A stretch of 30,280 nt of DNA, from positions 1 through 30,280 of the IMG/VR virus record IMGVR_UViG_3300009093_000101. The stretch is one strand, 5' to 3'. This document shows positions 1 to 30,280 of this stretch, in pieces (position 1 is the stretch's first letter; every line of letters starts with the position of its first letter). Under the pieces are notes generated by a model. That model was not told where the DNA came from and did no database searches. It worked only from the letters and a program-made list of their open reading frames with translations. Source of the DNA: a virus. The translations under genes and the position numbers were made by a program.

Positions 1-2
1 CG

Positions 3-644
3 TCACTGCGCAGCCGCCGATCCGGACGCGCGCTCAGTGGTCTCGGTACCGGCCTGCCGCTCCTGCAGCTCCACGCAGATGGGGCACGGGTTCTCGGAGC
101 AGGCGATGCCGGCGGCGTGGTCGGCCTGCTGCTCGACCGGCAGGATCGACCAGATCTCGATCTTGAAACCGTCGATCTCGCCGCTCGCCGTGACGTAGTC
201 GGAAGCGCCGTTCGACGGATCGAACGGCTCGCTGCCGAAGGTGAGGCCCAGGCGCTCACAGATGGTGCGGGTAGCAGTGCGGCTTCCGCCTTCCATCTTG
301 TGCAGCATGGCCCGGAGGTCGCCGCGGCTGCTGCTGCCGTCGATCTCCCAGTTGCTGAGTCGGAAATCAGACAGCTGACGCAGCAGCCGACCCATGACCG
401 CATGGGCACGAAGGTTGCGCTCGGTGCCCTCGATCGGCACGTAGTTGCCCTGGTCCGGCTCGGCGAGCGCGATCAGCCGCTTCAGGTCGCCGACGACGGC
501 GGCGTACCGGTCGGCGGTCTCGCCGTCGGTGGTGCCCGTCGCGAACTGCTCGGCGAGCGCCCATTGGGCGAGGGCCTGCTCGTGCTGGGCCATGACGCCG
601 TACAGGGCGCCGATCGTGGCCGGGTGGAACGCACTGCTGCTCAC
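3..644 (-). CDS. Hypothetical early phage protein, 213 aa
   Basis: I do not recognise this protein. The start is GTG, overlapping the stop of the preceding gene in a GTGA junction; an open frame continues upstream, but there it is only a shadow of the 641-919 gene. The protein is mostly soluble and charged, with no membrane segment. The N-terminal half (about residues 10-95) looks helical and Ala/Leu-rich. A short C-terminal segment, CSENPCPIC, places three cysteines close together and could bind a metal, although no second cysteine pair is present. It is the last complete gene of the five-gene minus-strand early operon headed by the Cro-like gene, so a role in early lytic growth is inferred from position only. 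The stop is 2 bases from the window edge. Confidence 0.6.
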   Translation of the reverse strand: MSSSAFHPATIGALYGVMAQHEQALAQWALAEQFATGTTDGETADRYAAVVGDLKRLIALAEPDQGNYVPIEGTERNLRAHAVMGRLLRQLSDFRLSNWEIDGSSSRGDLRAMLHKMEGGSRTATRTICERLGLTFGSEPFDPSNGASDYVTASGEIDGFKIEIWSILPVEQQADHAAGIACSENPCPICVELQERQAGTETTERASGSAAAQ

Positions 645-919
645 TGGAGACCGCCGATCCGGCGCACCTCTGAGGCGGCCAGGGTGTAGCCGGCCGCGAA
701 CGACCGGGAGAAGTCGATGTCGTACTCGGTGCTCCGGCGCACCTCGTTCAGCACGTAGGCGAACGCGGCCACGTCGGCGGGGGCGTGGTAGACGGCCAGG
801 CGCAGCGCGTGGTGCATGCCCGTGGCCAGGCCGCACACCGCCGAGGTCTCCCCCAAGAGCGGAACCTGGTCGGCGGACAGCGCGGCCAGGACGGGGCGCC
901 GGCCGGAGGACGCCATCAC
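641..919 (-). CDS. Hypothetical early phage protein, 92 aa
   Basis: A small protein of unknown function. The GTG start overlaps the upstream stop (GTGA), and the next codon is ATG, so the start could be either. Its own stop overlaps the GTG of the next gene, which argues for translational coupling of the three genes between 3 and 1347. The middle is rich in Ala, His and Tyr (GMHHALRLAVYHAPADVAAF) and the C-terminus is helical (FAAGYTLAASEVRRIGG). No signal peptide or catalytic motif is visible. Reality as a gene rests on the two tight overlaps and codon bias. Confidence 0.6.
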   Translation of the reverse strand: MMASSGRRPVLAALSADQVPLLGETSAVCGLATGMHHALRLAVYHAPADVAAFAYVLNEVRRSTEYDIDFSRSFAAGYTLAASEVRRIGGLQ

Positions 920-1347
920 GAGGTCACGGCCAGCTGCAGGGCCGCGCGGTCGACGACCACGGGCAGCGCGGCGTGCAGGACGTCCCGGACCGCGGCGGCG
1001 TCGACGTCGTCCGGGTGCAGGATCAGGAGGTTCTCGGCGACGGCCAGCTCGAAGGCGATCGCGTCCGCGGTGTCCGAGACGCGGCGCTGGTGCTCGTGCT
1101 CGAGGCGCGAGGTGCCGAGGATCAGGCAGGCCGGCCGCGGCCGCGGCGTGCCGTCGGCGTTCACCGGGTTCGGGTACGCCAGCAGCAGGTTCGGGTTCTC
1201 CGCCGGCAGGCGCAGCGGGACGTAGTCGGGGTGGCGCGCGTACGGGCCGTCGGGGCGGTACGGCGCCGGGCTGGCGCTCGGCGTGATGCCGTCAGCGGGT
1301 CGCCACCGACGGAAGAGGTCTGCGATACTTCTCATCGAACTGGTCAC
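916..1347 (-). CDS. Hypothetical early phage protein, 143 aa
   Basis: Unknown function. I chose the GTG start at 1347 because an AGGAAAG ribosome-binding sequence lies just upstream; an ATG four codons in is the alternative. The N-terminus (MRSIADLFRRWRPADG) is basic and may be amphipathic. The middle is proline-rich (YPNPVNADGTPRPRP), and the C-terminal half is an alpha/beta-looking Ala/Val/Asp-rich region, LLILHPDDVDAAAVRDVLHAAL. No enzyme motif was found. It follows the excisionase gene in the same direction and overlaps the next gene by the GTGA junction, so it probably belongs to the early lytic transcript. Confidence 0.6.
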   Translation of the reverse strand: MTSSMRSIADLFRRWRPADGITPSASPAPYRPDGPYARHPDYVPLRLPAENPNLLLAYPNPVNADGTPRPRPACLILGTSRLEHEHQRRVSDTADAIAFELAVAENLLILHPDDVDAAAVRDVLHAALPVVVDRAALQLAVTS

Positions 1348-1423
1348 CTTTCCTGTGCTTCAGGTGGATGGGGTGGTGATCGGTAGAGGTCGACTCGTTC
1401 GCGGCGGGTCGGCCTCTTGTCGT

Positions 1424-1693
1424 TCAGGAGCCGCGGCGGGGCGCGGGAACGTCGCGCGGGCAGCGTTTGCAGTACTCGGCGAGCGCCTCAATGTCGGCGT
1501 CGGTCCAGCGCCAGGAGCGTCCGACCTTGCGAGCGGTGATCTCCTCCTCGCGCGCCTTCTGCTCAAGCCAATAGGCGGACACGGCGTAGCCGGTCATCTC
1601 CGACACCTGCTCGGCGGTGTAGAAGACCGGCTTGATCGCAGACGCAGGGGCGTGGCTTTCGAGCGCGCCAGCAGAAACAGGGCCCTTACTCAT
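1424..1693 (-). CDS. Excisionase-like helix-turn-helix protein (Xis/MerR-type)
   Basis: An 89 aa protein with the layout of a short MerR-like (HTH_17) excisionase. Residues about 22-40 (KPVFYTAEQVSEMTGYAVS) form the first helix-turn-helix, followed by a wing-like segment about 53-65 (ITARKVGRSWRWTDADIEAL), which matches the family's '..RKVGRsWRwt..DI' pattern. These proteins bend attachment-site DNA and bias a tyrosine integrase towards excision. It lies in the early lytic direction just after the Cro-like gene, the right place for a recombination directionality factor acting with the integrase at 3332-4678. The basic tail (KRCPRDVPAPRRGS) may add DNA contacts. No strong ribosome-binding site precedes the ATG, so translation may be weak. 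A plain transcription regulator is the alternative. Confidence 0.8.
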   Translation of the reverse strand: MSKGPVSAGALESHAPASAIKPVFYTAEQVSEMTGYAVSAYWLEQKAREEEITARKVGRSWRWTDADIEALAEYCKRCPRDVPAPRRGS

Positions 1694-1772
1694 TGCCGAG
1701 GCCTGCGCGGGCGTGTAGCACTAATTGAGGGGGTCTCGCTCCGGTCTGCACGGTCGGCGCGAGCTGCCGTGG

Positions 1773-2006
1773 TCACCGCGGCTCCGGGTAGGTGATGACG
1801 TCGAACGGCGCGCCGATGGCCTCGGCGAGCTTCTCGAGCGTCTCCCGCTGGGCGCCGCGCTGGTTCCGTTCGAGCCGAGACAGAAACTGCCTGGTGACAC
1901 CGATATGGACTGCGACCTGTTCAAGCGAGAGTCCCGCGCGGATACGCAGCTCGCGGATCGCGGGCCCGTGTGCTTTGAGGTCGGGAGCGACCGTGGGCTG
2001 AAGCAT
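1773..2006 (-). CDS. Small XRE-family HTH regulator (Cro-like)
   Basis: About 77 aa, almost entirely one XRE/lambda-repressor-type helix-turn-helix domain: residues about 15-65 contain IRELRIRAGLSLEQVAVHIG, then VTRQFLSRLERNQRGA and ETLEKLAEAIG. It has no dimerisation or cleavage domain, as expected for a Cro-type protein. It is the first gene of the minus-strand operon that continues with the excisionase, and is divergent from the larger XRE gene at 2168. I placed the start at ATG 2006 because copies of the GGCACCA repeat lie immediately upstream (2008-2026). ATG at 2027 (residues MVPSVVP) is also in frame and neither has a ribosome-binding site, so leaderless translation is possible. The Cro role is inferred from size and position. 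Confidence 0.75.
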   Translation of the reverse strand: MLQPTVAPDLKAHGPAIRELRIRAGLSLEQVAVHIGVTRQFLSRLERNQRGAQRETLEKLAEAIGAPFDVITYPEPR

Positions 2007-2007
2007 G

Positions 2008-2175
2008 GGCACCACGCTAGGCACCATTTGAAGCTTGGTCAAGCATCAAGTGGTGCGCATGAGGCACCAAGTAAAGCGCCAGGGGTGCGCCACGGTTGTA
2101 CGCAGGCACCAATTGACCACTCGAACGAGAGCACACGATGAGGTCACAGGCATGGAGGCTGCCTAAAATGGTGCC
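2008..2175. promoter_or_regulatory. Divergent switch region with repeated GGCACCA / TGGTGCC operators
   Basis: The 7-base core occurs at 2008-2014, 2020-2026, 2063-2069 and 2105-2111 (as GGCACCA) and at 2169-2175 (as TGGTGCC); a one-base variant TGGTGCG is at 2051-2057. The copies at 2051 and 2063 face each other as an inverted repeat with a 7-base spacer, while those at 2008 and 2020 are direct repeats 12 bases apart. The sequence ATGGTGCC(C/T)AGCG is found at both edges, facing outwards, at the start region of each divergent gene. This is the expected layout of operators shared by a CI-like and a Cro-like regulator. Which protein binds which copy cannot be read from sequence. Confidence 0.65.
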
Positions 2176-2653
2176 CAGCGACGAGACAGGATGGGGCTCC
2201 GTGGGACACGATTTTGGGCGGCTTGCGGCGGCGATCGCGAAGGCGCGCCAGGCGAAAGGGTGGGGTCAGGACGACCTGATCCGGGAGAGCGGCTTGGGCC
2301 GGTCGACGATTCAGCGGCTCGAGAGCGGCCGCCAGCGAACAATGCCGAATAAGGCCACGATCCAAGCTCTTGAGCGTGCGCTCGGATGGCTGCCTGGTTC
2401 TATCGATGGCGTCCTGACGGGGGGAGTTCCTGCAAGCGCCACGTTTGATGGCCGCTTTCTGCGAGTTGACATCGATGATGCAAACGCGTTTATTCATGAC
2501 CTTGTTCGGAAGATCACAATCGAGATCGATCCTGATGCGGCGCAGTCGCGAGTGATCGCCGCCGAGGCCGTAGCAGAAGCGGCTCTTCGTGAGGCTCGAC
2601 TGCTACCCCCACTAGAGGGGAGCCAGGATGGCGACATTAGTTCGAATGAGTAA
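2168..2653 (+). CDS. XRE-family repressor (CI-like candidate), 161 aa
   Basis: Residues about 15-65 form an XRE helix-turn-helix (LAAAIAKARQAKGWGQDDLI, then ESGLGRSTIQRLESGRQRTM and ATIQALERALGW). The remaining roughly 95 residues are a charged, probably helical C-terminal part with no LexA-type Ser-Lys cleavage motif that I can see. I placed the start at ATG 2168 because GGAGG lies at 2154-2158, nine bases upstream; GTG 2201 is an alternative. It is divergent from the Cro-like gene over a repeat-filled operator region and reads towards the integrase, so it is the best candidate for the lysogeny repressor. Base composition is lower in GC at third positions than the late genes, which suggests a different origin for this module. 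Confidence 0.75.
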   Translation: MVPSDETGWGSVGHDFGRLAAAIAKARQAKGWGQDDLIRESGLGRSTIQRLESGRQRTMPNKATIQALERALGWLPGSIDGVLTGGVPASATFDGRFLRVDIDDANAFIHDLVRKITIEIDPDAAQSRVIAAEAVAEAALREARLLPPLEGSQDGDISSNE

Positions 2654-2750
2654 TTATCTGCGCTAAATACTGGCGCAACCTGGCGCCGGTGACTATTGTC
2701 AGAGCTCTCTCAGGAGGCGATCTCACTCGGGGACGACCTATGGGGGAGAA

Positions 2751-2954
2751 GTGCGTCATGGGCAGCAACATATTGGTTCGGCAACGGTTATCTTTGCCGA
2801 ACTTGGCCCGGGTATTCGTAGCCTCCGATACCCGCTGCCGGATGGAACGTGCGCCATCGTGTTGAACACGGATACGGTCCTGTCTTCGACCGATCTGCCG
2901 CGCCAGCGCGATACGTCAGGTATGAATCCTGACAAGAGGGCTTCGAAGCCCTGA
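2751..2954 (+). CDS. Possible small protein, 67 aa, unknown function
   Basis: The GTG start is preceded by a G-rich sequence (GGGGGAGAA) that could serve as a close-set ribosome-binding site. The protein has a beta-looking core (TVIFAELGPGIRSLRYPLPD, then GTCAIVLNTDTVLS). This faintly resembles the N-terminal part of ImmA/IrrE-type proteins that often follow phage repressors, but the HExxH metal site is absent, so that role cannot be supported. Third positions are moderately AT-rich, like the repressor upstream. A strong hairpin follows at 2965-2994. It may also be a non-coding gap. Confidence 0.4.
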   Translation: MRHGQQHIGSATVIFAELGPGIRSLRYPLPDGTCAIVLNTDTVLSSTDLPRQRDTSGMNPDKRASKP

Positions 2955-2964
2955 ATCCCTGCGC

Positions 2965-2994
2965 ATCGAGCCGCCACGCGGGCGGCGGCTCGAT
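2965..2994. terminator. Hairpin terminator between repressor region and integrase operon
   Basis: An 11-base perfect stem, ATCGAGCCGCC (2965-2975) with GGCGGCTCGAT (2984-2994), encloses an 8-base loop. No T-tract follows, which is usual in high-GC actinobacteria. It would separate the repressor transcript from the arm-protein and integrase genes starting at 3023. Confidence 0.6.
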
Positions 2995-3022
2995 CGCGCC
3001 CATCTCACATCAGGAGCGACTG

Positions 3023-3328
3023 ATGCATGCACAGAAACTACCCAACGGCCGCTGGGCCGCGCGGTACAAAACGCCAGACGGGCGCCACCATCGGACAGCG
3101 GGTCATCGCACGCGGGCCGAGGCTTTGGCGGCCGGGGCGGCCAAACAGGACCTGGACGCCTACGTCTTCCCCGAAGGCGAAGAAGGTGACGTCTACTACG
3201 TCGGCCGGTATTGGACCCCGGAGGGCTGGAAGGAGACCCCTGACGGCTTCGACACCGAGGAGGACGCCCTCGCCGAAGCCCAGGAACTCCAGCGGACAGC
3301 GCGCGCCGGCGCGCGGCCGGGCGTGTGA
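3023..3328 (+). CDS. Small protein with two integrase-arm-like DNA-binding units
   Basis: 101 aa; ATG with AGGAG at 3012-3016, six bases upstream. Residues about 8-43 (GRWAARYKTPDGRHHRTAGH, then a helix RAEALAAGAAKQDL) and about 56-91 (YYVGRYWTPEGWKETPDGFD, then EEDALAEAQELQ) look like two copies of one beta-beta-beta-helix unit. The same unit is seen a third time at residues 12-47 of the integrase three bases downstream. This is the AP2-like/arm-binding fold that tyrosine integrases use on arm-type sites. The protein has no catalytic domain, so I infer an accessory role: binding arm sites, helping the integrase or tuning direction. A decayed integrase N-terminus is the alternative, but the good ribosome-binding site and clean stop argue for a real gene. 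Confidence 0.7.
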   Translation: MHAQKLPNGRWAARYKTPDGRHHRTAGHRTRAEALAAGAAKQDLDAYVFPEGEEGDVYYVGRYWTPEGWKETPDGFDTEEDALAEAQELQRTARAGARPGV

Positions 3329-3331
3329 GGC

Positions 3332-4678
3332 GTGGCGTCGGCGGAGAAGCGCGGCAAGGGCAAGCGGCCGTGGCGGGCGCGCTACAAGAAACCGGACGGC
3401 ACCTGGGGTAGCGAGCCGGGCTTCGCGACGAAGGCTGCGGCGATCAAGTGGGGCAACGACCGCGAGGCGGATATCCGGGCGCGCCGCTATGTAGATCCGC
3501 GCAGCGGCACGATCACCCTGGACGACTGGTGGGACAAGTGGCTGCCGGTGCAGGACTACTCGCCGGATTCGCTCGCGAGTACCAAGAGCGTCTACAAGTG
3601 CCACCTGCAGCCTTGGCGTGGCGACCGGCCGATCGCTGAGATCAGCCTCATCGATGTGCAGGGCCTGAAGAAGGAGAAGGCCGCGGCCTACTCGGAGTCT
3701 CTCGTCGGGCACATCATGAGCGTGCTCCGGATGCTCATGGAAGACGCGGTCGCGGACCAGCGTCTGCAGTTTTCGCCGATGCCGCCCGCGCGCCGGCGGC
3801 GCGGCTCGAAGCGTCAGGAGGTGAAGGGCCGCGTGCGGCGCGCTGGTGTGGCGCTGGAGTTCAAGACGGTTCTCGCGCTGGCGGCCCGGCTGCCGTCGGC
3901 CGGCGTCCTCGGACCGATGATGGCGATCGCGCTGATTGTGTCGGTGTTCACGGGGATGCGGTGGGGCGAGTGCTTCGGAATGCAGCGCAAGTACCTGATG
4001 CTGATGCCGGCCGTAGACGACCAGCCGGCGTCCGGGTGGTACATCATCGACGACGATGAGGGCTCCCTGCACTGTCCCACGGGCGGCAAGCCGTACCTCG
4101 GGCCGCCGAAGGAGTATCGGGGCCGCACGGTTGAGCTACCTGCGTTTCTGGTCGAGATCCTGCTGATCTACATGGCGTCGCTGCCGCCGGATCAGGAGCT
4201 GCTGTTCACGACCAGAAAGGGCGAAATGCTCTATCGGCGTGGCAGCCACTACGACGCGTGGCGGCGGGCCCGTGACGGCTGGCCAGGCGCCAGCAAGGCG
4301 AATCAGCCGGAGCTGAAGGTCGCCGCCGCGCCGATCTGCCCCGGGGTTCACTGGCACGATCTGCGTCACACGGCGAAGACGTGGACCGCTGAGGACGGTG
4401 TTCCGGCGCCGGCGCGTGATGAGCGGTTCGGCCATCAGGCGAAGGGCGACGTCGTTCGCGGCGATCGCGGAGGCATGGACAACGTGTATGTGCACCCGAC
4501 GCCCCTGATGCGGGCCCAGCTGCTGAAGGGGCTGGAGCGCCGGTGGGAGTCCGAGCCTGTAGCCACAGCAGCTCTCATGGAGTCGATCTCCCGTTTCTTC
4601 CCCAGTCGATCTCCACGACCGCATGTGGGGAGCGGCAGGGAAGCGGCAGGCTACGAGCGGAGGGCAGGAGACCAGTGA
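3332..4678 (+). CDS. int: Tyrosine-family site-specific integrase
   Basis: 448 aa phage integrase that joins attP to the host attB and, with an excisionase, reverses this. It has three parts: an arm-binding N-terminus (residues about 12-47, RPWRARYKKPDGTW and ATKAAAIKWGNDREA), a core-binding SAM-like domain (about 62-140, with TLDDWWDKWLP), and the catalytic domain (about 175-400). The catalytic residues are R210 (TGMRWGE), H342 and R345 (HDLRHT), H368 (RFGHQ) and Y386 (DNVYVHP). The GTG start lies 3 bases after the stop of the two-unit arm protein, so the two are co-transcribed. The last 40 residues after the tyrosine domain (SRFFPSRSPRPHVGS onwards) are not typical of the fold and may be sequence acquired at the attachment region. 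The gene is intact. Confidence 0.95.
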   Translation: MASAEKRGKGKRPWRARYKKPDGTWGSEPGFATKAAAIKWGNDREADIRARRYVDPRSGTITLDDWWDKWLPVQDYSPDSLASTKSVYKCHLQPWRGDRPIAEISLIDVQGLKKEKAAAYSESLVGHIMSVLRMLMEDAVADQRLQFSPMPPARRRRGSKRQEVKGRVRRAGVALEFKTVLALAARLPSAGVLGPMMAIALIVSVFTGMRWGECFGMQRKYLMLMPAVDDQPASGWYIIDDDEGSLHCPTGGKPYLGPPKEYRGRTVELPAFLVEILLIYMASLPPDQELLFTTRKGEMLYRRGSHYDAWRRARDGWPGASKANQPELKVAAAPICPGVHWHDLRHTAKTWTAEDGVPAPARDERFGHQAKGDVVRGDRGGMDNVYVHPTPLMRAQLLKGLERRWESEPVATAALMESISRFFPSRSPRPHVGSGREAAGYERRAGDQ

Positions 4679-4740
4679 GCCGCGAGAGACCCGGATCTAC
4701 CGGACGCCCCAGGTCACGGGCGCCTGTGCTGCAAGACGTG

Positions 4741-4872
4741 ACGGAGAACTACTCCCCGGCTCAGGCGGTCGAGCTGTCCGGCTTCTCGCCCAACGCACAC
4801 CGGTTCTACGAGCGGCTCGGCTTCGTAGGAGCGGTGACCCGGCCAGGAACGATCTTCAATCACTCTCTGTGA
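4741..4872 (+). pseudogene. 3' end of a GNAT acetyltransferase-like gene (fragment)
   Basis: The frame closing at 4872 reads AVELSGFSPNAHRFYERLGF followed by VGAVTRPGTIF. This is the typical C-terminal motif of GNAT N-acetyltransferases (N-A-x-R-F-Y-E-R-L-G-F, the last acetyl-CoA-binding helix and strand). Third positions are strongly G/C, as in real coding sequence. Upstream the frame is not GNAT-like and overlaps the integrase end, and there is no start with a ribosome-binding site, so only the 3' end of the gene is present. It lies immediately after the integrase, where an attachment site is expected, so it may be the piece of target gene carried by attP or left at a prophage junction. Confidence 0.5.
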
Positions 4873-4879
4873 CCTTGGG

Positions 4880-4920
4880 GTTCGGTGGCTCTCGATGGCG
4901 TTCGTTCGCGTTCGCTGGCT
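4880..4920. repeat. GTTCG direct repeats, candidate integrase arm sites
   Basis: GTTCGGTGGCT (4880-4890) and GTTCGCTGGCT (4910-4920) are near-identical 11-mers 30 bases apart, with two more GTTCG units at 4900-4904 and 4904-4908 between them. Direct repeats of about this size beside the integrase gene are what arm-type binding sites look like, but no function can be read directly. Confidence 0.4.
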
Positions 4921-4940
4921 ACCGGGCCACAAGATCGTTT

Positions 4941-4972
4941 CCCATATTCTCCCCACAACGTCTTGATATGGG
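4941..4972. repeat. Inverted repeat CCCATAT...ATATGGG
   Basis: CCCATAT (4941-4947) and ATATGGG (4966-4972) flank an 18-base interval in a locally AT-richer patch of an otherwise GC-rich region. It could be a core or accessory recombination site, or a regulator site. The stretch 4873-5124 contains no convincing gene; besides this repeat it holds the GTTCG repeats and the hairpin at 4975-5003. Confidence 0.35.
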
Positions 4973-4974
4973 AG

Positions 4975-5003
4975 GAGCCCCTGTCCTTGCCAGACAGGGG
5001 CTC
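4975..5003. terminator. Hairpin terminator downstream of the integrase
   Basis: A perfect 11-base stem (GAGCCCCTGTC at 4975-4985 with GACAGGGGCTC at 4993-5003) and a 7-base loop. It is placed to stop transcription coming from the integrase and, from the other side, from the three small genes at 5125-5764. Confidence 0.65.
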
Positions 5004-5124
5004 GCTCTCGCCGGGGCTCTCTCAGGAAGCGGTTCCTACCCCGGCGACCGTGGGGTGAGAAGTGGTGGCATCAATACGTACCCGCACGGAAGTTCATGTA
5101 TTCAGTTGCAGCCTCGGCGGATCG

Positions 5125-5400
5125 TCACAGCGTTGCCGGCGCTCGGTGCTGACCGGTCTGCAGAGGCGTGTACGTGTACGTGCGCCAGTGGGCACCCCAG
5201 CGCTCGGACCCCCAGGACCGCTCGGGTGGCAGGCGCACGCTCAGGCCGGTCTCGAGGTCGCCGCGGATATCGACGTCGGCGTAGTGCTGGGCCGATCGTG
5301 CGAGCGCGAGCACGATCTCGACCGTGTCCCTGTTGACCTTGATGCCCTCTGGCGGCTGGTTGTTGCAGCGGCGCAGGTAAACCTGGAAACTCTCGCTCAT
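5125..5400 (-). CDS. Small hypothetical protein, 91 aa
   Basis: Unknown function. The ATG at 5400 overlaps the stop of the gene before it (ATGA), marking it as the last of a three-gene coupled set. The N-terminus SESFQVYLRRCNNQPPEGIK and the helix NRDTVEIVLALARSAQHYAD are followed by a stretch rich in Trp and Arg (SWGSERWGAHWRTYTYTPLQ). No membrane segment, signal peptide or catalytic motif is seen. The set is read away from the XRE-TPR gene across one shared promoter region, so it may be under that regulator's control. Confidence 0.6.
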   Translation of the reverse strand: MSESFQVYLRRCNNQPPEGIKVNRDTVEIVLALARSAQHYADVDIRGDLETGLSVRLPPERSWGSERWGAHWRTYTYTPLQTGQHRAPATL

Positions 5401-5597
5401 GACGGCTCCGCGGATCCGTCGAGCGGGACCAGGTGCTCCCGGTCCACGTCCCACTCGATACCGCCGTTGGGCGGCCGCAGCCACCATTTCCCCTTCGAGC
5501 CCGGGGTGCTGCCGGTGGCCATGACGCGGCCGATTCGCTTGTTCAGCGTGTCGGTGGCCAGGTCGCCGACCGACAGCACTTCGATCTCGCCCGTCAT
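5397..5597 (-). CDS. Small beta-rich hypothetical protein, 66 aa
   Basis: Residues 1-55 look like a small beta-barrel: IEVLSVGDLATDT, GRVMATG, KWWLRPPNGGIEWDVDREHL. Proteins of this pattern (VGDLxxDxxxxRVGxVM ... LRPxxGGxEWD) are, to my knowledge, widespread in Streptomyces beside XRE-type regulators, without an assigned role. Both ends overlap neighbours by ATGA junctions, so the three genes are translated as a unit. Confidence 0.65.
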   Translation of the reverse strand: MTGEIEVLSVGDLATDTLNKRIGRVMATGSTPGSKGKWWLRPPNGGIEWDVDREHLVPLDGSAEPS

Positions 5598-5764
5598 TGG
5601 ACGGTCCCGGCGGCGAGCGGCACCTCAAGGCCGAGGCTCTCGGCTTCGGCCATGGCGTCGGTGAGTTCCTGGCTGTCGTTCGCCAAGCGGCTTAAGGCCT
5701 CTCGTACGTTCTTCATCGCGATGGCGATGCGTCCGCGCACTCGCCACTCGTCGAGCTGGTCCAT
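5594..5764 (-). CDS. Small helical hypothetical protein, 56 aa
   Basis: First gene of the three-gene set. ATG at 5764 (or the adjoining GTG at 5767) is preceded by GAAGGGG at suitable distance, which decides against the longer frame starting at 5818. The protein is one or two amphipathic helices (EWRVRGRIAIAMKNVREALS, LANDSQELTDAMAEAESLG), suggesting a coiled coil or dimer. Function unknown. Its promoter must lie in the roughly 110 bases shared with the divergent XRE-TPR gene. Confidence 0.55.
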   Translation of the reverse strand: MDQLDEWRVRGRIAIAMKNVREALSRLANDSQELTDAMAEAESLGLEVPLAAGTVQ

Positions 5765-5826
5765 CACTGCCCCTTCAGGTCTCTGATCTGGCAGTTTGGA
5801 ACATAGCTCCGCGATCACTCTCCGTA

Positions 5827-5845
5827 GGTCTACAGTTTGTAGACC
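5827..5845. promoter_or_regulatory. Palindromic operator in the divergent promoter region
   Basis: GGTCTACA (5827-5834), a 3-base spacer GTT, then TGTAGACC (5838-5845): a perfect 8-base dyad centred 42 bases before the ATG of the XRE-TPR regulator and about 70 bases before the divergent small-gene start. Position and symmetry fit autoregulation by the XRE protein, perhaps controlling both directions. Confidence 0.6.
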
Positions 5846-5877
5846 GTCACCATCGGGTGCTGACAGCAGGAGTAAGG

Positions 5878-7044
5878 ATGGACGATCTCGGCGTTGGCCC
5901 GCGCGTCAAGAAACTGCGCATCGCTCGCGGGATGACGCAGCAGCAGCTCGCAGACGGCCTCGGGTTCAGCCTCGGTTGGGTCAAGAGCTTCGAGGCCGGA
6001 GATAGACAGTCCGACCCCAGATTCAGTCTGCTGAGGCAGCTGGCGTCCGTGCTCGAAGTCCCTGTGCAGGCCCTCGTCGACGAGGAGCCCCTCGAGGCGA
6101 ACAGCGTCGACGACGTCCGCGCCGCCCTGCTCGCTCCAGCTCCACGGACCGATCCCGGTGCCCTGGACGTAGCTGCCGAAGCCTCATACGGGCATCTCGC
6201 CTTCCAGGCGGGGCGCTGGCGCGACGTCGTCGCCCGTCTTCCGCGGCTCATCGATGCCGCGCGCGCCGGCGAAGCAAGTTCAGGCGAGCCCCGCGCGCTG
6301 CAGCAGCTGGCCGACGTCTGCCACCTGGCCGCGATCACGCTGACCAAACTCGGGGACACTGCGGGCGGCTGGGCGGCGGGCGATGAGGCCGTGCTGCGGG
6401 CCGAGGGAGCCGGTGACGCCATCGAGATCGCGCTGTCGGCACAGAGCGCCATCTACGCCGCCACGGCGGCCGCGCGCCCCGAGATCGGCCTGGACCTCAC
6501 GCATCGCATCGTGGACGGCGTCGGCGGCGAGCTCGCCGATCGTGGCGAGGCGGGCCTCTCCGCGCTGGGCATCGTCTACCTCAAGGGCGCCTACGCCGCG
6601 GCGGCCGCGGGCGATGCAGAAGCGGCGGCCGCCATGATCGAAGAGGGGCGGCGGGCCGCTGCCGAGCTCCCTCTGGATTCGAACTACCTGCTTACGAACT
6701 TCAACGCCACCAACGTGCTGATCTACGAGGCGTCGATCCTCGGCGACCTGGGCGAGTACGACCTCGCCATCCAGGTGGCCACGCGGATCCATCCCGACGC
6801 GTTCGCCGCCCTCTCACGCGAGCGCCGGATCCACCACCTGGTCGACACTGCGCGCTCGGCGCAAGGGGCCGGCCGCCCCGACAGTGCGCTTCGGCTGCTG
6901 CTCCAGGCCGAGCGCGACGACCCGCAGAACATCCGCACCTGGGCGCTCTCGCGGACTGTGATCCTCGCGCTGCTGAAGGGACGGCAGCCGACAGATGGTC
7001 GCGGGTTGCACGGGCTGGCGCGACGCGCTGGAGTAGCCGGGTGA
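5878..7044 (+). CDS. XRE-family regulator with TPR-like C-terminal domain
   Basis: 388 aa. The start is ATG 5878, with AGGAG at 5868-5872. Residues about 6-65 form an XRE helix-turn-helix (RVKKLRIARGMTQQQLADGL, then FSLGWVKSFEAGDRQSD). The rest is an all-helical, Ala-rich array of about 320 residues with paired helices (AAEASYGHLAFQAGRWRDVV; LADVCHLAAITLTKLGDTAG; LLTNFNATNVLIYEASILGD), typical of TPR-type sensor domains that bind peptides or other ligands. The stop overlaps the start of the flavoprotein gene (GTGA), so the two are one operon. This regulator-flavoprotein pairing is common on actinobacterial chromosomes and mobile elements; here it sits in the likely conversion zone of the phage. 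Confidence 0.85.
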   Translation: MDDLGVGPRVKKLRIARGMTQQQLADGLGFSLGWVKSFEAGDRQSDPRFSLLRQLASVLEVPVQALVDEEPLEANSVDDVRAALLAPAPRTDPGALDVAAEASYGHLAFQAGRWRDVVARLPRLIDAARAGEASSGEPRALQQLADVCHLAAITLTKLGDTAGGWAAGDEAVLRAEGAGDAIEIALSAQSAIYAATAAARPEIGLDLTHRIVDGVGGELADRGEAGLSALGIVYLKGAYAAAAAGDAEAAAAMIEEGRRAAAELPLDSNYLLTNFNATNVLIYEASILGDLGEYDLAIQVATRIHPDAFAALSRERRIHHLVDTARSAQGAGRPDSALRLLLQAERDDPQNIRTWALSRTVILALLKGRQPTDGRGLHGLARRAGVAG

Positions 7045-7607
7045 CTGGAATACCGACTGCGCCCGTCCTGTACATCGTCGGCTGCGCCGCGCCGCCCGTC
7101 CTGCAGATCGCCGACGCGATCGGGCAGGCCCAGGAGCGCGGGTGGGACGTGTGCCTGATCCTGACACCGACGGCGGCGCTCTGGCTCGAGGAGCACCTCG
7201 AGAAGCTCGCCGATCTCACCGGCCACCCGGTACGGCAGCGCTACAAGGTGCCCGGACAACCCGACGTCCTGCCGCCGGCCGCCGCGGTCCTGGTCGCGCC
7301 GGCCACCTTCAACGTGATCAACAAATGGGCGTCGGGCCATGCGGACACGTTAGCCCTCGGCCTGGTCACGGAGGGCATCGGCAAAGGGATGCCGCTGGTC
7401 GCACTCCCGCACCTGAACAGCTGGCAAGCGGCGCACTCGGCGTTCCCGCGCTCCGTCGACCAGCTGCGCGCCGATGGGGTCCAGGTGCTCATCGAGGAGG
7501 CGGACGGGAACGTCCCGCACATGCCGGGGGCACCCGGGCCGCGGCCGCCGTTTCCATGGGCGCTCGGGCTGGATGCGCTCGAGGGTGTGCGGCGATCCCG
7601 GATATGA
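7041..7607 (+). CDS. HFCD-family flavoprotein
   Basis: 188 aa with the Rossmann-like fold of the flavoprotein/HFCD family (relatives of EpiD and of phosphopantothenoylcysteine decarboxylase), which binds FMN. The N-terminal strand and turn VLYIVGCAAPPVLQIADAI and the segment APATFNVINKWASGHADTLA carry the family's cofactor-binding PA(T/S)xNxxNK pattern, followed by PLVALPHLNSWQAAHSAFPR. The substrate is unknown. The GTG start overlaps the stop of the XRE-TPR gene. The gene ends inside the left arm of the 25-base hairpin at 7599-7653. A redox or decarboxylation role in small-molecule metabolism of the lysogen is possible but is inference. Confidence 0.85.
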   Translation: MTGIPTAPVLYIVGCAAPPVLQIADAIGQAQERGWDVCLILTPTAALWLEEHLEKLADLTGHPVRQRYKVPGQPDVLPPAAAVLVAPATFNVINKWASGHADTLALGLVTEGIGKGMPLVALPHLNSWQAAHSAFPRSVDQLRADGVQVLIEEADGNVPHMPGAPGPRPPFPWALGLDALEGVRRSRI

Positions 7608-7653
7608 CGAAAGCGCCCCGCCCGAAATGGGCGGGGCGCTTTCGTCATATCCG
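7599..7653. terminator. Very long perfect hairpin, bidirectional terminator
   Basis: A perfect 25-base stem (7599-7623 with 7629-7653) and a 5-base loop GAAAT. It includes the stop codon of the flavoprotein gene on one side and ends 1 base before the stop of the convergent lipoprotein gene on the other, so it can terminate both. The core (AAGCGCCCCGCCC and its complement) is nearly the same as the hairpin at 8255-8287. Confidence 0.85.
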
Positions 7654-7654
7654 A

Positions 7655-8170
7655 TCAGGTATCGGCAATCATGTTTTTCAGCGAGTAGCCGGCGCTGTAG
7701 CAATCTGATTCCACGGTGCTTTCGGCCGAGTGCACTGCCTTGATCTCGTAGGCGACGTCCAACGTCCCCGACGTATACGCGTCCACCTTGGCTGCCAGCG
7801 TGTCGAGGGATTTCGCGACGTCGGATTCATGGCCAGCAATGGCAGTAGGCGCATCGGCCGCAGCGATCTCGATTTTCGATTTGGAGATCCGAAGATCGTT
7901 GGCGATGAAGCTCATAACGGCCGTGATGTGCCCGGTCTCCATCTGCGTGATGTCCTGGTACGCCGGAGCCATTCCGGTGTCGAACTGGCCGCATGAGGCG
8001 GTCCAAGCGGCGTCCGGCGTCGGCGACGATGAGGTACTCGGCGCAGGAGAGCTGGTCTGCGCCGCCGCGGCCGGCGGGGTTGTGGGTCTCGATGGTTTGC
8101 TCGCGCCAGATGAGCACCCGGCGACAGCCGCGGCGAGTATGAGCGCGAACGGAGGAAGAACTGCCCGCAT
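7655..8170 (-). CDS. Secreted lipoprotein, 171 aa (likely lysogeny-expressed accessory gene)
   Basis: ATG at 8170 with a G-rich ribosome-binding sequence (AGGGGGG) just upstream. The N-terminus is a lipoprotein signal (MRAVLPPFALILAAAVAGC) with lipobox VAGC at residue 19, followed by a Ser/Thr/Pro/Ala-rich linker to about residue 53. The mature domain is helical and carries two cysteines (SCGQF and SDCYS) that could form a disulfide. I do not recognise the domain. A strong hairpin stops the late operon before this gene, so it needs its own promoter (8171-8254), which is typical of phage accessory genes expressed in lysogens. Surface lipoproteins of prophages sometimes block superinfection; that role here is only a guess. 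Confidence 0.85.
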   Translation of the reverse strand: MRAVLPPFALILAAAVAGCSSGASKPSRPTTPPAAAAQTSSPAPSTSSSPTPDAAWTASCGQFDTGMAPAYQDITQMETGHITAVMSFIANDLRISKSKIEIAAADAPTAIAGHESDVAKSLDTLAAKVDAYTSGTLDVAYEIKAVHSAESTVESDCYSAGYSLKNMIADT

Positions 8171-8216
8171 GATCCCCCCTACAGAATCAGCATTCGAATG
8201 CGCGTCGCGTTCAGTG

Positions 8217-8249
8217 ATACACCGGTCGGAGCGCTCGTGAGGGGTGTAT
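8217..8249. promoter_or_regulatory. Inverted repeat upstream of the lipoprotein gene
   Basis: ATACACC (8217-8223) and GGTGTAT (8243-8249) flank a second palindrome, GAGCGCTC (8229-8236). It lies 47-79 bases before the lipoprotein ATG, in the only space where its promoter can be. A regulator-binding role is plausible; I see no clear -35/-10 pair. Confidence 0.4.
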
Positions 8250-8254
8250 GGCGA

Positions 8255-8287
8255 AAGCGGCCCCGCCCGGAACGGGCGGGGCCGCTT
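8255..8287 (-). terminator. Terminator of the late (structural and lysis) operon
   Basis: A 15-base perfect stem (AAGCGGCCCCGCCCG at 8255-8269 with its complement at 8273-8287) and a 3-base loop. It begins at the last base of the stop codon of the collagen-like gene, so it ends the minus-strand late transcript. Confidence 0.8.
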
Positions 8288-9027
8288 CACATGGTGCGCA
8301 GGTCGCGAGATAGCAGGGGCCAGGTCAGGAGAGGCAGCAGGAGCGCCGCGGGCTTCGATCCGGATGGCTGCGGGCTCGGGGTGGTAGAGGGCGGGGGTGC
8401 CTCGGCGGCCTCGCAGACTATGGCCTGATGGCCGTTGACGGTCTCGAGCTGCGGGCTGTAGCCGCTCGGGCATGCCGGGCCCGGCGCGCCGGCTGGTCCC
8501 GGAGGTCCGGGGGATCCTGCCGGGCCCGCTGGTCCGGCATCGCCGGTGGGTCCTGCAGGTCCCGCTTCGCCGGCCGGCCCGGGTGGTCCGGCGGCCGGCG
8601 GATTCGCGGCGAGATACCGGGCGGCGGCCGCGGCGATCTGTTCCGTGCTGGCCGGAGCTCCGTCCTTGCCGGGCGCGCCGGCCGGCCCGGAAGCAGGCGG
8701 GTTGGCCTTGAGGTATTCGGCGACGGCGGCCGCGATCTGGGCGTCGCTTGGCCCTGGCCCGGGCGGCCCGGCCGCGCCCTGCTGGATGATCGTCTGCGGA
8801 GGTGGCGGCAGCGGCTTGATGCCGTGCGAGGTCAGCTGCTGCTCGGTGAGGGCCAGGCCGCCGGCGAGGTTGTCGATGACCTGGGACTGCGAGGCCTGCT
8901 GCGCGCGCAGGGCGGTGAGCTGGCTGCCGGCGGCATCGAGCCGCTCGAGCATGAAGGCGCCGAGTATCACGAAGCCCAGACCGAGGGCGGCGGTGGCCAG
9001 CCAGCGGGCGCGGGGGGTGGTGTTCAC
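8287..9027 (-). CDS. Membrane-anchored collagen-like protein
   Basis: 246 aa; GTG 9027 starts one base after the stop of the preceding gene. The same frame stays open upstream to about 9435 but there it is only a shadow of two other genes. Residues about 9-28 (WLATAALGLGFVILGAFMLE) form one membrane segment. A coiled region (about 30-65) follows, then two copies of a unit (DAQIAAAVAEYLKANPPASG and TEQIAAAAARYLAANPPAAG), each followed by Gly-X-Y. A true collagen-like run (about residues 145-185) follows, with a C-terminal domain holding two cysteines (ACPSGYSP and AIVCEAAEA) and a hydrophobic tail (LLLPLLTWPLL). It is the last gene of the late operon, next to the holin candidates. The role is unknown; display on the cell surface or virion adhesion are options. 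Confidence 0.8.
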   Translation of the reverse strand: MNTTPRARWLATAALGLGFVILGAFMLERLDAAGSQLTALRAQQASQSQVIDNLAGGLALTEQQLTSHGIKPLPPPPQTIIQQGAAGPPGPGPSDAQIAAAVAEYLKANPPASGPAGAPGKDGAPASTEQIAAAAARYLAANPPAAGPPGPAGEAGPAGPTGDAGPAGPAGSPGPPGPAGAPGPACPSGYSPQLETVNGHQAIVCEAAEAPPPSTTPSPQPSGSKPAALLLPLLTWPLLSRDLRTM

Positions 9028-9028
9028 G

Positions 9029-9307
9029 TCAGTGGATTCCCTTCGCGGCGCCGACGGCCGCCCACCAGCCGACCAGCAGGGTCGCCAGCACTCCGGCGAT
9101 CGCGATGATGTAGCCGATCCGCAGCCGCTTCTGGTCCTTGAGGTCGGCGACGTCGTCGGCGACGACCTTGATCTCCGCGCGTAGGTGCCCGTTCTCCCGC
9201 GTCCACGCGTCTTGGGTGACGGCGGTCTTGGCCAGGTCGAAGATGGCGTCTTCGTGCCTTTTGAGGGTGCGGCGGATCTCGCCGTCGGACAGGCGCTCCT
9301 CGGGCAC
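9029..9307 (-). CDS. Small membrane protein with coiled coil, holin or lysis-accessory candidate
   Basis: 92 aa; GTG start with CAGGAG seven bases upstream. The first 60 residues are charged and heptad-like (EIRRTLKRHEDAIFDLAKTA; LRAEIKVVADDVADLKDQKR), then one membrane span at about residues 67-85 (IGYIIAIAGVLATLLVGWWA). This one-span plus coiled-coil layout recurs in actinophage lysis cassettes directly after the endolysin. It may be a holin, a holin regulator or a spanin-like factor; sequence alone does not decide. Confidence 0.75.
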   Translation of the reverse strand: MPEERLSDGEIRRTLKRHEDAIFDLAKTAVTQDAWTRENGHLRAEIKVVADDVADLKDQKRLRIGYIIAIAGVLATLLVGWWAAVGAAKGIH

Positions 9308-9322
9308 GCGGCGGCTCCTGGG

Positions 9323-9571
9323 TCAGGACAGGTAGGTGTCCGTCGGCGGCTTGGGCGCCGGGATCGTGGCGGCTGGCGGCTGCTCGGCGGCCTGCTTGGT
9401 GTACGCGGTCCACAGGACTTCGGCGGCCGCGACAACGGCGCCGATGGCAGGGAACCGGATCTCCCAGGGGCGCAGGAGCTCGCCGATGGCGGGGCCGGCG
9501 ACGGTGATGAGGGCGATGAGCCTCGCGGCCCGGTTCAGGTCGGTGCGGTCGGTCGAGGTGAGAGCGGACAC
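9323..9571 (-). CDS. Putative holin, 82 aa
   Basis: The GTG start lies 5 bases after the endolysin stop. It has two hydrophobic stretches, LIALITVAGPAIGELL (about residues 18-33) and IGAVVAAAEVLWTAY (about 43-57), separated by a short turn RPWEIRFP, with a polar proline-rich C-terminus (AATIPAPKPPTDTYLS). Size, two spans and position right after the muramidase fit a class II holin that opens the membrane for the lysin. No sequence family is recognised with certainty. Confidence 0.7.
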   Translation of the reverse strand: MSALTSTDRTDLNRAARLIALITVAGPAIGELLRPWEIRFPAIGAVVAAAEVLWTAYTKQAAEQPPAATIPAPKPPTDTYLS

Positions 9572-9576
9572 GGGGA

Positions 9577-10617
9577 TCAGCTCGCTGCCGGGGCCGAGCT
9601 CGGCGCCGGGGCCGCGGTAAGCGCAGCGCCCATCTCCATCACCGCCGCGTGTGCGACGGGCCCGGCGACGGCCTGGGCGATCGTTGTCACGTCGATGCCG
9701 CCGCTGATGTGGGGTTGCAGGGCTGCGGCGAGCGGCGTCACGAGCGCGGCCGCCAGGCCGTCGACGTCGACGGGCGCCGGGGCCGGGGCGGTGGCCAGTT
9801 GCTTGAGGAGCGGCAGCATCTCGGCGAGCGTGGCCTCGATGCTGCCGGCGCGTTCGGCAGCGACGAAGGAGCGGACCATCGAGTAGGCGGCGGCATCGCC
9901 TTCGTCGATGATCATGCCTACGGGAATGTGCTTCTGCAGGGCGGCGGCGGCGTCCGGGTAGTCGTTCTGCCAGCCGCCGGTCATGGTGTAGCTGCCCATC
10001 TCTGCTCCTAAGGTGAGTTTGGCCGCGAGCGCGGCGGTCGAGCCGCGGAAGGCGTTCATGTCGACCCCACGGCCCTGGACCGGGGCCGCGTCGGTGAACT
10101 GGTAGATCAGCGGCGTCATGTCGCCGTAGGGCTTCCAGCCGTTGGCGTTGTCGCCGGGGTAGCCAGAGCCGCCGGGGTATTCGCTGGAGACCAGGGAGAT
10201 GCCGCGGCTGTCCAGCTCGCTCAGACTCGGCGAGCCGAGCTGCTGGTGGTACCAGTGCGGAAGGTAGACCAGCGCGACGTGCAGACCGACCCGGAAACAG
10301 GCATCAGCGAGCGCCACGAGCTGCTGCAGGGTGGGCTTGAAATTTCCTTCGGGCTCGAAGTCGATCATCAAGGGCAATGCCGTGTTGCCGATTTTTTGGG
10401 CAACGTGCTTTGCCTGCGCGTCGGGGTTCTCATCGGAGATGAAGTGGTATGGGACGAAGAACTTACTGGCCTTCGTGGCCTGTAGGAGCCACCCGGGATA
10501 GTCGGCGTCGGTGTAGTAGGTGCCTTCGGTGCACTTGCAGATCACGAACTGCTGGTCGAGCTCGGTGACGTTGACGCCGTCCTGGAAGCTGGACAGGTCG
10601 GGGCCGAAGATCGTCAT
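9577..10617 (-). CDS. Endolysin, GH25-family muramidase
   Basis: 346 aa. Residues 1-205 match the GH25 (Chalaropsis-type lysozyme) barrel: FGPDLSSFQDG at the N-terminus with D7, the catalytic D-x-E pair D86/E88 in LMIDFEPEG, and a late strand LIYQFTDAAPVQGRGVDMNAF. These enzymes cut the MurNAc-GlcNAc bond of peptidoglycan at the end of the lytic cycle. Residues about 206-346 are an Ala/Pro-rich region with helical stretches (MVRSFVAAERAGSIEATLAE, ISGGIDVTTIAQAVAGPVAH), probably for oligomerisation or wall binding rather than catalysis. There is no signal peptide, so release needs the adjacent holin. GGGAG lies just upstream of the ATG. Confidence 0.9.
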   Translation of the reverse strand: MTIFGPDLSSFQDGVNVTELDQQFVICKCTEGTYYTDADYPGWLLQATKASKFFVPYHFISDENPDAQAKHVAQKIGNTALPLMIDFEPEGNFKPTLQQLVALADACFRVGLHVALVYLPHWYHQQLGSPSLSELDSRGISLVSSEYPGGSGYPGDNANGWKPYGDMTPLIYQFTDAAPVQGRGVDMNAFRGSTAALAAKLTLGAEMGSYTMTGGWQNDYPDAAAALQKHIPVGMIIDEGDAAAYSMVRSFVAAERAGSIEATLAEMLPLLKQLATAPAPAPVDVDGLAAALVTPLAAALQPHISGGIDVTTIAQAVAGPVAHAAVMEMGAALTAAPAPSSAPAAS

Positions 10618-10666
10618 GAGGGCTCCCAGGGAGTAGCGGACGGCCGACCGGTCACGGTGCCGCGAA

Positions 10667-12022
10667 TCATGAGCCCACGAGCCAGTACGCGGCCGCCGCG
10701 GCGATCGTCGCCGAGAGGTCGAGGCTGGCCGGCATCGCGGACAGGCCGGTGATCACGAGCATTGGCCGGTTGCCCTTGACCGTGGGGATGTGCAGGCCGC
10801 TCTCAGCGAAGATGCCGCCGATCTTGGCGTCGGCGGTGAGCTCGGTGAACAGGCCGATGTAGTAGTCGACGCCGTCCGCGGCTGTATATGGCGTGGTCAG
10901 CGGCGCTTCAACGTATGTGTCGTCGTTGGCCGAGGACGTGAGTGCGGTAGTCATGTCGGCGGTGACGCCCAGCTGCGCGCCGCCGGCTGCGGGGAAGAGG
11001 GCCATCGACGCGGCGCCGGGGCTGGTGCCGGCCACCTGCAGCCACAGCCCGAGGTTGGTGATCGGCCCGGCGCCGGGCCGGTTCAGCGCCAGGATGAGGC
11101 AGCCCGAGCTCGCCCCGAGATTGTCGTTGTTGGTGGCATCGATCGGATACGGCTGACAGCGTAAGCCGAGCATGGCCGTATACGGGTCGCGCGGTGACGA
11201 CGGCAGCTGGCCGACGGTCGCAGCATCCGTCGACGCGGTGCCGGTGGCCAGCCCGGTCAGCTTCTGGCCGTTCATCGCCACGGCGGCCGTCGGCGACGCC
11301 AGCTGGTCGAGGCGGCTGGCACGCACGATACTGTTGACGTTCGGTGTCGCGGCCAGCGTCGGCGCCGGGTAGCTGCCAGTCAGGTCACCGCTGGCTGTCC
11401 CAGACGGCGGCAGAGCGGCTGGGATCCGGGCATCGATGATGGAGTGCACGTTCGTCGTCGACGCCAGCTGCGGGTTCGGGTAGGTCGAGCCGGTGAGGTC
11501 GCCGCCGGCGGCGCCCGACGGCGGCCCGCCGCCAGGGACAAGCCATGCGCCGGTGCTCGCGAGGAAGTGGCCGGCGTCGTTCGGCGGGGCGCCGAGGGCG
11601 ACGCCGTCGAGGGTGAGCGTGCCGCCAACGGTCAGGTCGCCGGCGACGGCGAGGTTTGTCGGCGCCGGCAGTGACGGTCCGACCAGGGTGGTACGCAGAT
11701 CGCCGACCCAATACGGGCCGCCACCGGCGGGCACGATGATCCAGTAGGTGTCGCTGGCCCCGGCGCAGGCCTCCGTGATGCGCCATGCGGTCTGGGCCGC
11801 GCCGCCGGCGATCTGGATCGCGGAGTTCGCGGTGAGTGCGACGGTCCAGGTCCCATCAGCGTTCAGCGGGATCGACAGTGTGGACAGGATCTCGAGCTGG
11901 TCGGTGACGTCGAAGCCCACGATGGGTCGGTCGTCGTAGTCGACCAGGACAGCTGCGGCGGCGGAGTTTGCGGGCAGCGTGGTGGCGCCTGGGTTGGTCA
12001 GTCGCCCGTTGACGGTCGTCAT
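10667..12022 (-). CDS. Tail fibre-like minor tail protein
   Basis: 451 aa; ATG 12022 with GAGGA seven bases upstream. The N-terminal part (about 1-115) is a beta-rich domain (RLTNPGATTLPANSAAAAVL; PLNADGTWTVALTANS). The middle carries two copies of the known fibre repeat: AGGDLTGSTYPNPQLAST (about 172-189) and SGDLTGSYPAPTLAATPN (about 211-228). It then has MNGQKLTGLATGTASTDAAT (about 250-269), the motif that often precedes a trimerised fibre tip. The C-terminal 170 residues are a beta-sandwich-like domain that may contact the host surface. It lies just before the lysis genes, the usual place for adsorption proteins. Confidence 0.8.
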   Translation of the reverse strand: MTTVNGRLTNPGATTLPANSAAAAVLVDYDDRPIVGFDVTDQLEILSTLSIPLNADGTWTVALTANSAIQIAGGAAQTAWRITEACAGASDTYWIIVPAGGGPYWVGDLRTTLVGPSLPAPTNLAVAGDLTVGGTLTLDGVALGAPPNDAGHFLASTGAWLVPGGGPPSGAAGGDLTGSTYPNPQLASTTNVHSIIDARIPAALPPSGTASGDLTGSYPAPTLAATPNVNSIVRASRLDQLASPTAAVAMNGQKLTGLATGTASTDAATVGQLPSSPRDPYTAMLGLRCQPYPIDATNNDNLGASSGCLILALNRPGAGPITNLGLWLQVAGTSPGAASMALFPAAGGAQLGVTADMTTALTSSANDDTYVEAPLTTPYTAADGVDYYIGLFTELTADAKIGGIFAESGLHIPTVKGNRPMLVITGLSAMPASLDLSATIAAAAAYWLVGS

Positions 12023-12035
12023 GAGGTCTTCCTCG

Positions 12036-13220
12036 TTACAGGGCGGACGTGTCGATGATGTTGCCGAGCATTGCGGCGCCGGCAGAGTTCGGATGCAGGT
12101 GATCGCCCGAGTCGTAGATCGGCTTGAGCGCACCGCCGGCGTCGACCGCCGCATCGAAGTCAGCCACTCCGTCGGCCCCAGATGCTCCGCTGCGTACCCA
12201 CGCGTTGTAGGCGCCGATCTGTGTCTGTACCGCGGCCGTGCACTGTGTCTCGCCCGCGCACGGCGTGATGGTCGACAGCAGGATCCTCAGGCCAGACGCG
12301 TGCGCCGAGGTGACCAGTCCGGCCTGCGCCAGCTCCAACGCTCCCGCGGACACCCCGGCGCGCAGGTCGTTGATCCCATCGGCGTCGACGATGTCCCGGA
12401 CCCCGGGCACGCCGAGGACGTCCCGCTGCCACCGGTTCTGCAGTGACTGCCCGGACGCGCCCTCGTCCGCGGTGACCCGGTTGCCGCCGATCCCCTCGTC
12501 GACGACCGCCAGGCCTGTGCCGGCCAGCCGTGCCGCCAGGTAGTCCGGCCAGCGTGTGTCAGTGTCCGAGCCAGTGTTCAGGCCGTCGGTGATGCTGTCG
12601 CCGACCGCGACAACCGTGGCCGGCGCAGCCGATTGGACATCGATGCCGTCGAGAAGCGTCGTGAACGTAAAGGTGTTGGTAGTCGGGTAGTACTGGCTGC
12701 TGCTGACGTCGCCGCCGCTGTGGTTGTACTCCGTGTCGTTGCCGAGGTCGTGCCGGGGCGCCTGCGCCAGCTGCGCGCCCGCCGCGATGTAGATGCTGAC
12801 GAGTAATCGGGTGTTCGCCGCCACGGTGAAGCTCACCGGGTCGGACGCCACCGTGCCGCCGGCCGGGATCGTCACCGCCTGCGCGCCGCCGAACGTGACA
12901 GTGGTCGGGGTCTGCTGGACGGTCGTGCCGCCGTTCATCTGCGTGCCGACCGTTACGTGCCCGATCTGCGCGGCCTGCGACGAGAGCGTGTCGGCCAGCC
13001 GGATCCGGATCGACGTTCCTCCGGCCGAGATGCGGGCCACCATTCTTAACGTTTGGTTGTCCCAGGGGCCGAGCGACGGGGCGTAGGCCAGGGCGGTGGA
13101 CTCGGCCGCCTCCCAGCCGGGCCCGGTAGCGGTGGCGCCGCGGACGCCTGGGGCTGTCGCGCCGGCTACGCCAAGGACCAGAAGCAGCGCGGCGAGCGCG
13201 CGGACCATGCGATGGATCAT
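12036..13220 (-). CDS. Secreted SGNH/GDSL esterase within the tail operon
   Basis: 394 aa; the ATG at 13220 overlaps the stop of the preceding gene by one base. A cleavable signal peptide covers about residues 1-29 (basic MIHRMVR, hydrophobic ALAALLLVLGVAG, then ATAPGVRGATA). Residues 45-195 are a beta-sandwich found in secreted actinobacterial esterases (LRMVARISAGGTSIRIRLAD). The catalytic domain follows: block I VVAVGDSITDG (Ser209), block II GIGGN (about 243-246), block III DGINDL (Asn284) and block V SGDHLHP (Asp373, His376). All catalytic residues are present, so it is probably active on esters such as O-acetyl groups of polysaccharides or lipids. It resembles host secreted enzymes more than virion proteins. 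Confidence 0.85.
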   Translation of the reverse strand: MIHRMVRALAALLLVLGVAGATAPGVRGATATGPGWEAAESTALAYAPSLGPWDNQTLRMVARISAGGTSIRIRLADTLSSQAAQIGHVTVGTQMNGGTTVQQTPTTVTFGGAQAVTIPAGGTVASDPVSFTVAANTRLLVSIYIAAGAQLAQAPRHDLGNDTEYNHSGGDVSSSQYYPTTNTFTFTTLLDGIDVQSAAPATVVAVGDSITDGLNTGSDTDTRWPDYLAARLAGTGLAVVDEGIGGNRVTADEGASGQSLQNRWQRDVLGVPGVRDIVDADGINDLRAGVSAGALELAQAGLVTSAHASGLRILLSTITPCAGETQCTAAVQTQIGAYNAWVRSGASGADGVADFDAAVDAGGALKPIYDSGDHLHPNSAGAAMLGNIIDTSAL

Positions 13221-13936
13221 CAGGTCTCTCCGTAGAGGTAGGCCGCGGATCCGGCGGCGAGGTTCCCGGCCAGCGGAAACAAGGTGATCGACGTGACGGC
13301 GTTGGTGGACAGCCACAGGCCGCCGTAGGTGCCGCTATAGCCGCTCGATGAGGTGATCATCGAGGTCGAGTGCGCGCTGATGCCCTTGAAGTTGGCGCCG
13401 GCCGCGTTCGGGATCACGAGCTCGCCGACCCCGAAATAGCCGGCTGTAGCGGTGGCCGCGGCCATCGTGCCGACCTGGATCGAGGAAACGGTGCCGGAGC
13501 TCGCAGCGGGCCCGGGGGTGGCGCCGGATGCCTGGTTGTCGTCCCAGTCGTAGTGGGTGGCATTGGTGTCGCCGTTGAGCTGCAGCAGCATGTACGTGGC
13601 GGTGGTGGCGCTGTCGCTGCGGGCGTTCCAGGCCACTCGCAGGGTGTTGAATGCCGGGCCGGCCGGGACCGGTAGCGTGATCGACGGCGTAGCCACGGTC
13701 AGGGCCTTCTTGCCGATCAGTTGCGGCGGGTAGGTCCAGGTCGCACCGTTCCAGTAGGCGGTCAGACCGGTGTCGGTCTCGTAGATCGGCTGGCCGAGCG
13801 TGGGATTGCTCGGGTGGGTGGTCGAGGTGGGCAGCGCCGGCTGTGCGCCGCGGCTACGGCTGCCCTGCAGGCTGCGCACGTCTTTCGACAACTTCTCGAT
13901 CTTGTCGAGGATGTCGCGGGGCAGGTTCGGGGTCAT
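13220..13936 (-). CDS. Minor tail protein, receptor-binding candidate
   Basis: 238 aa. The N-terminal helix (ILDKIEKLSKDVRSLQGS, residues 9-26) looks like a trimerising coiled coil. A common virion motif follows, PTLGQPIYETDTGLTAYWNG and TWTYPP, as seen in many actinophage tail proteins. A beta-rich Ala/Ser/Thr domain (about 75-238) ends in AYLYGET. There is no enzyme motif. Position between the baseplate-like protein and the esterase supports a role at the tail tip. Confidence 0.7.
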   Translation of the reverse strand: MTPNLPRDILDKIEKLSKDVRSLQGSRSRGAQPALPTSTTHPSNPTLGQPIYETDTGLTAYWNGATWTYPPQLIGKKALTVATPSITLPVPAGPAFNTLRVAWNARSDSATTATYMLLQLNGDTNATHYDWDDNQASGATPGPAASSGTVSSIQVGTMAAATATAGYFGVGELVIPNAAGANFKGISAHSTSMITSSSGYSGTYGGLWLSTNAVTSITLFPLAGNLAAGSAAYLYGET

Positions 13937-13943
13937 AGCGGCC

Positions 13944-15017
13944 TCAGTTCAGGATCAGATCGCAGATTTCGCCCTTGCCGCGCTCCTGGGGTGAGACGGT
14001 CATGCCGACGAGGCGGTAGGTGGCCGTGATCCCCGACGGGTAAAGCGCGTCACGGATAGTGATCCGGACCGAGTCGCCGAGCGCCTGCGGCGTCAGGTCG
14101 GTGCCGTCCAGCCGGACGCGCAGGGCCGCAACGATTACGGGCGGCGTTGCCTGCACCAGGTCGGCTGTGGCGTGCGTCTCGAGAGAGGCCTGGTCGGTGA
14201 TCGAGCTGAAGGAGGTGGTGGCGTCTAGCCGCGGGTATCCGGCGGCGAGGGCGGCGGCGTTGGTGTGGATGGTGGAGTTGACGCCGTTGCCCTGGGCCAT
14301 CAGGTAGGTGGCGGCGCGGCCGCCGTCCTCGGGGAGGCTGTAGTCGATGATGGCGCCGGGTTTGCTCAGGCGGTGCGTAAGGCCGGTGGACAGGTTCGGG
14401 TAGCCCATCACCAGCTGCCTAGTGCGCGCCCCGGTCACTGCGTCGGCCGTGACCTGGATGTTGAACTCGAAACCGGAATCCAACGTGGCCAGGTCGGTCA
14501 GCATCTTCAGGTAGGTGGGGCGCGTCGCCGCGGTGTAGGCCACGCGGTCGCGCACTACGCCGGACATCTGGAGCGGGTCGTAGGTGATCTGCATGTTCGC
14601 GTACGGGTCGGCCTGCAGGTGGTCGACGAAGCTGCGGGCGATGGTCAGCTGGTCGGCCGCGAGGAGCGCGGGCAGGTCGGTACCGAGCTGGACCCGGTCC
14701 CAGTACGACTCGAACGTGCCGGCACCGATCGTCACGCCAGGACGTCCCTGCTCGTCGAAGCCGGGATTCTTCGTCCACACCAGGCCGCCCCACCACAGCA
14801 CGCCGCCGCGGTAGATGTACATGGCGGTAGCGCCCGAGCCGCGGATCGCGGCGGCGATGCGCGCGCCGGTGGTGTTGTCGCCGCGGGCGATCGGGATCTG
14901 GGCGGTGGCGGTGCCGGCGGCGCCGAGCTGCGTGCCCATGCTGACGCCGGTAAGCATGAACTCATCGCGGACCGCGTCGGTGAAGGGGTCGGTGAACCGG
15001 ACCCGCCATCTGGCCAT
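13944..15017 (-). CDS. Minor tail protein, baseplate hub-like
   Basis: 357 aa. The start ATG follows directly on the stop of the gene before it. The N-terminus WRVRFTDPFTDAVRDEFMLT, with an IYRGGVLWWGGLVWTKNPG segment and a gp27-like mixed alpha/beta middle (FVDHLQADPYANMQITYDP; YLKMLTDLATLDSGFEFNIQ), is the pattern of the siphovirus minor tail proteins that form the hub under the distal tail ring (ReqiPepy6 gp37-like). No peptidase domain is appended. It works with the distal tail protein at 16104-16967. Confidence 0.75.
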   Translation of the reverse strand: MARWRVRFTDPFTDAVRDEFMLTGVSMGTQLGAAGTATAQIPIARGDNTTGARIAAAIRGSGATAMYIYRGGVLWWGGLVWTKNPGFDEQGRPGVTIGAGTFESYWDRVQLGTDLPALLAADQLTIARSFVDHLQADPYANMQITYDPLQMSGVVRDRVAYTAATRPTYLKMLTDLATLDSGFEFNIQVTADAVTGARTRQLVMGYPNLSTGLTHRLSKPGAIIDYSLPEDGGRAATYLMAQGNGVNSTIHTNAAALAAGYPRLDATTSFSSITDQASLETHATADLVQATPPVIVAALRVRLDGTDLTPQALGDSVRITIRDALYPSGITATYRLVGMTVSPQERGKGEICDLILN

Positions 15018-16094
15018 TCAGGAGGTCGCGAAGTAGGAGATGGTGATCTGGAACTGGACGCCGGCGCCGGCGAAAGTGGCAGGGTTGGTCGCTCCGAGGA
15101 AGTTGCCGGATCCGTTGACCAGGCCGTTGACGAACCCAGGTGTGGCCTGGGAGATGAACGATGCGCAGGTGTAGAAGGCGGCTGAGCCGGCGGTGGAGAC
15201 GATAAATGAGCCCGAGTGCGCGAACTGGTTCGCGGGGATGCCGGTGACCGCGGCGGTGAATGGGAGGTTCCAGCTGTAGTAGCCGCTGCCGAAGGAGGTC
15301 GCCGCTGAGGAGTTCAGCTCGATCTTGGCGACGACGAGGCGGCCGACCTTTACGTAGGAGCCGACCAGGGTGCCGCCGGCGCCCAGGGCTGGCGCGGTTC
15401 CCGACGATGACCACGTGACCGTGTACGAGTTCTCGGTGAACCCGGCCGGGTCGAACACTGGCGTCCAGGTGACGCCGTCGACGCTCGATTCCAGCGGCGT
15501 CTTCGCGGCCGCCGCGGCGGCGATGTCCAATCGGTGCCGGTACTGCACGCCGTCGACGACGGCCGGGGCATCAGCGGCGCTGCGCGCGGGCACGATCCCG
15601 CCGGCCGCCGCGGTGTAGGGGTAGACCGCGGTGGCGCTGGCGAAGTTGACGCTGGTGGCGAGCGCCGCGACCGGGACGTTGAACAATGCGATGGCGTTCG
15701 CCGGCGTGGCCGGTGCGACGCCGGATCCCGGGGTGCCGGCGGTGTAGACGATCTGGCCGCGCTGGAAGCCGCTGCCGTCGTAGGCAGTGTCCTGGATCTG
15801 CAGGCTGATCAGGTCGATGCGGGACTGCGCGCTGCCTGTGTTGATCGTGACTGTGGCGGCAGTGTCCAACGTGGCCCAATACGAGCCCTGCAGGGCGTTC
15901 GAGGTGCCGTCGATCACACAGGAGAAGGGACCGACAGTGCAGGTGAGGCTGCCGGTACCGGTCAGGACAGGCGAGGATGTCACGCCTGTCCGGCTATTGA
16001 TCTGACTGGCAGGAACGTATAGGCCGCAGGCCGCAAGCCGGAAGTCCTCGGCGCTGTTGCTCGAGCCTGCGATCCCGAAGATCCGCACACCCAT
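15018..16094 (-). CDS. Minor tail protein
   Basis: 358 aa; ATG with AAGGAG upstream, overlapping the end of the distal tail gene. The N-terminus GVRIFGIAGSSNSAEDFRLA and the segment RIDLISLQIQDTAYDGSGFQ with GTPGSGVAPATPANAIALFN are typical of actinophage minor tail proteins, which present a jelly-roll-like baseplate domain at the N-terminus. The C-terminal half (VTWTPVFDPAGFTENSYTVT onwards) is beta-rich and could bind a surface carbohydrate. Exact function unknown. Confidence 0.75.
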   Translation of the reverse strand: MGVRIFGIAGSSNSAEDFRLAACGLYVPASQINSRTGVTSSPVLTGTGSLTCTVGPFSCVIDGTSNALQGSYWATLDTAATVTINTGSAQSRIDLISLQIQDTAYDGSGFQRGQIVYTAGTPGSGVAPATPANAIALFNVPVAALATSVNFASATAVYPYTAAAGGIVPARSAADAPAVVDGVQYRHRLDIAAAAAAKTPLESSVDGVTWTPVFDPAGFTENSYTVTWSSSGTAPALGAGGTLVGSYVKVGRLVVAKIELNSSAATSFGSGYYSWNLPFTAAVTGIPANQFAHSGSFIVSTAGSAAFYTCASFISQATPGFVNGLVNGSGNFLGATNPATFAGAGVQFQITISYFATS

Positions 16095-16103
16095 TCGGAC
16101 TCC

Positions 16104-16967
16104 TTACAGGTAGGCGGACCGCCAGACCGCAGTCATCGAGGCGGAGGAGTTCATGACGGCAGCGCGGATCGCTAGGCCGGTGCTGCCTGGCGGCATCAGG
16201 AAGGAGGCAATCGGCGCGGAGCGATCCGTCAACAGGCTGTTGTTCACGGCGCCGTTGATGCTCACGGTGCCGGCGAGGGTGTCGATAACCGCGACGTCGG
16301 AGGCGGTCAGGGTCACGGTCAGCTCGATCACGTCGCCGGTGTCCAGGCGATACACCGCGGGGGTCGTGAGCGGACCGCTGATGCTGATGGTCACCGGCGT
16401 CGACCAGTCGCCACCGTTGGTGACGAAGATCGTGCCGCCAGAGGTCGCGGCCGGCCACGTCAGAGGCCAGGTCACGGGCCAGGTGATGCCGGCGCCGGTG
16501 GCGGGGGGATTGGTGGTCGCCGAGGAGGCGGTCACTGAGTAGCGTCTGGGGTCTGACCCGGTCCATTTCAGCGATACCCGGTCGGCGCCGAGCGCGTAGC
16601 CGTCCGCGCCGCCAACCCGGCCAGTACAGCGCACACTGCACTGCAGCAGCTGGCCGCCCATGCGGATCACGAGTGGCTGCTCAACAGTAGGGGCCGTGGC
16701 CGCACGCAGAGCGGTCATTGCCGCCGGGTACAGCGAGGGGTCCGGGACGTACAGGTTCAGGTCGGTTTCGATCACGCGCTCGGCGGCGTAGATGGTGCCC
16801 GGCCAATAGCCGTCGGCTGACGGGCGGGGAACGTCGGCTGAGTCCAGCGCGGGCAGGTCATCCCAACCGCGCAGGCCTCCGGGGGCGATGCGGTACGGCG
16901 TGCCGGTGCCCATCAGTAGGGTGCCGTACTGCGCTTGCCCGTCGAGCGTGATCAGCTCGCCGCTCAC
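16104..16967 (-). CDS. Distal tail protein-like minor tail protein
   Basis: 287 aa. GTG at 16967 overlaps the stop of the tape measure gene (GTGA), which decides the start against an upstream GTG. The order tape measure then this gene, the N-terminal beta domain (ITLDGQAQYGTLLMGTGTPY) and the later domain with a galectin-like look (GGDWSTPVTISISGPLTTPA; RLDTGDVIELTVTLTA) are those of Dit proteins, which form the ring connecting tail tube and baseplate. The LKWTGSDPRRY segment before the C-terminal domain is common in this family. Confidence 0.8.
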   Translation of the reverse strand: MSGELITLDGQAQYGTLLMGTGTPYRIAPGGLRGWDDLPALDSADVPRPSADGYWPGTIYAAERVIETDLNLYVPDPSLYPAAMTALRAATAPTVEQPLVIRMGGQLLQCSVRCTGRVGGADGYALGADRVSLKWTGSDPRRYSVTASSATTNPPATGAGITWPVTWPLTWPAATSGGTIFVTNGGDWSTPVTISISGPLTTPAVYRLDTGDVIELTVTLTASDVAVIDTLAGTVSINGAVNNSLLTDRSAPIASFLMPPGSTGLAIRAAVMNSSASMTAVWRSAYL

Positions 16968-19900
16968 CAGCTGCTCCCGCGCGCCGTGGCCAGCCAAGCG
17001 AGCTCGGCTGCGACCGTTGCGGGGGGTGAGCCGTTCTCGTAGTAGTTCTCAATGTTCAGTGCCGGGCCGTTCCGGCTGGCGGGCGGTGTCGCGGGGGCGG
17101 CCAGCGAGTGCATCGGGATCATCGGCTTGATCACCGTGGCGGTGCCCGTACCGAAGTTGATCGCGTTCAGCGCCTCCAACATCCCGGGGCGGGCCACGGC
17201 TGCGGCGTTGACGACATATTCCTCGTCCGAGACCGCGATCATGTTGGAGTCCGACGTAGGCGAACCCGCGCCCTTCACCAGGCCGCCGGCGGAGAAGCCG
17301 GACACGATGCGCTTGCCGCTCGGACCGCCACCGAAGACGATCCCCGTCCCGCCGTACTTGCTCTCCAGCGCCTGGAGTGCTTCGGCGGCGGCCGAGGTAT
17401 CGGCCTTCACCTCCAGCGTGACCGGCGCCAATTTCGGTGTGTTCAGCAGCGTCTTGTTGAACTCTTCGATTTGGCCGGTGGACAAGCCGGCCGACTTCAG
17501 CACGGCGTCGAACTGGGTGCGCGAGGCGTCCAGGGCCTTGTTTCCGGCGTCGATGGAGCCGCTCTCCTCGGCGACCGCCTGCGCGTGCGCATTCGCCGCG
17601 CTCGCCATGTCGTCGATGGCGCTCACGTTGGCGCGACCCGACTCGGTGGTGATGTCGAGCGTCGTCCCGTTCTCATGCAGCGCCTTCGTCAGGTCGGCCA
17701 CTCGCTGCTGCACGTCGATCGCTGCTTTGCTCGCGGCGATGTGGATGCCGTTCAGCGCGTCCATGGCGTCTTTGAGCGAGGAGGCCTTGTCTTTCGCGTC
17801 CTTCATGGCGGCGACCTCGTCGGTCACGGATGAGTCGAGGTCACGTGCAGACCCGGAAGCGCCGGCCTCGGCGTTGGCGACGGCCAGCAACCACTTGACG
17901 CCGCTCTGGTGCACGTCGCTGGCCTCGGCGGCGGCCTCGGCTGCATCGGCGGTAGCCTTCGCGTCGCTCGCGTTCGCGTCCTTGTTTTTCGCTGCCGCGT
18001 CGGCTGCCGCCTTCGCTGAGGCGGCGGTCTTGTACAGCGACTGGGTGTGCTGGTCCGCGGCGGCCGCGGCTGCCTTGTCGGCGGCGCCGCCATCGTCGTT
18101 GGCCAGCGCCTGCTCGCGGATGGCCTCGGCGAGTCTGCTGCTGGCCGCTGTACCCGTCTTCCGCTTCTCGGTCGTGGCCCCCGTCGCACTGCCAGCGGCT
18201 GCCTCAGCCTCGGCGACCGCGCGCTGGCCGGCAGCCTGCGCCAAGGCGGTCGCTGCGGCGTCCTTCGCGGCTTGCGTTGCTTTCGCGGTCGCGATGGCAG
18301 ACTCGCCCGTGGCGGCCGTGGAGCCTTGTGTAGCGGCGGTGGCCTGCTGCTCGGTGCGGATCTGGCCGGCCACGCCGTCCTTGTAGGCCAGGATGGTTGC
18401 CAGGTCGTTCTTCAGTGCGTCGGCGTGGGTGTTGATCGAGCTCGCTGTCCGCCCCGCAGCTACGATCTGGGGCTTCGAGGCGGCGACGGCATCGTTTGTG
18501 GCCTTCGTGACGGCGGCCAGAGCATCGGCGTTGCCCAGGACGGCGTCGGTCAGTGTGTTGCCCGAGATGCCGAGCTCCTGGTAGCGGACGATCAGGCCCT
18601 TCTTGGCCAGGTCATCCGCGACAGTCTTCGTCGTGGTCTGGCCAATGGCGTCGCCGTCCTGCTGGATCGATGAGGTGAAGTCGTCGACGGCGATCTTCGC
18701 CTTCGAGTGGTTCGAGGCGAAGATCCCGATTACCGTTGCCGCACCGGCAATCGCAATCCCCCAGGGCCCGGCCATGAAAGATCCGGCCGAAGCCAAAGCG
18801 CCTTTCATGCCTGAGGATGCCTCGGCTACCGCTTCCAGGGTCTTCTTCGTCGACGTGGCCTTGCCGGCCAGCGAGGTCATGCCGCCCACGAGTAGCAGCG
18901 CGGTGCCCGCCCCGCCAGAGAATCCGACCGCGGCCTCCTGGAGCGGCTTCGGCAAGTTGGCGAACCCGTTGACGACCTTTGTGGCTGTCTGCGCCATTTC
19001 GCGTAGCACGGCGTTCGCGCCTGAGCCGCCCTGGATCAGGGTTACGTCGATGCTGCCTTTCAGCTGCTTCAGGTCGCCGCTGAAGTTATCCATCTGCTCA
19101 GCGGCCATACGCTGAGCTGCGCCGTTATCGTTGACGGCGTCGCTGTAGCCCTTCACGCCGTCGGCGCCGAGGTTGTAGAGCACGCTCGCCGCGCGGATCG
19201 CGTCGCTGCCGAAAATGGTCGCCAACGCTTGGTTCCGCTGCGCGTCGGTCAGCGGGCCGAGCTTGTCGTGCAGCTGGCCGGCGACGCTGGTGATCCCGAC
19301 GAACTTGCCCTGCGCGTCGTAGGTCTGGATTCCGAGGCTCTGCATAAGGGTCGCGGCCTGCGACGTGGGGGCATTCAGTTTCTCGAGCATAGTTTTCAGC
19401 GAGGTGCCGGCGTCGGCGCCTTTCAGGCCGCGGTCGGCGAAAGCCGCCAGAATCGCGGTGGTGTCCTCGAACGTCAAGCCTGTCTGAGCCGCGACCAGGC
19501 CGCCCTGCTGCTGGGCGTACGCGAGCTCTGTCACGTCGGCGGCGCTTTTGTTCGCCGCCGCGGCGTAGACGTCGGCGATGTGCGTCACGTCCTTGCCCTT
19601 GAGCCCGAACGTGTTCATGGCATTTGCGGCAATCGTCGCGCTGTCTGCGAGGTCGAGCTGGCCGGCGGCCGCCAGGTTCAGCGAGCCTTGGAGCGCGCCG
19701 CCGAGGACGTCCTTGACCGATACGCCCGCTTTGACCAGTTCGCCCTCGGCGTCGGCCGCCTCGGTGCCGGTGAAGGCTGTGGCCTTGCCGGCCTGCAGTG
19801 CCGCGGCGCTCAGCTGGTTCATATCGGCCGCGGACGCGTTCGACACGGCTTGCACGCCGGACAGCGATTTTTTGAAGTCGCTGGTGGCCTTCTCGGCCAG

Positions 19901-20518
19901 GACGAACCCTGCGGCCAGAGCGAGGCCTGCGCCGGTGACGATCTTGCCGGTGCTGGTGTAGGCCTCCGAGCGTTTCTTGGCGGCGGCCTCGGTGGCTGCG
20001 GCGTCGGCAGCTTCAGCGGTCGCGGCGTCCTTGGCCGCCATGGCGACGTCCCGCTTGGCGGCCGCGTCCTTCGCCGCCTCGGTGGCCGCGGTCCGGGACG
20101 CCGCCGCCGTGTCGGCTGCCGCTGCTGCGTTGGCCTTGGCCGCTGACAGTGATTGGTCGGCCGCGGCCTGCCGGGCCCGGGCTGCCGCCTGCGCCGAGGC
20201 GGCCTCGGCTCGGTCGGCATCGGTCAGCGCCTTGGCGGCCGCGGCGTCTGCCGCGCCGGCGGCTTTGGCGGCCGCGGCTTGTTCGACCTTTGCGGCGACC
20301 ACCTGGCGTGAAGCCGCCGCCGCGGCGTCCCCGGCCTCCCGGGACGCCAGCGCCGTCGCACGCTGTTCAGAGGCGGCGACTTTCGCCGCGGCCGCCGCAT
20401 CGCGTTGTGCTGCGGCCAGCGCGCTGGTGTTCTTTGAGGAGGCGACGATGGGGCCGTCGTAGCCGGTGGTGTCCGCGACCAGGCGCGAGGTTACGGTGCG
20501 ATCGGCGGTGCCGGACAT
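16964..20518 (-). CDS. Tail tape measure protein (TP901 type)
   Basis: 1184 aa. It sets tail length and is ejected with the DNA. The ATG is preceded by GAGGAGG and overlaps the stop of the frameshifted chaperone. Residues about 30-185 are an extreme Ala-rich, heptad-like coiled coil. The TP901 core follows from about 190 to 500 (SDFKKSLSGVQAVSNASAAD; GTEAADAEGELVKAGV; FADRGLKGADAGTSLKTMLE; RNQALATIFGSDAIRAASVL). Hydrophobic segments (VGFSGGAGTALLLVGGMTSL, WGIAIAGAATVIGIFASNH) are likely to insert in the membrane. More coiled coil fills 750-1000, and the C-terminus is a short domain. At the usual 0.15 nm per residue the tail would be about 175-180 nm long. Confidence 0.92.
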   Translation of the reverse strand: MSGTADRTVTSRLVADTTGYDGPIVASSKNTSALAAAQRDAAAAAKVAASEQRATALASREAGDAAAAASRQVVAAKVEQAAAAKAAGAADAAAAKALTDADRAEAASAQAAARARQAAADQSLSAAKANAAAAADTAAASRTAATEAAKDAAAKRDVAMAAKDAATAEAADAAATEAAAKKRSEAYTSTGKIVTGAGLALAAGFVLAEKATSDFKKSLSGVQAVSNASAADMNQLSAAALQAGKATAFTGTEAADAEGELVKAGVSVKDVLGGALQGSLNLAAAGQLDLADSATIAANAMNTFGLKGKDVTHIADVYAAAANKSAADVTELAYAQQQGGLVAAQTGLTFEDTTAILAAFADRGLKGADAGTSLKTMLEKLNAPTSQAATLMQSLGIQTYDAQGKFVGITSVAGQLHDKLGPLTDAQRNQALATIFGSDAIRAASVLYNLGADGVKGYSDAVNDNGAAQRMAAEQMDNFSGDLKQLKGSIDVTLIQGGSGANAVLREMAQTATKVVNGFANLPKPLQEAAVGFSGGAGTALLLVGGMTSLAGKATSTKKTLEAVAEASSGMKGALASAGSFMAGPWGIAIAGAATVIGIFASNHSKAKIAVDDFTSSIQQDGDAIGQTTTKTVADDLAKKGLIVRYQELGISGNTLTDAVLGNADALAAVTKATNDAVAASKPQIVAAGRTASSINTHADALKNDLATILAYKDGVAGQIRTEQQATAATQGSTAATGESAIATAKATQAAKDAAATALAQAAGQRAVAEAEAAAGSATGATTEKRKTGTAASSRLAEAIREQALANDDGGAADKAAAAAADQHTQSLYKTAASAKAAADAAAKNKDANASDAKATADAAEAAAEASDVHQSGVKWLLAVANAEAGASGSARDLDSSVTDEVAAMKDAKDKASSLKDAMDALNGIHIAASKAAIDVQQRVADLTKALHENGTTLDITTESGRANVSAIDDMASAANAHAQAVAEESGSIDAGNKALDASRTQFDAVLKSAGLSTGQIEEFNKTLLNTPKLAPVTLEVKADTSAAAEALQALESKYGGTGIVFGGGPSGKRIVSGFSAGGLVKGAGSPTSDSNMIAVSDEEYVVNAAAVARPGMLEALNAINFGTGTATVIKPMIPMHSLAAPATPPASRNGPALNIENYYENGSPPATVAAELAWLATARGSSW

Positions 20519-20528
20519 GCGTGCCTCC

Positions 20529-21370
20529 TCACCGGGTCTGGGGTTTCGCTTTGCGGATGCGGATGAACAGGCCGGCGCTGTCGTCGGCCCAGCGCTCGGA
20601 GGCCTCCGCGATGGCCTTGCAGGCGTGGCAGCGCAGTTTTTCGGCGCGATAGCCGGAATCGGCTTCGATGGTCATCGACTCGCTGCGAGGCTGACCGCAC
20701 TCGCAGCGGTCAGCCTCGAATTCCAGGAGGGCAAGAGCCCAGTCCCGGTCGTCTTCAGTCCACAGCGGTTCGCCGGCGGCTACGACGCGCCCTAAGAACA
20801 CCGAGCGCGGGGTGCTCCAGGCGCGGGCGGCTTCTACGACTTGCCGGAGCTCGGCAGATTGCGCGAGTCGGCGTGCGAGAAAGGGACCCTGGTCTCGCGG
20901 GTGTTCGCGCCGTAGGCGCCGGACCACAGGTCTCCGCGCTGGTCGGCGTTGATCTTCTCGAACAGCCGCTCGGCCTGATCGAGGGTCATCTCCGGCTCGA
21001 TCGCGCAGGCTGCGACCAGCGCGACTGTGAACGTCTCCGGGTTCCAGGCCTCGCCGTCGTTGCGGCCCGGATGCTGGGCGACCAGGTCCAGCCATGCTGT
21101 GCGGCCCAGCGCGCGGAACCGGAAGGTGGTGAGGTTCTCGCGCATCAGAGCATGGACTTCGTCAAGCTCGGACTCGATCGCCGCTCGCGGATTCACCTCG
21201 GCCAGCGATGAGCGCGGCTTCTCGGGCGGCAGTGCGTCCAGCTGTGCCTGCAGGCGGTCGGCCTCGGCAGCCAGATCGCCGGACAGGCACAGCTGCACCT
21301 CGGTTTCGCGCAGCGTGGCCGCGTCGATGACGTCCTCGATGCTGGTCTTGCCAGCCTTCGGCTCGCTCAC
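20529..21370 (-). CDS. Tail assembly chaperone, long product by -1 frameshift
   Basis: The predicted 280 aa product equals residues 1-164 of the short chaperone, then 116 residues in the -1 frame after slippage at CCCTTTC (20879-20885). The extension (LARRLAQSAELRQVV onwards) holds a CEC...CHAC pattern (C223, C225, C248, C251), which looks like a small zinc ribbon, and a basic end RIRKAKPQTR. Such G/GT-type pairs bind the tape measure and recruit tail tube subunits. The extension has no start codon with a ribosome-binding site of its own, and its stop overlaps the tape measure ribosome-binding site. Confidence 0.8.
20834..21370 (-). CDS. Tail assembly chaperone, short product
   Basis: 178 aa. 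GTG 21370 overlaps the stop of the tail tube gene (GTGA), which rules out the longer frame beginning at 21472. The protein is helical and acidic (SIEDVIDAATLRETEVQLCL; LAAEADRLQAQLDALPPEKP; FRFRALGRTAWLDLVAQHPG; EMTLDQAERLFEKINADQRG), as in gpG-type chaperones. The last 14 residues (SHADSRNLPSSGKS) lie downstream of the slip site and occur only in the unshifted product. Confidence 0.85.
   Translation of the reverse strand: MSEPKAGKTSIEDVIDAATLRETEVQLCLSGDLAAEADRLQAQLDALPPEKPRSSLAEVNPRAAIESELDEVHALMRENLTTFRFRALGRTAWLDLVAQHPGRNDGEAWNPETFTVALVAACAIEPEMTLDQAERLFEKINADQRGDLWSGAYGANTRETRVPFSHADSRNLPSSGKS
20879..20885 (-). other. Programmed -1 ribosomal frameshift site CCCTTTC
   Basis: Read on the minus strand, zero-frame codons are GTC CCT TTC, so the heptamer fits X XXY YYZ exactly. 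Slipping back one base gives CCC TTT CTC and continues in the open frame ending at 20529. Its place between the tail tube and tape measure genes is the conserved site of such shifts in long-tailed phages. Confidence 0.85.
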
Positions 21371-21840
21371 GCGACTACCGCGTTGTCGTCCGGGTCGGCC
21401 GTCATGAACATCATGACCGTGTACTTCTGCACCTCGTTCTCCGCCGGGTCGGCCTCCTGGCGCTGACCGCACTGCACCGGGAAGATCTCAACGACCTGGC
21501 CGCTGGCCCACGCCGTCGTACACGGCAGCGTCTTGCGGACCGCGAGGTAGCCGGTGACCTTGTAGGCCAGCTGCGAGTACACCGGGTCGGTTGGCGTCTG
21601 CCGCTTGAGTTCCAGGCTGGGCGTGAACCCGCGCCGGCCCGCACCCTCGGTGTCGAAGGTGCTGGCCAGCGAGGAGGTGTCGACGGGCTTGGTGCCGGCC
21701 GGGTTCTTGTAGCCGGTCGGCGTGATGAACTGCTCCAGGCTCGTGCCGGCGTTGAGCTCGGCGACGGTCGGAGCGTGGATGTTGCTCACGGACGGCAGGA
21801 AGCTGACTTTGATGTTGCCGTCGACGAGAAGATCCGACAT
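21367..21840 (-). CDS. Major tail (tube) protein
   Basis: 157 aa, ATG 21840. It has the size and beta-rich pattern of siphovirus tail tube proteins: MSDLLVDGNIKVSFLPSVSN, APTVAELNAGTSLEQFITPT, GYKNPAGTKPVDTSSLASTF and a C-terminal KYTVMMFMTADPDDNA. Proteins of the family 'APTVAELNAGT..L' are standard tube subunits in actinophages. It lies before the tail chaperones and tape measure, as expected. It carries no Ig-like extra domain. Confidence 0.88.
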   Translation of the reverse strand: MSDLLVDGNIKVSFLPSVSNIHAPTVAELNAGTSLEQFITPTGYKNPAGTKPVDTSSLASTFDTEGAGRRGFTPSLELKRQTPTDPVYSQLAYKVTGYLAVRKTLPCTTAWASGQVVEIFPVQCGQRQEADPAENEVQKYTVMMFMTADPDDNAVVA

Positions 21841-21877
21841 TGCGGTGCTCCTTTCCAGGTCTAAGGGGTCTGGCCGA

Positions 21878-22216
21878 CTACCGGCGCAGAGCGGCGACGG
21901 TGACGCTGGCGACGGCGGAGTAGGCGATCGCGATCTGGCCGTTCGCCGGGTTGATCGCGCCAGGCGGCAGGGCGATCAGCTTGGTCGCCGAGGCCGCCAC
22001 GGCCACGACGACCGAGGATCCGGCGTTGCCTGCCGGTGTGACACCTGGGTCGGTGACGGTGACGTTGATCGAGCTGCCGCCGCCGTTGGTGACCTGCAGG
22101 AAGCAGCGGTCGTCGTTCGCGCTGGCCGGGGTGACGGTGTCGCCGCCGGCAGCGGCCGAGGAGGTTGAGACCACCGAGCCGGTGGCCGCGATGTTCTGCA
22201 GGGCGAGGTTGGCCAT
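21878..22216 (-). CDS. Small structural protein of unknown role, 112 aa
   Basis: ATG 22216 has AGGAG five bases upstream, which decides against the longer frame up to 22324. The protein is beta-rich and Ala/Val/Thr-rich (FLQVTNGGGSSINVTVTDPG; AGSSVVVAVAASATKLIALP), resembling the small decoration or Ig-like proteins that bind capsid or tail surfaces. Position between the tail terminator and tail tube genes suggests a virion part. Decoration protein is the best guess, not proved. Confidence 0.65.
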   Translation of the reverse strand: MANLALQNIAATGSVVSTSSAAAGGDTVTPASANDDRCFLQVTNGGGSSINVTVTDPGVTPAGNAGSSVVVAVAASATKLIALPPGAINPANGQIAIAYSAVASVTVAALRR

Positions 22217-22224
22217 GTCAGCTC

Positions 22225-22644
22225 CTATGCGGGGTTGGACTTGATGACGTACTGGGCTGTGGCGATCCACAGCGGCGGCTGCACGGTGTCGTCGCGCAGA
22301 ACCGGTTGCGCCGCGACCTGCCATAGGGGCCAGACAGCGCGGCCGTCCACCGCTGGTGGTGGTGTGGCCAGCAGCGCCACGCGGACGACGTCGGCGATGG
22401 CCATCGCCTGCTCCGGCCCTTCGGCGACCGCGGTCACCTGGAACAGCAGCTCCAGGTCAGCGAACCGGTCGCCGAGCGAGCCGGAAGTCTGACCGGGCGT
22501 TCCGTGCACCACCGCGCAGATCCGGTCGGTCTCACCGCGCTCGCCGTTGTACGCGCGCCGTGACGTGGGCAGCTGCTGCAGCGCGGCATCGGCGGCGGCG
22601 ACCACCGCGGCGATGTGCCGTTCAGAGGATGCCGGCGCCGTCAC
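22225..22644 (-). CDS. Tail terminator-like protein
   Basis: 139 aa. The GTG start overlaps the upstream stop (GTGA). Fold-like features are an N-terminal helix (HIAAVVAAADAALQQLPTSR), strands (ADLELLFQVTAVAEGPEQAM) and a helix-strand end (VRVALLATPPP ... YVIKSNPA), which match the gpU/gp17 group of proteins that cap the tail tube at the head end. It is the last of four small genes in the head-tail joining block, the usual place for the terminator. Confidence 0.7.
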   Translation of the reverse strand: MTAPASSERHIAAVVAAADAALQQLPTSRRAYNGERGETDRICAVVHGTPGQTSGSLGDRFADLELLFQVTAVAEGPEQAMAIADVVRVALLATPPPAVDGRAVWPLWQVAAQPVLRDDTVQPPLWIATAQYVIKSNPA

Positions 22645-23021
22645 GAGAGCATCGCCTGCTGGGCTGCTTCGGCGCAGGCATCGATGAACCGCGGCGCCTC
22701 GGCGGCCAGGGCTCGAGCGCCGTCCAGGTGCGGAGGGTTGTGTGCGCTGCCGAACTCAATCAGGTTGCCGAGCGGCCCCTGTGGCAGCGTCTTGTCCGGA
22801 CCGACCTCGGCCTCGATGCGGTTGGCCGACACGGACATGTCGTAGCTGATCGATTTCGGGTACAGCGGGGCGTGCGGCAGCCCGGCCGCGGACGCGCGCC
22901 AGTCCGTCTTGATGTTCAGCGCCCCTTTGGACACCACCGCAGTGAGCGCGACTATCAGGCGTGCCGGAGCCAGTGCGAGATCCGCGGCGAGGGCCTCGGT
23001 CTCGGCGGACATCTCGCTCAC
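22641..23021 (-). CDS. HK97 gp10-like head-tail joining protein
   Basis: 126 aa; GTG start in a GTGA overlap. It has the gp10-like pattern: N-terminal helix LALAPARLIVALTAVVSKGA, DWRASAAGLPHAPLYPKSIS (the family's '..SGxLrxSI' region), a strand ANRIEAEVGPDKT, then LGNLIEFGSAHNPPH and a C-terminal helix. The EFGSxxxPPHxDxxRAL pattern is characteristic of gp10. It completes the neck between connector and tail. Confidence 0.78.
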   Translation of the reverse strand: MSEMSAETEALAADLALAPARLIVALTAVVSKGALNIKTDWRASAAGLPHAPLYPKSISYDMSVSANRIEAEVGPDKTLPQGPLGNLIEFGSAHNPPHLDGARALAAEAPRFIDACAEAAQQAMLS

Positions 23022-23413
23022 TGCGCGTACTCGGCAGTCGCGCGCAGGGCCGTGTCAGTGGTCTCGGTCTCCACGTCGGTGATGATCAGTGCGCGTCCAA
23101 TGAGTGCCGGGTTGAGCGAGGCGGTGACGGTCGCGGTGTCGCGCCGGCGAATGTCAGGGATCGTCGCGCCGAGAGGGAAGTCCAGGTAGTAGCGCTGGAT
23201 GTTCATCTCCGTCTCGCCCGCCTGTTCGTCGGTGCCGCGCCAGATCTTGATGCGGACCGGGCCGGTGTAGACGGTCTCCTCGGTGGTCTCGTAGTCCGTT
23301 GTCGCGCGGTCGAAGGTGCGGGGCGCCGCGGCGCGCTGGATCGTGCACGAATCCGTCATCAGCCCTCGGTGGGCGGCCCGGCCGGCGGCGACGGCGCCGC
23401 TCGGGTCGATCAC
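23018..23413 (-). CDS. Head closure (stopper)-like protein
   Basis: 131 aa from GTG 23413, which overlaps the previous stop (GTGA); ATG 23359 is a later alternative. Residues VIDPSGAVAAGRAAHRGLMT then DSCTIQRAA match the start of actinophage head closure proteins, in which a short helix precedes a small beta-barrel. The barrel follows here (EETVYTGPVRIKIWRG; YYLDFPLGATIPDIRRRDTA; RALIITDVETE). Position after the adaptor and before the gp10-like gene supports a stopper role. A much longer open frame on the same strand up to 23953 is a shadow. Confidence 0.7.
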   Translation of the reverse strand: MIDPSGAVAAGRAAHRGLMTDSCTIQRAAAPRTFDRATTDYETTEETVYTGPVRIKIWRGTDEQAGETEMNIQRYYLDFPLGATIPDIRRRDTATVTASLNPALIGRALIITDVETETTDTALRATAEYAQ

Positions 23414-23781
23414 GGCGCACACTCCGGTGGCCACGGCGCCGCTGTAGGCACGATGCTGAAGGCGGTGGAGGTGACCGGCGTCAGCGTGTCGATCTCGTTC
23501 TCGGTCATGTACAGCTCGCCGGAGGAGCGGGCGCTGTCGATCGTGTACGTGTAGTCGTCGACGGTCTCCGAGCGCAGGCCGGCCGGATTCCGCAGCACGC
23601 GGAGCACCATCGCCGCGCACACCGCCGTGGAGGTGGCTGTCGGCGCGGTCTCGTACCAGGGGAACCGGTCGAGGATGATCGCGGTGGCGTCGGCCAGCCA
23701 CGCGGTGGCCTGGCGCAGCTCGGTCGCGGTGAGATCGCGCCCGAGCCGGTCGGCCAGGTCCGCCGTCGTCGCCAGAGTCAT
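23410..23781 (-). CDS. Head-tail adaptor protein
   Basis: 123 aa, ATG 23781. The first 70 residues are helical (TTADLADRLGRDLTATELRQ; ATAWLADATAIILDRFPWYE; TAVCAAMVLRVLRNPAGLRS), the pattern of gp6/gp15-type adaptors that dock under the portal. The following TVDDYTYTIDSARSSGELYM and the C-terminal strand segment are also typical. It lies directly after the capsid gene, 12 bases away. Confidence 0.78.
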   Translation of the reverse strand: MTLATTADLADRLGRDLTATELRQATAWLADATAIILDRFPWYETAPTATSTAVCAAMVLRVLRNPAGLRSETVDDYTYTIDSARSSGELYMTENEIDTLTPVTSTAFSIVPTAAPWPPECAP

Positions 23782-23793
23782 CGGGTTCGGGCC

Positions 23794-24974
23794 TCAGACC
23801 AGGAAGCCGGTCGCGTAGCCGTGCGCCTTCTCGTTGCCGAAGGCGAGGCCGACCTCGCCGTACAGCTGGGTCTTTTCCTCGGCGCCGGTCTTGGCCAGCG
23901 GCTCGGCGAAGAAGTGCCCGCGGCCGGGGACTTCCAGGTAGACCGGCATGCACTGCTCGAGGCTGACCACCGCGATCTTGTGCTTCGGCATCGCCCGGTC
24001 GAGCATGATGTTCAGCCGGCCGAAGTCGGTCTCGATCGTCTCCATGTTGACGCCGCCGACGTTGCGGTTCGTCTCGAAGTACTTGCCGAAGGCGTTGCCG
24101 TAGGCGGTGGTGATCGCGCGCTTCTGCGAGGAGTTCACCATGATCGTGCCGGTCGGCGACTCGGTCAGACCGCCGTTGTCGAAGACGGACTGCATCAGCG
24201 AGCCGAGGGTGTCGACGGTCGGGGCCACCGACTTGGTGACGTTCGCGGTCCCGTCGCCAACCAGGTCGATCGCGGCGCCGTTCTTGGTCGCTGCGACCTT
24301 GAACGTGTTCGTGGTCGGCGCCGTGACGTAATAGACGGTGTCCGGAGAGATGCCCGTGGTGGTGACGATCGTGTCGAAGATGACCTGGTCGTTGAGGACG
24401 AGGCCGTGCGCGTTGATCGTGACAGTGTCGCCGGTCCCGGCCAGAGCGCCGTTGCCCAGGGCTGTGCCGCCGTTCTGCACGGTGCTGGTGATGGCGTTCA
24501 GCAGGCCCTTGGTCTGACGCTTGGTGGTGTTGTCGGTCGGCAGCTGGTAGACGCCGTTGATGAAGGACCAGTTGACGTCGCGGACCATCTGCTTGAGCAT
24601 GATCTCAACCTGGTGGTCGAGCTCGTTGGTCACCGGGTTCTTGGCCTCGATGTTCAGGCCGGAGTGCTGTCCGACTGCGGCCAGCTTGGTGTAGCTGACG
24701 CCCACGGTCTCCTGGTGGATCTGGCAGACGTTGTTGACCGATGCGCGCACGCGGTTCTGCGCGGTGGGCGCGTCCTGGCCTTCCAGAGCCACATTCTGGC
24801 CGGCCGAGCGCATGTCCTCGGTCTGCCACTCGAACTGCGTGGCAGTGGTCTGGCCGCCGCCGGACAGGCCGCCGATGGCCGAGAAGAACGGCACATCGGC
24901 GGGGGTGAGCATGTGCAGGATGCCGGTGTAGTTGGCAGGTTGTATGTCGTGCCCAGGGCGGTGATCCCGGTCAT
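23794..24974 (-). CDS. Major capsid protein (SU10/DUF5309-like) with an apparent frameshift
   Basis: The start ATG 24974 has a strong AAGGAG. The first 14 codons read MTGITALGTTYNLP, then the frame breaks; the -1 frame continues exactly with NYTGILHMLTPADVPFFSAI, the expected family sequence. One base seems missing at 24933-24935, after which the frame is open to 23794. Restoring it gives 393 aa. The core fold segments are FEWQTEDMRSAGQNVALEGQ, VCQIHQETVGVS, MQSVFDNGGLTESPTGTIMV and RLNIMLDRAMPKHKIAVVSL. Residues about 181-249 are an extra beta domain (DTVTINAHGLVLNDQVIFDT ... VYYVTAPTTNTFKVAATKNG). If the break is real, translation could begin only at the internal ATG 24912, which has no ribosome-binding site. 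Confidence 0.85.
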
Positions 24975-25019
24975 CGGGTCTCCTTCGGTGCGGGGCACGG
25001 CCGGGGCCTGCCCTCAGGG

Positions 25020-25688
25020 TTACTTGGGTCGTGGGGCGTCTGCGAGCTTGCTGTTCTGCAGCTTCATGACGGTCTTCCAGTCGCCCTTGGCCTGCGCCTC
25101 GGCGATCTGGGTCTCAACGGTGGCGACACCGTCCGGTCGCGGCCCCTGAGAGGGGTCCGGCCGCGGGATACGGGGGCCGGCGTCGGCCTTCCAGTGGGGC
25201 TTGCGCTGCAGCAGGTCAGTCAGCTCCGCCTCGATCGCCGCTTCATCGATCTGGCCGTCGGCGTCCAGGAAGCTCTTGCCGCTTGCGTTGAGGGAGTCGA
25301 CCGCGTCGCCTGCGTCGGCGAAGCGGGTCGTGGCCATGGCCTTGATCTGCGCGGATACGGCCTGCTTGTTCGCCGCCGCGGCGCGGGCCTCGGCTGCGGC
25401 GACCTTGTCCGCGAGCTTCTCGGCGTCGCTCTTGGCCGCTTCCTCGATCTCGGCCAGCCGCTTGGCGGCGTCGGCGTTCGCCTTGGCGCGGGTCTCGTTC
25501 TCGCGCGAGAGCCGCTTCCACTTCTCCACATCGGCCTGTAGATCCGTGACTGTCGGAGGCGCCTGGTCCGTTGCGGATTCCGGAGCCGCGCCGGCGGCCG
25601 GTGGCGCCGGGGTGGGCGGTGTGGCCGGCGGCGTCGTGGTACCGGCCGCGTCGGTTACCGGAGCGGCCGGGTTGGCGGGAACGGTCAT
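25020..25688 (-). CDS. Capsid scaffolding protein
   Basis: 222 aa; ATG 25688 with GGGAGA upstream. A disordered Pro/Ala/Thr-rich N-terminus (1-45) is followed by a long charged coiled coil (about 48-115: DLQADVEKWKRLSRENETRA; EEAAKSDAEKLADKVAAAEA), then a helical part, and a C-terminal basic helix (VETQIAEAQAKGDWKTVMKL) that would bind the capsid protein. Composition and position just before the capsid gene are typical of scaffold proteins, which are lost on maturation. Confidence 0.85.
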   Translation of the reverse strand: MTVPANPAAPVTDAAGTTTPPATPPTPAPPAAGAAPESATDQAPPTVTDLQADVEKWKRLSRENETRAKANADAAKRLAEIEEAAKSDAEKLADKVAAAEARAAAANKQAVSAQIKAMATTRFADAGDAVDSLNASGKSFLDADGQIDEAAIEAELTDLLQRKPHWKADAGPRIPRPDPSQGPRPDGVATVETQIAEAQAKGDWKTVMKLQNSKLADAPRPK

Positions 25689-25713
25689 GGTTTCTCCCGT
25701 TGCGGGTTGGGTG

Positions 25714-25734
25714 CTGATCCCGTTGCGGGATCAG
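25714..25734. other. Small perfect hairpin between head gene and scaffold gene
   Basis: CTGATCCCG (25714-25722), a 3-base loop and CGGGATCAG (25726-25734). It includes the stop codon of the MuF-like gene and precedes the scaffold ribosome-binding site. It may stabilise or attenuate the late mRNA to tune scaffold and capsid output; a full terminator would cut off all later genes, so readthrough is required. Confidence 0.45.
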
Positions 25735-26675
25735 TGGATGTACGCGTACCTGTGCAGCAGCGACAGCGCGAGGTCGCGGTCCTCGCCGGCGTCGGCGTAG
25801 ATCTGGCCGACGGTCAGACGAAGTCCCTTGGTGGCGCCGGCCAGCTTCTTGCCGGCCACTCCGTGGCGTCCCATGCCCTCGAAGGTGGCCTGCACGTCGC
25901 GTCCGAAGACGCGCGTCTGGTACAGCCCGCGCTGCGCGTTGACCACCTGAAAGATGTCAGCGCCGTCCCGGATTGCCCTGGCACCGGCGATGCCGAACCG
26001 GGCATCCTGCTCGGCGGGGCTCAGGTGCTCGAAGAACGAGTGCGGATCAGTGCGCAGGTCCTTCGAGTTCTCGGCGGCCGGGATCCCGGTGCACTGGCAC
26101 TGCGGATGCCGCAGAAACGAGGCGTTGTAGCGGTACCAGCGGCCGGCCAGGATGATGCAGCGTGAGCAGGCAGAGCCGGCGACCATGCGGACGTAGCCGT
26201 GCACGGTCGGCGTGGCGCTCATCTGCGCCTGCAGCGCGTTCCGGCCAGCATCGGCGGTCTCGGTCACCGTCAGCATCGACAGCGTGCGACCGCCGACCGC
26301 CAGGGCCTCGTCGACGCCTATCCCGCCAGCCAGCGCCTGCTTGGCCGCGATGACCGGCAGGTACAGCAGGCTCGACAGCGCTCGGCCGTCGGCCGCGACG
26401 CCGGAGAACCCGGCCGGGCTGATCGTGGCGGCCGGGTCGTAGGCGACGCTCTGGGCGCCGAGCGCGGCCTGGACGTAGGCCGGCGCGCTCGCGGCGGCCA
26501 GCTGCTGCGCCGCGGTGAGCGTCGTGACCATCGCGGGGCTCACGCCGGCCGCCCAGGATCCGGAGATGTCTGCCGGGTCGATCGTGGCCCACTGGGCTGC
26601 GGTCCGTGCGTTGGCGCGGGCGGCGATCGTGGCCTGGTGGCGGTTGTAGGCGGCCGCGACCGCCTGGATGGTCAC
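25731..26675 (-). CDS. MuF-like minor head protein
   Basis: 314 aa; GTG start overlapping the portal stop (GTGA). The N-terminal 160 residues are helical (ARANARTAAQWATIDPADIS; LTAAQQLAAASAPAYVQAAL). A conserved cysteine-rich core, CSRCIILAGRWYRYN (C170, C173) with HPQCQC (C193, C195), probably binds zinc and is typical of the actinophage MuF/capsid maturation group. The C-terminal segment GADIFQVVNAQRGLYQTRVF is also family-like. Its place between portal and scaffold is standard. I see no separate head maturation protease in this block. Confidence 0.82.
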   Translation of the reverse strand: MTIQAVAAAYNRHQATIAARANARTAAQWATIDPADISGSWAAGVSPAMVTTLTAAQQLAAASAPAYVQAALGAQSVAYDPAATISPAGFSGVAADGRALSSLLYLPVIAAKQALAGGIGVDEALAVGGRTLSMLTVTETADAGRNALQAQMSATPTVHGYVRMVAGSACSRCIILAGRWYRYNASFLRHPQCQCTGIPAAENSKDLRTDPHSFFEHLSPAEQDARFGIAGARAIRDGADIFQVVNAQRGLYQTRVFGRDVQATFEGMGRHGVAGKKLAGATKGLRLTVGQIYADAGEDRDLALSLLHRYAYIH

Positions 26676-28093
26676 ACCCCTGCCGGGACCAGGGCCGGAG
26701 CGGGCGCTGGTGCGCCGGTCGGGGGCTGCTGATCTGTGCCCATCAGGGCGGAGAACTCAGGGCCGAGCGCTTGCGTGCGCTCATCGGCGAACATCGCCCT
26801 CATGCGGCCCTGCTGAGCGCTGGAATAGCCCAGGTCCTCCCAGGTCTGCTCCCTGGGCACGATGCCGGCGACCTTCAGCTTCACCGCGGCGTCAGCCTTC
26901 TGCGCGTAGGTCGGCGTCGCCGGGTCGGCCCACAGCGTCTCCAGCTCCAGCAGCTCCGGGTCCCATTCGCCGGTCTGGAACCGGCGCACGATCCGCTGCG
27001 CTTCCTCATAGCCGTCGCCGAAAGCGCCGCACTTTCGCTCGGCGCGCTTGACCAGGGTGGCCTCGCGCGAGCGGATCGCGGCGTCCGAGGCGGCGTCGTC
27101 GGCCGTCAGCCCGAGGTAGTTCGGCGGAAGCGCGGCCTGCGCCGAGGCAACCCTGGCCAGCAGCTCGATGGTGGAGTGGAAGTTCTTCAGGTCCGACTCG
27201 GGGAACTGACCGACTTCGACCCCGTCGTCTTTGCGGTTCTTGGCCGTGGACCAGATCCGGCCGGCCAGCCGGGACCAAATGGATAGCGGGTTCCCGTTCT
27301 TGTCGACAAAATCTTGCTGGTCGAAGCCCAGTGCCCACCTGCGCGGGATGGCGTGGTACTCGGCGCCCAGCATCATGTCGGTGGCGATCTTGCAGGCGGC
27401 GTTGGAGATCGGGATGATGTCCGCCAGCTCGCTGATGCCGCCGGGCACCAGCAGGCGCCCGCGGTTGGCCAGCGTCACCACGGGCGGCCGGCCGAGATCG
27501 TGATTGTCGCGGTCGATTTCCTGCCAGCCGAGATCAGACCCGAATTTGTAGAAGTGCGTGGCGTTCGGCAGGTACAGGGTGGCCCATTGGTTGAGCAGGG
27601 TGCCGGTGAACGGGTCGGTGTCGTGCCACCGTTTCACGGCGGCCTGGCAGCGCCGGGTGGCCGGGTCGTAGTAGGCGTACATCTGGAGCGCTGACTCGGC
27701 GGTGATCCGCGGGGTGTTCGAGTCGTCCGGGTTCGCGCCGATGATGATGTAGGACCTGCGCATGACCAACGCGTCGATGTGCGCCTGCTGTGACTGCAGG
27801 GCCATCCCGTTGGCCTTCCACACGCGCCACATCTCGGAGTCGGAGCTGTCGGCGTTCGGCAGGCGGAAACCCGTGACGTCCAGGCGGTTCTCGACGGCGT
27901 CGGTGACCAGACGCGGCCAGTTGATGACCACCTGCTGCATCTGCGGGCCGAGCTCGGCCAGCAGCTCCGGGTGCAGATAGGACAGCGGCTGCGTGCCCTC
28001 GTAGTAGCAGTTCAGCATCGACAGCTGATCAAGCTCGAGCTGGTGGCGGAACAGCAACATCCTGACCCACTCGTCCGGCGTCAGGTCCAGCAC
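26672..28093 (-). CDS. Portal protein (SPP1 gp6-like)
   Basis: 473 aa from GTG 28093, immediately after the terminase stop. It is the dodecameric gate of the capsid. The N-terminus (MLLFRHQLELDQLSMLNCYY with EGTQPLSYL), INWPRLVTDAVENRLDVTGF, the wing and stem (MYAYYDPATRRCQAAVKRWH; PVVTLANRGRLLVPGGISEL) and ALPPNYLGLTADDAASDAAI with IRSREATLVKRAERK are hallmark segments of the Phage_prot_Gp6 family. Length fits the family. The Pro/Ala-rich tail (TGAPAPAPALVPAGV) is flexible. Confidence 0.92.
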   Translation of the reverse strand: MLDLTPDEWVRMLLFRHQLELDQLSMLNCYYEGTQPLSYLHPELLAELGPQMQQVVINWPRLVTDAVENRLDVTGFRLPNADSSDSEMWRVWKANGMALQSQQAHIDALVMRRSYIIIGANPDDSNTPRITAESALQMYAYYDPATRRCQAAVKRWHDTDPFTGTLLNQWATLYLPNATHFYKFGSDLGWQEIDRDNHDLGRPPVVTLANRGRLLVPGGISELADIIPISNAACKIATDMMLGAEYHAIPRRWALGFDQQDFVDKNGNPLSIWSRLAGRIWSTAKNRKDDGVEVGQFPESDLKNFHSTIELLARVASAQAALPPNYLGLTADDAASDAAIRSREATLVKRAERKCGAFGDGYEEAQRIVRRFQTGEWDPELLELETLWADPATPTYAQKADAAVKLKVAGIVPREQTWEDLGYSSAQQGRMRAMFADERTQALGPEFSALMGTDQQPPTGAPAPAPALVPAGV

Positions 28094-29719
28094 CTACATC
28101 ACCACCATCCGGCTGTCTTTCTTCGGCTTGAGCAGTCCCGCTGTGATCGCGTCGCGCCTGGCTTCCCAGGACAAGCAGCCGGTCATCGCCAAGTCGATCT
28201 TCCTGGGCGAGTCGTGGCGATCTTTCTGGATCGTCCACATGGGCTTGTCGAACTCATCGCGGACACGGGCGTCCCGTTTGACGGCGTTGGCGATGTGCTG
28301 GGCGTAGAGCTTGTCGCCGCTGTGGCTCAGCGATCCCTCAGTCTGCGCGGTGCGGAAGGCCCTCAGGGCGTAGGCCATCGGGCGCGGCCTGAGGGTCCAC
28401 CACTCCACGACGATCTTCGGCCCGTACTTGCCGCCCCAGGTGGCGACGGTTTCCTCCCAGTAGGGAGGGTCCGCGTAGACGCGGACGACCTTCCACTGGT
28501 CGAAGGCTCCTTCTAGGGTGGCGTGCACCTCGGCGGCTGGGACTTCCCAGTCCTCGGCTTCCTTCGGGTCCGTAGGCGCTTCCCAGGCGCCCAGCACCCA
28601 CTGATAGCCCGTCTCCAGGTGGGTGCCGATCAGTGCGGTGGCGTCCCGGAACCGGGCCCCGTCGAAGCCAACCGCGATCAGGTCCTTGTTCGGGACGATG
28701 AAGCCGGTCTTGGCGAGCTCGGTCCAGCGGTCGGCGTCGAAAGCGGCGCCCGACTTGGTGCCGCGCTGGTTCAGGAAATAACGGCGGGCGTCGGACGGGT
28801 CGGTGTCCGGTGCGCGCATGTGTCTGGCGATGGCCGGCAGGTCCATCCATCCGGCCGCGTCGCCGTAGACGTACTTCAGCGCGGGCATCAGCTGCGCGTC
28901 GTCCATCAAGTCTTCGACGTGCGGGGCCTGGCGGTGGTCGACCAGAAGGCCGCCGTCCAGGATCTTGCCGGCCTTGACGTCCTCCGCGTACTGATGCGTG
29001 GCCTCGGCGACGGACCGCTCGCCGACCGCGTACATCGTGGAGGTCTCCAGCGACCAGGGATCGGCCGCTTTGCGCTTCACCAGGTTGCGGAGCACGGTCT
29101 GGTGCATCGCCCGGGTCTCGGGCAGCACGTACAGGTGTGTCTCGTCGAAGACGCTGAAGGACTCTTTCCCGCCGTCCTTTGAGGCGCTGGAGGCGGTCGA
29201 CGGAACGATCTCGCCGCCGTCTTCGATGAAGATCCGCGAGGACGTCTGGACGTTACGGCCCAGGTCGATCGCCGGAAACTCATCGCCGGCGACGTCGACC
29301 AAGTGCTCCAGCATCACCGTGACGTTGTCGTAGGTGTTGCCGGCCTGGCCCTCCTCGGTGGCCAGGCACCGGATGAACGGATAGGTCAGCGGCCGCCCTA
29401 CCGGCTCGCCGGCGGCGTCCCAGCCATCGAACCGGCAGGGGCCGAGGGCCTCGAAGCACACCAAGGCGCCGGCGATCTCGCTCTTCGCGCGGCCTTTCGG
29501 CCGTGACAGGAAAGCCCTGTTGACCTTCCGGCGGCCGGTCTTCGGGTCGAGCTGGTAAGCCCGGACGATGAAGGCAGCCATCTCGTCGTCAATGACCAGC
29601 TTCTGTCCCTGCACGTCGCCGGGGCCGTGGCAGAGGTAGGCCTCGATCCACTCGATGGCGACGAACCCGAGCGAGACAAAGCGGTTCGGCGCCGGCCTAC
29701 GACGCGGCTTGGCCGCCAT
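28094..29719 (-). CDS. terL: Terminase large subunit
   Basis: 541 aa motor that pumps DNA into the capsid and cuts it. The ATPase domain has a Walker A-like FLSRPKGRAKSE (about 70-81) and Walker B FSVFDETHLY (D192, E193). The nuclease domain has the RNase H-like acidic sites VGFDGARFRDATALI (D353, D359) and VRVYADPPYWEET further on. The C-terminus holds GDKLYAQHIANAVKR and the RKIDLAMTGCLSWEARRDAI segment usual for actinophage TerL. It overlaps the small subunit gene by 23 bases and stops directly before the portal gene. Confidence 0.94.
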   Translation of the reverse strand: MAAKPRRRPAPNRFVSLGFVAIEWIEAYLCHGPGDVQGQKLVIDDEMAAFIVRAYQLDPKTGRRKVNRAFLSRPKGRAKSEIAGALVCFEALGPCRFDGWDAAGEPVGRPLTYPFIRCLATEEGQAGNTYDNVTVMLEHLVDVAGDEFPAIDLGRNVQTSSRIFIEDGGEIVPSTASSASKDGGKESFSVFDETHLYVLPETRAMHQTVLRNLVKRKAADPWSLETSTMYAVGERSVAEATHQYAEDVKAGKILDGGLLVDHRQAPHVEDLMDDAQLMPALKYVYGDAAGWMDLPAIARHMRAPDTDPSDARRYFLNQRGTKSGAAFDADRWTELAKTGFIVPNKDLIAVGFDGARFRDATALIGTHLETGYQWVLGAWEAPTDPKEAEDWEVPAAEVHATLEGAFDQWKVVRVYADPPYWEETVATWGGKYGPKIVVEWWTLRPRPMAYALRAFRTAQTEGSLSHSGDKLYAQHIANAVKRDARVRDEFDKPMWTIQKDRHDSPRKIDLAMTGCLSWEARRDAITAGLLKPKKDSRMVVM

Positions 29720-30152
29720 CGATGACCTTCAGCACCCTCTCGCGACGTGTGGTCGCGGCGCGGCTGGCTGCCGCGCGCTTCCGGGGTGCAGGGGCCGCGG
29801 GCTCGGCCACGGTCCAGCGCAGGCGTGCCCGGTCCGCAGCTGTCGCGCCGAGCGACGCCTCGTTGAGCCTGATCTCTGACAGCAGCTCCTTGCCCGGTGA
29901 TGCCCAGTACAGCTCGACTAGCTGGGCGAGCATGTGTAGGCGCTGCCAGTCGGTGGCCAGGAACGTGGCGGCCTGCGGCGAGGTGCGCCACGTGTCGTAC
30001 CAGGCCAGGGTCCGGCTGTCGTAGTCGTGGCCGCCGGGCAGCACGGGGGTTGGCCCGGGCGGCCCAGTCGATGGGAGGACCGTGGCGGCCGGGTCGGCGT
30101 TGCGCCGGCGTCGCTGCGCGGGGTCCTTGGGGGCGGGGCCGATACCGGCCAT
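29697..30152 (-). CDS. terS: Terminase small subunit
   Basis: 151 aa from ATG 30152, with GAGAGG upstream; an in-frame ATG at 30182 lacks a better site. It has the typical start GIGPAPKDPAQRRRRNADPA found in P27-type actinophage small terminases, then TLAWYDTWRTSPQAATFLAT and DWQRLHMLAQLVELYW, a helical DNA-recognition part, and a basic C-terminus (APRKRAAASRAATTRRERVL). It recognises packaging sites and works with the downstream large subunit. Confidence 0.88.
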   Translation of the reverse strand: MAGIGPAPKDPAQRRRRNADPAATVLPSTGPPGPTPVLPGGHDYDSRTLAWYDTWRTSPQAATFLATDWQRLHMLAQLVELYWASPGKELLSEIRLNEASLGATAADRARLRWTVAEPAAPAPRKRAAASRAATTRRERVLKVIDGGQAAS

Positions 30153-30232
30153 CGTGATCACCTCTCGATGCCGTTTCGGCACGTCGCATCAGGCCGTTGC
30201 GGCAGATGCAGGCTTCACATTGGATCTTCGTA

Positions 30233-30280
30233 TTAGTCGTACCGCCGGAACCCCCAGACCCGTACACACCGCGAGCTCCC
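30233..30280 (-). CDS. 3' end of an upstream gene (possibly HNH endonuclease), partial
   Basis: A frame open from the window edge ends at TAA 30235-30233 with the residues SSRCVRVWGFRRYD. In many actinophages an HNH nuclease gene precedes the small terminase, and its C-terminus is short and Arg/Trp-rich, but only 15 residues are visible. The remaining space 30153-30232 holds no gene that I can see. Confidence 0.25.
   Translation of the reverse strand, partial: GSSRCVRVWGFRRYD

Follow-up and report, generated by a model that had tools for sequence, protein, structure and literature searches.

A small protein with two integrase arm-type domains encoded directly ahead of a tyrosine integrase gene in a virus genome

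Arm-binding domains let tyrosine integrases control direction. To our knowledge, these domains have so far been found as N-terminal parts of the integrase, and experiments with isolated arm domains exist for lambda Int. Small genes located just upstream of int often encode an excisionase or directionality factor, and known Xis proteins adopt a winged-helix or MerR-like fold. In Streptomyces phage RP3 and in related Streptomyces prophages, the lysogeny module follows the order repressor, small ORF, int and attP.

A similar gene order is found in the DNA analysed here (the window), an entire IMG/VR virus record with a length of 30,280 bases and 68.5% G+C. Its lysogeny module spans 1424-4678 and is accompanied by a leftward structural operon with the terminase at 28094-29719. 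The integrase is of the RP3 type (27-28% identity). Its closest named relatives are those of Streptomyces phage RP3 and other actinophages, which suggests that the host is likely an actinobacterium. Unlike RP3 and the Streptomyces prophage modules, which have no stand-alone arm-domain gene beside int, the window contains a 101-aa gene with an ATG start that encodes two arm-type units. As with the arm-binding (AB) domain of tyrosine integrases (PMC8138268), both units match the arm profile and are predicted to have a beta-beta-beta-alpha fold, and unit 1 shares the R, Y, K, P, D, G, T, R and A positions. In contrast to the AB domain, the small protein is free of core-binding and catalytic domains, contains two copies of the unit, and its second copy is acidic. 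It shares its place directly ahead of int with int-adjacent excisionases but differs from them in predicted fold, and the Xis-like gene of the window lies elsewhere.

No description of stand-alone or tandem arm domains was found in the literature searched, in agreement with an initial sequence-only reading, which knew of no described system with this arrangement. A free, doubled arm protein in an int operon would be evidence that a protein other than the integrase can determine how arm sites are occupied. Such a protein would be a natural counterpart to the experiments with isolated arm domains of lambda Int, and it might help to render actinophage integrases more unidirectional. The features of the locus are as follows.

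1424-1693 (-): Xis-like gene with MerR-type HTH_17 (phrog_1840 excisionase, E 1.9e-10)
2138-2653 (+): HTH_3 repressor-like gene, codirectional with the small gene and int
2961-2999 (+): strong RNA hairpin (-31.7 kcal/mol, z -4.0); terminator, attenuator or operator palindrome
3012-3016 (+): ribosome-binding site AGGAG, 6 nt before the ATG of the small gene (from sequence)
3023-3328 (+): two-arm-domain protein without catalytic domain (ORF, arm-domain HMM, AlphaFold2, codon usage)
3023-3151 (+): unit 1 (residues 1-43), basic, arm/AP2-like (HMM, AlphaFold2, VIA-align, charge)
3152-3313 (+): unit 2 (residues 44-97), acidic, same fold (HMM, AlphaFold2, VIA-align, charge)
3326-3331 (+): TGA stop plus one codon, GGC; putative coupling point of small ORF and int (from sequence)
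3332-4678 (+): tyrosine integrase, 448 aa, GTG start, arm domain at about 3371-3499 (phrog_1, E 3.4e-41)

Relation of the small protein to integrase arm domains

Eighty integrase loci were gathered from IMG/VR, and their N-termini were aligned with those of the window integrase and RP3, with duplicates removed. The arm-domain HMM comprises 79 integrase N-termini (78 IMG/VR loci and RP3), with the window integrase left out. In the small protein this model detects two domains, at residues 10-40 (27.3 bits) and 58-96 (15.9 bits). The protein as a whole scores 39.8 bits, compared to a maximum of 16.4 in 20,000 shuffles, and the next-best short ORF among 5,399 six-frame ORFs from the window and related loci reaches 10.8 bits. 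When scored alone, unit 1 obtains 29.9 bits (shuffle maximum 20.9) and unit 2 18.3 bits (shuffle maximum 17.2). Pairwise comparison of unit 1 with the arm of the window integrase gives a BLOSUM score of 68 (0 of 5000 shuffles), that of the two units with each other a score of 44 (p 0.001), and that of unit 2 with the window integrase arm alone a score of 39 (p 0.017). The proposal that the protein holds two copies of a unit matching the integrase N-terminus is thus borne out by HMM scores well above shuffles, and we regard an origin from an integrase arm as very probable.

BLAST of the small protein against 20 related records gave matches only at their integrase N-termini. The start of unit 1 is also integrase-like, reading MHAQKLPNGRW where the integrase of locus L012 has VAWAQKRGK-YW. 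PHROGs returned only weak matches, including the integrase family phrog_1 (E 0.23, residues 7-39), in a register identical to that of the integrase. The small protein is not recognised by Pfam, NCBIfam or PADLOC, and Pfam PF14657 matches neither the small ORF nor the window integrase.

Codon usage is coding-like only in the frame of the small ORF, with +0.21 bits per codon, compared with +0.26 for the integrase and -0.15 to -0.93 for the other five frames. The two arm-type units make up the 101-aa protein, from which catalytic and core-binding domains are absent. In the window integrase both of these domains are intact, with R210, H342/R345, H368 and Y386 identified by alignment with RP3 and other integrases. 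HMM and predicted fold hence agree with the earlier description of a catalytic-free protein with tandem arm-type domains directly upstream of int, and the ORF coordinates confirm that the two genes are 3 bases apart.

Predicted fold and charge of the two units

Structure prediction had been set beforehand as a test of the arm-domain proposal, and it returned an arm/AP2-like fold rather than an unrelated one. AlphaFold2, run with and without an alignment, predicts (beta-beta-beta-alpha)x2 with a mean pLDDT of 76. In both units, a three-stranded sheet packs on one helix. The elements are E2-5, E11-16, E22-24 and H31-41 in unit 1, and E44-48, E57-65, E68-71 and H79-97 in unit 2. In the alignment run, arm sequences were aligned to unit 1 only. 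Unit 2 was therefore predicted from its sequence alone in both runs, and its fold assignment does not depend on the evidence from homology.

VIA-align matched unit 1 to the DNA-bound AP2 domains 1gcc (Z 5.2, 1.7 Å over 42 residues) and 7et4 (Z 5.2, 1.5 Å over 41 residues), middling Z values that alone would prove little, and unit 2 to dsRBD-type beta-beta-beta-alpha structures. With Z values of this size, the likeness of unit 1 to the AP2/ERF domain of AtERF1 (1gcc), which belongs to a family of plant transcription factors, is a resemblance of fold only. VIA-align does not list any integrase arm domain, which is uninformative either way. The top Foldseek match in BFVD, the viral set, is a phage integrase (prob 1.00, E 0.084, 2.4 Å), and Foldseek against the PDB gave no significant match for the small protein.

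Although the units share a fold, they are not equivalent. The net charge of the arm region is +5 in unit 1 and -6 in unit 2, compared to +9 in the window integrase and 0 to +10 in 76 integrase arm domains. Unit 1 retains most of the basic arm-domain positions, but has His in place of F31 and Ala in place of the aromatic residue 40, at two core positions that hardly vary. Unit 2 retains the fold residues R17, Y18, P21, G23, G30, F31, T33 and A37, but most of the basic ones are gone. At position 34, where 75 of 78 integrases have Lys or Arg, unit 1 has Arg and unit 2 has Glu. Judged by these residues, unit 1 is the likely DNA-binding candidate, and unit 2 would probably not be expected to bind DNA. 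The earlier view of two like arm domains therefore holds for their type but not for their equivalence. The suggestion that both could bind DNA and bridge arm sites finds no support in the acidic charge of unit 2 and the loss of its conserved Lys/Arg positions, which make such bridging unlikely.

Gene order, translation signals and relatives

In RP3 and the prophage relatives, Xis-like and HTH genes point leftward, while the repressor, a variable slot gene and int point rightward. The Xis-like gene of the window has similar genes at the same place in two relatives (L133 and L134), and its sequence match makes it the strongest candidate for the actual directionality factor. Five GGCACCA/TGGTGCC sites, of only 11 in the window, are located at 2006-2177 between the divergently transcribed HTH genes and are likely repressor operators.

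In relatives, cargo genes occupy the slot between repressor and int. In close relatives these are mostly membrane proteins (L007-L014), and in L015-L017 and L020, which are Streptomyces-type prophages, they belong to a family of small soluble ORFs (MCVHVF...). None of the relatives compared has an arm-domain gene in this position. In the window, the slot (2654-3022) also contains a 67-aa ORF at 2751-2954.

Int may depend on the small gene for its translation. Its GTG has no Shine-Dalgarno match of at least 4 bases at a distance of 3-12 nt, while most of 16 relatives have one. Given this lack and the stop and start only 3 nt apart, translation of Int is probably coupled to that of the small gene, in which case the small protein would be at least as abundant as Int. 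The integrase starts of the relatives align with the GTG at 3332, which marks the small ORF as an added gene. Upstream, the hairpin contains an 11-bp perfect inverted repeat at 2965-2994, which did not occur in shuffles. A comparable stem upstream of int was found in only one relative, L018. No sigma-70-type promoters were found.

The search for further genomes with this gene next to int, which had been proposed at the outset, yielded none. No homologue of the small protein was found in IMG/VR, in GTDB genome contigs, or by tblastn against phages and plasmids; the GTDB scan used exact 8-residue patterns only, so that homologues of greater divergence may exist. In IMG/VR, where many records are fragments, wider scans with arm-motif alignments returned no homologue either, and neither did syntenic searches via the repressor and the Xis-like gene. 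When the arm profile was searched against 91 virus records, 41 related through the terminase and 50 through the integrase and including some short fragments, every match fell in an ORF of at least 367 codons; among the terminase relatives, matches occurred in four records only.

In the relatives RP3 and VWB, attP lies downstream of int, and by analogy the same may be expected for the window. No repeats better than those of shuffles were found as arm sites in 4570-5020, where dinucleotide shuffles equalled or exceeded the best repeat in 48% of cases. An inverted pair of TGTGGGGAG at 4624 (+) and 4949 (-) looked attractive but was rejected as evidence for arm-type sites, as shuffles were as good. 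Further downstream, at 4736-4872, a short frame has a GNAT acetyltransferase-like end (NAHRFYERLGFV...; weak Pfam match, E 0.07). It may be that attP rebuilds the 3' terminus of an acetyltransferase gene of the host.

Possible roles of the small protein

We tentatively favour a model in which the duplicated 5' end of int has turned into an accessory factor or antagonist of Int, with unit 1 acting on arm sites and unit 2 acting as a contact. Here, the arm-coding 5' end of an int gene would have been duplicated and its link to the catalytic part subsequently lost. The small protein and Int would be made from one message, with the small protein upstream and in at least the amount of Int, since Int seems to be translated by coupling. 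Unit 1 would bind arm-type sites near attP or attL/attR, and the acidic unit 2, which would not bind DNA, may be a spacer or a contact surface, for example towards the basic arm domain of Int or towards itself. Within the lysogenic programme, Int would thereby be modulated at its arm sites, so that integration is helped or limited and Xis-independent excision is kept low. Any such part in the direction or timing of recombination, as put forward in the initial reading, would be played in a phage that has a separate Xis-like gene. The orientation of the small gene, which runs with the repressor and int and opposite to the Xis-like gene, counts for such a modulator. Against it count the two altered core positions of unit 1, the failure of the repeats to stand out as arm sites, the unrelated cargo in the same slot of relatives, and the fact that this is a single example with no homologue, hence with no evidence of selection over time. 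A more specific model, which we consider doubtful, is that of a dedicated, catalysis-free subunit of the intasome, in which a DNA-binding arm is joined to an acidic, Int-docking arm-like domain. Through translational coupling this subunit would be in excess over Int and would set integration versus excision. If so, the phage would set direction with a protein carved from its own integrase and not with Xis alone.

Alternatively, unit 1 may bind upstream of the operon, for example at the 2965-2994 palindrome, and control transcription of int, while contributing little to the recombination complex. The hairpin is only 24-62 nt ahead of the small gene, and integrases repress int where arm sites overlap its promoter, as in KplE1, whose IntS represses its own gene through arm sites (PMC2951348). 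However, the palindrome may be just the terminator of the repressor transcript, and with attP downstream of int in RP3 and VWB, the arm sites need not overlap the promoter. We therefore regard such an autoregulator as unlikely. We give the same low weight to a non-functional relic, in which a decaying duplicate of the int 5' end would serve solely to deliver ribosomes to the int start. The absence of homologues in the collections searched, the loss of conserved arm residues in unit 2 and parts of unit 1, and the frame shared with int would fit decay, but the frame is open, its codon usage coding-like and its ribosome site good. In addition, both units fold in silico, and the charge loss of unit 2 is directional, towards acidic, rather than random.

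The shared frame also bears on whether the small ORF is the 5' end of one longer, three-arm integrase, either produced by TGA read-through or split by a recent nonsense change or a sequencing error. From the start of the small ORF to the end of int, the TGA at 3326-3328 is the only stop. This frame is compatible with a decayed integrase 5' end, the case that was named at the outset as counting against the initial reading, but a shared frame has a chance of 1 in 3, no integrase with more than one arm domain occurs among the relatives, and their starts coincide with the window GTG. Taken together, this makes a three-arm integrase very improbable. An excisionase or directionality factor, as the position directly upstream of int would suggest, appears slightly more remote still. 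The small protein has no match to an excisionase family (HTH_17, phrog_1840 etc.), its predicted fold is arm-like and unlike that of known Xis proteins, and its gene runs with the repressor and int, while the better candidate (phrog_1840) is located in the divergent operon, as in relatives.

Three further observations concern other genes. At 5857-7607, the gene of an XRE-type regulator that has an extended C-terminal portion (phrog_5823, E 2e-54) is followed, with a 4-base overlap, by a flavoprotein-domain gene (PF02441), a pair that is odd in a phage and perhaps cargo. For the gene at 29697-30182, the PHROG match is to family 226, 'minor tail protein' (E 1.6e-29), a label that may be wrong, since the gene directly precedes that of the large terminase and has a weak match to a family of small terminases. 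Finally, an integrase of the window type in Streptomonospora phiM2 (L006:2974-4671) carries a LacI-like HTH segment within its open reading frame, and its annotation reads LacI regulator.
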